A DNA stretch of 64,000 nucleotides. It comes from Fibrobacter sp. (lineage in GTDB: Bacteria; Fibrobacterota; Fibrobacteria; Fibrobacterales; Fibrobacteraceae). Shown here piece after piece: positions 1 through 64,000 of this stretch. Numbering within the stretch: position 1 is the stretch's first letter; each line of letters opens with the position of its first letter. The notes under the pieces were generated by a model, which saw only the letters and a program-made list of their open reading frames with translations, had not been told where the DNA came from and did not search any database. Position numbers and translations under genes: made by a program. The stretch is from NCBI GenBank assembly GCA_012511955.1, contig JAAZFC010000036.1, positions 1 to 64,000 on the forward strand, read 5' to 3'.

Positions 1-124
1 CAAAACCTTTAGTAGCTAAAGTCGTGCTAATAGCAGCAGTTAAAGTAGTTTTACCATGGTCCACATGACCAATAGTTCCAATGTTAACATGCGGTAATGT
101 CCGCTCAAATTTTTCCTTCGCCAT
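1..124 (-). CDS. tuf: Elongation factor Tu, N-terminal part (runs off the window)
   Basis: The first 41 codons encode an EF-Tu N-terminus: [19 protein letters not shown] followed by the P-loop [13 protein letters not shown], which binds the GTP phosphates. EF-Tu is the cytoplasmic GTPase that carries aminoacyl-tRNA to the ribosomal A site. A good Shine-Dalgarno (GGAGGC, 132-137) lies 7 nt before the ATG. The gene follows three tRNA genes on the same strand, an arrangement like the E. coli thrU-tyrU-glyT-thrT-tufB operon. The remainder lies beyond position 1. Identification is very secure. Confidence 0.97.
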
Positions 125-150
125 TTTATTTGCCTCCATCTTTGATGTTA

Positions 151-222
<72 letters not shown>

Positions 223-253
223 ATAAAGTTTTCTCGGCAACAGAGAAAACTTA

Positions 254-336
254 TGGGAGGAGATGGATTTGAACCATCGTAGACGCTAGTCAGCGGATTT
301 ACAGTCCGCCCCCATTAACCACTCGGGCATCCACCC
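254..336 (-). tRNA. tRNA-Tyr (anticodon GTA)
   Basis: An 83-nt type II tRNA with a long variable arm. The anticodon stem GCGGA/TCCGC surrounds the loop CTGTAAA, giving anticodon GTA (Tyr). The T-arm GATGG/CCATC is intact. The acceptor stem GGGTGGA/TCCTCCC has a U-U opposition at the fourth pair. CCA is not encoded. It lies between two tRNA-Thr genes, as tyrU does in E. coli. Confidence 0.95.
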
Positions 337-342
337 TAAATC

Positions 343-415
343 AGCCGAAGATAGGACTCGAACCCACAACCAACTGATTACAAATCAGTTGCTCTACCAA
401 TTGAGCTACTTCGGC
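343..415 (-). tRNA. tRNA-Thr (anticodon TGT)
   Basis: A 73-nt cloverleaf. Acceptor stem GCCGAAG/CTTCGGC is fully paired, and the anticodon stem ACTGA/TCAGT encloses TTTGTAA, giving anticodon TGT (Thr, ACA/ACG codons). It is the first gene of the Thr-Tyr-Thr-tuf unit and lies about 40 nt after a likely promoter. CCA is not encoded. Confidence 0.95.
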
Positions 416-456
416 CTAAGAACCTTCAATAAAAGATTGTTCTTTTTTGACGGCAA

Positions 457-485
457 AATCTATATACCTAAAAGTCTTTTGTCAA
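457..485 (-). promoter_or_regulatory. Likely sigma-70-type promoter of the tRNA-tuf unit
   Basis: On the minus strand a perfect TTGACA (480-485) is followed after 17 nt by TAGATT (457-462). TATAGA at 459-464 is an overlapping alternative -10. The predicted start near 450 precedes the first tRNA by about 35 nt. The rest of 416-563 is AT-rich and holds no other recognisable feature. Confidence 0.65.
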
Positions 486-563
486 GGTGTATCAGCTGTT
501 TTTTTTCAATTTCACAACAAAAAACACTTTTTCCTCTCTTTTTTTGTGTTTAACTCCTTATTT

Positions 564-1343
564 TTAAGCAAACAGCCATTTATTAAATTCTTTTTGCCAA
601 TTGCTGATTCGCTTTTTTTGTAAGGACTGCTCATCAATTAATTCAACTACACTTATTAAATTTACCGCATTGCAAACAAAAACCTCGCAACTATCATCTA
701 ACTCTTCTCTAGTTAAAAACTTCTCTACAACTTTAATACCTTCTGACTGCGCAAAACTTATAAACTCTGCTCTAGTAGTTCCTGGCAAAACACTCCCCTG
801 CAAAGGGGGCGTACACAAAACATCGTCTTTTAAAATAAATATATTTGCCGCAGTAGTTTCTAACACCCTTCCTTCCAAATCATAAACTATAGCATCATCA
901 AAACCCTTTTGACGAACTATGTTGCGCCATCTCACCATGGGTGCCATTTGCAAAGCCTTATGTGACCATTCTTTTCCCCCTGCGCTTCTAGCTTCTGCAG
1001 CCCATGTCAATTTCACAACTGATCTATCTTTAAATTCGTGACCTTCTAAAGTTATCAACAAGTTGCTTTTGGAATTTTCATAATTTAAACCCCTTCCACT
1101 ATTTGCCCTAGTTAAAGTTAATCTTACCACCGCCCAAGCTTGAGGTGTTTTGCTCATTAATTCCATTATGACCGATAACACCTCTTCTTTAGCATAAACC
1201 ATGTCTAAGTCGTACCACAATGCACTTTTTTGCAAGCGATGCCAGTGCGAATCCCAAGCTATAACTTTGTTGTGATAACACAAAATAGTTTCAAATATCC
1301 CATCCCCTAAAAGATACCCTCTATCCCTCGCGCTTATCAACAA
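564..1343 (-). CDS. pabC: Aminotransferase class IV (PabC-like), N-terminus missing
   Basis: A 259-residue PLP-dependent fold-type IV protein, probably an aminodeoxychorismate lyase remnant (4-amino-4-deoxychorismate to p-aminobenzoate plus pyruvate), because it directly follows a pabB-like gene. Visible family motifs are RDRGYLLGDGIFET at the N-terminus and, further on, ANIFILKDD, CTPPLQGSVLPG and TR. Normal members have about 15-20 residues before the DRG motif; here the motif begins at residue 6 and the only start is a TTG without a good ribosome binding site. It overlaps the end of pabB by 7 bp. The missing N-terminus and the truncated neighbour together point to one deletion across the junction, so the gene may be inactive. 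A branched-chain or D-amino-acid aminotransferase is the alternative class IV assignment. Confidence 0.75.
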   Translation of the reverse strand: MLISARDRGYLLGDGIFETILCYHNKVIAWDSHWHRLQKSALWYDLDMVYAKEEVLSVIMELMSKTPQAWAVVRLTLTRANSGRGLNYENSKSNLLITLEGHEFKDRSVVKLTWAAEARSAGGKEWSHKALQMAPMVRWRNIVRQKGFDDAIVYDLEGRVLETTAANIFILKDDVLCTPPLQGSVLPGTTRAEFISFAQSEGIKVVEKFLTREELDDSCEVFVCNAVNLISVVELIDEQSLQKKRISNWQKEFNKWLFA

Positions 1344-2374
1344 ACTATCAACACCGCATTTAGCGCATCGAGCTGGGTTTTATCTTTTGTTAATTCCGCC
1401 CTAAGGACCGAAACAATATGAAACACATTCTGATACTCCTCCACCGCAGCTAAGAGCTTAAGCTCAATGCTTCCAGCCTGGGATATTTTGCCCATGTCGT
1501 TTCGCAACAAATCCACCGTCATAAGATGCTCTGCCCTATCTTTGTAAGATTTCTCTAAGCTTTGCTTTAAAAGTTTATCTTGAACAGAGTCAGTATGCCT
1601 AGGCCTAGTCCCCGCAATGGGCTTAGTCCATATTTTCGAACCTTCACTTCCCAATAATATCTCTGGGCTGTTACTCAATACCGCAAAGTCTGGTGTACTG
1701 TAAAAAGCTCCCCAAGGACTAGGGCTATGAGTGGCTACACGCTTGTACAAATTTGCTAAATTTTCGTTTCCTTGCACATAAATAGGGTGAGCTAAATTTA
1801 CTTGCCACAATTCCCCAGCTTTAATTTTCGCAATGGCATTTTGCACCCAGGCTTGATATTCTTCAGCCTGCACCAACAGCTTGGTTCTTGTAAAAGATTC
1901 TTTTTCAGCATTCCCTAAGCTTTTCATTTTTTTTTGTTTACGCAATTTATTTATATAATGCTCTAATTTTTGCGTGAGTACGGGAAAATTTTTAGTGGCG
2001 CCCACAATATCCCATTTGCCTTTAACAAAGCGGGCCACCACAGGGTATTGCGCCAAATGTATAGCAGGTTTAATGGAGATTTTATGTTTTTGGCTCATAG
2101 TTTTGCACTTTACATCGGGGTAGGCTAATAAAGCCACCGCCCCGCCCCAAAAGCCACGCTCTCTACCCACCATATCATCGCCGTAAGTCATGGCTAACTC
2201 TTTTAAATTATGTGCTATGCTTTGCACATCATCATAACCATTAAATTCTCGTATTTCCGTGGGATTTATACCTAAAACCCAAGCTTTTTCGCCAGCCCAT
2301 CCATCTATGAGTACACAATAGTCCTCAACAACAAACACTTCTGCTAATAATTCATAGGGAGTCGGCTCTAGCAT
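1337..2374 (-). CDS. pabB: Chorismate-binding enzyme (PabB/TrpE-like), C-terminus missing
   Basis: A 345-residue protein of the anthranilate synthase component I / aminodeoxychorismate synthase family. Visible motifs are GELWQVNLAHP, KPIAGTRPR and EHLMTVDLLRNDMG, all from the chorismate-binding domain. It stops at DALNAVLIVC, where relatives continue with the PGGSxTGAPK loop and the Mg-binding glutamates of the final ~90 residues. Those active-site parts are absent, so it should be inactive as it stands. Neighbouring pabC-like sequence suggests p-aminobenzoate synthesis; however, PIAGT (Ala rather than Lys) is more like anthranilate synthase, so the exact substrate role is uncertain. The start follows the stop of the upstream gene after 5 bp. 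Confidence 0.75.
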   Translation of the reverse strand: MLEPTPYELLAEVFVVEDYCVLIDGWAGEKAWVLGINPTEIREFNGYDDVQSIAHNLKELAMTYGDDMVGRERGFWGGAVALLAYPDVKCKTMSQKHKISIKPAIHLAQYPVVARFVKGKWDIVGATKNFPVLTQKLEHYINKLRKQKKMKSLGNAEKESFTRTKLLVQAEEYQAWVQNAIAKIKAGELWQVNLAHPIYVQGNENLANLYKRVATHSPSPWGAFYSTPDFAVLSNSPEILLGSEGSKIWTKPIAGTRPRHTDSVQDKLLKQSLEKSYKDRAEHLMTVDLLRNDMGKISQAGSIELKLLAAVEEYQNVFHIVSVLRAELTKDKTQLDALNAVLIVC

Positions 2375-2379
2375 AAATA

Positions 2380-5300
2380 TTACCTAAAAAATTTCTTAGG
2401 GTGATGTCCCTGCCAGCCATTAGCAAACTGAAAGCCCACATTAAAGCGTAAAGTGGTGGGATTAATTAAATCCGGCAACCAACCCGCGCCTATGGTAGGA
2501 ACTTCCCAATTTTCATCTTGTAGTGTAACAGAATCCAAAGATTTCGCCAAGCTCAAAGATATTTCCATGGGCATTTGTCTAAACATTGACGACGAAAATC
2601 GTATTTCCACCCCCCACGAGCGCTTCCAAGCATCTTTTTCCCACATTTGCTTAGCCCAAGACTTTTGATCCCACCACGCATTACCCAAATGTGCAAAAAC
2701 CGATCCCCATAAAGACTTCGCCGACAATATCCACCAATTTTTATTTATTTCGTTGACAATGGGAAACAAATAATAGGCCTGCAAATGCGCAGTACGATCC
2801 CCATGCAAAGCATAATTCTCGCTATTGGCCAGCAGAGGATAACCTTCCATATATAAACTATGATGGAAAAAATGATCCAAAGTGTCCGTGGCTGCAGAAT
2901 GTCCCTGCCACGCCATAACCCCGCTCAAACGCGCCCCCAAAGCTAAATTAGTCTTACTCAACCACGGCAAAGGCGAAGACCACCAAGAAGCAAACAAGAA
3001 CTCTTGGGTATCAAAAACCCTATAAACTGGGGTTATCGCCCCTTGGGCACTCACCGTAAATGACTCTCTAAAAGTTCCTGGTCTAAACAAATTAGAACGC
3101 GCCACAGAAGTACCCAGCAAAATCCCCTTACCAGCACCATCAATATTCCCCGAAAAACCATCAAACTCTTCATCCAACCACCCCGCAAACAAGTTTAATT
3201 GCTTGCGTTTTAAATAATCCCAAGCAAAGCCATCTTCAAACAAATTAAACCGCGCGGATTGCGAAGCCAGAGAAAACATTAAAGTATCGCCCTGCTTAAA
3301 TAAACTATAGCCCCAATCTCCCTGCAAAGTGCTAAAACTCACACCCATGTTAGAAATCGCCAAAGAATCATCATAAGAGCGGGGATCCTCGTAACGCACC
3401 GTGTCACGAGTGGCCACATTGCTGCGATAAAAGCCTAAACCCCAAGTCCACGGAAAACTGCGATTTTCCCAATTCACCATTAAATCCGAATGCAACTCAG
3501 GATTCAGCCCTGATTGATTTATCCACTTAAAGCCCCGACCAACTTCTAACAGCAAAGCCAATTCCACCTGATTTTTTTGCAAAGCATCGCTAAGCCCCAT
3601 GGCAAAACCAGCTTTATACACCGGTTTCCCCTTAAATATCCCCAAAGAAACTTCATCGGCATGGGCTTCCACAGACAAAATTGGCAACAAAACTGGAATA
3701 TTGGGCAAAGCGCTATAATCTCGCTGTGCACCGTGCATTTCTCTATGTTCTAAAACTATTTTATGATTTTTAGTGGGGTTTTTCACATTTTTCAAAGCCG
3801 GAATTTTCTTTTGATAATTTAATTGATAAAGTGAAAAACCTGAACTATCATATCCCACATAAGTCAGCATAGAATCATTTTGCAAGGCAGGGTTAAAAGC
3901 TCCGCCTACCACATTGGAAAGCGGAACAGGATTGGCTAAATCATCTAAAAAATATTGCCATAAATTAAAAACCCCCGTACTATCGCTGGCTAAAATCACC
4001 GATTTGCCATCTTTGCTCCAAACAGGGTCTCTAGCATCGAAACTTCCGCTACTTATTAAGCTAAAAGTTGAGCCAGCGCTATCTACCACCCCTACCTGCC
4101 TACGCTTGCCATCGAAAAAGCTAAAAACTATTTTGCTACCGTCAGGGGACCAGCGCGGAGTGTAAAAATTAAAGGCCAAAGCTTCCGTAGGGGGCAACAA
4201 TAAATCCACCACTTCGGGCAATTCGTCGCTTTCGGGAATTTTCACCTTAGATAAAATAAAACGCGAGCCATTAACTTCGCGACGCACAAAAACCACCCCA
4301 TCGCCTTGGGGAGAAATATCGGGATAAACCGCATCGGTAAATTCAGTGAGCAAACGGCGATTAGGTCTTTTACCCCACCAATTTGACTTGGTACTATCAT
4401 CTAAAGCTATATCAAAATACGCTCTGCCTTGGGCATCGCGCTTTTCATAAGTCACATAAGCTATGCGCCCATTTTTTACACTTATACCCTGTTCTAACCA
4501 AGCTTTTTTCAAAGGAAATTTCTTAGCTAAATTGGCACTTAAATTGCTTTTTAATCCTTGGCCATTTTTCGTACGCTGCTCCAAGCTATCGGCGGAGATT
4601 GCAAAAATGCCACCATCAAACCAAGCACTGCTAAAATTGGACACGCCGTATAAAAAATCATTGTCCCATTGGATAAAGTCGTGCCAAAAAGATTTTCCCG
4701 TTAATTTCTCCCCCGCATGCAAGAAGCCCAAACTATCTTTTATACCTTGATAGTGCAAAATCTTATCAGTTTTCCATTGGGCATACAAATCTTTTTCCGA
4801 AACTCCTATCACTCTTTGCAAAGCTGCCGAAAAGCTTAGGCGATGAAATTGCGAAAGTTCAGACCACAATTTGGGCACCACCATATCGCCATATTTTTCT
4901 GCTAAATACAAAACCAGTGAAAAACCCTGATTATAAGGACCCAATTCAGAGTGCAGCGCATGATCACTATATTCATCCATTTTAGGAAATTCTAATAGCT
5001 GATCTTCTAAAATTGCGGTACGCAAAAGCATATCCCTATGGGTATCCCAAGCATCAAAGCCCAAACGCGCCGACTCGTATTGCGCCGTACCTTCGGCAAA
5101 CCACAAGGGAAACACTGTTAAAGGATAAACCCCTACCCCGCTGGTCTGCACCGGGTCATTATAAAAATCTTGGTACGAAAATTGTAAAGCTTGTACCCAG
5201 GGAGGCAGTTTTGCCCCAGCTTGAATACTTACCAAATGCGAAAATTCATGGGTTACTACATCGCTTAACCACGAATGGGTGGAACGAAGTTTGTTATCCC

Positions 5301-5607
5301 AATCCGTTAACCAAATATTCATTAAATTGTGCACAGGATTAGCAAAACCATTGCTAAAAAGCGCATTGCGCAACACTAAATCCACCTTGCTAGGCAAAGC
5401 CACCCTATATCTACTCACCACCGAATCATGAACTTCTTCGGCAAAAAACACCATGGGTGCAATTTGCTTTTGGTATTCTTGGGGGTAATGCACGCGGAAA
5501 TTATCGCTATCCACAGTTTTCCATTTTATGGTGCTTTGGTTACCATAAAAAGAAAAAGCAAAGCTAATTCCCAGGCTTAATAAAATGATTTTTATTGGTT
5601 TCACCAT
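2380..5607 (-). CDS. Large secreted gluzincin-like protein with propeller repeats and a barrel-like end
   Basis: A protein of 1075 residues from the ATG at 5607; the longer reading begins at a weak GTG. It starts with a signal peptide (MVKPIKIILLSLGISFAFS). An HEFSH zinc motif (HExxH) lies near residues 120-124, with a downstream WFAEGTAQYE that supplies the usual third-ligand Glu of gluzincin-type peptidases. Residues ~390-600 hold PD40/TolB-like propeller repeats (SPQGDGVVFV, WSPDGSKIVFSF, WSKDGKSVILAS). The last ~400 residues are rich in alternating aromatic strands, as in an outer-membrane barrel. An outer-membrane anchored metalloprotease is the best reading; the substrate is unknown. 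It is not a recognised named gene. Confidence 0.7.
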   Translation of the reverse strand: MVKPIKIILLSLGISFAFSFYGNQSTIKWKTVDSDNFRVHYPQEYQKQIAPMVFFAEEVHDSVVSRYRVALPSKVDLVLRNALFSNGFANPVHNLMNIWLTDWDNKLRSTHSWLSDVVTHEFSHLVSIQAGAKLPPWVQALQFSYQDFYNDPVQTSGVGVYPLTVFPLWFAEGTAQYESARLGFDAWDTHRDMLLRTAILEDQLLEFPKMDEYSDHALHSELGPYNQGFSLVLYLAEKYGDMVVPKLWSELSQFHRLSFSAALQRVIGVSEKDLYAQWKTDKILHYQGIKDSLGFLHAGEKLTGKSFWHDFIQWDNDFLYGVSNFSSAWFDGGIFAISADSLEQRTKNGQGLKSNLSANLAKKFPLKKAWLEQGISVKNGRIAYVTYEKRDAQGRAYFDIALDDSTKSNWWGKRPNRRLLTEFTDAVYPDISPQGDGVVFVRREVNGSRFILSKVKIPESDELPEVVDLLLPPTEALAFNFYTPRWSPDGSKIVFSFFDGKRRQVGVVDSAGSTFSLISSGSFDARDPVWSKDGKSVILASDSTGVFNLWQYFLDDLANPVPLSNVVGGAFNPALQNDSMLTYVGYDSSGFSLYQLNYQKKIPALKNVKNPTKNHKIVLEHREMHGAQRDYSALPNIPVLLPILSVEAHADEVSLGIFKGKPVYKAGFAMGLSDALQKNQVELALLLEVGRGFKWINQSGLNPELHSDLMVNWENRSFPWTWGLGFYRSNVATRDTVRYEDPRSYDDSLAISNMGVSFSTLQGDWGYSLFKQGDTLMFSLASQSARFNLFEDGFAWDYLKRKQLNLFAGWLDEEFDGFSGNIDGAGKGILLGTSVARSNLFRPGTFRESFTVSAQGAITPVYRVFDTQEFLFASWWSSPLPWLSKTNLALGARLSGVMAWQGHSAATDTLDHFFHHSLYMEGYPLLANSENYALHGDRTAHLQAYYLFPIVNEINKNWWILSAKSLWGSVFAHLGNAWWDQKSWAKQMWEKDAWKRSWGVEIRFSSSMFRQMPMEISLSLAKSLDSVTLQDENWEVPTIGAGWLPDLINPTTLRFNVGFQFANGWQGHHPKKFFR

Positions 5608-5669
5608 GATAATATAAAAAATGCCAGCCAAAAGTAGCACAAATGCTTAATTAAGAATAGATTTTTAAT

Positions 5670-6071
5670 ATGAATAGGATAGTCGGATTTTTTATGATTT
5701 TTATCATAATTGGTGTTTTTTCGTGCTCTTCGCAAAGCGCAAGGGTAGAGCGTGAGGCTAAAATACGCACTCGTGCTGAAATGTATTCCACATATTTAGA
5801 CGAGGATTTAGCCTTAATTTATGATTACGAAAATGGCAAAAATCACTATATGCAAAACTGCGCTTCTTGCCATGGAGCTGATGGCAAAAAAAACAGCCAA
5901 CAAAGTATTCCACATTTCAAAAGTCTAAGCCAAAGCGCCATTGTCAATCCTGAAGAGTTTTTAGTGACTATGACTTATGGAAAAGCAAAAACTAAAATGA
6001 AAGGATTTGAAAACAAAATCCCTTTATTTATTATGATAGATATTATAGGATATACAATGAATGCAAAATAG
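5670..6071 (+). CDS. Small c-type cytochrome lipoprotein
   Basis: A 133-residue protein with a lipoprotein signal (hydrophobic stretch then FSC, lipidated Cys near residue 19) and a single haem-binding CASCHG motif (CxxCH) near residues 63-68. A Met in TKMKGF is a plausible distal haem ligand. It would act as a membrane-tethered electron carrier in the periplasm. It diverges from the HExxH gene. No Shine-Dalgarno is present, and a TAGATT hexamer sits exactly 6 nt before the ATG. No oxidase or reductase partner is in the neighbourhood, so its redox chain cannot be named. Confidence 0.8.
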   Translation: MNRIVGFFMIFIIIGVFSCSSQSARVEREAKIRTRAEMYSTYLDEDLALIYDYENGKNHYMQNCASCHGADGKKNSQQSIPHFKSLSQSAIVNPEEFLVTMTYGKAKTKMKGFENKIPLFIMIDIIGYTMNAK

Positions 6072-6072
6072 A

Positions 6073-6606
6073 CTAATAAGCTTCTTTTGCTAAATGTTTA
6101 TTAGTAACAATGCCCTGAATAAAGTAGCGAGCATCCACAGTTCTAATTAAAGTAAGTACATCGTATTGATTATGATTCCATAAAGAATATTGAACATAAC
6201 GCTTTTCTTGTAGTTCTTTAAACTGCGGATTAAAATTCTTGTTATCGCGACCGTAAACCCCCTCAAACTGCTCAGTCATATAAACCACAGCTTCTAATAC
6301 TTTACTATATCGATCTCTTTCTACTTTGCCCGTGCGAATTTCGTAGCTAAAAAACTTGTTGTTGCGATTAAAGCGAAAAACAATCTCTACGGGCAAATCA
6401 CCTAGGCTATATTTAGGCAAAATAATCTGATTCGTTCTAGGCTGTTCTTGATGATGCAAACCGCGCTTAAATATTTCTTCTATAACATCTTCTTTAGTAG
6501 AGCCAAAATGAACACCACCTATGCCATTAAGCTCCGCTGCTTGTCCAAAAGCAAAAAAGAATAATATTAGCACAAGCCCATTGCGTATTAATTTGTTTTT
6601 CCACAT
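6073..6606 (-). CDS. Secreted protein of unknown function
   Basis: A 177-residue protein starting with a signal peptide (MWKNKLIRNGLVLILFFFAFGQAAE). The mature part begins NGIGGVHFGSTKEDVIEEI, a pattern like proteins whose first repeat binds as a small alpha-beta domain, followed by mixed alpha/beta sequence ending in KHLAKEAY. I do not recognise the family. The start at 6606 is preferred over the ATG at 6615 because the signal peptide begins there and a TATTAT hexamer lies 7 nt before it. It converges with the cytochrome gene with only 1 bp between stops and is divergent from aroC. Confidence 0.6.
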   Translation of the reverse strand: MWKNKLIRNGLVLILFFFAFGQAAELNGIGGVHFGSTKEDVIEEIFKRGLHHQEQPRTNQIILPKYSLGDLPVEIVFRFNRNNKFFSYEIRTGKVERDRYSKVLEAVVYMTEQFEGVYGRDNKNFNPQFKELQEKRYVQYSLWNHNQYDVLTLIRTVDARYFIQGIVTNKHLAKEAY

Positions 6607-6645
6607 TATACACATAATATAAAAAACAATAGCTAATTTTGTTCT

Positions 6646-7731
6646 ATGTCGTCAATTTTTGGTAATATCTTTAAAATTTCTTCTTGGGGTGAAAGCCACG
6701 GTCCTGCCATTGGAGCTATTATAGACGGTTGCCCTGCAGGTCTAGTTATCGATGATAATTATATCCAACATGACCTTAATCGTCGCCGTCCAGGACAAAG
6801 CAAGCTAACCACAGCTCGCACTGAAGAAGATCAGGTGGAAATTCTTTCGGGTATTTTCCAAGGCAAAACCACAGGAACTCCCATAAGCCTTTTAATTAGA
6901 AATAAAGATCAGCGCTCCCACGATTATGGCGATATGATCGAATGGTATAGACCTTCCCACGCCGATTTAAGCTACGATTTGAAATATGGCTTTAGAGATT
7001 ATCGTGGGGGCGGACGCTCTTCAGCCCGAGAAACTGCAGGTCGAGTAGCCGCAGGCTCCATTGCAAGAAAGCTTTTACAAGATGCTTGTCAAACAGAAAT
7101 ATTGGCTTTTGTGAGCAGCATTCACCACATAGAAAGCTCAGTAAACTTAAAAGCCTTAAATTTAGAGCAAATCGAAAGCTCTAAAGTGCGCTGCCCCGAC
7201 CCCACAGCATCTGCAAAAATGGCAGATGCTATTTTAGCTGCTAAAAAAGGCCAAGACTCTTTAGGGGGCGTGGTTACGCTCTTAATCAGAAATTGCCCCG
7301 TGGGCATAGGCGAACCAGTTTTTGACCGCCTCGAAGCTCGCTTAGCCCAAGCCATGCTTTCCATCCCCGCCACTAAGGGCTTTGAGTTTGGCAGTGGCTT
7401 TGCCGGCACTATGCTCAAAGGCTCTGAGCATAACGATGAAATCTTTTATGAAGATAGTAGGTTTCGCACACGCACTAATAGATCGGGAGGAGTCTTAGGT
7501 GGAATTAGCAATGGCGAAGATATTGTTGCTCGCATCGCCTTTAAACCCACCGCCACTATTTCCCAAGCGCAAAAGACTGTTAATAAAAAAGGCGAAAGTG
7601 GAATTTTAAAAGCCAAGGGCAGACATGATCCTTGCGTAGTAACCCGTGCTCCAGTTATTGTGGAAACTTTAGCGGCACTTGTGATAGCGGACTTGTTTTT
7701 AGAACAACGCTCAAAAAGCCAACTCTTTTAA
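6646..7731 (+). CDS. aroC: Chorismate synthase
   Basis: A complete 361-residue chorismate synthase, which converts 5-enolpyruvylshikimate-3-phosphate to chorismate using reduced FMN, the last step of the shikimate pathway. Signatures are WGESHGPAIG near the N-terminus, GFRDYRGGGRSSARETAGR in the middle, RTRTNRSGGVLGGISNG, and GRHDPCVVTRAPVIVE near the end. Length is normal. No Shine-Dalgarno is seen; TAATTT lies 6 nt before the ATG. Chorismate would feed the nearby but apparently damaged pabB/pabC genes and, elsewhere, aromatic amino acid synthesis (compare trpB at 43.8 kb). Confidence 0.97.
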   Translation: MSSIFGNIFKISSWGESHGPAIGAIIDGCPAGLVIDDNYIQHDLNRRRPGQSKLTTARTEEDQVEILSGIFQGKTTGTPISLLIRNKDQRSHDYGDMIEWYRPSHADLSYDLKYGFRDYRGGGRSSARETAGRVAAGSIARKLLQDACQTEILAFVSSIHHIESSVNLKALNLEQIESSKVRCPDPTASAKMADAILAAKKGQDSLGGVVTLLIRNCPVGIGEPVFDRLEARLAQAMLSIPATKGFEFGSGFAGTMLKGSEHNDEIFYEDSRFRTRTNRSGGVLGGISNGEDIVARIAFKPTATISQAQKTVNKKGESGILKAKGRHDPCVVTRAPVIVETLAALVIADLFLEQRSKSQLF

Positions 7732-7744
7732 ACCAGCCATATTC

Positions 7745-8851
7745 TTAGACCTTGCCATATTCCTTGAGTTGATTCCATAGAAAATCAGTATTTACATCTT
7801 GATAGCCAGTTTCATTGACTACTTCCCGCAAACGATGAGCCACATCGAATAAATTTGGGCAAACTTTTTTGCGTTCCACGCTATCAAAAGTAGTAAGCGT
7901 ATCCACCCATTCAGTGATTTCTGGGCATAATTCACATTCTAGAACATTTTCTTTACCTGTGCGCAAATGCTCAATATACCGTTCTGTCACCCTAAAACCA
8001 TCTTCCATAAAAATATTCAAAGCTTGGGGAAATAAATGCTTGCCAGTGATATATTCATGTAAAATTACCCCAAAAGAAAAATAATCCACCATTTCAGTTA
8101 AGGCATCGCCACCCATTAAAACCTGTTCAGGGGCAGAGTATCCAGGCGTCATTTGTCCGCCATATTCGGTTACACTTTCTCGCAGTTTTGCTTGGGCAAA
8201 ACCAAAATCACAAATTAAAATTTTATGATTATTTGGGTGATCATCATCTCGACAAAGCAACAAGTTTTTGGGTTTTAAGTCTTTGTGTATTACTTGGTAA
8301 TAATGCAACTGACTGATGGTATTGGCCAAATAGCCCAACTTTGCATAACGAGCTATTTTCTCATCCTTACTGAGATTAGTTCTAAATTCTTTATCTAAGG
8401 AATCCCCTTTAATATATTCCATTTTCAAATAAGGATATTTGCCCGCAGTACCGCCGCCAAAACTTTGCACTACTCCTTCGATATTGGTGGCTCGCAAAAG
8501 ATTATTTATGCGAATTTCATCTTGAAACGCCGAGAGAATCCTGTTTAAACGATGGTGGCGATTGGGACCTTTCTCCGCCCAATATTTACAGATCTTCACC
8601 ACCACATCGCGCTCTTGTTGCACTTGTTTTTTCGAGGATTTTTCTAGCCAATTACGCGCCAAAAAAACATCGTTGGTGCCACCGATATTCAATCTTTTCA
8701 ACAATAAAATCCGTTCTTCTACGCCATGGGATATAAAATAAGGGTTGCGATTAAGCCAATATTGATATTCCGATGGCTCACAGTTTTCCTGCAATGCCGC
8801 ATAGCGCGAAAAACGGTCTAGCGCCTCTACTAATATGGTTTTAAATAACAT
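7745..8851 (-). CDS. Serine/threonine protein kinase
   Basis: A 368-residue soluble Hanks-type kinase. Motifs in order: a glycine loop (LNIGGTNDVFLA), the ATP-anchoring Lys in VVVKI, the catalytic loop HKDLKPKN (HKD in place of HRD), the Mg-binding CDFGFA, the activation segment with GYSAPEQ, and DYFSFGVILHEYITG. There is no transmembrane segment or extracellular sensor. The N-terminal ~70 and C-terminal ~80 residues are outside the kinase fold and unassigned. It lies 11 bp downstream of the LOG-family gene and may be co-transcribed with it; the substrate is unknown. Confidence 0.88.
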   Translation of the reverse strand: MLFKTILVEALDRFSRYAALQENCEPSEYQYWLNRNPYFISHGVEERILLLKRLNIGGTNDVFLARNWLEKSSKKQVQQERDVVVKICKYWAEKGPNRHHRLNRILSAFQDEIRINNLLRATNIEGVVQSFGGGTAGKYPYLKMEYIKGDSLDKEFRTNLSKDEKIARYAKLGYLANTISQLHYYQVIHKDLKPKNLLLCRDDDHPNNHKILICDFGFAQAKLRESVTEYGGQMTPGYSAPEQVLMGGDALTEMVDYFSFGVILHEYITGKHLFPQALNIFMEDGFRVTERYIEHLRTGKENVLECELCPEITEWVDTLTTFDSVERKKVCPNLFDVAHRLREVVNETGYQDVNTDFLWNQLKEYGKV

Positions 8852-8862
8852 ATTTTACAATG

Positions 8863-9720
8863 TTATAAAATCCCACCGAAAGAATGGCCCAAAGGTATGT
8901 TTTTTCCTTCGTATTTAGGAGCTCTCTTTTCTAACTCACCAACCAACCACTGATAGGATTCATCTATATCGTCACTGAATTTCATATAATCCATATCTTC
9001 GGGATCAATTACGGCGGTTTCCACCAAGTAATCCCAATTTACCACAGTTTTCCAAAATTCTGAGCCGAATATCAATATCGGTAGTGTTTCAATTTTGCCT
9101 GTTTGAATAAGCGTTAACACTTCGAAAAGTTCATCAAAGGTCCCCCAACCTCCAGGGAAAACAACCAATGCACGAGCTTTAAACAAAAACCAGAATTTGC
9201 GTATAAAAAAGTAACGAAATTGAATATTTAACTCTGGGCTAATATAGGGATTAGGGTGTTGTTCATAGGGTAATTTTATATTTAAACCCACATTGAGGCA
9301 ATCCGCATCACTAGCACCACGATTTCCCGCTTCCATTATCCCAGGTCCACCACCAGTGCAAAGGGCATAAAATTCAGGGCGATTTTTACCCCAAATCGCT
9401 AAGCGACGCGAAAGTTCTCGACAATCATCATAAGACTGAGCAATCTTTTCTAGCCTTTCCAAACGAAGCTTTTCCCTTTCATAATTATCCGCATTAGGGT
9501 CTAACTTTGCTCGCAACTCATCTATTTCTTCTTGGGGCAGAGTGCGCGCCGAACCAAAACAAGCTATGGTGTGCTTAACTTTGCTTGTTTCATAGCTGAC
9601 ATCGGGAGCTAAAAACTCTGACAATATACGCACTTGCCGCCCCTGGGGGCTGTTTAAAAAATCCATATTTTCGTGAGCCATTAAAGGGGATGCGCTATTG
9701 TCGTTATTCTTTTTAGTCAT
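8863..9720 (-). CDS. LOG family protein (nucleotide 5'-monophosphate phosphoribohydrolase-like)
   Basis: A 285-residue LOG/TIGR00730-type Rossmann protein. GGGPGIMEAGNRGA and the hallmark PGGWGTFDE (PGGxGTxxE) are present. The family cleaves cytokinin riboside 5'-monophosphates or other nucleoside monophosphates to the free base plus ribose 5-phosphate; in non-plant bacteria the physiological substrate is usually unclear. An N-terminal extension of ~45 residues precedes the conserved core. A Shine-Dalgarno (AAGGAG) precedes the ATG and a TATAAT box (9762-9767) lies ~40 nt upstream. The kinase follows on the same strand. Confidence 0.88.
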   Translation of the reverse strand: MTKKNNDNSASPLMAHENMDFLNSPQGRQVRILSEFLAPDVSYETSKVKHTIACFGSARTLPQEEIDELRAKLDPNADNYEREKLRLERLEKIAQSYDDCRELSRRLAIWGKNRPEFYALCTGGGPGIMEAGNRGASDADCLNVGLNIKLPYEQHPNPYISPELNIQFRYFFIRKFWFLFKARALVVFPGGWGTFDELFEVLTLIQTGKIETLPILIFGSEFWKTVVNWDYLVETAVIDPEDMDYMKFSDDIDESYQWLVGELEKRAPKYEGKNIPLGHSFGGIL

Positions 9721-9761
9721 AAAAACTCCTTATAACATTTATTTAATAAGTACTTCTTTAT

Positions 9762-9767
9762 ATTATA
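9762..9767 (-). promoter_or_regulatory. -10 box (TATAAT) before the LOG-family gene
   Basis: On the minus strand a perfect TATAAT lies 42 nt before the start codon and would give a leader of about 35 nt that includes the AAGGAG ribosome binding site. No strong -35 is visible at 17 nt. Confidence 0.5.
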
Positions 9768-9850
9768 CCATAAGAAAACAAAAGTGGGTTTATTTTTTTA
9801 TAACTTAAGTTATTGATTTTTTTGACGATAACATTAATAGCATTGTTTTA

Positions 9851-9873
9851 CACTAGGGATTTTTTGCCTAGTG
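9851..9873. promoter_or_regulatory. Perfect 7-bp inverted repeat upstream of the flagellar sigma-54 promoter
   Basis: CACTAGG (9851-9857) and CCTAGTG (9867-9873) form a perfect dyad with a 9-nt T-rich spacer. It lies 56 nt before the sigma-54 element, the range where enhancer-binding activators of the FleQ/FlrC/NtrC type bind. A hairpin terminator is unlikely because no gene ends here. Function is inferred from position. Confidence 0.45.
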
Positions 9874-9928
9874 CTAGAATTTTTTCCCCTAAATCTGCTT
9901 TTAAGTGCATATTTTGTTGGTTTTTATA

Positions 9929-9945
9929 TTGGCACTATATTTGCT
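9929..9945 (+). promoter_or_regulatory. Sigma-54 (RpoN) promoter of the flagellar operon
   Basis: TTGGCAC-N5-TTGCT with exactly 10 nt between the GG (9931-9932) and GC (9943-9944) dinucleotides, the canonical -24/-12 spacing. Transcription would start near 9955-9957, about 18 nt before flgB. Sigma-54 control of basal-body genes is common in flagellated Gram-negative bacteria. The 253-nt gap 9721-9973 otherwise holds the -10 for the divergent LOG gene and the inverted repeat at 9851-9873. Confidence 0.85.
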
Positions 9946-9973
9946 TTGTATTTAAAAAACAACGGCAAATATT

Positions 9974-10390
9974 ATGATTTTAAAAAATACTGTATTTCAA
10001 CACACCAGCATTCCCACATTAAAAAAGAGCTTAGACGCAGCTTCTTTGCGAGGCAAAGCTATTGCCAATAATATTGCTAATGTAAACACACCTGGTTATA
10101 GGCGCATCGAAGTAGCCTTTGAGGATAAGCTCAAAGACGCTTTAGATGAGCATCAAAAGCATTTAACCCGTACAAATAAAAACCACGCTTACGGTGGCAG
10201 ACCTCATATTGAAATGCTTAAACCCATCGCCTATAGAAGTGATGATATTACTCAACCAGGGGAAGAAAATAATGTGGATATTGATATGGAAAACGCAAAA
10301 CTTGCGGAAACACAGTTACATTTTGATTTTACGGTACGCTTTTTGCGTGATAGACTTGAAACCATAGCAGATTCTTATAAAATTCGTTAG
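9974..10390 (+). CDS. flgB: Flagellar basal-body rod protein FlgB
   Basis: A 138-residue proximal rod subunit. It carries the axial-protein N-terminal motif AIANNIANVNTPGYRR near residues 28-43 and a C-terminal helix (TQLHFDFTVRFLRDRLETI) typical of FlgB. It is exported by the flagellar type III apparatus and assembles the proximal rod with FlgC and FliE. It is the first gene after the sigma-54 promoter, and flgC follows after 9 bp. The start ATG is the only one giving a normal FlgB N-terminus. Confidence 0.95.
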   Translation: MILKNTVFQHTSIPTLKKSLDAASLRGKAIANNIANVNTPGYRRIEVAFEDKLKDALDEHQKHLTRTNKNHAYGGRPHIEMLKPIAYRSDDITQPGEENNVDIDMENAKLAETQLHFDFTVRFLRDRLETIADSYKIR

Positions 10391-10399
10391 GAGTAGCTT

Positions 10400-10906
10400 A
10401 TGCCCATGGCAGGATTTTTCACAGGTTTAAACATTAGCGCCACTGGCCTTAGGGCTCAGCGCGTTAAGCAAAATGTCATTGCTAGCAACTTAGCCAATGC
10501 CGAAACCACTCGCACTGCCGAAGGCGGTCCCTATCGTCGTCAAAGAGTGGTGCTCGAAGCCGACCCCATTGAATTTGACAAGTTTTTAATCCAAGAGCAA
10601 GATAAAATTGCCGGTCGCAAAACTCAACTGGGACACATGAACATCCCCCAACCTGAATGGCCCATCGCCGAAGAAAATATTGGTTCAGGGGTAAAAGTTG
10701 CCGCCATCGAAGACGACCAAGCACCTTTTCGCATGGTTTATGACCCCGACCATCCCGATGCCAACGAAAGCGGATATGTAGCCATGCCCAATGTGAATGT
10801 AATAGAAGAAATGGTAGATATGATCGCTGCTACTAGAGCTTATGAAGCTAACGCCACCGCTTTTAATGCCACCAAAGCTATGATACAAAAAGCCATAGAA
10901 CTGTGA
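10400..10906 (+). CDS. flgC: Flagellar basal-body rod protein FlgC
   Basis: A 168-residue proximal rod protein, somewhat longer than the usual ~135-140. The N-terminal motif SATGLRAQRVKQNVIASNLANAETT and the C-terminal block YVAMPNVNVIEEMVDMIAATRAYEAN are diagnostic. The extra length is in the central region (about residues 60-105), where rod proteins vary. A GGAG ribosome binding site lies before the ATG. It is the second gene of the flg/fli operon. Confidence 0.95.
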   Translation: MPMAGFFTGLNISATGLRAQRVKQNVIASNLANAETTRTAEGGPYRRQRVVLEADPIEFDKFLIQEQDKIAGRKTQLGHMNIPQPEWPIAEENIGSGVKVAAIEDDQAPFRMVYDPDHPDANESGYVAMPNVNVIEEMVDMIAATRAYEANATAFNATKAMIQKAIEL

Positions 10907-10911
10907 GTTAA

Positions 10912-11154
10912 ATGATGAATGCAGTGAAAATTGAAGAATTTATGCGTTTGCGAGAAGCTGCCCTGCAAAAAATGGCAAAACCCGCAAAGCAAGCACCAAA
11001 AGTCCAAGAGAAGGTACAGAGCACCAAGCAAATGGTTAAAAATCCTGGGGAAAGTGCCGATTACTATAAGAATAAGACTTTTGAATTGAGAATAAAGGCA
11101 GGCCAAGGCCTTCCTGTGAGAAAAATGGGTAATTTAATAGATGTAAGTGCTTAG
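10912..11154 (+). CDS. Small unknown protein inside the flagellar operon
   Basis: An 80-residue basic, Lys/Gln-rich protein lying between flgC (5-bp gap) and fliE (19-bp gap), where most bacteria have no gene. The N-terminal third is helical (EEFMRLREAALQKM), the middle is Lys/Pro/Gln-rich and probably disordered, and it ends GLPVRKMGNLIDVSA, a compact motif that looks conserved. It has no signal peptide. I do not recognise it. Its position suggests a basal-body or export-apparatus accessory factor, which is inference only. The alternative start is the second ATG one codon later. Confidence 0.6.
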   Translation: MMNAVKIEEFMRLREAALQKMAKPAKQAPKVQEKVQSTKQMVKNPGESADYYKNKTFELRIKAGQGLPVRKMGNLIDVSA

Positions 11155-11173
11155 CAGCCTGAGGTAATTTGAT

Positions 11174-11476
11174 ATGGAAAACATTAATAAAATCAACGAT
11201 CTACAACCTTTAAAAGGGCTTTCCCCTCAAAAGGCCGCGCCTAATAAAGCTGATGCGCCAAAATTCGACGATATGCTCAAAGGTTTTTTGAAAGATGTTA
11301 ACCAAATGCAAAACACCGCCGATGAGTCCATTCAAAAAATGGTGGCAGGCGAAGTTAAAGATGTGCATCAAGTAATGCTAGCGGTACAAGAAGCAAAAAT
11401 CGCTTTTAATATGATGCTAGAAATTCGCAATAAAACCATGGAGGCATACAACGAATTAATTCGCATGCGCGGTTAA
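11174..11476 (+). CDS. fliE: Flagellar hook-basal body complex protein FliE
   Basis: A 100-residue FliE, the adaptor between the MS ring and the rod. The C-terminal ~70 residues match the family: FDDMLKGFLKDVNQMQ, then DVHQVMLAVQEAKIAFNMMLEIRNKTMEAYNELIRM. Ribosome binding site GAGG lies ~9 nt before the ATG. It precedes fliF, the usual order. Confidence 0.95.
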   Translation: MENINKINDLQPLKGLSPQKAAPNKADAPKFDDMLKGFLKDVNQMQNTADESIQKMVAGEVKDVHQVMLAVQEAKIAFNMMLEIRNKTMEAYNELIRMRG

Positions 11477-11515
11477 GTTGCTATTATTTCACTTTGATTG
11501 GGAGAGTCACTCAAT

Positions 11516-13054
11516 ATGTCTGAATTTTTTAAACAATTATTAACCCAATTACGGGATATTTGGGTTCGCTTTGATGCCATCCAAAAAACTTTGTTGGTCT
11601 CGGTTTTTCTTATAACTTTTGTCGGCTTGATTGTGGTGATTTCCATCCAAGGTTTTGGGAACGCTGGTTCTAATAAAGCGACCTTATTTGCCAATTTAGA
11701 TATGAATACCGCCGCCGAAATAACTGGTTTTCTTCAAGAAAATAAATTTGAGTATTCCCTAGACAACGATGGACGCACCATTTTAGTACCCAAAAGCACC
11801 GTACACGAAGTGCGTATGAATTTAGCCCGAGCGGGTTTACCCCGTGAGCAAGGCAAGGGTTACGAACTTTTCGATAAAAATCAATTGGGCATGACCGACT
11901 TTACCCAAAATCTTAATTATAAACGCGCGGTGGAAGCTGAGCTAATGCGCTCCATAGAAACTTTCCGCGAAGTGGAAAAATCTCGAGTGCATATTAACAT
12001 TCCTAAACAAACTATTTTTATGGAGAAAAAGGAAGAAGCCACTGCCTCAGTGATTGTTAAACTTCGCCCCGGAGAAAGCTTAAAAGAAAGACAAATTAAA
12101 GGCATTCAACATTTAGTTGCTAGCGCCGTAGAAGCTCTAAAAGCACGCCGCGTAACAATTTTAGACGACAGCGGTAATATGCTCACTAAAGGTTTTGCGG
12201 ACAATGCCATAGCTGAACACACTGATCACAACATGGAGCTTAAAAGATCTGTGGAAAACTACATGGAATTCCAAGTTATGGCTATTTTAGATGGCGTTTT
12301 AGGCCCCAACAAAGCTAGAGTAAAGGTAAATGCCGATTTAGATTTCGATCAAATTAATCGCACCGTAGAAACCTACGATCCCACCAAAAAAGTGGTGCGT
12401 TCCGAACAGCGTGACGATGGCACTAAACGCAATAGCCCCATTGTAGGCGACGAAACCAAAGAAGGTTCTATCACTAACTTTGAAATTAATCGTACCATTT
12501 CACAAATTGTGCAAAGTCCAGGCAATACGCGGCGCTTAACCGTTTCCGTTGCGGTGGATGGCAGCTATGAAAAAGACGCCCAAGGTAAATCTATTTACAA
12601 ACCCCGTTCCACCGAAGAATTGCAAGTTATGACACGACTAGTTCGCAATGCTGTTGGTTATTCCGAAGAACGCAATGACGATGTATTTGTAGCTTCGGTG
12701 CAATTTGATCGTTCCCATTTAGCCGACGAAATGCTAGCCCTAAAAGAGCTGGAAAAAAGAGAAATTTATGAAACCTGGGCGCTTAGAGGCGTATTAGTAC
12801 TAATGTTACTGCTTGGATTTATTTTCTTGCGTAAAGTAGCCACAGGGTTAATTGAGGCTATGAACCCTCCAGTACCTTCTTTTGCTAACATTGATTTAGC
12901 TACAGAAGAGCAAGAAGTTCCCGAGCATGTCAAAAGGCAAAATGAACTTTTGCAGCAGTTGGAACAGTATTCCGTTTCTAATCCGACTGCAGTGGCTGAA
13001 CTCTTACGCACATGGATGAACGAAGGACAAGACGGTAAGAAAGGAAATCGATAA
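11516..13054 (+). CDS. fliF: Flagellar MS-ring protein FliF
   Basis: A 512-residue MS-ring subunit. It has an N-terminal membrane segment (about residues 20-42), the ring-building YscJ/FliF domains containing GLPREQGKGYELFDK and VEAELMRSIETFREVEKSRVHI, a C-terminal membrane segment (LRGVLVLMLLLGFIFLRK, ~residues 418-435) and a cytoplasmic tail that would bind FliG. The start at 11516 is chosen because GGAGAG at 11501-11506 precedes it and because the longer reading begins at TTG. fliG follows after 1 bp. Confidence 0.95.
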   Translation: MSEFFKQLLTQLRDIWVRFDAIQKTLLVSVFLITFVGLIVVISIQGFGNAGSNKATLFANLDMNTAAEITGFLQENKFEYSLDNDGRTILVPKSTVHEVRMNLARAGLPREQGKGYELFDKNQLGMTDFTQNLNYKRAVEAELMRSIETFREVEKSRVHINIPKQTIFMEKKEEATASVIVKLRPGESLKERQIKGIQHLVASAVEALKARRVTILDDSGNMLTKGFADNAIAEHTDHNMELKRSVENYMEFQVMAILDGVLGPNKARVKVNADLDFDQINRTVETYDPTKKVVRSEQRDDGTKRNSPIVGDETKEGSITNFEINRTISQIVQSPGNTRRLTVSVAVDGSYEKDAQGKSIYKPRSTEELQVMTRLVRNAVGYSEERNDDVFVASVQFDRSHLADEMLALKELEKREIYETWALRGVLVLMLLLGFIFLRKVATGLIEAMNPPVPSFANIDLATEEQEVPEHVKRQNELLQQLEQYSVSNPTAVAELLRTWMNEGQDGKKGNR

Positions 13055-13055
13055 T

Positions 13056-14114
13056 ATGGCTAAAGGTTTTTATAAAAAAAATATCGGTGACAAATCGTTA
13101 AACAGCTCTTTATTCAATATTCCTGGTCCTAAAAAAGCCGCTATTTTAATGGTGGCCATGGGGTCAGAATCCAGCGCTAATATTTTCAAAAACTTAAATG
13201 AAATTGAAGTAGAAACTTTAACAGCGCAAATCGCCCGTTTAGAGGGAGTAACCCCTGAAATTAAACAACATGTTTTGACAGAATTTCATGAACTGAGTAC
13301 CGCAAAGCAATATGTAACCAGTGGTGGAATTGAATATGCACAAAAAGTACTAGAAGCTTCTATGGGACCGCGAAAAGCGCGGGAAATTTTAGAAAAAGTA
13401 ACTAGCACCATACGCACTACTGGATTTAATATGCTGGACAATGTAGAAACCAACCAGCTCATAGGATTTTTACAAAAAGAACACCCGCAAACGGTGGCTT
13501 TACTTTTAGCGCACATGAAACCCGACAAAGCCGCCACCACGCTTTCGGCTCTAAGTCCTGAAATGCAAGTAGAAGTTGCCACACGCATAGCTACCATGGA
13601 ATCCATATCCCCAGATGTATTAGCCCAAGTTGAACAACAACTTTCGCAAACTATGAAAAGCTTCTTTAGTGGAGATACCGCAGAGGTTGGCGGAGTTAAA
13701 TCTGTCGCCGAAATGCTTAATATGGTGGATCGCAGTGCCGAAAAGAATATTCTGGGAACCTTGGAAAGGGACGACCCCGAGTTGGCCACCGAAATCAAAG
13801 GACTTATGTTTGTGTTCGAAGATATGCTTTTGCTCGACGACAAATCCATGCAAAAAGTGCTCAAAGAGGTGGACAGCAAGGAATTGGCGCTGGCGCTCAA
13901 AGGAGCCAACGAACAAGTACAAGACAAGTTCTTTGCCAATATGTCTTCTCGGGCCGCCGAAATGATCAAAGAAGAGATTACCTTTATGGGGCCCAAACGC
14001 TTGCGCGAAGTAGAAGAAGCCCAACAAAAAATCGTGGATATTGTGCGCCGCTTAGAATCTGACAATGAAATCATCATTTCAGGTCGCGGTGGCGAGGACG
14101 ATATTATCGTATAG
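13056..14114 (+). CDS. fliG: Flagellar motor switch protein FliG
   Basis: A 352-residue rotor protein. N-terminal KKAAILMVAMGSESSANIFKNL binds FliF; the middle holds EHPQTVALLLAHM, the family's EHPQ motif contacting FliM; the C-terminal torque domain includes LERDDPELATEIKGLMFVFEDM, with charged residues that act on the stator, and FMGPKRLREVEEAQ. All three domains are present. A 281-residue reading on the opposite strand is a shadow of this gene. Confidence 0.96.
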   Translation: MAKGFYKKNIGDKSLNSSLFNIPGPKKAAILMVAMGSESSANIFKNLNEIEVETLTAQIARLEGVTPEIKQHVLTEFHELSTAKQYVTSGGIEYAQKVLEASMGPRKAREILEKVTSTIRTTGFNMLDNVETNQLIGFLQKEHPQTVALLLAHMKPDKAATTLSALSPEMQVEVATRIATMESISPDVLAQVEQQLSQTMKSFFSGDTAEVGGVKSVAEMLNMVDRSAEKNILGTLERDDPELATEIKGLMFVFEDMLLLDDKSMQKVLKEVDSKELALALKGANEQVQDKFFANMSSRAAEMIKEEITFMGPKRLREVEEAQQKIVDIVRRLESDNEIIISGRGGEDDIIV

Positions 14115-14121
14115 GTTTCCC

Positions 14122-14922
14122 ATGACTGCAAGCAATTTTTCTGAAAACGCCGAAAAGCTGTTTAGCTCTCTTTCTCAAAAGAACTCCGAGAGCAAACCGC
14201 TTAAGGCGATTATAAAAGGCAATCAGGCATTAAACGAGTTTCAACTCCAGCATTTTAAAACTCCTGGTCGCAAATTTGTAAATCCCCAAGAAAAAATCGA
14301 ACAAGAACTGCAACAACTCAAACATCAGTTACAAATAGCCGAAAACAACTTAAGCGCCGCGGAAAAAGCGTTTGAGCAGCGTTTAGATAAAGAGACTCAA
14401 AAAGCTTATGAGCGTGGTAAAGCAGAAGGTATGGCCGAAGCTTATGAGAAGGCGCAACAAGAGTTCAATGAAAAATTTAATGCTTTTGCTAGTGAAACTA
14501 GCACTTCCTTAGAATCCATTTCTGCAGCTTATGACTCTCGTTGCAAGGAAATAGAGTCCCAAGCGGTGGATTTAAGCATCGGCCTTGCCCAGAGATTATT
14601 TTGCATTTTATCCACTGCCGACCAGCAAATTATAAGTAATGTAATTAGCGAAGGCATGGGTTATTTGGGCCAAGAAGAAGAACTAACCATCATCGTAAAC
14701 CCCCATGACGAAGAATGGGCTCAAGAAAGTCAAAGTTTTTGGCTCCCGCTGAGTTCAGCGGTGAGAAATATAAAAATCAGTGCAGACGACCGAGTGCAAC
14801 GAGGAGGTTGCATTATAGAATCTGCAAAAGGTGCGCAAATTGAACTTGCAATAGACAAAATCTTAGCCAAATTCGAAGATGCTGTACGCAACCATTACCA
14901 ACTTTACCAATCCAATGAATAA
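14122..14922 (+). CDS. fliH: Flagellar assembly protein FliH
   Basis: A 266-residue protein fitting FliH, the stator-like regulator of the FliI ATPase in flagellar type III export. A long Gln/Glu/Ala-rich coiled coil occupies ~residues 55-130 (QEKIEQELQQLKHQLQ onward, with AYERGKAEGMAEAYEKA), followed by a globular C-terminal domain with the VNPHDEEW and RVQRGGCIIES patterns that FliH/YscL/V-ATPase E subunits share. The start at 14122 is used; the longer reading would overlap fliG by 50 bp. It overlaps fliI by 8 bp, suggesting translational coupling. Confidence 0.88.
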   Translation: MTASNFSENAEKLFSSLSQKNSESKPLKAIIKGNQALNEFQLQHFKTPGRKFVNPQEKIEQELQQLKHQLQIAENNLSAAEKAFEQRLDKETQKAYERGKAEGMAEAYEKAQQEFNEKFNAFASETSTSLESISAAYDSRCKEIESQAVDLSIGLAQRLFCILSTADQQIISNVISEGMGYLGQEEELTIIVNPHDEEWAQESQSFWLPLSSAVRNIKISADDRVQRGGCIIESAKGAQIELAIDKILAKFEDAVRNHYQLYQSNE

Positions 14923-16249
14923 TTTAAGTGATTTTATTTTGCCACGCATGGCGGACGAACACTTTGCCGAGCTCAAAGGCCGAGTGGCTAAAATCATTGG
15001 TTTAGTTATGGAATGCGATGGTCCTTCGGCGAGTATTGGAGAATTATGCGCCATATATTCAGGGGCCCAAGTGGTTTCCCAAGCCGAAGTGGTAGGTTTT
15101 CGCGATGGTCGCACTTTGCTTATGTCATTGGGTGAGTTAGAAGGCATTAGACCAGGAATGGAAGTGGTAGCTTTAGGGAACACCTTATCTGCTCCTGTGG
15201 GTCCAGAATTACTTGGAAGAGTCATAGACGGATTGGGGCAACCCATGGACGATCTCGGCAAGCTAGAAGTCAAAGAAAGACGCAGTATCTACGCCGATGC
15301 CCCCAGCGCCATGCAACGCACTAGAATCAGCGAAACTTTTCATACTGGAATACGTGCCATTGACTCTTTTTTGACTATCGGTCAAGGGCAACGCATGGGT
15401 ATTTTCGCAGGTTCTGGCGTGGGAAAAAGCGTAACTATGGGAATGATTGCCCGCAATGGTCTCGCAGAAATCAATGTAATCGCTTTGGTGGGCGAACGAG
15501 GGCGAGAAGTCAGGGAGTTTATTGAAAAAGATTTGGGACCCGAAGGCCTAGCTCGATCGGTGGTAGTGGTAGCTACTTCGGATCAACCTTCATTGGTACG
15601 CCTTAAAGCGAGCTTTTTAGCCACTACCGTCGCAGAATATTTTAGAGATCAAGGCAAACAAGTGCTTTTAATGCTGGATTCCACCACCCGTTTGGCCATG
15701 GCTCAGCGCGAAATTGGTTTAGCCGTGGGCGAACCCCCCACCACCAAAGGCTACACACCCTCGGTTTTCGCCATGATTCCCAAACTTTTAGAAAGAGCTG
15801 GAAATTCGGACAAAGGTTCTATTACAGGGCTTTATACAGTGCTGGTAGAAGGTGATGACATGGATGACCCCATTGCAGACACGGTGCGCTCTGTGCTAGA
15901 TGGGCATATTGTACTTTCCCGAGCTTTAGCTTCGCGCAATCATTATCCAGCCATCGATGTTTTATCTAGCGTTAGTCGCTGTCGCACCGATGTGGCCTCC
16001 GATGAACTTAAATCTTTAACCAATCCATTACTATCTTCCTTAGCAACTTACCAAAAAGCTGAAGATATGATCAGAATTGGCGCATATTCTCATGGTAGTG
16101 ATCCAGAAATAGACCAAGCAATAAAACAACATCCTCCATTGCTAAAGTTTTTGCAACAAAACTTAAATGAAGGTTCTGAAAACATTGACGGGTTAAAAAC
16201 CTTGGAAGAAATTAACAGACTAACGGTTCAAAAACCTACTCAAACCTGA
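14915..16249 (+). CDS. fliI: Flagellum-specific ATPase FliI
   Basis: A 444-residue export ATPase. Walker A GIFAGSGVGKS lies near residue 155 and Walker B VLLMLDSTTRLAMAQREIG near residue 240; ALVGERGREVREFIE and RSVLDGHIVLSRALA are further F1-like family signatures. Start at 14915 overlaps the end of fliH. The gene ends the operon seen here; fliJ, which normally follows, is absent. Its last 14 bp overlap the 3' end of the converging sprA. Confidence 0.96.
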   Translation: MNNLSDFILPRMADEHFAELKGRVAKIIGLVMECDGPSASIGELCAIYSGAQVVSQAEVVGFRDGRTLLMSLGELEGIRPGMEVVALGNTLSAPVGPELLGRVIDGLGQPMDDLGKLEVKERRSIYADAPSAMQRTRISETFHTGIRAIDSFLTIGQGQRMGIFAGSGVGKSVTMGMIARNGLAEINVIALVGERGREVREFIEKDLGPEGLARSVVVVATSDQPSLVRLKASFLATTVAEYFRDQGKQVLLMLDSTTRLAMAQREIGLAVGEPPTTKGYTPSVFAMIPKLLERAGNSDKGSITGLYTVLVEGDDMDDPIADTVRSVLDGHIVLSRALASRNHYPAIDVLSSVSRCRTDVASDELKSLTNPLLSSLATYQKAEDMIRIGAYSHGSDPEIDQAIKQHPPLLKFLQQNLNEGSENIDGLKTLEEINRLTVQKPTQT

Positions 16250-17795
16250 GTAACAAAGCTATTTCAAAACGCAATATTTGCACATTATGCGTGCCACCAT
16301 CGTGCATTTTTTCGCGTATATATTGATACTCAACAAAAGCATTAGCCGTGGCCATTTTGTTGAAGCGATAACCTGCGGAAGGTCGTACATGAAACTCATA
16401 GCGACGGGTGGGAGTTTGGGAAACGGGTTCATCGAACATGGGATAATAAACCGCATAGCATTCTGGACCAATTTCTGTGCATCCATCTGGAATGTATTTA
16501 TCCACATCCCCCGCCACTTCATTTAATATTAACGGTTCATAGCCAGGAATTATAGGCCGTTCACGGTAGCTTTCGCGTTCAAAAGTCATGCCTGTAGCAA
16601 GTTTCAAATTAATATCATTTTTAAGGCGGAAATACCACTTAAAAAGCTGGAACCCACGAGCGGTTTTAAGGTCGTAGCCCACAGTTAGCTCATCGCCTAT
16701 GCGGAAATTATGGGTTTCGTTGCTGTCGGTGTGCATCCACGGCACTTTCAAAAAAGATGCCAGGGTATCCGTGCTTTCTGTAGGCCAACCCGGAGTGGGC
16801 ACCACTTGCATTTTAGGGCGGCGCAAGGAATGCTCTAAAGTTAGAGTAATATCGTTGTCTATGCGGATATTTTTGGGGGTTAAAGCCGAAATTCGCAATA
16901 ATGGATTGAAATTCCAAGTTTTACGCCACTCATCTTCAGAACTTTGGGCGGTGCGCACACTGCGTACAAAAGTATAGTCTGTGCGGTGATTGGCACTCAA
17001 GCTGCGCAATTTAGATTTAAGAATGTCTAAGCGATGGGCAAAATTGGGAATATTTACCCCAATTCCCACCTTGGGCCAAGTGGTGGTAGTGTCTAAATAC
17101 AACGGCGTTTCTCGGTGCTGGGTAAATTCCTGACTCCACAAAATATCCGTGGAAAGGCCAATATCCCAGATGGGCAAAGTAAGATTAGTCCCCCCCGTGG
17201 CACGACGATTAACCCCATGATTAAAGTTTTTACGATAAACCAATGTATCTACGGTTTTACTGCGATATTGCCCAAATTTCTCAAAATCCTCTCTTTCAGT
17301 GAGCCCCATATCACCCGAAACCACATTCCACAAGCTGCGATGCCTAAAACCATCTCCTAGCCCCAAACTGTAAAGCCAATATTGACCCGGCATTACTCCC
17401 TGCTGGTTATATAAGTGGGAAAGAGTAAAATCTTCGCCCCTAGTGCCCAAATCCACCGCCCAAGTGGCTCGGAGCTCGCGCCAACGCAACTTGTCTAGAG
17501 CCTTAGTAATAGCATTTTTACCACCAATACCAAATAAATCTACCAATCTCAATGTGGGGTTAAATTCAAACCTATTGCTTTGCTGTATGCTCCAAAAGTT
17601 TTTGTTGTGCATATCAGAGTTGAAAAAATCAAAATCATCGGGGATGGATTTTACTTGGTTAAATGACCCACCATAAGAAATGCTCATAGGCAAAAAGGGA
17701 ATCATCATAGGGGTAAAATTCAATCTAAAATCTTGATTACGATCTTTTTCGTTGCGCAATATGCCATAATCTTTGCCATAAGCTCTATCCCCCAC
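16236..17795 (-). CDS. sprA: SprA C-terminal part, separated from the rest by an in-frame TGA
   Basis: A 519-codon stretch in the same frame as the gene upstream. The reading is continuous through YRIDKVGDRAYGKDYGILR once the TGA at 17811-17813 is read through. The sequence is a run of amphipathic aromatic-rich strands ending in ILRFEIALLLRFE, the pattern of the closing strands of the giant SprA barrel. The GTG at 17795 has no credible ribosome binding site, so an independent protein is unlikely. The gene is therefore best treated as the 3' quarter of sprA (about 2,270 codons in all, close to known SprA proteins). Confidence 0.75.
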   Translation of the reverse strand: MGDRAYGKDYGILRNEKDRNQDFRLNFTPMMIPFLPMSISYGGSFNQVKSIPDDFDFFNSDMHNKNFWSIQQSNRFEFNPTLRLVDLFGIGGKNAITKALDKLRWRELRATWAVDLGTRGEDFTLSHLYNQQGVMPGQYWLYSLGLGDGFRHRSLWNVVSGDMGLTEREDFEKFGQYRSKTVDTLVYRKNFNHGVNRRATGGTNLTLPIWDIGLSTDILWSQEFTQHRETPLYLDTTTTWPKVGIGVNIPNFAHRLDILKSKLRSLSANHRTDYTFVRSVRTAQSSEDEWRKTWNFNPLLRISALTPKNIRIDNDITLTLEHSLRRPKMQVVPTPGWPTESTDTLASFLKVPWMHTDSNETHNFRIGDELTVGYDLKTARGFQLFKWYFRLKNDINLKLATGMTFERESYRERPIIPGYEPLILNEVAGDVDKYIPDGCTEIGPECYAVYYPMFDEPVSQTPTRRYEFHVRPSAGYRFNKMATANAFVEYQYIREKMHDGGTHNVQILRFEIALLLRFE

Positions 17796-17810
17796 TTTAT
17801 CGATACGATA

Positions 17811-17813
17811 TCA
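17811..17813 (-). other. sprA: In-frame TGA interrupting sprA
   Basis: On the minus strand the codons read TAT TGA TAT CGT ATC GAT with no change of frame on either side. It sits about three quarters of the way along the gene. TGA is used as a normal terminator elsewhere in the window (fliI, flgC, trmH), so reassignment is unlikely. It is a nonsense mutation, a sequencing or assembly error, or a rare readthrough site; TGG (Trp), CGA (Arg) or GGA (Gly) would each be one change away. Confidence 0.85.
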
Positions 17814-20800
17814 ATAAGTGGTATCATAAAAAGCGTGGTAAGTAGAAGTATCTCCAGGAATCATGGGAATGGTATCGCCACTGGGAGTAAGCTTGGGACG
17901 GCGTAGAGAATAATTTTCCACCACAGCCAAAACTGAATCAAAATCGTAAGAGCCATAAACATCACGGTCGGTATGGTCATGGTCAAAAATCACCCCATTG
18001 GCAAAAAGCGATCCTTTTTTGGTGCTAAAGAAGTTCTCTTTGGTAAATCTTTCTCTGTCACCACCAGCTTCCATGTCGCGATTTATGCCTAAACTATATG
18101 ATGCTGTAAGAAATGGAAATATATTCCAACGCATATTTACCTTATGCCGCAAGCTCACATCGTAATCTAAAATTCTAGGAACCTGAGGTTCTACAAAATC
18201 CGCATCTAGTTCTTGGTTAATGTTTTTAGAATAAGTTAAGTCCATCAATGTGAAATCAAAAGTTTGTGGCCAAGGTTCAAAAGAAGCGTTCCCCAATTGG
18301 TTGGGCATCCATTTTTTATCTTTAAGCGCATTAAATATTTTAAAATTAAAAGGCTCAAAAGTTCCTAATTTATAATCCAAGGTGGTATTGTAAGTATATG
18401 AGGAGTCTGCCCTAAGAGCGGAGCGTGTTTCAGTTTCTGCGTATCTATAATTAAAAGCAGGACGCTCAAGTAAAGTTTGCGTCAGCACTTCACTCACAAT
18501 ATTATCTGACTTTTTATACTCTTTCGAAAAGCCCACACTCAAGTTTTTACTATTTACCACACTTTGATAACCCCGCGCTTCGGGCACAGCACCAGACCTT
18601 TGCTGGGCCAAGCTTTGGGCATCGTAAGTATTGATAGAGCCGTCAAAAATATCGGGCAAAATATCTTTAATTCCATCCCGACTAAGCATCTGATCGCTGG
18701 AAGGTTTAAGGTAAGGACGACGAATATTTGAAGAAACACCAATGCTCAAAGGAATACGCAGCCCCCAATCATCTTTAAAAAACTTGTTGAGCATTAAGGA
18801 ATAATTTCCATTGAGTACCAATTGCGTGTTAGATTCAGCCAAAGTAGGTTTAGGGGATTTTTCTTCGCTTTTTAGAGTGGCAAAATCTCCATCTTGGTAA
18901 TACATTTCCCCTGAAATAGACATAACATCGGCAAAATTTAACTGCCCGCGCACTCTACCAGCTATGCCCCAATCATTGCTAATTCCAGATAAACGCAGGT
19001 CATTAAGCCAAAATGTTCCCTCAATATCGTTTAAAGCGGTGTTTTCATCGGCAATAATCACAAAACGCACCCAATTTACTCTACTTATGGTGGGATTTCC
19101 TACAATGCGCACCCATTCATCACGCTCCACAGCCTTAGCACCACTAGGGCGACGGGGAGCACTGGGATTTAAAGGCGAGTGATCAGCTTTGAGTCCCACA
19201 AAATCCGCCAAGGGCAAATCAAAAGCATTGTCTAGCCAGTTGCGTTCATGGCAATCCTGTTCCCTTTCTTGGGCTTCGCATCGTAAAGTGATAGGTTTAA
19301 AAGACCATTCATAATAATGGCTAGAACTTTCCAAGCCTCCTTGCCCAAACTGCAAAGCAAAACGGATAGGAGAGTCATCCATGGCACTCATATAATGAAT
19401 TTCCATCAATATTTGCTTATACATAGTAAGATCAATATCTTCCCCTTCAAAGATCTTGGTGGCCCAGACCTCTTGCCCTGGATTTAAACCGCCAAAGTCC
19501 AAAACCAGACTTTGTTCTTTAAGGGTTGCACTGGTTTCAGAGTCGCGCTCAGAAACGGTATTTGGCGATTTAAAATATGTGCGAGAATCGTCGCGGTTAT
19601 TGATCACTCGCACATGCAAATAATTGCTGTCGGCTTTGATCACTTGTCCCGGGGCATCGGTTTCTACATAAGAGCCATCGACTTCAATTATTTGCCCAGG
19701 GCCGCTGGTGATAATCCCATATTGGTTGGAAATATCGTTTTCTTGCCACTGATTTCCCACAATTTTGAAATCCACAATTTGCGCTTGGCCTTCGGAAACA
19801 CCGGATTTCAAGCTACCATACCACAAACGGGTAAAACCCGCATCTGACAAAATTTCCTTCCACGAGCCCCCTGTACTCGAAACTATGGTATCAAAAGCAT
19901 CCAAGGGAATACGCCAGCGCCGCCAACCATTTTTCAGTTCGTCATAAGTGGTACGATCATCATCTTCTAAATTTATGCGATAGCGCACAAAGCGAATGTC
20001 TGTGTCCAAAGTCCAGTTGCCATTCAAATCTTCCGTATCAAAAGGCCTTTCATCGGGACCGTTATTCCCCTCGGTACCGTTAATATGAATAGTGGGATCA
20101 GTGGCATCTTTTTGCTCTATAAAATTATCTCTAGCCGCATCGGTATTGGCTCCGGAAGAAAATACTTCAGTGGAAACGCAACCGGGAACCCGACAATCCC
20201 AATCTAAACGACTCTCTGTTTGTGTGGAACCATCTACCCCATCCAACCCAAAGTCATTTATAGCGGTGGAAGTCCCATCCCGCGCTTCGGAATCCAAAAC
20301 GCCATTGGGTTTGTAACCATTTATAGAAACATCTTCGCTTAGCGCACCTAAATCCACAAAAATACTGCCCACATTACCCCGCGCCACCACCTCAATATAA
20401 CGCATATTCATGCCACTTAAATCGCTCCAATATTCGCTATTGGCCCGCATTACTCCTCCCCAGGATTTGCCTTCTAGGTTATCATTGGGGCGTAAAGTAA
20501 ACTTCAAAACTGGCATTTCTCTGGTATCTATATCAGTATTATTAACTTCAGTATAAACATTGCGGTAGCGTTCATATTGGTTGCTATGCCATATAAACTC
20601 TCCCAAATAACGGTGATCTAACTCGGGAATATAGGTGGATAAATCATCGTCGGTACCTCCGGGCGGCGAAGCGTGGGTCCACGATGTGCGATATAATGGA
20701 TAGGATAATGAGCGTGAGCTAGATTCAAAGTCTTCTAACAAAGCTGCTTTGCGATCAGAACTGTTGGCATTGTGGTAACTTGCAGCTAATTCTGCTTCCA

Positions 20801-23060
20801 TTTCCCAAGATGATTTAGCATCTGTATTTATAAAAGGCAAAGCATTAATAAACTTGTCCATCCATTGGGCGGTGTCTTGCAAGCGTAAATTAGCTCCTAA
20901 AAGTACGCTAGAAAATGGTTCTCCTCCATAACGAGGCTGTTGTTGGCTGGTACTTTGATTTTTGTACAAAGCAGTAATCCCTAAAAGCGAGTTATCTCCC
21001 AAAGAGCGGAAAGGATACTCTGCTCGGGCTCCCAACAAGATTTTATTGTCGATTTCGAATAAAGGTTCACACTCATAGGTAACGCTAATTTCATTGTTAG
21101 GGTTTAAAGCTTTTTCGCTTAAAAGTTCTATACTACCCAATTCGTAGTTCACCGAATAATCCACATCTTTTTTGAGTACATCAGAACCAATCTTAAGTTT
21201 TTCTGAATCTGGAGCAATATCTATGCAATTTCCTGAACTCACTGAAAAAGATGAACCTGGATCCCTTACATTAATGGTGGTTTGCCGTTTTTTACCAATG
21301 GTTTCAAAAAAGTATCTACTGGCAAATTGATTGAGATTATGCACAGGATTTTCATAAATTTGTGCCATTACCGCAGAGCTATCCACATTGCGCAAAGGTT
21401 CTAAACAGTTTTGGCGGGCGCGCTTGGAGGCTTCTACCGGGCTCATATTTTGATTTCTATACCACGATTCTGGCAAGCAAGGCAACCACATTTCTCCCGT
21501 ATATTTACCATTTATTTTAGGAAAAATGTCGGGATCATTAGAACGCACCGCCCCACTGGTGCTATCTACCAAACCCAACATCGTAAGAGCATTGGAAACT
21601 GACTTCAAATTTTGATCTTTAAAACGCAACACAAAACCCGTAGCATTGTTTTCATTAATGCCCACCTGATACACATTGCGCAACATTAGCTTTCCAATTC
21701 CCGGCAAATTACTGCCATTATTGTCATCTTGCACTAAAATCACATTTTGTCCTGAACGCACCACCGCGCTGGTGCGACCGCTTAAATCTCCCACCCAACT
21801 CGCTGCAATTAGCACACCTTTTCCCCCGGTGAGAATTTTTACCGTTCCCGAACGGCTATCCCAATCCCATTCTACCCCTTTGCGCATTTCTACCAAGCGC
21901 AAATCTCTTTTATTGCGATACTCTTTGCCATCACTATCGTAGTAAATAGCCGTCATATCTTTAAGCACATCTTTTTCGTTATTGATGGGATTGCGTTTAA
22001 AAAGCTTAAGCTCCGTGGGGGGCGATAAATTACCAAAAGCCCCCCTAGCAACGGCTTGACTCACCGCCTGATCACGCCAGCGATGGTCCAAAAAGTAATA
22101 CCTATAACCCACAAAATTTTTATCTAAAATACGCATTTCGCTTTCTTGATCTGAAGCGCGCAAAGTATAGCTCTCAGCGCTGCCAGCATCTTGAGACGCA
22201 ATAGCGGTAACATCCCAATCCCCAAATTTAAGGTCCGCTTTCACCCCAAAAAGTCCTTGGTGATTCTCTGAATACCCCGTAAGTTCTGTTCCCCGTAAGG
22301 AAAGTGAGGTAGATCCCAGCTCCAAGCGTTGCAAAACAAAATCTTCAAACTCTCCTGGGGTGGCTTCGGCATAAATCACCCTTAATTGGTTGCGCACTCC
22401 CAAACCGCTTTCACTATTGTTGACTTCCACCGTAATATGGCGTCCTATTTTTCCTTTAACCAAAAAGCTAGGTTCATAATGCAATGATGGAGAAGGAAAC
22501 AGTGATTTTTGCAAACTTCCCGGAGCATCGTCATAAACTCCTTTACCCAACAAGCGAATATCCATTTGTCCTTGCAATTGGAGTTTGGGCTTATCTAAAC
22601 CTAAATCCTTCATCCATGCGGGCATATTTATGGGAATAGCAATATCAAATAAAGAGCCTTCTGCCCCATCTTGACCACCATCTTTTTGCCCTATCAAAGA
22701 GTTTAACCATAAATTTTGTAAACCCACATCGTACATATCAAAGGTATAGGAGGTTAATTCTTGATAATAAGCAGTCCACAAATTTTCAGTATCTTGGGAT
22801 AAAGCATTTACATAGTTAGATTTAATACGCACTTCTCGCGAGGCGAAATCTACTTCATGCTCATTCACAATGTTCCGTTTGGGGAAGTTTAAATACCCCC
22901 AAGAAGGGTGCTGTTCTATACCGCCTTTGGGAAGCATACCCTTTAAAGGTTCGCTCACTGGAGGCTTAGTTAAATAATCTAAAGAGGGTATAAGTGTAGA
23001 ATCGGATGCGTTAACCAAACACACCACCAGCGAAAGCAAAACCAGCAACTTTCGGCTCAA
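17811..23060 (-). CDS. sprA: SprA-type giant outer-membrane protein (T9SS translocon), N-terminal three quarters
   Basis: 1,749 codons before the internal TGA. In Bacteroidota SprA is the very large outer-membrane barrel that forms the type IX secretion pore and is needed for gliding. Here a signal peptide (SRKLLVLLSLVVCLVNA) is followed by repeated beta-rich SprA-like segments (for example VKGKIGRHITVEVNNSESG, YRYYFLDHRWRD, SGISNDWGIAGRVRGQL, GDWGLRIPLSIGVSS-like strands). I prefer the TTG start at 23060: GAGGAG lies 6 nt before it and a good promoter gives it a 32-nt leader. An ATG at 23084 is the alternative. With the segment 16236-17795 it makes a full-length gene. It is divergent from rsmA. 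Confidence 0.8.
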   Translation of the reverse strand: MSRKLLVLLSLVVCLVNASDSTLIPSLDYLTKPPVSEPLKGMLPKGGIEQHPSWGYLNFPKRNIVNEHEVDFASREVRIKSNYVNALSQDTENLWTAYYQELTSYTFDMYDVGLQNLWLNSLIGQKDGGQDGAEGSLFDIAIPINMPAWMKDLGLDKPKLQLQGQMDIRLLGKGVYDDAPGSLQKSLFPSPSLHYEPSFLVKGKIGRHITVEVNNSESGLGVRNQLRVIYAEATPGEFEDFVLQRLELGSTSLSLRGTELTGYSENHQGLFGVKADLKFGDWDVTAIASQDAGSAESYTLRASDQESEMRILDKNFVGYRYYFLDHRWRDQAVSQAVARGAFGNLSPPTELKLFKRNPINNEKDVLKDMTAIYYDSDGKEYRNKRDLRLVEMRKGVEWDWDSRSGTVKILTGGKGVLIAASWVGDLSGRTSAVVRSGQNVILVQDDNNGSNLPGIGKLMLRNVYQVGINENNATGFVLRFKDQNLKSVSNALTMLGLVDSTSGAVRSNDPDIFPKINGKYTGEMWLPCLPESWYRNQNMSPVEASKRARQNCLEPLRNVDSSAVMAQIYENPVHNLNQFASRYFFETIGKKRQTTINVRDPGSSFSVSSGNCIDIAPDSEKLKIGSDVLKKDVDYSVNYELGSIELLSEKALNPNNEISVTYECEPLFEIDNKILLGARAEYPFRSLGDNSLLGITALYKNQSTSQQQPRYGGEPFSSVLLGANLRLQDTAQWMDKFINALPFINTDAKSSWEMEAELAASYHNANSSDRKAALLEDFESSSRSLSYPLYRTSWTHASPPGGTDDDLSTYIPELDHRYLGEFIWHSNQYERYRNVYTEVNNTDIDTREMPVLKFTLRPNDNLEGKSWGGVMRANSEYWSDLSGMNMRYIEVVARGNVGSIFVDLGALSEDVSINGYKPNGVLDSEARDGTSTAINDFGLDGVDGSTQTESRLDWDCRVPGCVSTEVFSSGANTDAARDNFIEQKDATDPTIHINGTEGNNGPDERPFDTEDLNGNWTLDTDIRFVRYRINLEDDDRTTYDELKNGWRRWRIPLDAFDTIVSSTGGSWKEILSDAGFTRLWYGSLKSGVSEGQAQIVDFKIVGNQWQENDISNQYGIITSGPGQIIEVDGSYVETDAPGQVIKADSNYLHVRVINNRDDSRTYFKSPNTVSERDSETSATLKEQSLVLDFGGLNPGQEVWATKIFEGEDIDLTMYKQILMEIHYMSAMDDSPIRFALQFGQGGLESSSHYYEWSFKPITLRCEAQEREQDCHERNWLDNAFDLPLADFVGLKADHSPLNPSAPRRPSGAKAVERDEWVRIVGNPTISRVNWVRFVIIADENTALNDIEGTFWLNDLRLSGISNDWGIAGRVRGQLNFADVMSISGEMYYQDGDFATLKSEEKSPKPTLAESNTQLVLNGNYSLMLNKFFKDDWGLRIPLSIGVSSNIRRPYLKPSSDQMLSRDGIKDILPDIFDGSINTYDAQSLAQQRSGAVPEARGYQSVVNSKNLSVGFSKEYKKSDNIVSEVLTQTLLERPAFNYRYAETETRSALRADSSYTYNTTLDYKLGTFEPFNFKIFNALKDKKWMPNQLGNASFEPWPQTFDFTLMDLTYSKNINQELDADFVEPQVPRILDYDVSLRHKVNMRWNIFPFLTASYSLGINRDMEAGGDRERFTKENFFSTKKGSLFANGVIFDHDHTDRDVYGSYDFDSVLAVVENYSLRRPKLTPSGDTIPMIPGDTSTYHAFYDTTY

Positions 23061-23099
23061 AAATTCTCCTCTTATACTTTTCATCTAAGGGCTTGCCCT

Positions 23100-23128
23100 A
23101 TTATACCTCAATTCTAGCAAAATTCAAA
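23100..23128 (-). promoter_or_regulatory. Sigma-70-type promoter of sprA
   Basis: On the minus strand TTTGAA (23123-23128), a 17-nt spacer and a perfect TATAAT (23100-23105). The start near 23092 leaves 8 nt before the ATG at 23084 but a normal 32-nt leader with GAGGAG before the TTG at 23060, which supports the TTG start. Confidence 0.65.
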
Positions 23129-23192
23129 GCTTTAAGATACTGAATTAAGCACACTAAAACCATAGTTTAAACACTAATACTACATTTTTGTT

Positions 23193-23972
23193 ATGAACAG
23201 AATGCGCCGGCGGCAATTTGGGCAGAATTTTTTGGATTATAATATGGCTAAATCCATCGCCCACGACATAGATTTTAAGCCTTCAGATATCGTTTTAGAA
23301 GTCGGTCCTGGGCATGGAGCTCTCAGCGAACATTTATTACCACAAATTGCTGAATTACACGCTGTGGAAATAGATAAAGAGTGTGTCAGCGTATTACAAA
23401 ACAAATTTGACTCCCCTAAACTCCAGCTTTATAATTGCGATTTTATGGACTTCGATTTAGCTGGATTCATTGCTAAACATCCAAATTTGTGGATAGTGGG
23501 AAACTTGCCTTACAATGTAGCCACGGCTATTTTGCAAAAGATTCTCCCGTTTTTGCATCAACTTCAAGGGGGCATGGTAATGACTCAACTTGAAGTTGCC
23601 CTGCGGTTCTGTGCAGAACCGCACAGCAAAGCCTACGGTTCTCTAAGCGTAATGACCAAGGCTTATGCGCAAAAACGCCAAATCCTTCGCACCATTGGAC
23701 CAGAACATTTTAGCCCGCGCCCTAGGGTCCAATCCGCAACATTTTTGCTACAAAGCCATAAACCAGTTGGCTACGAAGAAGCTTTTTTTGAATTTGTGCA
23801 AAAATGTTTTTTCCACAAACGCAAACAGCTAACCAACTCTCTCGCGCATTTTTGGCCTAAACCTCTAGTTCTTGAAAAGCTAAACAGTTTAAATTTTCCC
23901 ATAAATATCAGGGCAGAGCAATTAACTCTGCAAGATTTTCTAAAATTGTACCAAATATTTTCAAAACTTTAA
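23193..23972 (+). CDS. rsmA: 16S rRNA dimethyladenosine transferase RsmA (KsgA)
   Basis: A 259-residue SAM-dependent methyltransferase that dimethylates the two adjacent adenosines in the 3' hairpin of 16S rRNA during small-subunit maturation. Signatures are RRQFGQNFLDYN at the N-terminus, the SAM-binding VLEVGPGHGALSEHL, the catalytic NLPYNVATAIL, and PHSKAYGSLSV. The C-terminal KRKQLTNSLAHFW fits the family. No Shine-Dalgarno; TACATT lies 6 nt before the ATG. The next gene starts 9 bp after its stop. Confidence 0.96.
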   Translation: MNRMRRRQFGQNFLDYNMAKSIAHDIDFKPSDIVLEVGPGHGALSEHLLPQIAELHAVEIDKECVSVLQNKFDSPKLQLYNCDFMDFDLAGFIAKHPNLWIVGNLPYNVATAILQKILPFLHQLQGGMVMTQLEVALRFCAEPHSKAYGSLSVMTKAYAQKRQILRTIGPEHFSPRPRVQSATFLLQSHKPVGYEEAFFEFVQKCFFHKRKQLTNSLAHFWPKPLVLEKLNSLNFPINIRAEQLTLQDFLKLYQIFSKL

Positions 23973-23981
23973 ATTTATCTC

Positions 23982-25232
23982 ATGAAAAAGCTCATTTCAC
24001 GCTTACAGCCAAAAAAAACAATACAAAGCCCTATAACATGGGTGGTTATTTTGCTTATTGTTTTTCATGGTTTCTTAAGCTCAGAGCAAAAAAGCATTAT
24101 TCCCGAATTAGAAAACCAAAAGTTCCTATTTCAAAGTTATTGGGATACGCAAAAAAAACACGACTTAGCAAAACAAGGTATTGTGCCCAACCAAGAGCAA
24201 CAAATCTGTTCCAAGAAAGAATTTTTAACTCCCTTTATAAACAAAACATTACTCTATAAAGTTGTCCTTTGTCCCCATTGGTTTTATCCCACTAGTCTTT
24301 TACTTTCATGGATGGTACAACCTAGTTGGCTTTACTTGCTTTTTATTATAATCATGGGATTTATTTTTTATGGAAAACTGCGCAAAAGCCCCATAAACAA
24401 AAACTGGCTCTACGCAACCCCCTTTGCCTCCCTGTTCCTTGCAAGCTCCTTATATGCACTTTTAACTATCAACTTCGACTTGTTTCCCCAACAATTATAT
24501 ATGGGACTTGGCCCAGCCCTTGCTGCTTTAGCAGGCATGTTCTTTAGCCTTCACCCCCAGACATTTATTGTGGAAATCAAAGATATCCCCATAAAAATTT
24601 CTTATAAAACTGCCGTAGCAATCTTTTTATTTATCGACCTAATTATCAATGTTTTAGCAAATCCCACTAATTTCGTATTGATTTTTATCCTTAATGCATT
24701 GACATTTACCACAGTTTTTTGGCTTAGTCCCAAATTTCTAGAAGAAACGGTTCAATCAACGCCAAACACTTCTAAAGTCAAAAACTTATCTATACAAGAG
24801 CATTTTGATGATGCCTGGCGCTTAGTTGGCTTATTAGAACTAGAAGCTGCAGCTCAAGCCTTTAAAACTGCCATTAACAAAGTTATTTTTAAAAATAAAA
24901 GCGACTTATCTATGCTTAATGTGCATTTTAAAAGTATCAAAAAAGAAAAAGTCATAATGCCGTTTGAGGGGAAAGATTTATACCAATGGGCAGAGAAGTT
25001 ACGCCATTTACAAGCTTATGACACAGCAATTTCCTGCTTGGAAATTATTTTAAAAAACGCAAAAATGGACTCAGAGCTAGCCCCCTTAGCAGCACTAATG
25101 TTAGCTGAAATACGCGTTTTACACGATTGCGAACCTCAAAAATCCATTGATATTTTGCAAAGACTAAAAAATGAATTTCAGGGAGAAACTTTGGGACAAA
25201 AAGCTCAAGATCTACTAAATCAAATAAACTAA
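23982..25232 (+). CDS. Rhomboid-like membrane protein with helical-repeat tail
   Basis: A 416-residue protein. Residues ~15-245 form about six or seven membrane segments. Within them, WLYLLFIIIMGFIFYGKLRK and MGLGPALAALAGMFFSLHP resemble the rhomboid fold, but the expected GxSG serine motif reads GLGPA and no matching active-site His is clear, so it would be a catalytically dead relative. Residues ~270-416 are helical and TPR-like (AWRLVGLLELEAAAQAFKTAI, AYDTAISCLEIILKNA, PLAALMLAEI). Its role is unknown. It is in a row of membrane genes (rsmA, this, two sensor proteins, AI-2E exporter) with 9-bp gaps to rsmA and 8 bp to the next gene. Confidence 0.5.
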   Translation: MKKLISRLQPKKTIQSPITWVVILLIVFHGFLSSEQKSIIPELENQKFLFQSYWDTQKKHDLAKQGIVPNQEQQICSKKEFLTPFINKTLLYKVVLCPHWFYPTSLLLSWMVQPSWLYLLFIIIMGFIFYGKLRKSPINKNWLYATPFASLFLASSLYALLTINFDLFPQQLYMGLGPALAALAGMFFSLHPQTFIVEIKDIPIKISYKTAVAIFLFIDLIINVLANPTNFVLIFILNALTFTTVFWLSPKFLEETVQSTPNTSKVKNLSIQEHFDDAWRLVGLLELEAAAQAFKTAINKVIFKNKSDLSMLNVHFKSIKKEKVIMPFEGKDLYQWAEKLRHLQAYDTAISCLEIILKNAKMDSELAPLAALMLAEIRVLHDCEPQKSIDILQRLKNEFQGETLGQKAQDLLNQIN

Positions 25233-25240
25233 AGTGCGGT

Positions 25241-25954
25241 ATGGACAAATATTTTAAAAAATATCTTTTTCTTTTTGCGGTGGGAGTCGCTTCGCTGTTA
25301 ACCTTCCATTTTTCTACTGATGCGCACCATTTAAATCAAATTCTGCCTAAATCAAACCAATATGTTAAGAGCTTTCATAACTGGGATGAACAACCATCAA
25401 AAATTACTACCACATTAAGCGATAGTAACCTTCAGGTAGCCCTGTTTTTACAAGGGGAAACTGGGCACGCACCATGGGTAGCGGTGCAAATAAATCTTTG
25501 GGACTATTTTGACAAACACTTAAACTGGATGTTTGTTGACACATTGTTTATAGATGTTGAAAGTGATGATATTTCTGAATTACAAGTGAAAATACTTACT
25601 TTCGATCCAGATTTAAGCAACCCCAAAGAATATTCCACTTACAAAGTACTTAGCAAAGAAATTCCACTCCAAAAAGGGCGCCAAAAAATTGGCATACGCC
25701 TCGAAGACTTTTATATACCTGAATGGTGGTTTGCGCAAAAAGATAAAGAAAAAAAGTTCACAAGCAAGCACTGGGAAAAAGTTGGTTACTTAGAACTCAG
25801 CACTACTGGAGAAGCTAAAACCCATCAAGACCTTTCCTATACAATTCATAGCATTTCTGTTCAAGAAACCCAAAAAACTCACTTAAAAATCTTATTATCA
25901 ATTTTATTTATCTTAGCATTAATAGCCATAGGCTTAATTCCTTCCAAAAAATAG
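25241..25954 (+). CDS. Membrane-anchored extracytoplasmic sensor-like protein, paralogue of the next gene without DNA-binding domain
   Basis: A 237-residue protein with an N-terminal membrane segment (YLFLFAVGVASLLTF), a beta-rich domain of ~180 residues, and a C-terminal membrane segment (LKILLSILFILALIAIGLI). The domain shares the motifs DPDLSN and IPEWWF in the same order with the AraC-type protein that follows, so the two are diverged copies. The domain may be a jelly-roll or carbohydrate-binding-like fold, by appearance only. It lacks any cytoplasmic effector and could act as a co-receptor or decoy for its neighbour. Family not recognised. Confidence 0.6.
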   Translation: MDKYFKKYLFLFAVGVASLLTFHFSTDAHHLNQILPKSNQYVKSFHNWDEQPSKITTTLSDSNLQVALFLQGETGHAPWVAVQINLWDYFDKHLNWMFVDTLFIDVESDDISELQVKILTFDPDLSNPKEYSTYKVLSKEIPLQKGRQKIGIRLEDFYIPEWWFAQKDKEKKFTSKHWEKVGYLELSTTGEAKTHQDLSYTIHSISVQETQKTHLKILLSILFILALIAIGLIPSKK

Positions 25955-26073
25955 CTATTGCGCTTAACTTTATAGAAGTTCTAAAGATTGCTAAAGTTAT
26001 AAGATAAAATTAGTATAGGATATAGATGAATAACAAGTTAATATCATTCGCCCTGGGGATAGCTTTGCTGTAG

Positions 26074-27153
26074 ATGGCCTTATCATGGATGGCCTTTCGC
26101 ACTAAAGAGTTGCAAATTTACCCAGGAAACGATTTTTATATCTATGCTTATTCTGACACCGCTGACGGCGGTTCTTCTCGTGCCCAAGTCTTAGAAAACC
26201 ACGGTATTATCCAGTTTATCTATAGATTATCTTCAGGTTTTGCCTATCCTTATGCAGGCATGGGTTTGGACTTAACCGAAAAAGACTTGATAAAAAATCC
26301 AGTTAAATTTTTGGATTTCAGTAAATACGATACCTTAAAAGTCACTCTGCGCAGCACTCTTTCCGATGAATTGCGAATTCAAATTCTTACTCACGACCCC
26401 GATTTAAGTAATAACGAATCTTCGCTTTCTTATAGGCACCTTTTGCACCATACCCCCACAAACCGCCGTTGGGACACATACTCTGTAGCTATTCAAGATT
26501 TTGTTATCCCAGAATGGTGGTTTTCATCAAATTTTTTAAAAGCTGAGCAAAGCAATAAGTTTTTGGAGCGCGTAAGTAATATTGATTTTCAAAACAGCAG
26601 TAGAATGATGATGGGGTTTAGTGATACTGTAGAAATTAAAAGCATTAGTGCCGTGGGTAAAAACAGCCTTTTAGGCTTTGGTTTAATTATATTCGCGGGA
26701 ATATTTTTAGCAGGTGCCTATAGTCTTAAACGCATAGAAAATCAACGCAAAAAAATTGAAAAAGAGTTGCAATTTGTTAAAAATCGCAACTTCGCCTATT
26801 CTAGCTCAAAAAAATTAACTCTAGGCTCTCAAAGTGTAAAAGATACAGCAGAAATCGTGAACTTTATTGGAGAAAATTATTTAGATAGTGAACTCAATTT
26901 AGAAAGCACTTGCAAAGCTATTGGCATTAATCGCAATAGACTTACTCATTTACTACGCGAAGAAATGGGCTTAACTTTCAAAAGCTACCTCATTGAACTT
27001 CGTTTAAAAGAAGCTGCTCGATTGTTGAAAACTACGGACTTGCAAGTGGCAGAAATATCCCAACAAGTTGGCTTTGGCAATATTTCTAATTTTAATAGAA
27101 ATTTTAAAGACTTTTTTAAGAAAACACCCAATGAATACAGGAAAAAATCTTAA
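26074..27153 (+). CDS. Transmembrane AraC-family regulator, 5' end broken by an in-frame TAG
   Basis: A 359-residue open reading frame from 26074. The extracytoplasmic domain carries DPDLSN and IPEWWF shared with the preceding gene; a membrane segment (LLGFGLIIFAGIFLAGAYSL, ~195-215), a charged linker (KRIENQRKKIEKE) and a C-terminal AraC double helix-turn-helix (LESTCKAIGINRNRLTHLL and VAEISQQVGFGNISNFNRNFKDFFKKTP) follow. This is a one-component membrane regulator whose DNA-binding end faces the cytoplasm. Codons from ATG 26026 are in frame (NKLISFALGIALL) but end in TAG at 26071-26073, then ATGGCCTTATCATGG. The original start was probably 26026, and the first membrane anchor is now split. 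The ATG at 26074 has no ribosome binding site. Confidence 0.75.
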   Translation: MALSWMAFRTKELQIYPGNDFYIYAYSDTADGGSSRAQVLENHGIIQFIYRLSSGFAYPYAGMGLDLTEKDLIKNPVKFLDFSKYDTLKVTLRSTLSDELRIQILTHDPDLSNNESSLSYRHLLHHTPTNRRWDTYSVAIQDFVIPEWWFSSNFLKAEQSNKFLERVSNIDFQNSSRMMMGFSDTVEIKSISAVGKNSLLGFGLIIFAGIFLAGAYSLKRIENQRKKIEKELQFVKNRNFAYSSSKKLTLGSQSVKDTAEIVNFIGENYLDSELNLESTCKAIGINRNRLTHLLREEMGLTFKSYLIELRLKEAARLLKTTDLQVAEISQQVGFGNISNFNRNFKDFFKKTPNEYRKKS

Positions 27154-27173
27154 AACAATGTTATTTTTAAACT

Positions 27174-28283
27174 ATGAGCACTAAACCCCCATGGACTTTA
27201 GATCGTATTGTCAAAGCAATTATAGCTCTGACGATTTTGGGCTTCTTATTTTGGCTAGTTGCCAAATTAAGCGATGTACTAATACCCTTTGGCATTGCTT
27301 TTTTGGCAGCTTACATCCTAAATCCCATTGTAAAAAAGATAGAACTCAAACTCAAATCACGCCCCCTAGCTGTAGCCATAGTGTTAATAGCACTCTTTGT
27401 TTTTGTAACCACAGCTTTATGGCTTTTGATACCACTAATACAAAACGAAGCTGTTAGAGCAGCTGACCTGTTAAAACGTACCATTTATGATGCAAGTGTT
27501 TCAGAGCAAGCTATTCAATGGATGCCTGAATCTATTTGGCAAAAGTTGCGCTCATATTTAGGTAGTCTCAAATTCATTGACTTAGTTGAGCAAAAAGATA
27601 CCCTCAGTGTTATTGGTGGGGCGATATCCAACCTTTTACCCCGCGCCTTCTCTATCTTGTCTGGAACTTTAAATTTTTTATTGTGGATTTTAGGATTTAC
27701 CATTATCTTACTGTATTTAGTCTTTTTACTGCTAGATTATGACCTATTTGTAAAGCAGTCTCAAGAACTTATTCCCACAGTAATCCGCTCCGATATCCTA
27801 GAGTTCATCAAACTTTTTGATCAAGCCATGAGTCAGTATTTCCGTGCTCAAGCATTGGTAGCTTTTACCGTAGGTGTTATGTTTTCCATTGGATTTAGCA
27901 TAATTGGACTTCCTTTAGCCATAGTTTTTGGGTTATTTGTAGGTTTATTAAATATGGTGCCTTACTTGCAAATCGCTAGTATTCCCTTAGCGGCAATATT
28001 GGCGATTTTACACGCTTTTGACACCAACACTTCCATTGGTCAAATTTTATTTCTTGTGGTTTTAGTGTATGCTATAGTACAAATTATTCAAGATGGCTTT
28101 TTAGTCCCTAAAATCATGGGGAATATCACTGGTTTATCCCCTGTTATGGTTTTACTTTCTTTGTCAGTATGGGGTAAACTGTTAGGCTTTTTTGGATTAA
28201 TTGTAGCCATTCCATTTACTTGCTTAGTACTTGCTTATTATCGCAAAGCTATACACAAAGATGTTAGACAAAGACATATATGA
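27174..28283 (+). CDS. AI-2E family transporter (PerM/YdiK-like)
   Basis: A 369-residue inner-membrane protein with about eight membrane segments in the family pattern: two N-terminal hairpins (LIPFGIAFLAAYILNP), a soluble-looking region with a Trp-rich helix (~100-150), then a C-terminal bundle with the family motifs LPLAIVFGLFVGLLNMVPY and GFLVPKIMGNITGLSPVMVLLSLSVWG. Members export the AI-2 signal, ions or other small molecules, so substrate cannot be inferred. A TATTTT lies 6 nt before the ATG and no ribosome binding site is seen. It follows the AraC-type gene after 20 bp. Confidence 0.88.
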   Translation: MSTKPPWTLDRIVKAIIALTILGFLFWLVAKLSDVLIPFGIAFLAAYILNPIVKKIELKLKSRPLAVAIVLIALFVFVTTALWLLIPLIQNEAVRAADLLKRTIYDASVSEQAIQWMPESIWQKLRSYLGSLKFIDLVEQKDTLSVIGGAISNLLPRAFSILSGTLNFLLWILGFTIILLYLVFLLLDYDLFVKQSQELIPTVIRSDILEFIKLFDQAMSQYFRAQALVAFTVGVMFSIGFSIIGLPLAIVFGLFVGLLNMVPYLQIASIPLAAILAILHAFDTNTSIGQILFLVVLVYAIVQIIQDGFLVPKIMGNITGLSPVMVLLSLSVWGKLLGFFGLIVAIPFTCLVLAYYRKAIHKDVRQRHI

Positions 28284-28521
28284 TAGAGCTATAAGCTTTA
28301 AAACAAACTTAAATGATCGTTTAGCTAAAAACTATGGTAAAAGTGAAAAAATAATAGAGAACAGCTGTTTTTCAAGTTAGATTTTCTAATTTATTACGAA
28401 AATACGGCTACATTAGCCTTTAAAAGCTAATATTTAGTCGAATTTTCATTTTTCCACTTGTTTACACCCAAAAAATAAGTTAAGATAACTTTAACGAAAC
28501 ATTTCAACCAAAGGAGTTCTC
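28284..28521. other. Intergenic region before the HU gene
   Basis: A 238-nt AT-rich gap. It contains a 6-bp inverted repeat, ATTAGC (28412-28417) and GCTAAT (28426-28431), with an 8-nt loop and no clear U tract, so it is a weak terminator or operator at most. The HU promoter begins at 28461. Nothing else was recognised. Confidence 0.4.
28461..28489 (+). promoter_or_regulatory. Likely promoter of the HU gene
   Basis: TTTACA (28461-28466), 17-nt spacer and GATAAC (28484-28489). A start near 28496 gives a leader of about 26 nt containing the strong AAAGGAG ribosome binding site. Confidence 0.5.
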
Positions 28522-28821
28522 ATGAACAAACAAGACTTAGTAGCAGCTGTACTAGCCGATACAAGTGCAAACATCGAAACCAAAGCAGCTGCTGAAAGAG
28601 CTGTAAACGCAGTTTTAGCAGGTATCCAAAAAGGCGTAGAAGAAGATGGCGTTGTACAACTAATCGGTTTTGGAACCTTTACCGTGAGAAAAAGAGCAGC
28701 ACGCAAAGGTCGTAACCCGCAAACAGGCGCTGAAATTACCATTAAAGCATCTCAAACTGTAGGTTTTAAAGCTGGCGCAGCCTTAAAAGAAACAGCTAAA
28801 AACGCTAAGCTACCTAAATAG
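28522..28821 (+). CDS. HU/IHF-family DNA-binding protein
   Basis: A 99-residue nucleoid protein. The family motif GFGTFTVRKRAARKGRNPQTGAEITI, the DNA-grasping beta arm, is intact, and the N-terminal dimerising helices (NKQDLVAAVLADT, AAAERAVNAVLAGI) precede it. It binds DNA as a dimer and bends it. Strong Shine-Dalgarno AAGGAG, separate promoter and a strong terminator downstream suggest a monocistronic, abundant gene. An HU dimer is more likely than a site-specific IHF subunit, though this cannot be settled from sequence alone. Confidence 0.93.
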   Translation: MNKQDLVAAVLADTSANIETKAAAERAVNAVLAGIQKGVEEDGVVQLIGFGTFTVRKRAARKGRNPQTGAEITIKASQTVGFKAGAALKETAKNAKLPK

Positions 28822-28837
28822 TAATTTTCTTATTCCA

Positions 28838-28872
28838 AAAAAACGCCTTGTTAAACAAGGCGTTTTTTATTT
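28838..28872. terminator. Bidirectional intrinsic terminator
   Basis: CGCCTTGTT and AACAAGGCG form a 9-bp stem flanked by AAAAAA on the left and TTTTTT on the right, so it works on both strands. It ends the HU transcript and the converging malQ unit. Confidence 0.9.
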
Positions 28873-29280
28873 TAATAAAGCCAGTATTTCTTTCAATTTT
28901 GCGCGTACTGAATCCCATGTATATTCATCGTCGGGATGAGGTTCTTGACCTTCACGATCAAAATAAGGGCGTTCTCCCATAATTTTCCCCCATTGCATAT
29001 CGCATTTGCGAGTAAACTCTCGCAAACGACTTTCTTGGGATAAAGTCAACTCTACATACTTCTTTAGCGCTATTAACGGCTCATTCTCATGGAGCATAGC
29101 AAAACGATGCGCCACTACACTTTGCTCCAAAACATGAAGTAAAGCCCCAGAAGGATCCGATACATTTTTTTGTAAAAATTGTTGCATAGCACCTTGAAAC
29201 TGCACAGCCCCTGGAACAGGAGAAGCGCCTCTTAACAATTCACCAGATTCTTTATATAAGGACTGATTAAACAGATCCAT
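28867..29280 (-). CDS. Unknown protein downstream of malQ
   Basis: A 137-residue soluble, mostly helical acidic protein without a signal peptide. It contains a conserved-looking Met/His/Glu-rich stretch (HRFAMLHENEPLIALKKYVELT) and a Trp-rich end. Only 1 bp separates it from the stop of malQ, so they share a transcript, and its 3' end lies inside the bidirectional terminator. A link to glucan metabolism is inferred from position only; family not recognised. Confidence 0.55.
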   Translation of the reverse strand: MDLFNQSLYKESGELLRGASPVPGAVQFQGAMQQFLQKNVSDPSGALLHVLEQSVVAHRFAMLHENEPLIALKKYVELTLSQESRLREFTRKCDMQWGKIMGERPYFDREGQEPHPDDEYTWDSVRAKLKEILALLK

Positions 29281-29281
29281 A

Positions 29282-31240
29282 TTATAATTTTCTCCCTTGC
29301 CGCTTTTGCACTAATTCTGTAATAAGTTTTTGCAAGCTCTTATTTTTACGCAAGCTAGCAATGGTTGTTGGCATACGCCAGGTCCAGTTATGTGGTCCTA
29401 CAGTACCCGGAATGTTTATACGATCACTTTCAGGATCTACAGAGGTGTATTTACCCGATAAAGCCAACCAATCCTGTAAAGCAGGAATAACTAACAAGGA
29501 ATTCCCTGCCATTAAGTTTGATAAAATATGCAAGGCAGACTTAGCATTAATTTTATTAGGCAAAGGTTTTTTACCCTTAATATGCTCCCAATACATTTTC
29601 CTATCTAAATCTTTTTCGTGCCACCAACCTTCTAAAGTTGAAGTATCGTGACTGCTAGTTGTAGCCACAGATAAACGGGGATATTCTTGAGCGTCATAAT
29701 AGGGTTGTCCGTTTTGTTCCCAATCTCGCGCCCACCTCTCTATGCGCAAAGATAAGATCTCTAATTTGTCGAGTACCACGGGCACGCTGGGTGGTATTGT
29801 ACCTAAATCTTCAGCACAAACGAGCATATCAGTCTCATCCACTAAAACTTTAAGCAAAGTATAACCCATTTCTTCCCAATGGGAATCTTGAATGGATTCG
29901 TTATGAGTGAATAATTCAGCGACAATTTCTTGCTCATGCTCAGGTAAAGTTTTAAGCACTGGAGCATCGTACCAATACCAAAAAGGCCACATGTGCTCGG
30001 GAGTACTAGAAGGGATGAATAAACGATTCCAATACACTTTGAGCAGTGCATCGCGAACATCTTGACTATCATCGGCATTTACAATGGCCTGCTCGCTATA
30101 AAACTCGTTTTTTAACTCAAAACGACCATATTCTATCTCTGTAAAGTATTTTTCAATAACTTTTGTCGTTTTTTCACCAAAAAGCTCATGCAACCAGTCC
30201 CAGCCATAATTTGGATGGGTTAGATAATGCAAAGTACTTGCAGGAACCCCGCGATTAACAAAATCTTGCTCGGTTAAAGCTATGGCCGGATTAAATTTAC
30301 CTAGTAAACCCGTTATTTCATTGGCAGGCACTGTCCATATACGGAAGAATCCCAAAACATGATCTATGCGATAAGAATGGTAAAACTTAGCCGCTTGCAG
30401 TAAACGATTGCGCCACCAGCTGTAAGAATGTTGAGCCAAAACATCCCATCTGTAAGTGGGAAAGCCCCAATTTTGTCCAGTATAGCTAAACATATCGGGA
30501 GGGGCACCGGCTTTATTAGAAAGATCGAAATATTGTCGCTCAGACCATAAATCGGCACTATCTTCGTTAATTAAAATAGGTATGTCTCCTTTTAACTTCA
30601 CACCTGACCTATCAAGCTTTTTTACCACTTTTTCTAACTGCAATTCACACTGGTATTGCAACCAGCTATGAAATAAGACCTCATTGGCAAATTTTTCCCA
30701 CAACTCTTCAATCAATTCTGGGCTAGGGTCTTGATATTCGGGCCATTGCCGCCATGATGCCTGTTGATTTTGTTCTTTAAGGGTACAATAAACCGCATAA
30801 GCTTTGAGCCATGAGTTTTTTGCCATCCAGTTTTGTAGTTTACGACTTTTTTTAATAGAATTTTGTTTGGTCACAAATATTTTGTGAAGCAATTCCCTTT
30901 TGGCGCGTACCACCTCTAAAAAACTTACTTTTTCGGTACTATTATACTTTTTTTGTAGAGCTTTTAATTCTTTTTGCAATACTTCGGCGCCATCTATCTC
31001 AGAAACGCGCAAATACACCGGATGCAAGGCAAAAGCTGTACGGGCACTGTAAGGAGAAGACTCTTCGCCAGTGTCATTTATGGGTAAAATCTGTATAAGA
31101 TCTAAACCACAATCTTTTACCCAGACACCAAACTCTAATAAATCGTAAAAATCGCCAATGCCTTCACTTTGTTCAGAACGCAAAGAAAAGACTGGCACTG
31201 CTACGCCCGCTTGAAACTTCGAAATTTTCCCATATTGCAT
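29282..31240 (-). CDS. malQ: 4-alpha-glucanotransferase (amylomaltase, GH77)
   Basis: A 652-residue GH77 enzyme that transfers maltosyl/oligoglucosyl chains between alpha-1,4-glucans in the cytoplasm, used in maltodextrin or glycogen turnover. The active-site regions are visible: RIDHVLGFFRIW (nucleophile Asp), CAEDLGTIPPSV (acid/base Glu), and TTSSHDTSTLEGWW (stabilising Asp). Also LIQILPINDTG near the N-terminus. The gene forms a three-gene unit with a 70-residue protein upstream (2-bp gap) and the 137-residue protein downstream. Confidence 0.94.
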   Translation of the reverse strand: MQYGKISKFQAGVAVPVFSLRSEQSEGIGDFYDLLEFGVWVKDCGLDLIQILPINDTGEESSPYSARTAFALHPVYLRVSEIDGAEVLQKELKALQKKYNSTEKVSFLEVVRAKRELLHKIFVTKQNSIKKSRKLQNWMAKNSWLKAYAVYCTLKEQNQQASWRQWPEYQDPSPELIEELWEKFANEVLFHSWLQYQCELQLEKVVKKLDRSGVKLKGDIPILINEDSADLWSERQYFDLSNKAGAPPDMFSYTGQNWGFPTYRWDVLAQHSYSWWRNRLLQAAKFYHSYRIDHVLGFFRIWTVPANEITGLLGKFNPAIALTEQDFVNRGVPASTLHYLTHPNYGWDWLHELFGEKTTKVIEKYFTEIEYGRFELKNEFYSEQAIVNADDSQDVRDALLKVYWNRLFIPSSTPEHMWPFWYWYDAPVLKTLPEHEQEIVAELFTHNESIQDSHWEEMGYTLLKVLVDETDMLVCAEDLGTIPPSVPVVLDKLEILSLRIERWARDWEQNGQPYYDAQEYPRLSVATTSSHDTSTLEGWWHEKDLDRKMYWEHIKGKKPLPNKINAKSALHILSNLMAGNSLLVIPALQDWLALSGKYTSVDPESDRINIPGTVGPHNWTWRMPTTIASLRKNKSLQKLITELVQKRQGRKL

Positions 31241-31242
31241 AA

Positions 31243-31455
31243 TTATTCTCCAGGCATGATTATTTCTATGTGACGCGTAGAAACATTGATAAAAGGAGCG
31301 CGAAATTGTTCTTCGCCCCCGTGATTTAGCACTCTAGCTTGAGTAACCGCGATAAAACCTTTGCGCTCACGGATATAATCAGTAAGCCGTTCATCTTTTA
31401 AAGTGTCTATTTCACCTATTATTATAAAGGAATCTGTCCAAATTCGTACTTGCAT
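31243..31455 (-). CDS. Small conserved protein upstream of malQ
   Basis: A 70-residue soluble protein, beta-rich, with the run VRIWTDSFIIIGEIDTL, then RLTDYIRERKGFIAVTQARVLN and an ending ISTRHIEIIMPGE-like strand. The layout (F-x-I-x-G-x-I, RL-x-D, FI-x-L-T-x-A) resembles the short DUF6812-type family, by memory and at low confidence. It has no signal peptide. Coupled to malQ by a 2-bp gap, so probably co-transcribed. Confidence 0.55.
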   Translation of the reverse strand: MQVRIWTDSFIIIGEIDTLKDERLTDYIRERKGFIAVTQARVLNHGGEEQFRAPFINVSTRHIEIIMPGE

Positions 31456-31571
31456 AATGCAAATTTACATTTTTTGCCAATTTTCAGTTTCTTAGATTTT
31501 AATTTGGAACTTTAAAACAGAGTTAATCTATCTTTAGAGTAAGATAAAACACCATCTAACATTTTGATTGC

Positions 31572-32843
31572 ATGAAATTCTTTAAATTAAAAGATCACAA
31601 CTTTTTACTTGGATTAATACTTTTAATATCCTGCTCCAATGAAATGCCTGTGCAACCTGTAAAAACAGTTGACGAACTCAGTTATAACCACTGGTTGCTC
31701 GAAAGGCTTTATATACACGCCGAAAAAGAGATTTTTCCTTTGAGTTTTTACCAAGACATTGATCATCTTTATAATTACTTAAGTGATCCATACACCTATT
31801 ATATTCCCCCTGAACAAGCAGATGACCAACGCCATCACGATACCAGTACCGTAGTTCCTGGGGCGTTGGGGGTAGAGATGATTAATAATCCCACTGCCGA
31901 TTCAGCGCGCATTGAAATCTTTCGCATTTATCCACATTCTCCAGCAGGAAAAAGCGAATTAAAGCGTTGGGATAGAATTATTGCGGTAAACGATACTGAA
32001 CTTACCCACGATAGTGCATTTAGTGTTTTTCAAAAAATCCGTGATAAAAACAAAATTTTAAATCTAAAAGTGCTTAGATATCTAGATGATGGAGTCGATA
32101 CGCTCTTAATAGAAATAGAAAAAGGTCATGTTTATGTGCCCACTGTTTTTATAGACACTTTAGATGGTGTAGAAGTTGTAGAAGTCACAGAATTTAAACG
32201 ACATACACAACCAGATGGTAGTGGAACTTCCGAAGAGTTATTGCATATTTTGCGAAACAACTCTCATGGAAAAACTCGAATTATAGATATACGCAACAAC
32301 CCCGGAGGAGAAATATCTGTTTGTGTAAACGCCGCCCATGAATTTATCGAAGCCAACGAACCTTTGCTCCATATAATCTCCCATTCATTTAATCCTCGTG
32401 GTGAAGCAACCATAGATACTATTACATACATAAATGAAGAAAGTGGAGTAGCAGCAAAATCATCTTTTCACATTTTAGCCAATGAATATTCCGCTTCTTG
32501 TGCAGAAATATTTTTAGGCGCTATACAAGATTTGCGCCCGGACATTACCGTCATTGGAAAAACTACTTATGGCAAAGGCATTGGTCAAAGTCGATGGAGT
32601 ACCCCAGATAGTGGTTTAGCTTCCATTACTAGCATTAGCATACGCACCCCTCTTTGGCGCGACTATCATACCAAAGGTTTAAGTGTAGATATTGAAACCG
32701 ATGATAGCCCTCTATGGCACAGTTTAGATTTAATCAATAATAAAACTGCCACAAAAAAAGTTAGCCCAAAAAGGAGAGAACAACAAATATATAGACCCTT
32801 GATAAAAAAAGGACCGCCGCAAGCTTGGATTTTTGGAGAATAG
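31572..32843 (+). CDS. S41-family (C-terminal processing) peptidase lipoprotein
   Basis: A 423-residue protein with lipoprotein signal ending at LLISCS (Cys ~residue 21). A PDZ domain occupies ~residues 80-180 (SPAGKSELKRWDRIIAVNDTEL), and the S41 catalytic core follows: EYSASCAEIFLGAIQD holds the nucleophile Ser and IGKTTYGKGIGQS holds the catalytic Lys. It would be a periplasmic or surface protease cleaving unstructured C-termini. The start has CATTTT 6 nt upstream and no ribosome binding site. Confidence 0.9.
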   Translation: MKFFKLKDHNFLLGLILLISCSNEMPVQPVKTVDELSYNHWLLERLYIHAEKEIFPLSFYQDIDHLYNYLSDPYTYYIPPEQADDQRHHDTSTVVPGALGVEMINNPTADSARIEIFRIYPHSPAGKSELKRWDRIIAVNDTELTHDSAFSVFQKIRDKNKILNLKVLRYLDDGVDTLLIEIEKGHVYVPTVFIDTLDGVEVVEVTEFKRHTQPDGSGTSEELLHILRNNSHGKTRIIDIRNNPGGEISVCVNAAHEFIEANEPLLHIISHSFNPRGEATIDTITYINEESGVAAKSSFHILANEYSASCAEIFLGAIQDLRPDITVIGKTTYGKGIGQSRWSTPDSGLASITSISIRTPLWRDYHTKGLSVDIETDDSPLWHSLDLINNKTATKKVSPKRREQQIYRPLIKKGPPQAWIFGE

Positions 32844-32851
32844 CTTAATAA

Positions 32852-33634
32852 TTACCGGCCACTTTCGTCAATGTAGCGCATGGCGTCTAAAATTAAGCTC
32901 GTGGTACTAGCTTTAGGTAAATTAGCTTTGTCAGGTAATTGAGTGTCATCTACTCGGAAAAACACATCGCCTCCCCAGGCCAAAATTTGCCCTAGCGCAT
33001 CAGCTCCGCCAGCGTTTTCTGTTTGAGCACAGAACAATTGACCCTTTTTAAACGCCAAGAAGCCCCCCTCATCGTCATTATTTACAAAAAGTGTAGCTGT
33101 ATAGGCATTTTTTTCAAAAGTTTGTGCGACATCCTCCACAGGAATTACCTTTCCATGCCCCATTAAGCTTGTGCGCAATATAGAACTATACGCTTGATTT
33201 TTAACTCTTAAACGATCGGCCATAATTTTATATAATAAAATTAATACCCCTGGATTATCAGACACAAACTTCACAAAATCGGCTTTATTCATCAATAGCA
33301 CAGTGCAATCTTCCATGGCTAACACTGTGTTGCTTGTAAACTCATCGCTTATAAGTGACATTTCGCCAAAGCAAGATCCTTTTTCGAGTACAGCAACCTC
33401 TGTGGTTTGCCCTTTATAAACTTCACCACACACTTGAGCACGACCAGATTGCAATACAAAAAAATGCTTCCCTTCGGTTCCTTCTATTAATATGCTTTCC
33501 CCCGCATCGAATTCTTGTATTTTAGCTTTTAAAATAAAGAAATCATGAGCTTCACGAGGGATTTGCGACAAAAAAGGTTTCTCTTTTTCGTAGGGTGCTC
33601 GAATCCAGCTAGCTAAACTTTTACCACTTGCCAT
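32852..33634 (-). CDS. Cyclic-nucleotide-binding protein with DUF4388-like C-terminus
   Basis: A 260-residue soluble protein. Residues ~35-140 form a CRP-type cNMP-binding domain (QSGRAQVCGEVYKG, KGSCFGEMSLIS, with the phosphate cassette and hinge). Unlike CRP there is no helix-turn-helix; instead residues ~165-250 (FVNNDDEGGFLAFKKGQLFCAQTENAGGADALGQILAW) resemble the DUF4388/PatA N-terminal domain. So it probably relays a nucleotide signal by protein contacts. The gene converges with the S41 peptidase gene, 8 bp between stops. Confidence 0.8.
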   Translation of the reverse strand: MASGKSLASWIRAPYEKEKPFLSQIPREAHDFFILKAKIQEFDAGESILIEGTEGKHFFVLQSGRAQVCGEVYKGQTTEVAVLEKGSCFGEMSLISDEFTSNTVLAMEDCTVLLMNKADFVKFVSDNPGVLILLYKIMADRLRVKNQAYSSILRTSLMGHGKVIPVEDVAQTFEKNAYTATLFVNNDDEGGFLAFKKGQLFCAQTENAGGADALGQILAWGGDVFFRVDDTQLPDKANLPKASTTSLILDAMRYIDESGR

Positions 33635-33688
33635 AATTAAAATTTAAAAAAATGTGCACAAAAAGGTTTTTTTATCGTCAAATAAAGT

Positions 33689-34561
33689 ATGGAAGCTATT
33701 TTATTTAAAATTATAAACAGATATTTTAAGCTCTTTGTTTGCTTAAATATTATTCTTTTTTGCCGTTGTACCGATAATTATCATAACTATGACCCCAACC
33801 GTTTAGTGGTAATTGATGTGGGCCAAGGCTTATCTTGCTTGGTGCAAAGTCAAGGTGATTTTTGGCTTTTAGATGCAGGTGGAGACTCTACCCTTAATTG
33901 GGAAAAAACTCTAAAACAACACCATGTAAAGAAATTAAAAGGAGTACTTATTTCTCACTGGCACTTGGATCATTACAGTGGATTAACAGAAATCATAACA
34001 GCTTTTCCTGTGGATTCTCTTTGGTATGGTCCCGATAATGGCTACGCCTACATTAGCAAAACTTTGATTTCAACAGCCCAAAAACAGCAAATCGGCACGC
34101 GTAAACTTCAAGGCCCGCAAAATCTACAATGGAATAGTCTAGAAGCCCAGGTACTTTGGCCACAAATTCACACTAACACTGCTGAAGGAAACCCTAGTAG
34201 CTTAGTTATAAGAGTCGGCTCTCCCCAACATGGTTGGTTTTTATTCACTGGCGACATTGGTTTTGCTGAAGAAGAACAAATATTAATATATAACAACAGC
34301 ATTGAAAGTGATATACTCATCGTTCCCCATCACGGCTCTGGCAATTCTTCGTCTGTAGCTTTTGTAGGCGCAGTAAACCCTTTTTTTGCCGCCATTAGTG
34401 TGGGCAAAAACCCCTGGGGCTTACCTCGACAAGAGGTTTTAGATAGACTTCAACTAGTAATGGGAAAGTCTCGGAAAAATGATATTTTACGCACCGACCA
34501 AAAGGGGGATTTACATTTTTTACAAGTAAAACACTTTGGATGGACCCAAGAAACACATTAA
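33689..34561 (+). CDS. Metallo-beta-lactamase-fold lipoprotein, ComEC-like domain
   Basis: A 290-residue exported protein, lipid Cys in LFCRCTDN. The core is a metallo-beta-lactamase fold like the C-terminal part of ComEC: VIDVGQGLSCLVQS, ISHWHLDHYSGL (metal ligands HxHxDH), LFTGDIG, and VPHHGSGNSS. No membrane channel or OB domain is attached, so it is a stand-alone domain rather than a DNA-uptake channel. A periplasmic nuclease or phosphodiesterase role is plausible but unproven. Confidence 0.8.
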   Translation: MEAILFKIINRYFKLFVCLNIILFCRCTDNYHNYDPNRLVVIDVGQGLSCLVQSQGDFWLLDAGGDSTLNWEKTLKQHHVKKLKGVLISHWHLDHYSGLTEIITAFPVDSLWYGPDNGYAYISKTLISTAQKQQIGTRKLQGPQNLQWNSLEAQVLWPQIHTNTAEGNPSSLVIRVGSPQHGWFLFTGDIGFAEEEQILIYNNSIESDILIVPHHGSGNSSSVAFVGAVNPFFAAISVGKNPWGLPRQEVLDRLQLVMGKSRKNDILRTDQKGDLHFLQVKHFGWTQETH

Positions 34562-34607
34562 AACTCTAGTATTTAAGTTGCTTTTTTCTTATGTTTAAAT
34601 AAGATTT

Positions 34608-35009
34608 ATGAGAAAGCTTCTGTACATTCTTCTGGTTTTTTCTTTAACTCCTTGTTTGGCGCAGAGCAAGGGTGAGGCTTTTGAAGATTTTTTTAACAAC
34701 TTCAAGGAAAGCCCAGACTTCCAAAAAAAACGCATTATTTTTCCACTCTCTTCTATTACCATAAGAATGGATACAGAAAAAGCTGATACGGTGCAAATCC
34801 AAGCAGAGGGATGGAAGTTTCATGATTTCCGTCTTTTGCGTTCAGGTTTTCAAGTTAGGTTTTTTGATTCTTTTACCCGAAAGCTTCGGGATACCGACGA
34901 AAGGGTGGTTTCTTTGATTGGAAACGACAATGGCGTTTATTATTCTTACTTTTTTAAACGCACTGAGGGGAAATGGAATTTAATTATGATTTTAGATGAG
35001 TCCACCTAA
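34608..35009 (+). CDS. Secreted DUF4348-like protein
   Basis: A 133-residue protein with a signal peptide (LLYILLVFSLTPCLAQS). Its mature start EAFEDFFNNFKESPDFQKKRIIFPLSS and a closing YSYFFKRTEGKWNLIMI follow the pattern of DUF4348 proteins found in gut bacteria; function is unknown. The Cys precedes the cleavage site in an atypical lipobox, so it could be soluble periplasmic. A TAAATA lies 6 nt before the ATG. Downstream is the XPB-like helicase, 91 bp away. Confidence 0.6.
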   Translation: MRKLLYILLVFSLTPCLAQSKGEAFEDFFNNFKESPDFQKKRIIFPLSSITIRMDTEKADTVQIQAEGWKFHDFRLLRSGFQVRFFDSFTRKLRDTDERVVSLIGNDNGVYYSYFFKRTEGKWNLIMILDEST

Positions 35010-35100
35010 AGCCACAACTTTCCAATACAATACTAAATTTGTATTTTGCCTTTCTAAATCAGCGTTTTTCTGTTGATTTTAGTGGTAAAACTATAACTTA

Positions 35101-36861
35101 ATGCCCCAAAGGCATGTTTTAATAAAATGCAGGTGTTATTTGAATCCTCTTGGTCCCTTAATTATACAAAGTAACCTTGAAATACTAATTGAAGTCAACC
35201 ATGAACGCTACGAAGAAGCGCGCGATGCTATCGCACCTTTTACCGAGCTTATAAAAAGTCCAGAATACTTACACACATACAAAATTTCACATTTATCCCT
35301 GTGGAATGCAGCTTCAGCAGGCTTAACCCCCGATGAGGTTTTAGCTCGCCTCGAAGAATTTGGCAAATTTGAAACCCCCGCTGCCGTGGTGGTAGAAGTT
35401 CAAGAATATATGAGCCGTTATGGTCGCCTTAAGCTTTATAAGAAAGGCAAAAGTCTGATACTTGAAGCTGAAGACGAAGCCATGCTAATGGGAATCCAGC
35501 GCAATAAATCTGTGGCGACATATTTGGGTAAAAAAATTGATGAGCATCGCATAAGTGTACCACTTGCTTTGCGTGGTCATATCAAAATGGCCCTTACCAA
35601 CACAGGGTTCCCCGTACAAGACTTAGCGGGCTATGTAGAAGGAGAGGCTTTAAATATAGAGCTGCGCACTCACTTATTAGATTCTGGCGATGAATTTAAA
35701 TTACGGCAATATCAACAAGAAGCCGCCCAAGTCTTTTATGCTTCAGGCAGCGAAAAAGGCGGTTCAGGAGTAATTGTACTCCCTTGCGGCTCTGGTAAAA
35801 CCATAATAGGTATGGCCACCATGGCCCTAGTTAAAACCCGAACTTTAATTTTAACTCCTAATATTACTGCAGCTAGGCAATGGATTAGAGAATTAATAGA
35901 CAAAACTAACCTCACCGAAGATCAAGTAACTGAATATAGCGGAGAAGTCAAACAGATTGGTCCTGTCACCGTAGCTACATATCAAATTTTAACCCAAAGG
36001 CGCGGTAAAGATTCTAAAGAGTTAACCTACTTCGACATTTTTAGCCAGCATCGCTGGGGTTTGATGATATACGATGAAGTTCATCTATTACCTGCCCCCG
36101 TTTTTCGCATGTCTGCGGAAATGCAAGCCACTCGTCGCCTAGGTCTAACTGCCACCCTCGTTCGCGAAGATGGCAAAGAAACCGAAGTTTTTTCGCTGAT
36201 TGGTCCCAAAAAGTACGATATTCCTTGGCGCGTACTCGAAAGTCAAGGCTGGATTGCCAAAGCTATTTGTAGTGAAATTCGTATTCCCATGGATACAAAT
36301 CTTAAAATGAAATACGCCATGGCAGAAATGCGCGAAAAAATACGCATCGCCAGTTGCAATCCCCAAAAGATTAAAATTACCAAACAAATTTTAAATCATC
36401 ACCAAGATCCCACCGATAGGGTGTTAATTATTGGGCAATATTTAGACCAATTAGACGACTTTGCGGCTGAATACGATATTCCTCTAATTACTGGTAAAAC
36501 CAAAAACAAAGATCGCGATATACTATACAGCGCTTTTAGAAACGGTGAAATTACTTCTTTAATCGTATCAAAAGTGGGAAATTTTGCCATTGATTTACCC
36601 GATGCCAATATTTTAATACAAGTTTCTGGTACTTTTGGTAGCCGCCAAGAAGAAGCCCAACGCTTAGGACGAGTTTTACGCCCCAAAAAGGACGGTCGCT
36701 CTGCATACTTTTATACATTGGTAAGTAGAGATTCTCGAGAACAAGAGTTTTCTATGAATAGGCAACTATTTTTAACTGAACAGGGCTATACTTATAATAT
36801 TGTCAGTCCTGAGTTAGGCGAAGAAATTGATTTCTTGGAGGAAATTAAACAAGGAGATTAA
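35101..36861 (+). CDS. XPB/Ssl2-like superfamily 2 helicase
   Basis: A 586-residue DNA helicase of the bacterial XPB type. N-terminal accessory domain ~1-200 (LIIQSNLEILIEVNHERYEEARDAI, LSLWNAASAGLT), then motor motifs: PCGSGKTIIG (Walker A), IYDEVHLL (DEVH box), LGLTATLVREDG, and DANILIQVSGTFGSRQEEAQRLGRVLRPK (motif VI, arginine finger). It opens duplex DNA from 3' to 5' in the eukaryotic homologue; its bacterial role is poorly known. The start at 35101 lacks a ribosome binding site. The M16 peptidase gene begins 1 bp after its stop. Confidence 0.88.
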   Translation: MPQRHVLIKCRCYLNPLGPLIIQSNLEILIEVNHERYEEARDAIAPFTELIKSPEYLHTYKISHLSLWNAASAGLTPDEVLARLEEFGKFETPAAVVVEVQEYMSRYGRLKLYKKGKSLILEAEDEAMLMGIQRNKSVATYLGKKIDEHRISVPLALRGHIKMALTNTGFPVQDLAGYVEGEALNIELRTHLLDSGDEFKLRQYQQEAAQVFYASGSEKGGSGVIVLPCGSGKTIIGMATMALVKTRTLILTPNITAARQWIRELIDKTNLTEDQVTEYSGEVKQIGPVTVATYQILTQRRGKDSKELTYFDIFSQHRWGLMIYDEVHLLPAPVFRMSAEMQATRRLGLTATLVREDGKETEVFSLIGPKKYDIPWRVLESQGWIAKAICSEIRIPMDTNLKMKYAMAEMREKIRIASCNPQKIKITKQILNHHQDPTDRVLIIGQYLDQLDDFAAEYDIPLITGKTKNKDRDILYSAFRNGEITSLIVSKVGNFAIDLPDANILIQVSGTFGSRQEEAQRLGRVLRPKKDGRSAYFYTLVSRDSREQEFSMNRQLFLTEQGYTYNIVSPELGEEIDFLEEIKQGD

Positions 36862-36862
36862 A

Positions 36863-38323
36863 TTGCGCTCAAAGATATTTCTACTAGGCTTTTTACTCTG
36901 CATCCCGTTTTCTTGGGCGGCTAAAGTAAACCTTAAGGCAGAAAAACTGGTGTTGGATAACGGTTTAACCGTCTTACTTCACGAAAACACCCAAGCTCCC
37001 ACGGTGGCATGTAGGTTATTTTACGCCACTGGTTCTGTGCATGAAAAGCCTGGACAATCAGGTTTGGCTCACATGTTGGAGCACATGCTATTTAAAGGCA
37101 CCAAAAAAATTGGCATCACCGATAGTATTGCCGATGCTGCTTTTTTGGCTCAAGAAGACTCTTTGCGCGCATTGTCCCGGGAAGCTTTTGCACGGCAAGA
37201 TAGCGCTAGCGCCCTTCGCTTTATTGCCCAACATGACTCCATCCAAGAAGTTCACCGACAACTGTTCATTAAAGATGAACTGTGGGAAAGCTACCTCAAC
37301 GCCGGCGGTACAGGACTTAACGCTTATACTTCGGCGTTGGTAACTGCTTATCATGTTACTTTGCCCAAAAACAAGGTGGAATTATTTTTATGGCTAGAAT
37401 CCGATCGCATGGAAAACGCTGTGCTGCGGGAGTTTTACCCTGAACGCGATGTGGTCCGTGAAGAACGCCGTATGCGTTACGATGACTCCCCCACTGGTCG
37501 CTATTTTGAAAGCCTCAAAGCTACTTTTTACGAAGCTTTTCCCTACCGTATTCCCACCATCGGTTGGGCGGAAGATATTAACAATTATAGCCGAGAATTA
37601 GCTGTAGATCACTATCAAAAATACTACAAACCCAACAACGCTATCTTAGTTTTTGCCGGGGATTTTAATAGTGCAGAGCTCATTCCTAAAATAAAAAAAT
37701 ATTTTGCTCCCATTCCTCGGGGCAGTGAGTTCCCACCTTTAATAATGAATGAACCCGAGGCCGCCGGAGAAAAGCGTTTGGTAGTACGCCGCAACGACTC
37801 TAAACCTCGTTTAGACATGCTTTTTCACACACCTGCTGTAGGAAGTCCTGAGATTTTTGCTTTAGATATAGCCGAAAATGTACTCAATGGCCGTTCAGGT
37901 CGTTTACATCGGCGTTTGGTAGAACAAGAACAATTAGCCGTAGCCGCTGGAGCAGCTAACAATATCAAACCCTACATGAGTAGTTTTGAATTGAGTGTCA
38001 TTTTACGGGAAGGCGTAGAGCATCAAAAAGTGGAAAAAATCGTTTGGGAAGAACTGCAAAAGCTAGCCGATGAACCCGTGAGCGACCGTGAATTACAACG
38101 AGTACGCAACTCTATTATTGCGAGCCAAGTCCGCTCATTTCGCAATATGGAGCATGTTGCTACTATCATGGCTTATTACGAACTCTATGGTGATTGGAAT
38201 TTGGTAAATCGTTGGCTCGACGAAGTAGCACAAATAAGCCCTGCCGAAGTACAAGCAGCGGTACAAAAATATTTGCAAAGAAATCGCGCCACCATAGGTT
38301 ATATGAAAGCGGAGGAACCGTAA
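36863..38323 (+). CDS. M16 zinc peptidase, catalytic subunit
   Basis: A 486-residue exported M16 peptidase from the TTG at 36863, which has AAGGAG 6 nt upstream; the in-frame ATG at 36827 would lie in the helicase gene. A signal peptide (KIFLLGFLLCIPFSWAA) is followed by the inverted zinc motif HMLEH near residues 70-74 and the downstream ERDVVREERRMR carrying the third ligand Glu. It is a processing peptidase, probably periplasmic. It lies 1 bp before the start of a second M16-type gene, and the pair should act as a heterodimer. Confidence 0.9.
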   Translation: MRSKIFLLGFLLCIPFSWAAKVNLKAEKLVLDNGLTVLLHENTQAPTVACRLFYATGSVHEKPGQSGLAHMLEHMLFKGTKKIGITDSIADAAFLAQEDSLRALSREAFARQDSASALRFIAQHDSIQEVHRQLFIKDELWESYLNAGGTGLNAYTSALVTAYHVTLPKNKVELFLWLESDRMENAVLREFYPERDVVREERRMRYDDSPTGRYFESLKATFYEAFPYRIPTIGWAEDINNYSRELAVDHYQKYYKPNNAILVFAGDFNSAELIPKIKKYFAPIPRGSEFPPLIMNEPEAAGEKRLVVRRNDSKPRLDMLFHTPAVGSPEIFALDIAENVLNGRSGRLHRRLVEQEQLAVAAGAANNIKPYMSSFELSVILREGVEHQKVEKIVWEELQKLADEPVSDRELQRVRNSIIASQVRSFRNMEHVATIMAYYELYGDWNLVNRWLDEVAQISPAEVQAAVQKYLQRNRATIGYMKAEEP

Positions 38324-38324
38324 A

Positions 38325-39848
38325 ATGAAAAAACTCCTGATTTTTAGCATTAGCTTTGTTCTTTTGGCATGCTCCAAACCTGCAACTCCACCTGTATTGA
38401 CTACAGAAAGCAAAGAAGTTTCAATTACCGAAAAGTTAAATACTAGCAACCACAATATTCCTGCCCATTACAGTCAAATTTCTTACCCTGAGTTTAGCTA
38501 TACTCCTCCCTATGGCCCGGACTATTTAGTGCAACTTAACCCCCAAGTTAGCGCATATTTGGTAGAAGATCCTAGTTTACCATGGATACAATTAAAAGTA
38601 TTTATGCCTCAAAACACATCACCGCAAAAACCTGAAGAAGTGGCGGCAGTATCTTTACTCGATGTGATGTATAGACGCGGTGGCTCCGACAAATTTAGTG
38701 CCACTGTAGTTGATGACACTTTAGAATTTTTAGCAGCGGGTATAGCAGGCAACTTAGGAGTCTATCACTCGACTTTAGAACTGCAAAGTTTAAGTGAAGA
38801 CTTTGGTACCGTACTCGAGATTCTCCAGGATGTGTATTTTAAACCCACTTTTGATTCTACTCGCTTAGAACTGCAAAAAACCGTGTATTTGCAAAACCTA
38901 AAACACCGCTATGACCGTCCCGCTGATTTGTTGCGATATTTGCATCGCTACGCCATGTACCAAAGCAATGCCCGTACCTGGAGCTCCTTAGAGACCGAAG
39001 TTAGTGCAGTTAGTCGTGAAGATTTAGTGCGCTTATCTGCAGATCGTTTTAGCGGCATCCCAATGGTTATAGCTATTTCAGGTAATTTTCAACGAGATTC
39101 TATGCTGCGAACTTTACAAAAGTGGGTGCAAAAATGGCCTAAAGCAACTGAAAAGCCCAACCCTACTATTCCTTTAATTTACAAAAACAAACCTGGTATA
39201 TATGTATGCGACAAAGAAGCCACCCAAGCTAACATTCGCATGGAACAGCCCTTTGTAAAACGCCCTCATCCTGATTATTATCCCACCGCTGTGGCTTCCT
39301 ATATTTTGGGCGGTGGGGGCTTTACTTCACGATTGACTACCCGCGTACGCTCCGATGAAGGCCTAGCCTATTCTGTATATTCTTACGCTCGCTCGGATTA
39401 CGACGAAATAGGAAATACAGGCATAGCTTTACAAACCAAAGTGGAAAGCGCTGCTTATGCACTGCAAATTATTCGTCAAGAAGTTCAAAAACTCGCTGCG
39501 GAAGGTCCCACAGAAAAAGAATTACTCTCTGCCCAGCAAAGTTTGGTGGAAAGTTTACCAGGAACATTCAATAGCCCCCACGCCACCGCTCAAGCTTTAG
39601 CCCAATCCCAGGTTTGGGGGCGTTCTCCCGAACATTTCAAAGAATTTCCTGCACAAATCCAAAAAGTTAGTGCCGACGATGTAAAACGCTGTATCAAAAA
39701 ATACTTTGACCCCACTAAAATGACAGTTTCCATAGTAGGTCCTCTAGAACAACTACAGATGCGAGACACAGTAAACCAAGTAGAGTTAGATTCTTTGGGT
39801 TGGGGCGATATAAATATTGTAAGTTTAGATAGTCTCACTATGAGGTAA
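38325..39848 (+). CDS. M16-family lipoprotein, non-catalytic partner
   Basis: A 507-residue lipoprotein (lipid Cys in LACSK, ~residue 16). The M16 fold is recognisable but the zinc motif is missing: the corresponding stretch reads AVSLLDVMYRRGG. It keeps the Arg/Tyr-containing second half (GGGGFTSRLTTRVRSDEGLAYSVYSYA) that grips substrate peptides. Such lone R/Y subunits pair with an HxxEH subunit, here encoded just upstream. Ribosome binding site GGAGG (38311-38315) before the ATG. Confidence 0.88.
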   Translation: MKKLLIFSISFVLLACSKPATPPVLTTESKEVSITEKLNTSNHNIPAHYSQISYPEFSYTPPYGPDYLVQLNPQVSAYLVEDPSLPWIQLKVFMPQNTSPQKPEEVAAVSLLDVMYRRGGSDKFSATVVDDTLEFLAAGIAGNLGVYHSTLELQSLSEDFGTVLEILQDVYFKPTFDSTRLELQKTVYLQNLKHRYDRPADLLRYLHRYAMYQSNARTWSSLETEVSAVSREDLVRLSADRFSGIPMVIAISGNFQRDSMLRTLQKWVQKWPKATEKPNPTIPLIYKNKPGIYVCDKEATQANIRMEQPFVKRPHPDYYPTAVASYILGGGGFTSRLTTRVRSDEGLAYSVYSYARSDYDEIGNTGIALQTKVESAAYALQIIRQEVQKLAAEGPTEKELLSAQQSLVESLPGTFNSPHATAQALAQSQVWGRSPEHFKEFPAQIQKVSADDVKRCIKKYFDPTKMTVSIVGPLEQLQMRDTVNQVELDSLGWGDINIVSLDSLTMR

Positions 39849-39849
39849 T

Positions 39850-40713
39850 ATGTTTAAACTATTGCGCTACATTCCCCTGTTTGTTGGACTAGTTGCTGCC
39901 CAGGGCATGCTAGATACCACTGCTTATTGTAGCGTAACTTGGAACTGCTTGCAACACCACATTCCCCACTGTACTGAAAAACAAAAACAAGCCCAAAAAG
40001 GTATCACCTACAACCAAGAATTTTGTGCACCTGTGCTCAACAATTTGCAACGAGGCGTAAACCCCAATAGCATAGCATCATTGCAAATCAACTCATATTT
40101 AGGGAAAAGACAACGCGTCAATTACGATGTCAGCGGCAGACTGCCCATTAATAAAGCCATGATGGACTATTTAATGGACAATATGCCTTTTACTGCGCAT
40201 TTGATTAACGCTTACCAAGAAACTAACTACACTCTAAACTATACATTTGGCAATAAATGGTATTTTCACGGCGATAATGGTGGAAACCTTAAAGGTCAAT
40301 TCAACTGGATACTTGCTGATAGTAGCGGCGTAGATGGGCTGAACTTGTTTTGGGGCAAAGGCACCGCCAAAGTTTTGATGTGGAAACTGTGGGGCATGGC
40401 CATGATGACCCTAGATTATCGCCAGGTAGAACAAAACCACTTAGACTATGATTTGCGCGCCACGGTATTTCCCGCCAATGGGATTTTAAACACCATAATG
40501 GAAATGAATATGTTCCGCAATGTGGTTCTTTCAAAAATCCGCGAAATTGTAAATCATATAGAAAAGTCCGCTCGCTTGTACGGCCAAGGAGAACGAGAAC
40601 AAATAGCTAATTACGAACCTTTTAAAAGCAATTCGATATTAATACGACAACTGGCTGAATTTAACCAAGTGGTAGAAAACTCACAATATAAACCGCCTTC
40701 TCTAGATAAATAA
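39850..40713 (+). CDS. Secreted protein of unknown function
   Basis: A 287-residue protein beginning with a signal peptide (LLRYIPLFVGLVAAQG). Early cysteines (CSVTWNC, HC, FC) could form disulfides. The mid part is aromatic-rich and beta-like (TLNYTFGNKWYFHGDNGGN). It follows the M16 pair immediately (1 bp after the stop) and precedes trmH by 2 bp, so it is in the same unit. Family not recognised. Confidence 0.55.
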   Translation: MFKLLRYIPLFVGLVAAQGMLDTTAYCSVTWNCLQHHIPHCTEKQKQAQKGITYNQEFCAPVLNNLQRGVNPNSIASLQINSYLGKRQRVNYDVSGRLPINKAMMDYLMDNMPFTAHLINAYQETNYTLNYTFGNKWYFHGDNGGNLKGQFNWILADSSGVDGLNLFWGKGTAKVLMWKLWGMAMMTLDYRQVEQNHLDYDLRATVFPANGILNTIMEMNMFRNVVLSKIREIVNHIEKSARLYGQGEREQIANYEPFKSNSILIRQLAEFNQVVENSQYKPPSLDK

Positions 40714-40715
40714 AC

Positions 40716-41372
40716 ATGATTCCAACTTCTGCCAACGCCGATTTATTACCCGATGTGAAAATGACTGAACACCGCCGCCAATGGATGGAGCGCATTCTCA
40801 ACTTCCGCACCCGACATTTTACCATGGTGCTTGAAGACCTTTACGATCCTCACAATATTTCTGCAGTGATTCGCACCTCCGAAGTTTTTGGTTTGCAAGA
40901 TGCCCATATCATCGAAGAAGTTAATCCTTATAATGTCAATAAATCTATTTTAAAAGGAGCGATTAAATGGATGGATTTGCATTTATATCAGCAAAGGCAA
41001 ACTTGTTTTACCCGCTTAAAAGAGCTAGGTTATACCATTGCAGTAGCTAGTACCAACACTGAAAACTCGGTTTTAGACTTGGATTTATCTAAGCCCACAG
41101 CTTTTTATTTGGGTTCAGAATATCACGGTAACCATCCCGACACCTTGGCCCAAGCCGATGCGCATTTTAAGCTCCCTCAATATGGCGTCACCGAATCCAT
41201 GAATGTAAGTGTGGCGGCGGGAGTTTTAATGACTTATTTAGATATGTATATGCAAAAAGTTGGCCGCCAAAGCCTGACTTTAGACGAAGATGCAAAAAAC
41301 GCCCTGCGCAAGCAATGGTATATGCGCCAAGTAGAAGGCATGGAAAAACATAGCCCCATCACGAGGTGGTGA
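40716..41372 (+). CDS. trmH: tRNA (guanosine-2'-O)-methyltransferase, TrmH type
   Basis: A 218-residue SPOUT methyltransferase. Motif 1 LEDLYDPHNISAVIRTSEVFG, motif 2 FYLGSEYHGNHPDTL, and motif 3 ESMNVSVAAGVLMTYL make the trefoil SAM site; the C-terminal YMRQVEGMEK helix matches TrmH. The family modifies G18 of tRNA. The start overlaps nothing and follows the preceding stop by 2 bp. Confidence 0.92.
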   Translation: MIPTSANADLLPDVKMTEHRRQWMERILNFRTRHFTMVLEDLYDPHNISAVIRTSEVFGLQDAHIIEEVNPYNVNKSILKGAIKWMDLHLYQQRQTCFTRLKELGYTIAVASTNTENSVLDLDLSKPTAFYLGSEYHGNHPDTLAQADAHFKLPQYGVTESMNVSVAAGVLMTYLDMYMQKVGRQSLTLDEDAKNALRKQWYMRQVEGMEKHSPITRW

Positions 41373-41416
41373 AATGAAAATGGATAAAAGTACAGGCGGC
41401 CTAATGCGCTCCACCG

Positions 41417-41648
41417 AAGCTACTACCGGAAGAGTTCAAAGAGTTTATCAAATTTTTAAACGAAAATGAGGTGAAATAAAGCAGATGGCATAGACATTGT
41501 CCAATGCTACAAGCGCAGAAAAAGAGTGTTAGTTGATGGTATTGAAATCGCCGTGATTGCCCGTGAAGACTTAATCCTTAATAAAAAAAGTAGCGGAAGA
41601 TTACAAGACCTTGCTGATGTAGAATTTCTGGAGAGTTTAGAGGATTAA
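41417..41648 (+). pseudogene. Remnant of a nucleotidyltransferase (MNT/AbiEii-like) gene
   Basis: Two fragments in different frames. The first, 41417-41479, reads PKLLPEEFKEFIKFLNENEVK then TAA, like the N-terminus of small nucleotidyltransferases (LPxxFKELLxLLNxxxVEYLLVGG). The second, 41484-41648, reads YKRRKRVLVDGIEIAVIA, REDLILNKKSSGRLQDLADVEFLESLED then TAA, matching the C-terminal end of the same family. The GG and DID metal-binding core between them is missing and the frames differ by one, so this is a deleted, dead gene. The region 41373-41656 holds nothing else. Confidence 0.7.
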
Positions 41649-41656
41649 CCTTAACT

Positions 41657-42544
41657 CTAACTCAGCAATAATATCATCAATCCTGCGAGAATACCCAGTA
41701 AAAACACCCCTTTGCGCCATAGGTTCTTTTCCTTAAACAACCAAGCGCCCAAGGCAAAAGTGATTAACACGCTGCCGCGCCTAATGGTGGAAACCACCGC
41801 CAAAAGTGAATCTGGTTGATTGAGTGCCGAAAAGTAGAAGAAGTCAGCTAACAATAAGAACACTGCCACAATGGGAATGGCCCAACGCCATTGAAAACTT
41901 GTGCTGGGGGGAGCTGTACGGCGAATCACAAATACCACTGGAGCCAAAAGCAACACTTGATATAGAGTAAAATACGCCTGTACTGCAATTTTATCAATAT
42001 TGCGTATCAAATGCTTATCAAACAAAGCGCTAGATGACGAAAACATCGCCGCTAACAGAGCTAGTCCCACCCATTTATTGGTGCGAAAATTCACTCCTTC
42101 TGCTTTTCCAGCCTGGGAAAACATAAAAAAGAAGCCCAATGTTACCACCACCCCCAACCATTGTTGCCCTGATAGACTTTCACGGTAAATCAGCAAAGCT
42201 CCCAAAATAGTCCACAAAGGCGAAGTTGAACGAATGGGAGCTGCAATGGTTATAGGTAAATGTTTAAGCGCAAAATACGAAAGCACCCAAGAACACAGCA
42301 CCAAGGAAGTTTTAAGCAGCACCAAACCATGCTCTTTTCCAGTCATAGTCGGTACAAAAAGCATAAAATCAGGGGGCAAAAGTTGCAGCTGCGAAAGCAC
42401 TATAAAAGGCGCATATATTATGGCTGCGCTCAATGAAGTAAAAAATAGCACAAGCCATACTTCGTTATCCTTTACGGCAAACTTTTTCGCCACTTCGTAT
42501 ATTCCTATAAAAGTGGCGGAAATAAATGTTAAAACTAACCACAT
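41657..42544 (-). CDS. EamA/DMT-family transporter
   Basis: A 295-residue protein with ten hydrophobic segments in the two-EamA-repeat layout (each repeat ~five segments; PIRSTSPLWTILGALLIYRESLSGQQWLG between them). Such proteins export metabolites or amino acids, substrate unknown. The start at 42544 is preferred to 42598 because AGGAAG lies 6 nt before it and the normal first membrane segment begins there (MWLVLTFISATFIGIYEV). Confidence 0.82.
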   Translation of the reverse strand: MWLVLTFISATFIGIYEVAKKFAVKDNEVWLVLFFTSLSAAIIYAPFIVLSQLQLLPPDFMLFVPTMTGKEHGLVLLKTSLVLCSWVLSYFALKHLPITIAAPIRSTSPLWTILGALLIYRESLSGQQWLGVVVTLGFFFMFSQAGKAEGVNFRTNKWVGLALLAAMFSSSSALFDKHLIRNIDKIAVQAYFTLYQVLLLAPVVFVIRRTAPPSTSFQWRWAIPIVAVFLLLADFFYFSALNQPDSLLAVVSTIRRGSVLITFALGAWLFKEKNLWRKGVFLLGILAGLMILLLS

Positions 42545-42599
42545 AACGCACTTCCTGTACTGACAAGCTAATAAACTAAGTGCGCCGCAATGTAGCAAT

Positions 42600-42648
42600 A
42601 AAAAAAAGAGCTGAACTTAGGCTATAATATGCCCAATTCCAGCTCTTA
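42600..42648 (-). terminator. Intrinsic terminator of the 42669-43604 lipoprotein gene
   Basis: On the minus strand AAGAGCTG and CAGCTCTT form an 8-bp stem (42606-42613 with 42640-42647) around a long loop, followed by a T run (42600-42605). It lies about 20 bp after the stop of the lipoprotein gene. Confidence 0.65.
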
Positions 42649-42668
42649 TACAGCTAATTTAAAATTTA

Positions 42669-43604
42669 TTATTCTATTTCTTCAGTTTCCTCTTCGGAAT
42701 CATCGCCCTCAAGTTCATCATCGTTTTCATCTTCAATTATGTACTCTTTACAGTCATTTTGCCTGGCATCGAAAAACCCTTGTTTCTTTTCAGCAGTAAC
42801 ACTTGTTCCGCTACCAGATCTCTTTAGCAAACCCGCATCGATACAATGAGTGTTTTCGTTTGCAATGGGAGTAATAGCAAGACACTCTGCATAATCCATA
42901 GCAGTTATTTCATGTCTATAACTTGACATATCTTCGCCATCAAAAACATAGCCCTGGGTAGTGTAAGAGCTGGAATCACCGTAGCTATATTCCCAAAAGT
43001 CTGTCTCCACACTGAAATCGCAAGTCGTTACAAGCTTTGCCGTGGAAATCTCTGGAGCTTCTGCTAAACCATTGGCTATTTTACATGAATTAACCACCGT
43101 AGCATGGAAATCTTCTAAAGAATTATTTGCAAAAAAGCCTTCTTTAGTTATGGTTATATTTCCTATAAATGTCCTGCCTTCACATTTGGTTATTTTGATA
43201 TAACTGCCATCATCATAAAAGTCCATAACATTTTCTGTACTGCCTTGTAAACCACAAACCATAGAAGAACCCGTTCCATTAGTAGTTTCTTTTTGCAATA
43301 TCACAAGATTATCACCCTCAATTTGATAAGTTAACTCTGTGGTTCCTTCTTCCGTAGCATCAGCAGTTTTCACCACATAGCTCCACTCACTGTCGGTAGT
43401 TTCAAACCCACAAACAGTTACAACGCTGCTAGATGAATTTTCTGAACCATCTCCAGAGTCACTAGAAACTTCGCCGTTTTGATCCACGGTTGTACTATCG
43501 CTGGGATCATCTAATTCACTTCCTGTAGAATTGTTCCCTGTACAAGAAAACATGGCCAAAGATATTACCATAGCTAGACTAAGTATTAGTTTATAATTTT
43601 TCAT
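42669..43604 (-). CDS. Cys-containing lipoprotein of unknown function
   Basis: A 311-residue lipoprotein from the ATG at 43604 (AGGAA ribosome binding site; the 43682 start would add a non-coding-like stretch). Signal and lipobox FSC, then a Ser/Asp/Gly-rich low-complexity linker, then a repeat-like domain with cysteines spaced through it (CGFETTDSEWSYVV, TCDFSVETDFWEYSY) suggesting two related subdomains. The C-terminus is a run of Glu and Asp. Unrecognised family; surface adhesion or binding is only a guess. Confidence 0.6.
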   Translation of the reverse strand: MKNYKLILSLAMVISLAMFSCTGNNSTGSELDDPSDSTTVDQNGEVSSDSGDGSENSSSSVVTVCGFETTDSEWSYVVKTADATEEGTTELTYQIEGDNLVILQKETTNGTGSSMVCGLQGSTENVMDFYDDGSYIKITKCEGRTFIGNITITKEGFFANNSLEDFHATVVNSCKIANGLAEAPEISTAKLVTTCDFSVETDFWEYSYGDSSSYTTQGYVFDGEDMSSYRHEITAMDYAECLAITPIANENTHCIDAGLLKRSGSGTSVTAEKKQGFFDARQNDCKEYIIEDENDDELEGDDSEEETEEIE

Positions 43605-43772
43605 AAAAGTTCCTTTTAAAAGTTGTGTATGTCCCTTTGTTTTTGGATACTCCAAAGCTAAGTAATAAAAAACAAAAAGCAATTAATATTTAGTTAAGGC
43701 TGTCTTTATATAAGAATAGAGATATATTTACAATTTGCTAAATTGATACTGTATAACTTTGTTGGAGATAAA

Positions 43773-45167
43773 ATGGAACCTATAAAAATCAACCTTCCTG
43801 AACAAGATATTCCAAAACAATGGTACAACTTAGTACCCGATTTGCCTGTGGCACCCCATCCTGCATTAAGACCTGATGGCAAAATTGCCGCTCCCGAAGA
43901 CTACGCAGCTATTTTTCCTATGAATTTAGTAGAGCAAGAGTTTTCCACAGAGCCTTTGATAGATATCCCCACAGAAATCATCGAGCATATAATGCGCTGG
44001 AGACCCACTCCTCTGCGTCGCGCTATATGGTTAGAAAGGCATTTGAAAACTCCAGCCAAAATTTATTATAAAGATGAATCTGTTTCACCGGGTGGCTCAC
44101 ACAAGCCCAATACCGCCATTGCCCAAGCTTGGTACAACAAACAAGCGGGCACCAAAACCATTACCACCGAAACTGGTGCAGGTCAATGGGGCAGCGCTCT
44201 CAGTTTAGCTTGCCAACTTATGGGTATAGACTGTAAAGTGTTTATGGTAAAAGTCAGTTTTGACCAAAAACCCACTCCCCAAATGCTTATGCGCACATGG
44301 GGTGGAGAGTGTGTAGCCAGTCCTTCCACGGAAACCGAAGCTGGCCGCAGATTTTTAGCCAAAGATCCCAACTCTCCTGGCTCTTTAGGTATGGCTATTT
44401 CCGAAGCAGTAGAAGCAGCAGTTAAAGATTCTACAGGTTCTACAAAATACGCTTTGGGTTCTGTACTTAATCATGTTATGCTACACCAAACTATCATAGG
44501 ATTAGAAGCTCAAAAGCAATTCGCTAGCATTGGCGTCAAAAAGCCCGATATTGTAATTGGATGTGCTGGCGGCGGCAGTAACTTCGCCGGTTTAGCTTTC
44601 CCCTATACCCGAGATAAAATCCACGGTGCTGATATTGAGATTATCCCCTGCGAACCTGCCAGTAGTCCAGCATTGACCAAAGGCGTATTCACCTACGATT
44701 TTGGCGATTCTGCTGGTATGACCCCCATGATGGCCATGCACACTTTAGGTCACGGTTTTGTGCCCAAACCCATCCATGCTGGCGGGTTGCGCTATCACGG
44801 TATGTCTCCCATCGTGAGTCAAGCTGTAGTAGAAGGATTAATGGCACCGCGAGCCATCAACCAATTAGACGCTTTTGAAGCAGCTGTTACCTGGGCTCGC
44901 ACCGAAGGATTTATCATTGCTCCCGAAACTTCCCACGCTGTGGCTGGGGTTATCCAAGAAGCTATTAAAGCCAGAGAAGAAGGCAAGGAAAAAACCATCG
45001 TCTTCACTTTATCTGGTCATGGTCTCTTGGATTTACAAGGTTATGAGAAATATCTTAACGGAGAAATTGTCAACTACGACCACCCTACCGAAGAAATCGC
45101 CAAAGCCGAAGAAGAGTTAAAAGACTTGCCCAAAGCTGAAGCACGCACTAGCGGAAAAAAATGGTAA
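43773..45167 (+). CDS. trpB: Tryptophan synthase beta chain, TrpB2 type
   Basis: A 464-residue PLP enzyme of the longer TrpB2 class, which condenses indole with serine to tryptophan. The PLP Lys lies in SPGGSHKPNTA; GAGQWGSALSLACQ, CAGGGSNFAGL (phosphate loop) and SGHGLLDL follow. The start at 43773 has GGAG 5 nt upstream; the ORF from 43743 is longer but weaker. No trpA or other trp gene is adjacent, and TrpB2 enzymes commonly act without an adjacent alpha subunit. Confidence 0.93.
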   Translation: MEPIKINLPEQDIPKQWYNLVPDLPVAPHPALRPDGKIAAPEDYAAIFPMNLVEQEFSTEPLIDIPTEIIEHIMRWRPTPLRRAIWLERHLKTPAKIYYKDESVSPGGSHKPNTAIAQAWYNKQAGTKTITTETGAGQWGSALSLACQLMGIDCKVFMVKVSFDQKPTPQMLMRTWGGECVASPSTETEAGRRFLAKDPNSPGSLGMAISEAVEAAVKDSTGSTKYALGSVLNHVMLHQTIIGLEAQKQFASIGVKKPDIVIGCAGGGSNFAGLAFPYTRDKIHGADIEIIPCEPASSPALTKGVFTYDFGDSAGMTPMMAMHTLGHGFVPKPIHAGGLRYHGMSPIVSQAVVEGLMAPRAINQLDAFEAAVTWARTEGFIIAPETSHAVAGVIQEAIKAREEGKEKTIVFTLSGHGLLDLQGYEKYLNGEIVNYDHPTEEIAKAEEELKDLPKAEARTSGKKW

Positions 45168-45168
45168 G

Positions 45169-46518
45169 TTATGATCTATGAGTGGCACGCAAATCCACCG
45201 GCAGAGCTATGCGAAAAGTTGTGCCGGGCCCCACTCTTTTCCAATAAGTCATTTCGCCCCCGTGTTCTTTGATAATCCCATAGGAAATATACAAACCTAA
45301 ACCCGTTCCTTCCCCCACTCCTTTAGTAGTGTAAAAAGGCTCAAAAAGCTTGTTTCCCATATCTTCATTTATTCCTACACCAGTATCTTTTACTTGAATA
45401 ACAGCTTTATTTTCGTGAAAATTAGTTGTTATACTCAAAATTCCTGACTTTTCCATAGCTGCAAGGGCATTTAAAAAGATATTCACAAAAACTTGAGATA
45501 ACTGCACTGCAGAACCCCATACTGGCGGTGTTTCCCCCCACTCGCACTTTAATTGATGTCTTTTCATTTGACCTTTTACCATAAGCAAAGATTCTTCTAA
45601 CATAGCTTTGATATCTACTGGCGCTCTCTCCCCAGATTCTGGTTGAGCAAAAGATCTTAAGCCACGGACAATCTCAGTAATCTTGTTTAACCCAGCTTTG
45701 GATTCTTGTATTAATTCTTTAGTATCTTCCCGCAAATATTCCACTCTCTGCTCCGTTAAAGTTTGGCTTTCACAACTATCAAAAATTTCCTCCACATATA
45801 AGCCCAACGCATCAATATTCATATTCACAAAATTTATGGGATTGTTGATTTCATGAGCTATTCCTGCCGACAATTGCCCCATGGCCTCTAATTTTTGCGT
45901 TTTTGCCAAACGAGATTCCAAATAACGCCGTTCATTTAACTCTTTTAATACTTGTTTGTTCATTTCAGCTAGCTCATGCGTGCGCTGTTGCACTAAACTC
46001 TCTAACTGTTTTTCATGTTTTTCTCTTTCTTGGATATTATGAACTTCAGCAGTTATATCTCTGATAGCGACACCCATATAAGAGTCTTGAACTTGGGGAG
46101 TTAAAGCAAAAACCCTGATATCCACAGACAACAGTTGAGTCTGCTCCATGGTTATCATTTCACTTTGAACATGAACAGAACCTTTGATTAGCGCTCCATT
46201 CAACCATTTTTCCACGCTATTGCGAGAGTTTTCAGTGTTAAAAAGATTAAATATGTCATATTTGACTTCATCAGTAGCGTTAATACCAATAGTATTGGCT
46301 AAACTGATATTCATATAGACAAAATCGCCATTAGAATTAATAACACCCAACATCTCTTGGCTGTTATCCAATAAAGATTCAATATCTTTAAATAAATTCA
46401 GCTCTTTGTCTAACTTGCTCTTTTTTTGTTCTAATCTATGTATGCGCTGATTTTTTTTCAACAAAAAAAACGTAAGCAGCACTAAAAGCGTACTCAAAAT
46501 TAATTGTAGCCCAAGCAT
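45169..46518 (-). CDS. PAS-domain sensor histidine kinase
   Basis: A 449-residue kinase. A short N-terminal membrane segment (LGLQLILSTLLVLLTFFLL), a PAS-like domain (~40-160; NSNGDFVYMNISLANTIG), a coiled coil (EKQLESLVQQRTHELAEM), the phospho-acceptor box GIAHEINNPINFV, and an HATPase_c domain with VFVNIFLNALAAME (N box), VKDTGVGI (G1) and GTGLGLYISYGIIKEHGG (G2). No receiver or response regulator is visible nearby. It is 24 bp from the signal-less GH9 gene, on the same strand downstream of it. Confidence 0.9.
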   Translation of the reverse strand: MLGLQLILSTLLVLLTFFLLKKNQRIHRLEQKKSKLDKELNLFKDIESLLDNSQEMLGVINSNGDFVYMNISLANTIGINATDEVKYDIFNLFNTENSRNSVEKWLNGALIKGSVHVQSEMITMEQTQLLSVDIRVFALTPQVQDSYMGVAIRDITAEVHNIQEREKHEKQLESLVQQRTHELAEMNKQVLKELNERRYLESRLAKTQKLEAMGQLSAGIAHEINNPINFVNMNIDALGLYVEEIFDSCESQTLTEQRVEYLREDTKELIQESKAGLNKITEIVRGLRSFAQPESGERAPVDIKAMLEESLLMVKGQMKRHQLKCEWGETPPVWGSAVQLSQVFVNIFLNALAAMEKSGILSITTNFHENKAVIQVKDTGVGINEDMGNKLFEPFYTTKGVGEGTGLGLYISYGIIKEHGGEMTYWKRVGPGTTFRIALPVDLRATHRS

Positions 46519-46542
46519 GCTTTTATTCTATCAAATTTACCC

Positions 46543-48153
46543 CTAATAAGTCAAGAGTTCTTCTACAGCCCAAAGCAAATAAACCATAGGAGCATTCCAA
46601 TTTATGGCTATTTCATTGGTAGCAAAAGAAGCACGCTTATCCACATAAGAAAGCGTAGGTGGATCTTTGGGGTAAGGATCTAAACGATGAGCATCTTGCT
46701 GCTCAATATTAGGACCTCCCACTAAAAAACCGGGAATGGGTTCATCAATATCATCACCAGCTGAAACCCGATGATGCAAAAAGCGCGGTGGATTTTTACC
46801 AAAACCGCTGACAAAACTCCTTTCTAAAGGGTTCACTCCCAGCAAATAATCCAATTGTCGTACTGCGTCCTGGATATACTGCTTTTCTGAGCTTATCTGA
46901 GCTGCTATCAACAAAATCATCCCTTGAGTGGCTACTATGCCATTGCTTCCCCAAATAAAATCATCTTTTTGCATGGCCAAATGCACTGGCGACTGCTTTT
47001 GTTGGGCGCGCAACTGTTGCGCCATTTGTAAAATATGCTCCTGGGCTCCTTGGTCCTTTTTTACCATAGCTGCAGAAATCGCCCCTAAAGAGCTGACACT
47101 CCACCACTGGGGTAGCTCCGCTGTCAATGCTTGGGGTGCAATGCGCTTTTGGTAAGTATCTTTTCCCGTGCTTATCCACAATTCCCAAGCCGCCCAATAC
47201 AACTCGTCGTCGGTATGGGAGTTTGCATAAGGCCCTGTGTTAATATCTTCGGGCTGTACATAATGCTGTTCAGGATTGTCCAAAGCCCACGCAAACGCTC
47301 TTTCCGCCTGATTTAACCAAAACTTTGCCACTTTAGGTATATATTCTTTATAAACTCTCGCCGCTTGGGCCATGGATGCGGCAAAATACAAGCTCGCTGC
47401 CGTGCTTTTCATTACCACATAGCGCGGATTAAGGCAAGTATGAGGCATTTGCATGCTGTCAAAGCTCAAATTAGTAAGCTTATGATACACACCTCCATCG
47501 GGGGCTTGCATATTGGACATCCAGTCTAAATTCCATTTAACTTCTACTAATAAGTCGGGCAATTGAAGTTCATCTGGCGGAATATTAAAAGATATTTTTG
47601 AAGCTAATTGGGGCAAATGTTCCACCACCGCCAAAATCTTCCAAACACTAATCCCAGAATTTACGATATATTTATTATAATCTCCAGCATCATACCAGCC
47701 CTTGGGAGCAGAAATCACTGCGCCTTCGGGTAAAATAGCTTCGGCGGCGCTGGCGTGAATCAAAACTTCAGTATCGGGATGCCCAGCGGGCCTAGCCCAT
47801 TTACCCGCAAACTGCGGCTCTAGCTCCATACTCGCCCGCTGGAAATAAAATGATTTAAGTACCCCTTGGGCCAAAACTTCCCAAGGCTTTTCGCCCACGA
47901 CAATTTTCTGCTGAAAATCCCCCACTTCGAGAATATATTCCCCTTTTTCTCTTATTTCACTAAAATCGCATAGTTGCAAATTTAACTCAAAAAGAGCTTC
48001 AAACTGCGAAGGTGGAAGTTCTTTGCGTAAAACTTCAGTATTTGTATCAGCTTGGCGCACCACAAATTGCTTTGGGATAGAATTTTCTCCCGCCCAATAA
48101 GCAAATTTGTCAGCGTTTATATGATAACCTATGGTATTGTATAATATCGTCAT
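46543..48153 (-). CDS. GH9 glycoside hydrolase without a signal peptide
   Basis: A 536-residue protein: N-terminal Ig-like CelD_N domain (~1-95) then an (alpha/alpha)6 GH9 domain. Catalytic Asp pair in WYDAGDYNKYIVNSG, the HHR substrate-binding motif in PRFLHHRVSAGDD, and the acid Glu in SFATNEIAINWNAP are all present. The N-terminus MTILYNTIGYHINADK begins in the Ig domain without any hydrophobic leader, so it should be cytoplasmic, suggesting hydrolysis of imported cellodextrins. It starts 3 bp after the stop of the secreted GH9 gene and is in its operon. Confidence 0.9.
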   Translation of the reverse strand: MTILYNTIGYHINADKFAYWAGENSIPKQFVVRQADTNTEVLRKELPPSQFEALFELNLQLCDFSEIREKGEYILEVGDFQQKIVVGEKPWEVLAQGVLKSFYFQRASMELEPQFAGKWARPAGHPDTEVLIHASAAEAILPEGAVISAPKGWYDAGDYNKYIVNSGISVWKILAVVEHLPQLASKISFNIPPDELQLPDLLVEVKWNLDWMSNMQAPDGGVYHKLTNLSFDSMQMPHTCLNPRYVVMKSTAASLYFAASMAQAARVYKEYIPKVAKFWLNQAERAFAWALDNPEQHYVQPEDINTGPYANSHTDDELYWAAWELWISTGKDTYQKRIAPQALTAELPQWWSVSSLGAISAAMVKKDQGAQEHILQMAQQLRAQQKQSPVHLAMQKDDFIWGSNGIVATQGMILLIAAQISSEKQYIQDAVRQLDYLLGVNPLERSFVSGFGKNPPRFLHHRVSAGDDIDEPIPGFLVGGPNIEQQDAHRLDPYPKDPPTLSYVDKRASFATNEIAINWNAPMVYLLWAVEELLTY

Positions 48154-48156
48154 ATA

Positions 48157-50805
48157 TTACTTGTTAACCCAGGGTAAAACTTGTTGACCAGAGTGGTTAC
48201 GCACCCGCACCCATAAAATTCCCATATTTTTTTGCGGCACTAACTCTTTTAAAGCCACAGTAGAACTAATATGATGCTTTTGTCCTAGCATACGACCCTG
48301 TTTATCAAAAATTTCCAACTTTAAATTATCGCCAAACAAAGCATTTACATGCAAATAATCTCCTTTAATCACTGCCCCCAAATTCCTTTGAGTAGGAGCG
48401 TGCAAAACACCATCAGCCAACTCATCTTCAGCTAAAGGCTTTTTAGTAGCAAAAAGTTTAGTTGACTTAACATTTACCGTGCTAGTATCTAAACCCACCT
48501 CTAAATGCAGTGAAACATTTTCTGAACTGCGTGGTGCTTTAAAGGAATAGGCATATTTATAATAACGAGCACTGAGTACCGCCGTGCGTTGGGCAAATAA
48601 ATTAGTTCCATCACTTAACTTAATCCCCAAATCACGCACATTATTGGATTTAGCTTCAACTTCTATGGTATAATCCACTCCTTTAACTAAAGTTAAACCA
48701 TGTTGGGCTGTATAAACTTGCCCTAATTGTTTGCCAATTTCATAGGTTTTCAGCTGCAATGAGCTATCTTCACCCCATTTAGCATCGCCATAAGCGTCTT
48801 GCTTTGAATTGTAAGGAGAGCTTTTCCAGTGATTTATAGAGTCTGTAAATTTACGATTTTTCAAAATGCTTTTTTCGTATTCCACTCCAAGAGCTTTAAG
48901 CCACATATCTCCAGTAACTTCGAAACTTGTATCGCCGCTATTGCCAGCTAAGTCGCCAATCCAATCTTTAAATTTAATATCGCCACTTTCTTTGACTTTT
49001 ACTCGCACGCTATCTCCAATTTGGTACGAGTCTTTTTGGGGTTCTAGTTCTACATTTAAACCCGCACTGCTTTGAGCCAAAACCACGGGAGCAAATACTT
49101 CGCCCTTAGCAAGACTTTCATTTTCTCCTAATGTTGCTTCCACTGCTCCTATAAGAAGCACCAAAGGAGCTTGCCAGTTAATGGCAATTTCATTACTAGC
49201 ATAACTTTTGGTGTCATCGGTGTAGCATTTAGCTGATGCACAGCCAGTATTAATCAACCTATCTAAAGGACCATCTCCGCCCGAACCATTGGGACCACCC
49301 ACCACATAACCGGGAATGGGTTCTGGGATTTTATCAGCGATCAAAATACGCGCATGGGGATTACGAGGGTAATTGTATCCAATTCCTGTTACATAGCTGC
49401 GATTTAAAGGATTTTTGCCAAAAAAGTAGTCCGCCATTTCCCCCGCAGCTTTGAGGTAAGATAAATCGTCACTTAATTTATGTGCCACCAACAAAGTCGC
49501 CGCTGCTGAAGCCACCGCACCATTGGATCCCCAATAAAATGACAAATTAGGCAAACGCATGGGACTTTTCTCAATTTCTGTGAGCATTGCATCTGCTTTT
49601 GCCAGCACCACTTCTGCCAATGAATCTCCCAAATCCTTATCAATGCTTTTTGCCTCTAATGCCAAAGAATAAATACCCAAAGAAGCTACACTGTTCCAAC
49701 CCACAGTATTAACCTTGAAATTACCAGTTAATTCTTCTTTATATTTTTTGTCTTTAGTGGACAAAAACAGTTCCGCTGCAGCCCAATAAAACTCATCGCT
49801 AAAGCTATTATCTCCATAACCACCAGTCCGGACATCTTTAAACAATTTACTGTTCGCACCCTGGGTATAAGGAATTTTATCGTTCTTTTTGGCCCAGGCC
49901 CAAGCTAATTTGGCTCTAGCTAAACAAGTATCTGCAAAAGCGGGATCAATGTCTTTGTAACGCCTATAGGCTTGGGCAGTCATAGCCACAAAGTTCAGGG
50001 TAGAAGAAGTGCTTTTACCAATTACAAAACGCACGCTGGGATCATCTGCAGGCATCACGTTACCCGAAAAGTTCTTAGGCGTAACTTTGAAAAACACCCC
50101 ACCATCATCGTCTTGCATTTTTAAAAGCCAGTCAAACTCCCACCGTACTTCGTCAAATAAATCAGGAATACCATTACCACTTTCGGGGATATTTAAAATT
50201 TCATCTCCCGTCCAATCTGGGTGCAAATACATAAATAATTGCAACATTGCCACAGACATTCCTGCATTTACCACATACTTTCCATAATCCCCAGCATCGT
50301 ACCATCCCCGAGATACATCTCGAGTGGCGCCTTTAGGTTTATCCAGATCTTCGTGATAGGCTAAATCATCGTCGGGATGACCAAATTCCCGCGCGAAAAT
50401 CCCGCCGTGTTCTTCGGGGATTTCTGTGCTGGCGCGCCACAGGTAAAAAGCTCGTTGAATATCTTGGTAAGCATCTGCATAGACATCTTTGCGAATGCGA
50501 AAAGCCATGGAACGACTCTCTCCCACGGCTTCTATGATGTACAAACCTTCGTCAGTGAGCTTAGAAAAATCAGCTTTTTGCACCATTTCTTGGGAACTAT
50601 TCCACAAAGCTGGTTTAGTCAAAGCCCCGCGCAACACAACCTTATCGGATAGAGCGTCGCGCACATAAAAAGAATCAGCTCCACCGTGGGGAATCACCGC
50701 CCATTTGTTTGCCTGGGGATGGTAGCCTAAATGATTTATGTGGATTTCAGCGGCAAAACCAAAACTCATTAATAATATTATTAAGCTAAAAATGTGTTTT
50801 TTCAT
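48157..50805 (-). CDS. Secreted GH9 cellulase with carbohydrate-binding and sorting-like C-terminal domains
   Basis: An 882-residue protein from the ATG at 50805 (GAGG 6 nt upstream). Signal peptide (HIFSLIILLMSFGFAAE), CelD_N Ig-like domain (~20-105), GH9 catalytic domain (~110-575) with WYDAGDYGKYVVNAG, NPHARI and the acid Glu in SYASNEIAINWQAP. After a linker comes a CBM4/9-like domain (~690-800; ILKNRKFTDSINHW start), then a final ~80 residues (GDNLKLEIFDKQGRML and GILWVRVRNHSG) with the shape of a type IX secretion sorting tail. It degrades beta-1,4-glucan outside the cell. Confidence 0.9.
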   Translation of the reverse strand: MKKHIFSLIILLMSFGFAAEIHINHLGYHPQANKWAVIPHGGADSFYVRDALSDKVVLRGALTKPALWNSSQEMVQKADFSKLTDEGLYIIEAVGESRSMAFRIRKDVYADAYQDIQRAFYLWRASTEIPEEHGGIFAREFGHPDDDLAYHEDLDKPKGATRDVSRGWYDAGDYGKYVVNAGMSVAMLQLFMYLHPDWTGDEILNIPESGNGIPDLFDEVRWEFDWLLKMQDDDGGVFFKVTPKNFSGNVMPADDPSVRFVIGKSTSSTLNFVAMTAQAYRRYKDIDPAFADTCLARAKLAWAWAKKNDKIPYTQGANSKLFKDVRTGGYGDNSFSDEFYWAAAELFLSTKDKKYKEELTGNFKVNTVGWNSVASLGIYSLALEAKSIDKDLGDSLAEVVLAKADAMLTEIEKSPMRLPNLSFYWGSNGAVASAAATLLVAHKLSDDLSYLKAAGEMADYFFGKNPLNRSYVTGIGYNYPRNPHARILIADKIPEPIPGYVVGGPNGSGGDGPLDRLINTGCASAKCYTDDTKSYASNEIAINWQAPLVLLIGAVEATLGENESLAKGEVFAPVVLAQSSAGLNVELEPQKDSYQIGDSVRVKVKESGDIKFKDWIGDLAGNSGDTSFEVTGDMWLKALGVEYEKSILKNRKFTDSINHWKSSPYNSKQDAYGDAKWGEDSSLQLKTYEIGKQLGQVYTAQHGLTLVKGVDYTIEVEAKSNNVRDLGIKLSDGTNLFAQRTAVLSARYYKYAYSFKAPRSSENVSLHLEVGLDTSTVNVKSTKLFATKKPLAEDELADGVLHAPTQRNLGAVIKGDYLHVNALFGDNLKLEIFDKQGRMLGQKHHISSTVALKELVPQKNMGILWVRVRNHSGQQVLPWVNK

Positions 50806-50821
50806 AATCAACCTCATCTAG

Positions 50822-50827
50822 TTTATA
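50822..50827 (-). promoter_or_regulatory. -10-like box before the secreted GH9 gene
   Basis: TATAAA on the minus strand, 17 nt before the GH9 start codon at 50805. The expected transcript start would be near 50815, leaving a leader of roughly 10 nt with GAGG. Confidence 0.4.
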
Positions 50828-50877
50828 CAATTAAATTAGTTTCAGTTGGCATATTGCAACTTGGAGTATATTTGATT

Positions 50878-50897
50878 TTGGTTACTGCTGTAACCAA
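50878..50897. promoter_or_regulatory. Palindromic operator-like site upstream of GH9
   Basis: A perfect 8-bp inverted repeat, TTGGTTAC (50878-50885), spacer TGCT, GTAACCAA (50890-50897). The core GGTTAC-N4-GTAACC recurs at 53081-53096 before the TIGR02147 gene. It sits 5 bp after the stop of the upstream lipoprotein gene and 52 nt upstream of the TATAAA box. Confidence 0.7.
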
Positions 50898-50901
50898 GTG
50901 C

Positions 50902-52164
50902 TTAAGGTAATTGCACCAAGCTTATGTTGCGCAGCCAAACCGTGCGTTTCCATAAACCAAGGTTAAACTCTAAACGCCCAAAAGGCGTGGTTTCTTTGGC
51001 GCAAAGTTGCAAAGAATGCTTTGTTGGTGTGGTTTGCAAATGAATTCGAAAGTTCATATTACCATGATCTAAATTATCGTAGGGTGCCATATAGCGCCCT
51101 AAACGAGTCAAAATATTAGTTTGCTCCACATCGGACCACGCTTCGAAACTCAGCTCATAGCAACGACCTTGGACTATTTCAATATCTTCTTGCATCCATT
51201 GCACCGAATAATCGTGGGTACCAGGTTCATGTACACTAATCTTAACTTTATTGTCATTAACCATAGTGTCGGCTACACCGTCCAATTGGGTTAAGAAAAC
51301 CCATGAATTTCCAAACTCTTTAAAATCACCGTTTTTTACCCTTTCTCCATTGGGTTTATCAAACTGCTTCACCGCCCAATCTTGTATCTCCCAGGCTTTT
51401 TCTTCGCCACCAACAATCATCTGGTAGCGAGTAGCATTAAAAGCTTTGGGGAAATATGCTACCAAACTATCTAATAAATCAGCATTGCTGGTTTCACTGA
51501 TAATTATTTCCTGGTTTTCCTCAACTTCTACATTGCTAAAGTCCACTGTTTTTAACCAAGTTTCAGGGTGAAATAATACACTAAGATCATATTTCGGCGA
51601 CTCTTCCTCAGAAGAACGAGATAAATCGTTGATAATTTGCGCATGATGGTAACGCAATCGCAATGTCAATGAATCTGGCAAAATGATTTTAACTTGTGCA
51701 TCCAAAGGAATATAGTGAGAAACAAATTCTTGTTTGGACAAATCCAATAATAAGCCTACTTCTTTGAGGTAGCTACGACTAGGAATGTTTATGTTTTGGA
51801 AATTAACTTCTAAACTATCACCATTAAGCAAATCTATCTGTACCGAAGGATCCTCTTCGTTTTTAGGCCATAAAATAGTACCTACACTTGCATCTATAGG
51901 TATGTAGTAATAATAACTGCCAAAATAAGACACTCGCTTAAGATTAAAGCTAACTTTTTGCCATTGCACAGAATCTACATTCATGGCAATAACTTTTCCT
52001 AAAAAATCAAAATAAGCTTCACCTGGGGCAAGACTAAACCGTGCACTCATGGAAACCATAGGATTACCAATTTCTGTACCTGCATTTTGCACAGAATCGC
52101 CACTAGAACAGGACCAAAACAAGAAGCTAGCTAAAAAAGCCGCCAATATTTTTTTACGCAACAT
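50902..52164 (-). CDS. Lipoprotein with possible C-terminal carbohydrate-binding domain
   Basis: A 420-residue lipoprotein (lipid Cys in FWSCSS, ~residue 19) followed by NAGTEIGNP, a short motif I associate with Fibrobacter-type lipoproteins paired with TIGR02147 proteins. The middle is beta-rich (LNGDSLEVNFQNINIPSRS). Residues ~275-420 resemble a CBM4/9-like jelly roll (NGDFKEFGNSWVF, ELSFEAWSDVEQTN, NFRIHLQTTPTKHSLQL). It starts 1 bp after the stop of the TIGR02147 gene, so the two are co-transcribed. It may bind polysaccharide at the cell surface. Confidence 0.65.
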   Translation of the reverse strand: MLRKKILAAFLASFLFWSCSSGDSVQNAGTEIGNPMVSMSARFSLAPGEAYFDFLGKVIAMNVDSVQWQKVSFNLKRVSYFGSYYYYIPIDASVGTILWPKNEEDPSVQIDLLNGDSLEVNFQNINIPSRSYLKEVGLLLDLSKQEFVSHYIPLDAQVKIILPDSLTLRLRYHHAQIINDLSRSSEEESPKYDLSVLFHPETWLKTVDFSNVEVEENQEIIISETSNADLLDSLVAYFPKAFNATRYQMIVGGEEKAWEIQDWAVKQFDKPNGERVKNGDFKEFGNSWVFLTQLDGVADTMVNDNKVKISVHEPGTHDYSVQWMQEDIEIVQGRCYELSFEAWSDVEQTNILTRLGRYMAPYDNLDHGNMNFRIHLQTTPTKHSLQLCAKETTPFGRLEFNLGLWKRTVWLRNISLVQLP

Positions 52165-52165
52165 A

Positions 52166-53017
52166 TCAATTCCTAGTTAGAGGAAAGAGCTGTATATTCA
52201 CTTGGACTATATCATCTCCTTCACCTTCATCTGCAGAGAAATCTAATATCTCTTTTCGCATAAGTTGCAGATGTTTCTTTAAATTAGGAAATTCTTTGGC
52301 TTTAATGGGGAAAATTAATGAACTAATATCTCTTTCTTCTGCTGACACCTCTCCCATAGCCAAAGAAGCTTGTTTAAGCATCTGCTCATGAAAATCACGG
52401 ACTAAGTCGTACTGAACCTCGTCATCTGTAGTGATATTTGTATCATTTTGCTTATAACCATTGGGAGTTCTAGTTATTAAGCCTAATTCTTGCAGTAGTT
52501 TTAATGAATCTTGAATGTCTGCTCTACTCAATTTAGTTCGCATGCGGCGCATAAACCATTCTGGTGCTGCACTAAATCCCTCAAGAGCAATCATCTCGCG
52601 TATTAAAATATGATGCCATTCTCTAAAAATACGAAATTGGGTATCTTCTAACTTGCGAAAACGAGAGCGTGGAGTACATTTAACGAGATTTTCATAATAA
52701 ATCTGCTTTTCTACGCTATCTTTAGCCTGATTGAAGAAAACTAAATTTTCAAAATACTCAGCTTTTTTTCCAGTAAGCCCCAAACCCACAATTATTTTAG
52801 TTACGGTACTTTTAGTGACATTGCGAGTACCATCCATGGCCAATTTTAAATGTGCATGACTAGATAAACCTGCTTTTTCAGCAAAATAACGCAAAGAAAA
52901 CACGGAAGATGTTTTTTTCCGCCAGTTATAAAAATCTTTCAAGTAAACACGATAGTTTGTGTAATGCAACACATCGGGTTCAGGCAAAGATTCCTTGTTT
53001 TTCTTTTTTTTGCTCAT
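52166..53017 (-). CDS. TIGR02147-family protein, likely DNA-binding regulator
   Basis: A 283-residue cytoplasmic protein of the TIGR02147 family, which is greatly expanded in Fibrobacter and has no established role. The N-terminal part (YTNYRVYLKDFYNWRK, then FSLRYFAEKAGLSSHAHLKLAMDGTRNVTKSTVTKI) has a helix-turn-helix look at ~residues 45-80. The rest is helical with a winged-helix-like segment (SRADIQDSLKLLQELGLITRTPNGY). Upstream on this strand a TATAAT (53034-53039) and the palindrome GGTTAC-N4-GTAACC (53081-53096) precede it. Overlap with the lipoprotein gene (1-bp gap) marks an operon. The regulatory role is inference. Confidence 0.82.
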   Translation of the reverse strand: MSKKKKNKESLPEPDVLHYTNYRVYLKDFYNWRKKTSSVFSLRYFAEKAGLSSHAHLKLAMDGTRNVTKSTVTKIIVGLGLTGKKAEYFENLVFFNQAKDSVEKQIYYENLVKCTPRSRFRKLEDTQFRIFREWHHILIREMIALEGFSAAPEWFMRRMRTKLSRADIQDSLKLLQELGLITRTPNGYKQNDTNITTDDEVQYDLVRDFHEQMLKQASLAMGEVSAEERDISSLIFPIKAKEFPNLKKHLQLMRKEILDFSADEGEGDDIVQVNIQLFPLTRN

Positions 53018-53033
53018 AATTATCTCTTAATAT

Positions 53034-53039
53034 ATTATA
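53034..53039 (-). promoter_or_regulatory. -10 box (TATAAT) before the TIGR02147 gene
   Basis: A perfect TATAAT on the minus strand, 16 nt before the start at 53017, predicting a very short leader of about 10 nt. No good -35 is visible, which fits activator-dependent transcription. Confidence 0.55.
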
Positions 53040-53080
53040 CATGTTTAAAAGAAACTAAGTGAAACAAAAACAAGCTATTC

Positions 53081-53096
53081 GGTTACGATAGTAACC
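53081..53096. promoter_or_regulatory. Palindromic operator-like site upstream of the TIGR02147 gene
   Basis: GGTTAC (53081-53086), spacer GATA, GTAACC (53091-53096), followed by AA as in the GH9 copy. It lies 41 nt upstream of the TATAAT, versus 52 nt for the GH9 copy: a difference of one helical turn. Confidence 0.7.
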
Positions 53097-53108
53097 AATC
53101 AACAACAA

Positions 53109-53537
53109 TTAAGGACTTCCTACATATAAAACACTGAAGCCATTTTGGCACTCACACTTCAATTTACCACCGCATAATTCACGGGCGGGAAAGTATTCTA
53201 ATTCAACTTTTTTAGCTATTCGTCGATTAGTGTCTGTACCTAAATCTAAAATTTTCTTATGACATTCAAAAACTTCACCCTCTTCATCGGCATTAGGGTT
53301 GCACAAAAACATCTCCCCAGTTTCATCTTCTATATAATAAGCTCCTGTGCGGCACCGATCTGTGGTTTTGAACACAATATCGCCTAAAACTGTAGAACAC
53401 CACGATGTGGTAGGCGTTGTACCTTCAAGCTCTAAAATTTGCGCTATGCTGCGTTCTGTACACCATTCATGGCTTTCATTTTTAGAACATGCTACTAAGA
53501 ACAAAAATGACAAAATTAAAACTAAATATTTTTGCAT
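53109..53537 (-). CDS. Cys-rich lipoprotein of unknown function
   Basis: A 142-residue lipoprotein (lipid Cys in LVACSK, ~residue 17) with eight further cysteines after the anchor (for example WCTERS, SWCST, RCRTG, FLCN, FECHK, LCGGKLKCECQNG), suggesting several disulfides. The gene is monocistronic with a TATATT 6 nt before its ATG. It is located between the MCP gene and the TIGR02147 operon. Family not recognised. Confidence 0.6.
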   Translation of the reverse strand: MQKYLVLILSFLFLVACSKNESHEWCTERSIAQILELEGTTPTTSWCSTVLGDIVFKTTDRCRTGAYYIEDETGEMFLCNPNADEEGEVFECHKKILDLGTDTNRRIAKKVELEYFPARELCGGKLKCECQNGFSVLYVGSP

Positions 53538-53549
53538 AAGATAAATATA

Positions 53550-53579
53550 TCAAAAACGCCCTCCTTTTTGGAGAGCGTT
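53550..53579 (-). terminator. Intrinsic terminator of the chemoreceptor gene
   Basis: On the minus strand AACGC-TCTCC pairs with GGAGG-GCGTT around an AAAAA loop with one mismatch, then TTTTTG. It lies 18 bp after the MCP stop codon. Confidence 0.75.
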
Positions 53580-53596
53580 CACTTGCCGTAGGAAAA

Positions 53597-55651
53597 TTAA
53601 ACCCTAAACTGCCCCACTAGATTGTTTAGTTCTGCAGACAAACTAGCTAGGGAATCTGAAGCGGCAAGTAGCTCTTGGCTAGCGGTTTTAGACTCTTGGG
53701 CTGTGCTTTCCATTTCTGAAGCAGCGCTAGCCACACTCTGAAAGCCTTGGGAAACTTCATTCATATTGCTATTAATATGGCTCGTTTCGTTATCTAAGCC
53801 TTGTACCACTTGAGCAACTCCAGACATGGCTTGGTTTTGCCTATCCACTTCTGCTAAAATGTTTTCTGATGTAGTGTTAATTTCAGCTATTATATTAGTC
53901 ATTTGACTAAGCCCTTGTTTAGAGGCGTCAACACTGTTGCGCATGGCATAAACTTCCCTGTCTATGCTACCAATGGCATCAGCGGTTTGCCTCGCTAAAT
54001 CTTTAACTTCGCCTGCTACTACCGCAAAACCTTTACCCGCTTCACCAGCGGTGGCCGCCTCAATGGTGGCATTTAAAGCTAATAAGTTTATCTGCTCAGC
54101 TATATCTTCTATTAATTCCACCACATGACCCACTTGCTCCGCTGCTTGGGTGAGGTTTTCCATCTGGCCCTGCATATTTTCTGCCTGGGCACTAGCTTCA
54201 TTGGCTATTTCAAACTCCCTTTCGCAACCTTTGGCTATATCCTTTAAAGATTGTTGCATGGAATTTGACACTTCTGCAACTTTAGAGGTGGATTCTGCTA
54301 AGTTTCCCGCAGCATTGGTTACAGCACCTGCTCCTGTGGCTGCTTCTTCCATGGCCGACGCCACATGATGACCTTGATCATTAAGTGCATCAGCGGTGCG
54401 AGTCATCATTTGAGCTTGGGTATTTAGTTCCTCAGAAGCCCCAGCCAATGAATTTGACCGTTCCCCCACTTGCATTACTAAAGCTTGAATTTTAGAGGCA
54501 AAAACATTAAAAGCTTTGGATAAATCCCCTAATTCATCTATGCGATCTTCGGGCATGCGCTGAGTTAAATCTCCCTCACCTTCGGCGATATCACGCATGA
54601 TATCTGCAGTACGCCTAATAGGTCTTGTTATAGAAATTCCTATTATCCAAATAAATACTCCCATCAAAAGCAAAGCTATTACTTCTAAGGCAATCATGGC
54701 CTTGCGCATATCCCTAATAGGGGCCATCAAATCTGTAATAGGATAAACTGCTGATAAAGACCAATAGTGTTGGGTTACGCCAATTTCAATGGGTTTAAAG
54801 ACTAATAATGATTGCGAACCATCTAAAAGCGATGTTTTTACCAAACTGTGAGTCTTTCCGCTTTTAATGCTTTCTAACAGTTTTGGCTGTTCTTCGGGAA
54901 CATCGTCTCCTATTAGCTTACCTATCAACTGTGGATTACGGTGAGAAACCCTTAAACCATTATTGCCCAATAAAATCACATAGCCCCCCAATGGAGAGTA
55001 TGCATTCATTTTGTCTTGCAGTTGAGTTAGATCAATATCTACCCCAGCTATTCCCACAAATTTACCATTAATTTTCACTGGAACCACTAGAGATGTTAAC
55101 CAAGTTACATTACCGTGAAAATCATATTCAAAAGGGTCTAAAATTGCCTCTCTATTGCTTTGTTTTGCAAGGGTGTACCACTCATTTTCTGCAGTAATGG
55201 TATATTCCATATTAGGCATTTCTATGACAGTTTTTCCCTGTTCATTTAGCAAATAGCACATATAAAAATGGTTCCCAGCACTGGTGCGTTCTTCAGCGAA
55301 ATATTCTCCTCGTTCAAATACTACATAAGATGCTTTTACACCGTGATCTAGCATGCCAATAGTTAATTTATTTAGAGCGTCTTCTTTTTGATCTGCTGGT
55401 AAATCATAAAGCACTTCCGCCGACTTAGCAAACTGGCGCACTGTTCCCATTAACAACTCTAAATCAGTTTCCACATCTAAAGCCAAGCGTTCAGCCTCGG
55501 TGTTTGCCCATAATTCAATGCTTTCTTCTTGCAATCTTGTTGTGCGAACCATGGAATAAAGCACTATGGCTGTAATGCTTACAAATACTAAGATCAATGA
55601 CGATACTAATAATCTGTTTTGAATGGATTTGAATTGAAATAAGTTTTTCAT
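53597..55651 (-). CDS. Methyl-accepting chemotaxis protein with dCache-type sensor
   Basis: A 684-residue chemoreceptor: membrane segment 1 (LLVSSLILVFVSITAIVLYSM), a periplasmic dCache-like ligand domain (~35-310; YVVFERGEYF, LVVPVKINGKFVGIAGVDIDL), membrane segment 2 (MIALEVIALLLMGVFIWIIGI), HAMP (RPIRRTADIMRDIAEGEGDLTQR), and the signalling domain with the conserved hairpin tip (EDIAEQINLLALNATIEAA, GKGFAVVAGEVKDLARQTADA). It would feed CheA. The putative ligand is unknown; dCache domains often bind amino acids or organic acids. The flagellar operon in this window is a likely output. Confidence 0.93.
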   Translation of the reverse strand: MKNLFQFKSIQNRLLVSSLILVFVSITAIVLYSMVRTTRLQEESIELWANTEAERLALDVETDLELLMGTVRQFAKSAEVLYDLPADQKEDALNKLTIGMLDHGVKASYVVFERGEYFAEERTSAGNHFYMCYLLNEQGKTVIEMPNMEYTITAENEWYTLAKQSNREAILDPFEYDFHGNVTWLTSLVVPVKINGKFVGIAGVDIDLTQLQDKMNAYSPLGGYVILLGNNGLRVSHRNPQLIGKLIGDDVPEEQPKLLESIKSGKTHSLVKTSLLDGSQSLLVFKPIEIGVTQHYWSLSAVYPITDLMAPIRDMRKAMIALEVIALLLMGVFIWIIGISITRPIRRTADIMRDIAEGEGDLTQRMPEDRIDELGDLSKAFNVFASKIQALVMQVGERSNSLAGASEELNTQAQMMTRTADALNDQGHHVASAMEEAATGAGAVTNAAGNLAESTSKVAEVSNSMQQSLKDIAKGCEREFEIANEASAQAENMQGQMENLTQAAEQVGHVVELIEDIAEQINLLALNATIEAATAGEAGKGFAVVAGEVKDLARQTADAIGSIDREVYAMRNSVDASKQGLSQMTNIIAEINTTSENILAEVDRQNQAMSGVAQVVQGLDNETSHINSNMNEVSQGFQSVASAASEMESTAQESKTASQELLAASDSLASLSAELNNLVGQFRV

Positions 55652-55735
55652 GGTTAGTCTTCACCTTTTTTATGTTCACCTCTTCCATAAAGAATAATAC
55701 CAAGATTAATTACGAAAGCAAAGGTTAAAAATAAA

Positions 55736-55764
55736 TTGACACTTTTTTATTGCTTAATTATCCT
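55736..55764 (+). promoter_or_regulatory. Promoter of the cobalamin riboswitch-btuB operon
   Basis: A perfect TTGACA (55736-55741), 17-nt spacer, and TATCCT (55759-55764). The predicted start is the G at about 55771, just before the riboswitch core. Confidence 0.65.
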
Positions 55765-55770
55765 TGTAAA

Positions 55771-55900
55771 GTCGTAAGAGGGAATCTCGTGAAAATCGAG
55801 AACGGTCCCGCCGCTGTAATGGAGGACGAACAGGCAAAGCCACTGAACATAAGTTTGGGAAGGCGCCTCAGTAGAACAATCCCTGAGTCAGAACACCTAC
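55771..55900 (+). ncRNA. Cobalamin riboswitch
   Basis: The conserved blocks are readable in order: GGGAAT near 55780, GTGAAAATCGAGAACGGTCC, GCCGCTGTAAT, the B12-box AGCCACTG (55838-55845), GGGAAGGC, and the closing GAGTCAGAACACC (55885-55897). It lies immediately upstream of a B12-uptake operon, consistent with repression when adenosylcobalamin binds. A short hairpin GCACC-AAT-GGTGC (55914-55926) falls just beyond it and may be part of the expression platform. Open reading frames through this region are accidental. Confidence 0.92.
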
Positions 55901-55944
55901 TTACTTCGCTCACAGCACCAATGGTGCATAACATAGAGGAACTG

Positions 55945-57981
55945 ATGCGCGAGACATCTAAGATCCGAAAAACGCCTTGGGCACTGGTGTTTTTCTTTGT
56001 TTATTTTTTGTGCCTATTTATGGTTGCCCCTTTATGGGCACAAGTCGATTCTAATACTCAAGACCTTGGTATTATGCGTTTGGTGCAAAAAGCACCGCTT
56101 TTAAGCGCCCAAGGAACTCCCACCACCATTAAATCCGAAGCTTGGCAAGGACAAGGAATGAGTATCGCCGACTTGCTCGCTACTTTACCCGGCATCCAAA
56201 GTCGCCGTATGGGAGGCATGGGTAGTTTGCAATCTATTTCGGTGCGAGGCGTTACGGGCAACAAAGTATTGATTTGCCTAGATGGCGTACCCTTGGGAAA
56301 TGGCGCCAACTCTACAGTAAACTTAGGAGCCATAGACTTAAACCAACTTGAAAGCATAGAAGTTTGGAAAGGGCAAGTTCCTGCGCGCTTTGGAGGCAAT
56401 GCTTTGGGGGGAGTTATCAACCTGGTAAGCAAACGAGGCTTAAAAAAACAAGCTAATTTGCTTTTGGGATACGGTAGTCATCACACTGGGGAAGCCGCTT
56501 TAAGCGCTTTTGGTGAATTGCGCGATAGTGTGCAATGGCACTCTTCTTTGGCCTGGCGATTTTCTGACAATGACTATGATTTTTTAGATCGCAACGGCAC
56601 CGAATACAATTTAGACGATGATCGCTGGGTAAAGAGACGCAACGCCCAATACAACGAACTTAGCGGAACGCACGGTTGGTCGTGGCTTAAACCTAGCCAC
56701 ACTTGGCGATTAATGTTTTCCCATGCTCAAGAACAAGGAGGCAGCCCTGGACGCGAAGATCACCAAACCAAGGTTTCGGGATTTAAGCAACAATGGATTC
56801 AACCGCGCGTACAATGGCTCAGTAATAATTTTGAATCCCCGTGGCAACACGAAGCGGAGATTAATACCCGCATTGAAAAAAACATTTTGCACTGGTCCAA
56901 CCGCTTAGATGCTTTGGGATATTCTTATGGAAGTATGGAATACCAAGAATCTGGTAGCGTAGATTTGCGCATTGAACCATCGTATCGGCTGGTTTATCAA
57001 AGCCAAGATCATTGGGGCGGAGAATGGCATTTGCTGGCTGGTCACGAGCGTTTAAGCCCGCGTCAATATCCTGAAACCGACGCTCAATGGAAGTGGGATT
57101 TAGATCGCAGTTTTGCCCGCAGTGCCTGGGAAGCCTTTGTAGATCCTCTTTCTTGGTTAAGTTTAAATGGTATTTACCACATTGGCGCTTTTAGAGAGCA
57201 TAACCCTGGAGGAATATTACAAACCACATACATTGACACTATGCAGGCGCGCACCGACTATTTATGGCATCAATCTGCCCAAGCCGCCATGGGATTTGGT
57301 GCCAAAAACAGTCCTTTAAGAGCTAATATATCTATTGGCCGGCACTTTCGCATTCCCGATTTAACCGAGAGATACAGTACACATTTAGGCATTTTACCCA
57401 ATTATGACTTAAACCCCGAAACAGGCTGGAACTTTGAAGCAGCCACAGCAGCGCACATTCACAACACTACTTTACGCGCCACCGCATTTCGCACCGAAGT
57501 AAACAACGGAATCGTATATGTATATGCCGCAGGTTTTGCTAAACCTCACAATATGGGACTAAATCGCACCTGGGGTTTAGAACTAAGCCTAGACTCAAAA
57601 CCCACAAGTTTTGCACAGTTTGTTTTACATGGCACTTGGCAAGATCCCCGTAATTTATCTGCTCCAAAACATTATCACAATAAATTAACTCCCAATGAGC
57701 CTAAGTTTTCCCTAAGCGCGGAAAGCTACTTTAAACTCCCGTGGAATTTAGAACTCAACTATCGTGCCGAATGGAAATCCACACTTTATCACGATCAAGC
57801 TAACCTCATGGAAATCCCCCCACAAGACAACCATCATTTGGGTGTTTCTTGGGATATTTTCACCACTGCTCGCATCAGTCTTAATGCCACTAACTTGCGT
57901 GGTGGCGACTATCAACACATTCACTCAACTTACCCTACTCCAGGCCGTGAAATTCATTTAACCTGGAACCAAAAAATTTAA
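55945..57981 (+). CDS. btuB: TonB-dependent outer-membrane receptor, BtuB-like
   Basis: A 678-residue protein from the ATG at 55945, which has GAGGA 5 nt upstream. A longer reading begins inside the riboswitch and is rejected. Signal peptide WALVFFFVYFLCLFMVAPLWAQ, then a plug domain (~60-150; SIADLLATLPGIQSRRMGGMG, SVRGVTGNKVLICLDGVPL, LESIEVWKGQVPARFGGNALGGVINLVSKRG) and a 22-strand type barrel. The riboswitch and downstream cobalamin genes fix the substrate as a corrinoid. It is the first gene of the B12 operon. Confidence 0.93.
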   Translation: MRETSKIRKTPWALVFFFVYFLCLFMVAPLWAQVDSNTQDLGIMRLVQKAPLLSAQGTPTTIKSEAWQGQGMSIADLLATLPGIQSRRMGGMGSLQSISVRGVTGNKVLICLDGVPLGNGANSTVNLGAIDLNQLESIEVWKGQVPARFGGNALGGVINLVSKRGLKKQANLLLGYGSHHTGEAALSAFGELRDSVQWHSSLAWRFSDNDYDFLDRNGTEYNLDDDRWVKRRNAQYNELSGTHGWSWLKPSHTWRLMFSHAQEQGGSPGREDHQTKVSGFKQQWIQPRVQWLSNNFESPWQHEAEINTRIEKNILHWSNRLDALGYSYGSMEYQESGSVDLRIEPSYRLVYQSQDHWGGEWHLLAGHERLSPRQYPETDAQWKWDLDRSFARSAWEAFVDPLSWLSLNGIYHIGAFREHNPGGILQTTYIDTMQARTDYLWHQSAQAAMGFGAKNSPLRANISIGRHFRIPDLTERYSTHLGILPNYDLNPETGWNFEAATAAHIHNTTLRATAFRTEVNNGIVYVYAAGFAKPHNMGLNRTWGLELSLDSKPTSFAQFVLHGTWQDPRNLSAPKHYHNKLTPNEPKFSLSAESYFKLPWNLELNYRAEWKSTLYHDQANLMEIPPQDNHHLGVSWDIFTTARISLNATNLRGGDYQHIHSTYPTPGREIHLTWNQKI

Positions 57982-57996
57982 CAACAAGGAACAATC

Positions 57997-59115
57997 ATGA
58001 ACAAAAACATAATTTTTACCCTCGGTCTAATCGCATTACTAAGCGGCTGCATTTTTAGCAGCGATGACAAGAAAAAAGTTGATAACAAAGAAGATCCCAA
58101 AGTTTCTCAGCGGGTTTTTGTGCTGGCCTCAGATTACCAAACTGGCGAATTGCTTTGGCTAAACGATAATGCAGACTCCTTAGTTGACAAAGGTATTTTA
58201 GTACACCAAGACTCCAAACTAAAAGGTCGTGGAGATATGCTAATGGTTTTAGAAAGTTTTGGCAAAGACAACTTACTACGCCTCGACGCTAAAAAACCTG
58301 GCAAAAGTTCAATCAAATATCAAGTTTCGCTCCCTGAAAACTCCAACCCATTAGATATGGTTTTTCCTGCAAATGATACCGCCCATGGATTTTTAGCCCA
58401 AGGTAACTTACCCCACCTGCTTAAAATTGACCTCAGCACCGGAAAAGCTGTGGACTCCTTGGATTTAAGTGAATATAATGACCCTAGTAGTGAACATCCG
58501 AATATGCAAAATTTGCTAATCAGTGGCGATAGTTTATTTATTACCCTTGAAAGGCGTAAAAGTGATTTTAGCAATGAGTTAAACGGTTTATTAGTTATTG
58601 TTGACGCTCTTAAACTCACTGTGCTAGATACCGTAAACTTAGGTCTTTTTAATCCTAGTTCTATGGTTAGTTTTGACAACAACATTTATGTTTCATGCAC
58701 TGGTGTTTTGCCCTGGGATGGTAGTCCTGTGCCTGGAGATAGCACCCATGGAGTGGTTATAGTGGATCGCAAAACCAAAGAAGTAAGCACTTTAGCCTAT
58801 GATAAACAGCTAGGTGGATCCCCCATGCACATTACTTTTGACGAAAAAAACGCTAGACTCTTTATCACAGCTTTTAATTCTTTCGGCAATGCTGGAGTTG
58901 TATATATGTCCATAAAAGGTGGAAAAGTTAAGCAGATAGATGGCATCGAAGATTCTTTTGGAGGCTTAGTTTTTGATAACAAAAATCAAAAATTATATAT
59001 AGGTGACTGCGGCATGAACAATCCAGGAGTTAAAGTCTTTGCCAACGACAAACTCACAACTTTAGCCAGTGGTGGCGCCATGCCCCCATATAGCATCCAT
59101 ATTGCTAATTGGTAA
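57997..59115 (+). CDS. Beta-propeller lipoprotein, BtuG-like
   Basis: A 372-residue lipoprotein (lipid Cys in LLSGCIF, ~residue 18) followed by ~330 residues of repeated beta-propeller blades (GDMLMVLESFGKDNLLRLD, DMVFPANDTAHGFLAQGNLPHLLKID, SLFITLERRKSDF, SMVSFDNNIYVSCTG). In Bacteroides BtuG is a surface propeller lipoprotein that grips B12 for BtuB; position right after btuB in a riboswitch-controlled operon suggests the same job here. Similarity to BtuG itself was not computed. AAGGAA ribosome binding site 5 nt before the ATG. Confidence 0.75.
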   Translation: MNKNIIFTLGLIALLSGCIFSSDDKKKVDNKEDPKVSQRVFVLASDYQTGELLWLNDNADSLVDKGILVHQDSKLKGRGDMLMVLESFGKDNLLRLDAKKPGKSSIKYQVSLPENSNPLDMVFPANDTAHGFLAQGNLPHLLKIDLSTGKAVDSLDLSEYNDPSSEHPNMQNLLISGDSLFITLERRKSDFSNELNGLLVIVDALKLTVLDTVNLGLFNPSSMVSFDNNIYVSCTGVLPWDGSPVPGDSTHGVVIVDRKTKEVSTLAYDKQLGGSPMHITFDEKNARLFITAFNSFGNAGVVYMSIKGGKVKQIDGIEDSFGGLVFDNKNQKLYIGDCGMNNPGVKVFANDKLTTLASGGAMPPYSIHIANW

Positions 59116-59134
59116 AACTTTTTGAGGTGCTATT

Positions 59135-59746
59135 ATGTCCATTAATTTAACTCGTATCTATACTCGAGGGGGCGATAAAGGCAAAAGTAGCTTAGCTACG
59201 GGCGAAAGGGTCAGTAAATCTGACCTTCGCCTTGAAGCTTATGGCAGTAGCGATGAGCTTAATTGTCAAGTGGGAAGATTACGCGCAACTTTAGAGCAAA
59301 ATCGTGTGCTAAAAACCGTGCGACAGCAAGTATTGCCCCAACTAGCAGGCATTCAAGACCGTATTTTCGACTTAGGAACCATGCTTGCCACCACCCCTGA
59401 AAAACGATGGAAAGACATGCCCCAAGTGAGTAAAAACGATATTGCCACCCTAGAAGCTTGGATAGACCAATTTAACGCTGATTTACAACCTCTAAAAAGC
59501 TTTGTGTTACCCGGAACCAGCGTATTAGAAGCTGAAGCCCAGCTATGCCGCGCTATTTGCAGACGAGTGGAGCGGATTTTAGTGCGCATGATAGAAAATG
59601 ACATGCACTTAGATAAAGAAGTCTTGTCTTATATTAACAGACTTTCGGATTACTTTTTTGTTGTGGGTCGTTGGATCGTTAAAAACCAAGGTTTAAGAGA
59701 AAACTTATGGAGCAAAAGTTCTCCCAAAAGCAAAAAAAATGAATAA
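59135..59746 (+). CDS. pduO: Cob(I)alamin adenosyltransferase, PduO type
   Basis: A 203-residue enzyme that moves adenosyl from ATP to the cobalt of a reduced corrinoid. The family motifs are present: IYTRGGDKGKSSLATGERVSK (ATP binding), AYGSSDELNCQVGRLR, and the C-terminal CRAICRRVERILVRM and INRLSDYFFVVGRW. Residues after ~180 form a basic tail. Ribosome binding site GAGGTG. Overlaps the next gene by 8 bp. Confidence 0.92.
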   Translation: MSINLTRIYTRGGDKGKSSLATGERVSKSDLRLEAYGSSDELNCQVGRLRATLEQNRVLKTVRQQVLPQLAGIQDRIFDLGTMLATTPEKRWKDMPQVSKNDIATLEAWIDQFNADLQPLKSFVLPGTSVLEAEAQLCRAICRRVERILVRMIENDMHLDKEVLSYINRLSDYFFVVGRWIVKNQGLRENLWSKSSPKSKKNE

Positions 59747-60890
59747 AACTCTAATAATTTGTAGCATAATGCTGCTGTTATGGTCCTGTAGAGCGGAAAT
59801 ACCCCAAAACCAGAACTTTTCGGAAAATGTAAGCACCGAGTATGCAGTTAATTACCGCTTAGATTCCATTCCAGGCTATTTAATCTTGCATGTAGAACAG
59901 TTTTTTGATGAAAAATCCACCACTTATGGTTGGATTTTAAAAGATAAGCGCAATCCAGCTTGCCCTGAATGTAAAATCCCTATTAACTTCCAGAAATACC
60001 CCCTCATAGAATACCCTGTGTATAGCATCGCTGCGCTTTCGTCCACGCATTTAGGGATTTTAAGTGAACTAGACCTGCTTTCTCGAGTGGTAGCAGTTTC
60101 TCAAGCGCACTTAATACACGCCCCCTCCATACGCCAAGCTATTAAATCACAATCCGTGGCCGAAGTGGGCTTTGGGCCAAGCTTACAAATCGAACAGCTT
60201 TTACGCCTGCAGCCCGATGTGGTGCTAACCTTCGCCGTGGGCGATAGTCGTTTCGACGATTATGGTATTTTGCTAGATAACGACATCCCTACACTAATCG
60301 TAGCTGATTGGCAAGAAGTTCATCCCTTGGGGCGCTTAGAATGGATACGCCTTTTGGGAATACTCACTGGCACCGAAAACCGGGCAGATTCTGTATTTAA
60401 ACTACGCACTTACAAATATTTAGAGTTATGCTCTTTGGCCACCCAGGTAAAAAAGCACCCTAAAGTAATTACTGGTACATCTGAAGGGGAAAACTGGCGT
60501 TTGACAGGGGGCAACACTTTTTTCGCTCGTTTACTTCAAGACGCCCAAGCGGATTATTTGTTTGCCCATAGCACTTCACGCAATTCTTTTAAAATCAACT
60601 TCGAAGAGCTTTTTATAAAAGCTCACCAAGTGGATTACTGGATAAACCCAAGCCCTTGGAACACTCGTAGCGAAACCCTTAAAAATGAAAGTCGATTATC
60701 ACTTTTTAGCTTTTGGGAGAAGAACCATATTTTAATCCCTAACAAACGCAGAGCTAAAAATGGTGGCAATGAGTTTTGGGAATTGGGAATGGTACGCCCC
60801 GACCTTCTACTCAGCGATTTGTTACATTTTTTACACCCCGAACTAGGCTTAAGCGACAGTTCAGTCTTTTACCAATTTATGGAAGATTAA
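59739..60890 (+). CDS. btuF: BtuF-like periplasmic corrinoid-binding lipoprotein
   Basis: A 383-residue ABC-transporter substrate-binding protein of the PeripBP_2/BtuF-FepB class, here a lipoprotein (LLLWSCRA, Cys ~residue 17). The helical-backbone fold is suggested by AALSSTHLGILSELDLLSRVVAVS, the family-typical QPDVVLTF, LDNDIPTLIVADWQE and YLFAHSTSRNS. An N-terminal region of ~85 residues before the domain is longer than in E. coli BtuF. BtuC/D permease and ATPase genes are not in the window. It overlaps pduO and runs 1 bp before cbiZ. Confidence 0.82.
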   Translation: MNKTLIICSIMLLLWSCRAEIPQNQNFSENVSTEYAVNYRLDSIPGYLILHVEQFFDEKSTTYGWILKDKRNPACPECKIPINFQKYPLIEYPVYSIAALSSTHLGILSELDLLSRVVAVSQAHLIHAPSIRQAIKSQSVAEVGFGPSLQIEQLLRLQPDVVLTFAVGDSRFDDYGILLDNDIPTLIVADWQEVHPLGRLEWIRLLGILTGTENRADSVFKLRTYKYLELCSLATQVKKHPKVITGTSEGENWRLTGGNTFFARLLQDAQADYLFAHSTSRNSFKINFEELFIKAHQVDYWINPSPWNTRSETLKNESRLSLFSFWEKNHILIPNKRRAKNGGNEFWELGMVRPDLLLSDLLHFLHPELGLSDSSVFYQFMED

Positions 60891-60891
60891 T

Positions 60892-62028
60892 ATGATTTTA
60901 GCTGATTTTACAAGCTTTAAAGCACAAAAAACTCACCGTTCTATTTTAATAAGTCTAAAACAGCCCCATTTAGTGCTTAGCAGCAGTAGTGAAAATGGTG
61001 GGTTGCACAGCGATTTGAAATATGTGATTAACAATCAATGCTGTGAGGGCAGTGCATTACACCCAGTGGCAAAAGATTTGCATTTACTCAGTCGCCAAGA
61101 ATTGCATCAAAAAGTTTGCGCCGAAGTCCAAACAGACCCTAAACTCTCAGCCGTCATTACCACCGCCGCCAATATGGATTACGCTGCAATAAACACCCAA
61201 ACTTACGATGACACAACAGTTACAGCTATTGCCACTGCAGGAGTCGAAGGCAATGCCGGTTGCGCCGGGGATCCCGCCCAATGGCACGAAAGCCCAGACG
61301 GCATTGTTCCCGCCGATAAAAGTTTTAGCGGAACCATCAATATCATCTTAATTTTGCACCAATCCCTGAGTCCCAGCGCATTGGTTCGTAGCACCATTTC
61401 CGCCACCGAAGCCAAAAGCGCCGCTCTCCAAGAGCTAGCTGTGCCCAGTAAATACAGCAGTTCATTGTCCACCGGCACTGGCACAGATCAAATTGCCGCT
61501 ATCTGCCCCCTGGCAGATTCTCCGCGTTTCCACTGGTGCGGCCATCATTCCAAGCTGGGCGAGCTTATCGGCCTAGCCGTAAAAAGCGCCGTCAAAGAAG
61601 CTTTACGCTGGCAAAACGGCCTAGAAGCTTCGCGCACTCGCCATTTGAGCTACGCTTTGGGGCGCTTCGGTTTAACGCGCAAATACTTGGTAGAACAGTT
61701 AAAACTAGGCCAAAACGCGCCCCAAACAGACTTTTTGCTAGATTCTTTGCAAATGCTAGAAAATGACCCTCGAGTCAGCGCACAAGCCTACGCCATCGCC
61801 GCAGTGCTAGACCGCAAACAGTATGGGATTCTACCCAAAGCGAGCGTGCAGCAAAACTTAGTGGCGCAATGCGCCTTGCTGGCCACCGAACTGGGAGGAA
61901 AAGCCCAAAACTACAGCACAATTCACCCCGTTTTGCACCAAGAGTTTCTACAAGATACTCAACAATTTGATATACGCAAACTAGTGGTACGCGCCATAGA
62001 ATTAGGCTGGGAATACAAATGGAAATAG
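60892..62028 (+). CDS. cbiZ: Adenosylcobinamide amidohydrolase CbiZ, with extra C-terminal region
   Basis: A 378-residue protein. Residues ~60-225 are CbiZ: VITTAANMDYAAINTQTYDD, IATAGVEGNAGCAGDP, SATEAKSAALQELAVPSKYSSSLSTGTGTDQIA, then HHSKLGELIGLAVKSAVKEAL. CbiZ clips the aminopropanol side chain from corrinoids carrying the wrong lower ligand, allowing remodelling. The C-terminal ~150 residues (LDSLQMLENDPRVSAQAYAIAAVLDR) are a separate helical region I do not recognise. It overlaps cbiB by 10 bp. Confidence 0.87.
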   Translation: MILADFTSFKAQKTHRSILISLKQPHLVLSSSSENGGLHSDLKYVINNQCCEGSALHPVAKDLHLLSRQELHQKVCAEVQTDPKLSAVITTAANMDYAAINTQTYDDTTVTAIATAGVEGNAGCAGDPAQWHESPDGIVPADKSFSGTINIILILHQSLSPSALVRSTISATEAKSAALQELAVPSKYSSSLSTGTGTDQIAAICPLADSPRFHWCGHHSKLGELIGLAVKSAVKEALRWQNGLEASRTRHLSYALGRFGLTRKYLVEQLKLGQNAPQTDFLLDSLQMLENDPRVSAQAYAIAAVLDRKQYGILPKASVQQNLVAQCALLATELGGKAQNYSTIHPVLHQEFLQDTQQFDIRKLVVRAIELGWEYKWK

Positions 62029-62990
62029 GAACTTCTGCGTATTTACTCATAGGAATAGTCATTTTAGACGCCTTAATTGGCGATCCAGTCTATAAATTTC
62101 ACCCCATACGCATTATGGGAAGCAGTATTTTAACCATCGAGACTTTTTTGCGTAAACGCATAGCTAATGAACGCTTTGCCGGAGTGTTTTTGGTAATACT
62201 AATGCTCATTATTTTTGTGGGTCTAATCGCAGGAGTAAGCTACGCTTTGCAATACCAAGGCTGGACCATTGCGTGGTGGGTTTGGAACTTGTATTGGGGA
62301 TTTAGTTGCCTGGCATTGCGCGATTTGCTTAAACATGTGCACCGCATTGGCAAAGCAGTGGAACAGGGAAAACTCGAAGACGCGCGCAAATTCTCTTCTT
62401 ATATAGTAGGCAGAGATACCCACACCATGGACGGCGGAGCTTGCATACGCTCAGGTTTAGAAAGCTTATCTGAAAACCTCACCGATGGCGTACTCAGTCC
62501 TATTTTCTGGTTTGCTTTAGGAGGAGTTCCTGGCATGGTGTTTTTTAAAGTAGCTAGCACCTTGGATTCCACCGTGGGTTATAAAAACCAACGCTATTTG
62601 TATTTTGGCTGGGCAGGGGCTCGCCTAGACGACCTAATGAACTGGATTCCTGCGCGTTTAACCTGGCTTTGCACCGCTTTTACTGCCTTTTTATTACCTG
62701 GATTTAGCGGAATCAAAGCTTTTAAAATCGGTTGGCAACAATACAAACTGATTCCAAGCCCTAATTCTGGATGGAGCGAAGCAAGTTTTGCCGGTGCTTT
62801 ACAAATGCGTTTAGCTGGTCCTATTTGGAATCAAGGTGTATTAGTAAACACCCTATGGTTAGGCCTAGACACGGATCCACCAGCACAAAACTACCGTGAT
62901 ATGCAAAAAGGCCTCTTTTTAGCTACCGCAATAAGTTTTATTTTCATAATTATTGCATTTAGCTTGCTTATTTTAATCAATTATGTTTAA
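62019..62990 (+). CDS. cbiB: Adenosylcobinamide-phosphate synthase CbiB/CobD
   Basis: A 323-residue membrane protein with about six membrane segments. Family motifs: DALIGDPVYKFHPIRIMG near the N-terminus, IVGRDTHTMDGGACIRSGLESLSENLTDGVLSPIFWFALGG, and LDSTVGYKNQRYLYFGWAGARLDDLMNWIPARLT. It joins aminopropanol (phosphate) to adenosylcobyric acid, the step needed after CbiZ action. The C-terminus ends in a membrane helix (IAFSLLILINYV). Overlap with cbiZ shows coupling. Confidence 0.95.
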   Translation: MEIGTSAYLLIGIVILDALIGDPVYKFHPIRIMGSSILTIETFLRKRIANERFAGVFLVILMLIIFVGLIAGVSYALQYQGWTIAWWVWNLYWGFSCLALRDLLKHVHRIGKAVEQGKLEDARKFSSYIVGRDTHTMDGGACIRSGLESLSENLTDGVLSPIFWFALGGVPGMVFFKVASTLDSTVGYKNQRYLYFGWAGARLDDLMNWIPARLTWLCTAFTAFLLPGFSGIKAFKIGWQQYKLIPSPNSGWSEASFAGALQMRLAGPIWNQGVLVNTLWLGLDTDPPAQNYRDMQKGLFLATAISFIFIIIAFSLLILINYV

Positions 62991-63032
62991 ATTCTATATA
63001 AAGCGCTTAAACAACATTAGGATGAAATTTTG

Positions 63033-64000
63033 ATGTCTTCCGATATACAAAATTCTTTTGCAAATGAATTAAAAGAAGTTCCTGCTCGCTTTGCGGGTGT
63101 GGAAACTCTTTTTAATATCATTCCTCTTTTCATAATTTCCATATTTTTCTGGGTAATGCAGCAATTATTTTTTAACACTCTACCTCTGCCTTTAACAGCT
63201 ACTTTTTGGATAATACTGCAATCTCTTTTTATTTCTCGTTATACCATCGGCTCATTAAGTGGTAACCCCCACGCTGATTTATATCAAAAATTCCCCATTA
63301 TGCATCTGCCATTTTTTACAATGATGCAATCCTTACTAACACTATTTTGGACCTTACCCATCACCGTGTTGGTTTTAACATTAGTCCCCATAGAAGAAAT
63401 TATGGGGGTGGGGTTTTTGGAGTGGTTTGTGCACAATATGTATCTATCTGGAACTCAGCCTTTTAATCCCAACATCCTTTTTATTGTCTTACTCTTTGGT
63501 GTCAGCGCATTCTTCCTTTTACCCCTCTATACAGCAATAATTACTTCTTATAGTAGCTTATACGGTCTTTCTCATATAATTAACATTATGCTTTTCCCTT
63601 TTAAGCATGGCAAAAATTTACTTTCCACTTTTGCAGCGCATTTAGGCTCTACTTTCTTACCTATGTTCCTATACTTACCTTTTGTGGGAATCGCCGCTTT
63701 TTTAGGCTACAATGCAAGCCCCACTTTAGGAAAGCTAATTGCAGTTACAGGCATCACATTACCCTTTTTTGCGTGGCCCATAATCATTGGGCGTTTGGCA
63801 GGATCTTTTGCTCGTAATCACCCCTTAGATTTAGGTGAAGCAAAAAAAGTGAGCAACAATGCAAAAACTCCTATTAGACAAGAAGCTGAACAACGGCCTA
63901 CCATAGGAATGCCCACTATCAAACCAGAACAAGAGCAAAGCCTCAATTTAACACCGAAAATCAGAGAGATTTTAAAAAACTCTAAAATCAACCCAAAAAA
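63033..64000 (+). CDS. Multi-pass membrane protein, partial (runs off the window)
   Basis: An open frame from ATG 63033 to the end (at least 322 codons), with AGGA 10 nt upstream. It begins SSDIQNSFANELKEVPARF, then carries five or six hydrophobic segments with Pro-rich ends and a His/Asp-containing loop (GNPHADLYQKFP), and ends within a hydrophilic Gln/Lys-rich tail. It starts 42 bp after cbiB and may belong to the B12 operon. It does not look like BtuC; family not recognised. Confidence 0.55.
   Translation, partial: MSSDIQNSFANELKEVPARFAGVETLFNIIPLFIISIFFWVMQQLFFNTLPLPLTATFWIILQSLFISRYTIGSLSGNPHADLYQKFPIMHLPFFTMMQSLLTLFWTLPITVLVLTLVPIEEIMGVGFLEWFVHNMYLSGTQPFNPNILFIVLLFGVSAFFLLPLYTAIITSYSSLYGLSHIINIMLFPFKHGKNLLSTFAAHLGSTFLPMFLYLPFVGIAAFLGYNASPTLGKLIAVTGITLPFFAWPIIIGRLAGSFARNHPLDLGEAKKVSNNAKTPIRQEAEQRPTIGMPTIKPEQEQSLNLTPKIREILKNSKINPK

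Follow-up and report, generated by a model that had tools for sequence, protein, structure and literature searches.

Reading Frame of sprA

An unusually long gene in a draft genome of an uncultured Fibrobacter sp. (Fibrobacteraceae) is interrupted by one in-frame TGA, and the question raised by this locus is whether the stop codon belongs to the organism or to the draft consensus. The draft genome (denoted G000) contains 2,684,251 bases in 150 contigs and is 96.85% complete. The stretch of DNA analyzed here, referred to as the window, is 64,000 nucleotides in length. On the minus strand of the window, the 5′ part of sprA extends over 17811..23084 from an ATG to a TGA and encodes 1757 amino acids, with the stop codon inside these coordinates. 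This TGA occupies 17811-17813 on the minus strand and is codon 1758 of sprA. The same frame continues through the 3′ part of the gene (16236..17810, minus strand), which consists of 524 sense codons and the stop codon at 16236-16238. For the base composition of the window, the chance of an open run of 524 codons is about 1e-14.

The product obtained by reading through the TGA contains 2282 residues (1757 + stop + 524 codons), and no stop other than the TGA at codon 1758 was found in the 2282 codons of this one continuous frame. A preliminary description of this DNA had proposed that a single TGA splits sprA and that 525 codons follow in the same frame; the split, the interrupted frame, and the absence of any other stop were all reproduced, and the 3′ count was corrected to 524 sense codons. 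An established pseudogene was rejected, since several accumulated lesions would be expected and one stop in 2282 codons was found.

Identity of the Protein

With the TGA entered as X, the read-through product scored 882 bits against TIGR04189, the model for the T9SS outer membrane translocon Sov/SprA, for which the cut-off is 200. The match covers product residues 454-2281 and runs across the stop, and its best stretch corresponds to model positions 441-2318 of 2319, which is most of the length of this equivalog model. Pfam SprA_N was also matched by the read-through product. As judged from these profile matches, the gene encodes SprA/Sov, which forms the barrel of the type IX secretion system (T9SS) in the outer membrane. 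The name sprA given in the preliminary description is thus retained, as is its statement that the frame carries on beyond the TGA into a conserved C-terminal barrel.

The window gene resembles the structurally characterized SprA/Sov proteins (PDB 6h3i, 6h3j, 8gl6, and 8gl8) in the TIGR04189 match across the stop and differs from them, in this assembly, by the one TGA at codon 1758. Stretches between product residues 204 and 1465 were aligned by sequence with SprA 6h3j and 6h3i. A profile search of the PDB with A1 as the query found no SprA. In the passages of a review that bear on this protein (PMC9127263), SprA is described as a 36-strand barrel formed from a single polypeptide and as needed for the secretion of SprB, RemA, chitinase, and gingipains. 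As assembled, the TGA at codon 1758 leaves the gene without one uninterrupted barrel polypeptide. The TGA is judged to be an assembly error, and the broken polypeptide is therefore counted against the assembly record and not against the organism.

Predicted Structure around the Stop Codon

A structure was predicted for product residues 1400-2282. The mean pLDDT of 63.7 and the pTM of 0.56 identify it as a modest model. The best four matches obtained with this model using Foldseek are all SprA structures (8gl6, 8gl8, 6h3j, and 6h3i). Comparison of the model with residues 1561-2401 of 6h3i gave a Z of 16.8 and an rmsd of 9.0 for 529 aligned residues, with porins and TonB-dependent receptors scoring alike. 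For the C-terminal half of the protein, the model is consistent with the barrel fold of SprA. Codon 1758 is placed in a predicted low-confidence loop (model residues 349-375). Counted from the strand list, about 15 long β strands follow codon 1758 and eight precede it within the modelled part. Given the loss of about 15 strands from a barrel made of a single polypeptide, the truncated protein would be null if the stop were real.

Orthologues of SprA and the Residue at Codon 1758

The sprA gene is single-copy in the draft genome, where it is the sole sprA match, and sprA is present in all 30 relatives that were searched. No internal stop appears in any sprA row of these 30 genomes; several of the rows are contig-end fragments. 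The nearest sprA is 59% identical, so the change cannot be dated by means of a close relative, and the relatives included no second genome of this genus. In a second sprA search, every named match came from a record of Fibrobacter or Fibrobacteres labelled MAG.

The residue at codon 1758 was obtained from 47 sprA-bearing loci, 41 of which span the site, yielding 37 distinct sequences. The column contains Phe in 23 of these and Tyr in four, followed by Ile (two), Ser, Ala, Val, and Arg (one each), and a gap in four. The lone Arg comes from a remote, poorly aligned sequence, and Trp, Gly, and Cys are absent from the 37 orthologue stretches. Residues ahead of codon 1758 vary. Directly after it, Tyr predominates, and a conserved stretch with YG at its end comes next. 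The preliminary description had derived the TGA from a codon for Trp (TGG), Arg (CGA), or Gly (GGA) and had named an orthologue alignment as the means of deciding among them; the alignment lends these codons little support. Two bases of TGA would have to change to give a codon for Phe or Tyr. If one base is wrong, the lineage therefore probably had a residue at this position that is unlike that of most relatives.

In-Frame Stops in the Draft Genome and Its Relatives

The frequency of similar lesions was determined with a scan for stops that are flanked by coding sequence in one and the same frame and are not followed by an ATG within the first codons. This six-frame version took over from a first coding-score scan, in which relatives of higher GC content yielded numerous shadow-ORF candidates. 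The sample from G000 comprises 771,257 bases, including the window, or 29% of the genome. The control sample comprises 949,884 bases from three relatives (400,000 from G016, 256,146 from G010, and 293,738 from G002). The scan returned 17 candidates in G000 and 14 in the three relatives. Protein family scans were conducted on 16 of the 17 G000 candidates (all but L117) and on all 14 controls.

Nine stops in G000 lie inside one family match, versus one in the three relatives. The nine consist of seven TAA codons, one TAG, and one TGA, the last being that of sprA. The TAA in gyrB is found at L124:10588 (contig C33, plus strand). The other single-stop conserved genes, identified by the stop scan and family matches, are located at L126:10642, L126:7368, L066:8112, L219:16129, and L054:6730 on the minus strand and at L230:8449 and L112:8556 on the plus strand. 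In addition to gyrB, the families interrupted by TAA are a class II fructose-bisphosphate aldolase, a PEP mutase/cytidylyltransferase, an acyl-CoA carboxyltransferase, a transglycosylase, a transpeptidase, and a FISUMP/CotH protein. The TAG interrupts a bPH_3 protein. The sole control stop that spans a domain is a TAG in a DUF4423 gene of G002 (L243:3261, minus strand).

The sensitivity of the scan was measured with simulated stops, which were recovered in 112 of 150 cases for G000, 74 of 150 for G016, 54 of 115 for G010, and 97 of 127 for G002. After correction for sensitivity, the excess of stops in G000 gives a one-sided binomial p of 0.014, or 0.018 without the window, for small numbers and for genomes that differ in GC content. 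Extended to a whole genome, the rate in G000 would amount to about 40 conserved genes with an interruption, and for this reason the loss of SprA or of the T9SS is not to be inferred from the record.

The remaining G000 candidates were dropped. L120 is a ribosomal L13/S9 border and L112:6778 is a GlgE/PrmA border. In L069 and L234, the first gene has its last domain ahead of the stop, and L050 and L126:19654 have no family. L227 contains TPR repeats, for which spanning of the stop is unproven, and L117, left out of the Pfam scan, has a new ATG at codon 11. L060, a candidate from an earlier six-frame scan, is an MlaE/ABC border. A homology scan with the ORFs of the relatives covered about 74 kb and was noisy with antisense shadow ORFs; the sprA stop was the one stop noted from it.

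A search for the ABC_tran domain was conducted across 11 whole genomes. The sole internal stop among the matches listed is a TAA in G000, at contig C81:38613-39080, outside the sampled bases. This corresponds to one of 13 among the matches listed for G000 and to none among the matches listed for the other ten genomes.

Interrupted gyrB, Aldolase, and Other Genes

Some of the genes in this assembly that carry the same type of lesion as sprA are indispensable, including gyrB and the aldolase. There is one true copy of gyrB in G000; a second match is a paralogue of 35% identity. Two Pfam domains (397 and 428) flank the TAA, which falls inside one TIGR01059 match that extends from 14 to 645. The residue at this position is Lys in all 21 spanning relatives and in all three spanning paralogues. 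Bacterial growth is impossible without gyrase. Since gyrase is indispensable, the stop in gyrB at least must be either an error or read through. Near the TAA, a second residue that is otherwise invariant (Gly 411) also differs in G000.

The class II aldolase gave one match in G000. In 14 close relatives the residue at the TAA is Lys in ten, Arg in three, and Glu in one, with six remote matches left out. Tyr is aligned to the TAA in the nearest solved structures for both the carboxyltransferase and the transglycosylase, and Pro is aligned to the TAA of the PEP mutase gene. No residue could be assigned with confidence for the transpeptidase TAA. Random base changes fit the variety of residues displaced by three types of stop codon; a single decoding rule does not.

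Stops were also reported in some rows of the relatives. For gyrB, the row of G004 has a stop at query residue 5, and stops are also reported for the paralogue in G001, G002, G008, and G011. For the aldolase, stops were reported in the rows of G002 and G007; the tblastn alignment of G007 has one at residue 12, and that of G002 has none.

Frameshifts and Missense Changes

No excess of frameshifts was detected in G000, where a looser scan gave 37 candidates per 771 kb versus 35 per 950 kb in the relatives, most of which are ordinary gene borders by our reading. A strict scan gave none in G000 and one in the relatives. At columns that are otherwise invariant, G000 deviates 14 times in gyrB (the highest of 13 sequences, the next being 9), four times in the aldolase (third of 11), and 30 times in sprA (second of 15). 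These deviations are mostly conservative. They are not clearly raised in G000, and thus missense errors are not plainly visible.

Origin of the TGA Codon

The TGA in sprA most probably reflects an incorrect base in the draft consensus rather than anything that happened in the organism. The draft would carry scattered single-base errors, some of which make sense codons into stops, and the living cell would read a sense codon at codon 1758 and synthesize full-length SprA. A consensus error is the likeliest reading because single stops of a similar kind interrupt indispensable genes elsewhere in this assembly, and we infer that the TGA in sprA shares its cause with the other stops of this draft. 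The preliminary description had offered a consensus error as the outcome that would overturn a real stop, and the stops of gyrB, the aldolase, and ABC_tran in the same draft now make it the favored answer. The lesions resemble known base-level consensus errors in MAGs and draft genomes in being single, substitution-type stops in conserved and otherwise open genes, and differ from them in the lack of a frameshift excess.

An unlikely alternative, the best placed of those considered, is a real and very recent nonsense mutation, through which the sampled strain or part of its population would have lost T9SS secretion along with full-length SprA. A recent change predicts what is seen in the frame, namely a TGA with an otherwise clean reading frame, and the affected codon lies in a tolerant column and in the low-confidence loop; the predicted removal of some 15 long barrel strands would make the mutation null. 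The same assembly, however, contains stops in gyrB and in its only aldolase match that cannot be real nulls, and the sprA rows of the 30 relatives contain no stop. Retained T9SS cargo is a further point against this alternative. The T9SS sorting domain TIGR04183 (CTD) has 34 matches in G000, 28 of which are over the cut-off. The cargo tails kept in the genome speak against an old loss of SprA and say nothing on a recent one.

Efficient readthrough or recoding at the TGA, by opal suppression, context-dependent readthrough, or selenocysteine, is very improbable. Selenoproteins and the opal recoding of genetic codes 4 and 25 are known cases in which TGA is read as an amino acid. The sprA gene resembles these systems in that a TGA interrupts a frame that is otherwise open; the frame stays clean past the TGA, and in-frame stops also occur in other essential genes that must be translated. 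It differs from them in several respects. Among 228 sampled ORFs of at least 150 amino acids in G000, TAA is the terminator of 136, TGA of 52, and TAG of 40. The gene for RF2 (prfB) is intact, with a score of 473 bits relative to a cut-off of 370. No suppressor tRNA with the anticodon TCA was found among the 33 tRNAs identified from 150 scored of 205 first-look candidates. Genome-wide opal reassignment was rejected on these three observations. No tRNA-Sec (RF01852) was found over the cut-off; the best candidate, at 46.5 versus 47 bits, is a tRNA-Ser(CGA) according to ARAGORN. This result and the lack of Cys in the column of orthologues led to the rejection of a selenoprotein. The other stops, moreover, are TAA and TAG at Lys and other positions, which no single decoding fits.

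A SprA in two pieces, with the 3′ part translated on its own and assembled with the N-terminal piece within the membrane, is extremely improbable. A GTG occurs five codons 3′ of the TGA, and a mechanical ORF inside the 3′ part (16236..17795, minus strand, 519 amino acids) has a GTG start. The first ATG, however, is 34 codons past the TGA, no Shine-Dalgarno-like run was seen on inspection by eye, no relative has a stop here, and a piece begun at this point would have no N-terminal signal sequence, which export requires. There is equally little to be expected of a scheme in which the scattered stops are real and all three codons are read through in a context-dependent manner, so that sprA, gyrB, and dozens more are made at full length.

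A consensus error thus remains the preferred explanation, and no reason was found to claim novelty for the sprA stop. If the stop were real, loss of the T9SS, the consequence drawn in the preliminary description, would follow, and it would have occurred in a lineage that still keeps T9SS cargo. A lone in-frame stop in the draft genome of an uncultured organism calls for comparison with how often indispensable genes are interrupted in that assembly before any function is declared lost.

Genes Adjoining sprA

The flagellar genes fliF, fliG, fliH, and fliI adjoin sprA at 11498-16249 of the window on the plus strand and run toward it. The ORFs of fliG and fliH overlap by about 50 bases, and those of fliH and fliI overlap by about 44 bases.

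Follow-up and report, generated by a model that had tools for sequence, protein, structure and literature searches.

A palindrome before cellulase genes of the Fibrobacteraceae, and a TIGR02147 protein as its likely reader

The palindrome G[GT]TTAC-N4-GTAA[AC]C almost certainly marks a cellulase regulon in the Fibrobacteraceae, and a TIGR02147 protein, whose own operon carries the site, is likely to be the protein that reads it. Judged from sequence, the combined reading, in which the dyad is the operator of the cellulase regulon and the TIGR02147 protein is both its reader and an autoregulated class I activator, is fairly likely as a whole. The features concerned lie in what we call the window, i.e. 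the whole 64,000-nt stretch of DNA that was analysed:

53081-53096, no strand: dyad 1, GGTTAC-GATA-GTAACC, 5' of the TIGR02147-lipoprotein operon
53034-53039, minus strand: -10-like box TATAAT, 41 nt after dyad 1, a spacing as in relatives
52166-53017, minus strand: TIGR02147/DUF4423 protein, 283 aa, proposed dyad reader (profile searches, structure model)
50902-52164, minus strand: lipoprotein, 420 aa, in the same operon as the regulator, with lipobox Cys19 and then a GTEIGNP motif
50880-50895, no strand: dyad 2, GGTTAC-TGCT-GTAACC, 5' of the secreted GH9 gene
50833-50838, minus strand: -10-like box TAATTT, 41 nt after dyad 2, favoured from the sequence
50822-50827, minus strand: alternative -10-like box TATAAA, 52 nt after dyad 2, the box used in the initial annotation
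48157-50805, minus strand: secreted GH9 cellulase with CelD_N and CBM4_9 domains, in an ORF that opens at 50817
46543-48153, minus strand: second GH9 gene, 3 nt behind the first and lacking an evident signal peptide (pair also in genome G002)

As the initial annotation had it, both dyads (GGTTACGATAGTAACC at 53081-53096 and GGTTACTGCTGTAACC at 50880-50895) are exact, and no third exact GGTTAC-N4-GTAACC copy occurs in the window; the same is true of the whole 2.68 Mb genome, as the organism's own assembly (2,684,251 bp, 150 contigs) holds these two copies in total. The gene identities given there (TIGR02147, lipoprotein, secreted GH9) also match domain searches. In dyad 1 the centres of the two half-sites are exactly 10 bp from each other. 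The two dyads flank the TIGR02147-lipoprotein operon: dyad 1 stands in front of it, and dyad 2 separates it from the GH9 gene. Could such inverted repeats be terminators, mobile repeats or chance? Dyad 2 does lie 6 nt past the lipoprotein stop codon, but a T-run is absent after the repeat on the relevant strand, the exact copies in the genome number only two, and orthologous promoters keep the dyad at fixed spacing. We give this reading next to no credence; the terminator and chance readings were dropped because sequence, copy number and conservation all contradict them.

The evidence for a regulon comes from a family-wide scan for additional sites with the pattern GKTTACNNNNGTAAMC, for which the reversed pattern served as control. 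We read 76 secondary sites. An ORF starts 50-100 nt downstream of 33 of them, most often at 71-80 nt, and in 32 of these 33 cases the ORF is a cellulase-type gene or a BLAST relative of one; in the control, 0 of 30 sites fall in the 50-100 nt range and 25 lie inside ORFs. The difference in position between dyad and control sites (Fisher p ~1e-6) is to be taken as indicative, the related genomes being non-independent. Pfam assigns representative targets to GH5 (eight), GH9 (two), GH45, CBM30+CBM11 and CotH, and finds no match for two others, the target at L155 and the 972-aa protein at L156. In other words, one operator is shared by GH5, GH9, GH45 and CBM11/30 genes, and the check proposed in the initial annotation, enrichment of the dyad across the family, yields sites upstream of TIGR02147 orthologs and of cellulase-type genes. 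When one mismatch is allowed, 13 more sites appear in the organism's own genome, nine inside ORFs and four intergenic; the intergenic ones stand as follows:

64 nt before a GH5+CBM6 gene
54 nt before the likely start of a GH9 gene
97 nt before a CotH/lamin-tail (LTD) protein gene
137 nt before a CBM30 protein gene

At the GH5+CBM6, GH9 and CotH sites, a -10-like box follows at 40-42 nt, the usual distance. The suggested regulon, which was to join cellulases with a carbohydrate-binding lipoprotein, thus shows genome-wide in its sites and its targets. Raw counts are a different matter: genome G000 holds 3 dyads vs 7 reversed controls (16 vs 45 with one mismatch allowed), and since the control is the commoner and site counts alone are uninformative there, what carries the signal is where the sites lie and which genes they precede, not how many there are. 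Two further observations belong to the scan. At L103 (G000 contig 87), the gene for an iron-containing alcohol dehydrogenase begins 48 nt downstream of GTTTACAAATGTAAAC, and TAATTT is found at a spacing of 41 nt; this exact-class site may be due to chance or may mark a further target. A dyad also recurs 124-155 nt before a gene for a ~130-aa membrane-protein-like product and/or a divergent ~469-aa gene (L149, L150, L073, L170, L159, L056 and L065); neither gene has a Pfam or NCBIfam match, and both are possible further members of the regulon.

At the regulator locus itself, the TIGR02147 protein belongs to a sharply separated ortholog group (56-63% identity) present in about 90 of the 111 family genomes, in which the other listed TIGR02147 paralogs reach at most 35% identity with one exception (50%, in G045), and a lipoprotein relative (26-42% identity) follows every ortholog in the 20 genomes examined. 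A dyad of the same shape was seen upstream of the ortholog in 29 relatives. A search of contigs with the single window protein as query gave no match; with the ortholog alignment as query, 62 orthologs were found on named Fibrobacter and Fibrobacteraceae contigs, and for all 62 a match to G[GT]TTAC-N4-GTAA[AC]C lies no more than 140 nt from the start, with two mismatches at most (48 exact, 11 with one mismatch, 3 with two), vs an average best match of ~4.4 mismatches in random 140-nt windows from the same loci. The initial annotation had staked its proposal on conservation at orthologous loci, and this is where it is seen. The dyad is missing before six of seven distant homologs (28-34% identity), the seventh having it with two mismatches, and none stands before the TIGR02147 paralogs read in G027 and G041. 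It is present in every examined genome that has the TIGR02147 operon, the only target so consistent, as expected for autoregulation. Of the other genomes sampled, G002 alone, from another genus, has the two GH9 genes next to the operon, and there the link to the cellulase can be followed: the dyad upstream of its GH9 start, GTTTCCCCGGGTAAAC, has one mismatch (L089:7913), and a -10-like TAGGTT follows 42 nt after it (offset counted by eye). The motif link between TIGR02147 and GH9 is therefore conserved where the gene order is.

Does the TIGR02147 protein read the dyad, or is its operon merely another target of a different transcription factor that reads a real cellulase operator? The latter, which we consider unlikely, draws on G027, a genome that is 99% complete and keeps sites at three GH5 promoters although neither the TIGR02147 ortholog nor the lipoprotein was detected in it; G041 and G043 resemble it in retaining near-sites. 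A substitute TIGR02147 paralog carrying the dyad was sought in the ortholog-less genomes, and none was found among the paralogs read. Against a different reader, genomes without the ortholog are mostly incomplete, and G027 is without the usual syntenic neighbour as well; in G041 a run of N (a scaffold gap) comes right after the gene that normally precedes the cluster, and in G042 the contig ends at that point, so part of the absence may be a matter of assembly. A different reader also sits less easily with the TIGR02147 operon being the sole target with a site in every examined genome that carries it, and with the covariation of half-site and helix-turn-helix (HTH) segment in other Fibrobacteria. 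There, the half-site is changed (GTATAC/GTTAAC), the spacing of 42-43 nt is retained, and the HTH segment SSHAHLKL becomes SSPNYLKL or TSPNYLKL; three GC-rich genomes of this group have a homolog of 48-50% identity and GTATACATTTGTTAAC at 43 nt. Half-site and HTH segment appear to change together, and this may reflect a single evolutionary event. It is the counter-evidence from G027 and the genomes that resemble it, part of it perhaps due to assembly, that leads us to rate the TIGR02147 protein as the likely reader and the regulon as almost certain.

What kind of protein is the candidate reader? It is a full-length member of a family that itself has no assigned function: it matches the NCBIfam model TIGR02147 (Fsuc_second) with 290.7 bits vs a cut-off of 50, over model positions 2-271 of 272, and PF14394 (DUF4423) with 133.6 bits. 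Pfam and NCBIfam give these two alone (E<=0.001), with no LacI or CelR domain. Its AlphaFold2 model is of moderate confidence (pLDDT 66) and contains an HTH-like unit (helices 42-49 and 54-62) and a winged-helix-like unit (residues 152-190); in an alignment of 18 orthologs, the HTH-region segment KAGLSSHAHLKL is nearly invariant. A search of these 18 orthologs found no XRE/HTH_3-type Pfam family in the N-terminus, where its hits are confined to weak ones of MarR/LexA type. A fold search with the model returned no match below E 0.001, only weak MarR/CggR-type resemblances, and a PDB sequence search only coiled-coil chance matches and one weak MarR match. The HTH-like N-terminus noted earlier agrees with the structure model (helices 42-62), and Pfam has no HTH family there. 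The protein is probably DNA-binding. A literature search found no published function for TIGR02147/Fsuc_second, and in the literature searched DUF4423 appears only in a protein list of one paper.

The geometry of the promoters suggests how such a protein might act. The initial annotation placed the -10 boxes 41 and 52 nt from the dyads; the first distance holds for the TIGR02147 promoter, and the second needs correction, as the GH9 promoter offers two candidates, TAATTT at 41 nt and TATAAA at 52 nt. Its argument that the two distances differ by one helical turn has independent support nonetheless, because relatives use both a 40-44 nt and a 52-53 nt class. A TAnnnT box lies 40-44 nt after the dyad in 29 of 29 ortholog promoters scored (background 19% per five-base window) and in 28 of 37 secondary promoters (background 10%); four further promoters have the box at 51-53 nt, and some GH5 promoters in relatives use 52-53 nt. 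The 11-bp step between the classes means that the same face of the DNA is kept. An alignment of 32 dissimilar promoters by their -10 boxes shows no conserved -35; the aligned promoters share a TA-A/T-A/T-TT(T) box and, with no -35, resemble promoters of the Bacteroidota type. With the measured spacings, the dyad is centred at about -61 or -72, close to where class I activators bind: the sites of CRP, for example, lie at -61.5 and -72.5. The operator here is likewise a symmetric site on the 16-bp scale, upstream of the core promoter in fixed helical phase, with a weak or absent -35, although CRP belongs to a protein family unrelated to TIGR02147 and has a different half-site. Autoregulated operators are often repressor sites, and this general point favours a TIGR02147 protein that represses from the dyad and is released by cellulose breakdown products. 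Repression would also suit the expression of substrate-responsive cellulase genes in F. succinogenes, which is lowest on glucose (PMC6204037). We find it quite unlikely all the same, as the site is centred ~61 nt upstream in fixed helical phase, outside the core promoter, and the promoters have no conserved -35. Positive control by the TIGR02147 protein is what we infer.

In the structure model of the lipoprotein (pLDDT 79), the C-terminal part folds into a CBM4-like jelly roll, which Foldseek matches to the CBM4 structures 1gui (E 9e-12) and 3p6b of CelK (E 2e-11); the fold resembles the CBM4 of CelK and CbhA. Pfam CBM_4_9 scores 22.3 bits, under its cut-off of 25.9; the predicted structure supports the carbohydrate-binding lipoprotein proposed beside the regulator. 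For the first GH9 gene, a start at 50805 (MKKHIF..., with GAGG before the ATG) is more likely than one at 50817 on sequence grounds; it lies 74 nt from dyad 2, and the usual distance in other targets is 71-80 nt. The second GH9 gene is probably co-transcribed with the first. We envisage that a TIGR02147 dimer would bind the dyad with one HTH per half-site, the half-sites being one helical turn apart, and from about -61 (or -72) would recruit RNA polymerase to -35-less promoters in the class I manner. Two kinds of target would thereby come under its control: its own operon, which also encodes the lipoprotein with its cellulose-binding-type module, and genes for secreted cellulases, here GH9 and, at other loci of this genome and of relatives, GH5, GH9, GH45, CBM11/CBM30 and CotH genes. 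The signal may be supplied by the lipoprotein or by a cellulose breakdown product. The self- and cellulase-controlling activator of the initial annotation is thus supported by site conservation and targets, with reader and sign of control being inferred.

Known systems offer partial parallels. CelR-type LacI regulators control cellulases in actinobacteria and resemble the present case in having one palindrome before many dispersed cellulase genes; they differ in family, site and the lipoprotein operon, the LacI domain being absent here. Sus-like loci of Bacteroidota likewise tie a glycan-binding lipoprotein to glycan-degradation genes and a regulator, whereas the targets here are dispersed and no hybrid two-component protein, ECF sigma/anti-sigma pair or SusCD pair was found at the locus. 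The genome paper on F. succinogenes S85 cites CelR, treats the transcriptional regulation of cellulases as an unanswered question and expects their regulators elsewhere in the genome (PMC3079729). A transcriptome of F. succinogenes found 12 of 32 cellulase genes to be substrate-responsive, and its text describes expression patterns without the words 'regulator', 'promoter' or 'motif' (PMC6204037). The present analysis offers a candidate for the long-missing cellulase regulator of these gut bacteria, a defined operator and a target list for dominant rumen cellulose degraders, and a possible function for TIGR02147, a large unannotated protein family.

We advance a broader suggestion tentatively: TIGR02147 proteins may be cross-phylum DNA-binding autoregulators, each of them coupled in translation to a lipoprotein of its own with a GTExGNP-like box behind the lipid-anchored cysteine, the one described here being the cellulase master regulator of the Fibrobacteraceae. 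If so, paired cassettes of an envelope lipoprotein and a gene regulator would form a class so far unnamed. In Fibrobacterota, Bdellovibrionota and Planctomycetota, a TIGR02147 gene very often has a lipoprotein gene behind it, the two commonly overlapping by 4 or 8 nt, and close to their lipobox cysteine the partner lipoproteins carry a GTExGNP-like (or AGGxxE) box (L257-L275, L287-L316); such pairs look like a general two-gene cassette. The window's TIGR02147 gene is preceded by a 142-aa lipoprotein-like gene (53109-53537), homologs of which are found near TIGR02147 orthologs in other genera (L089, L096, L097 and L099).
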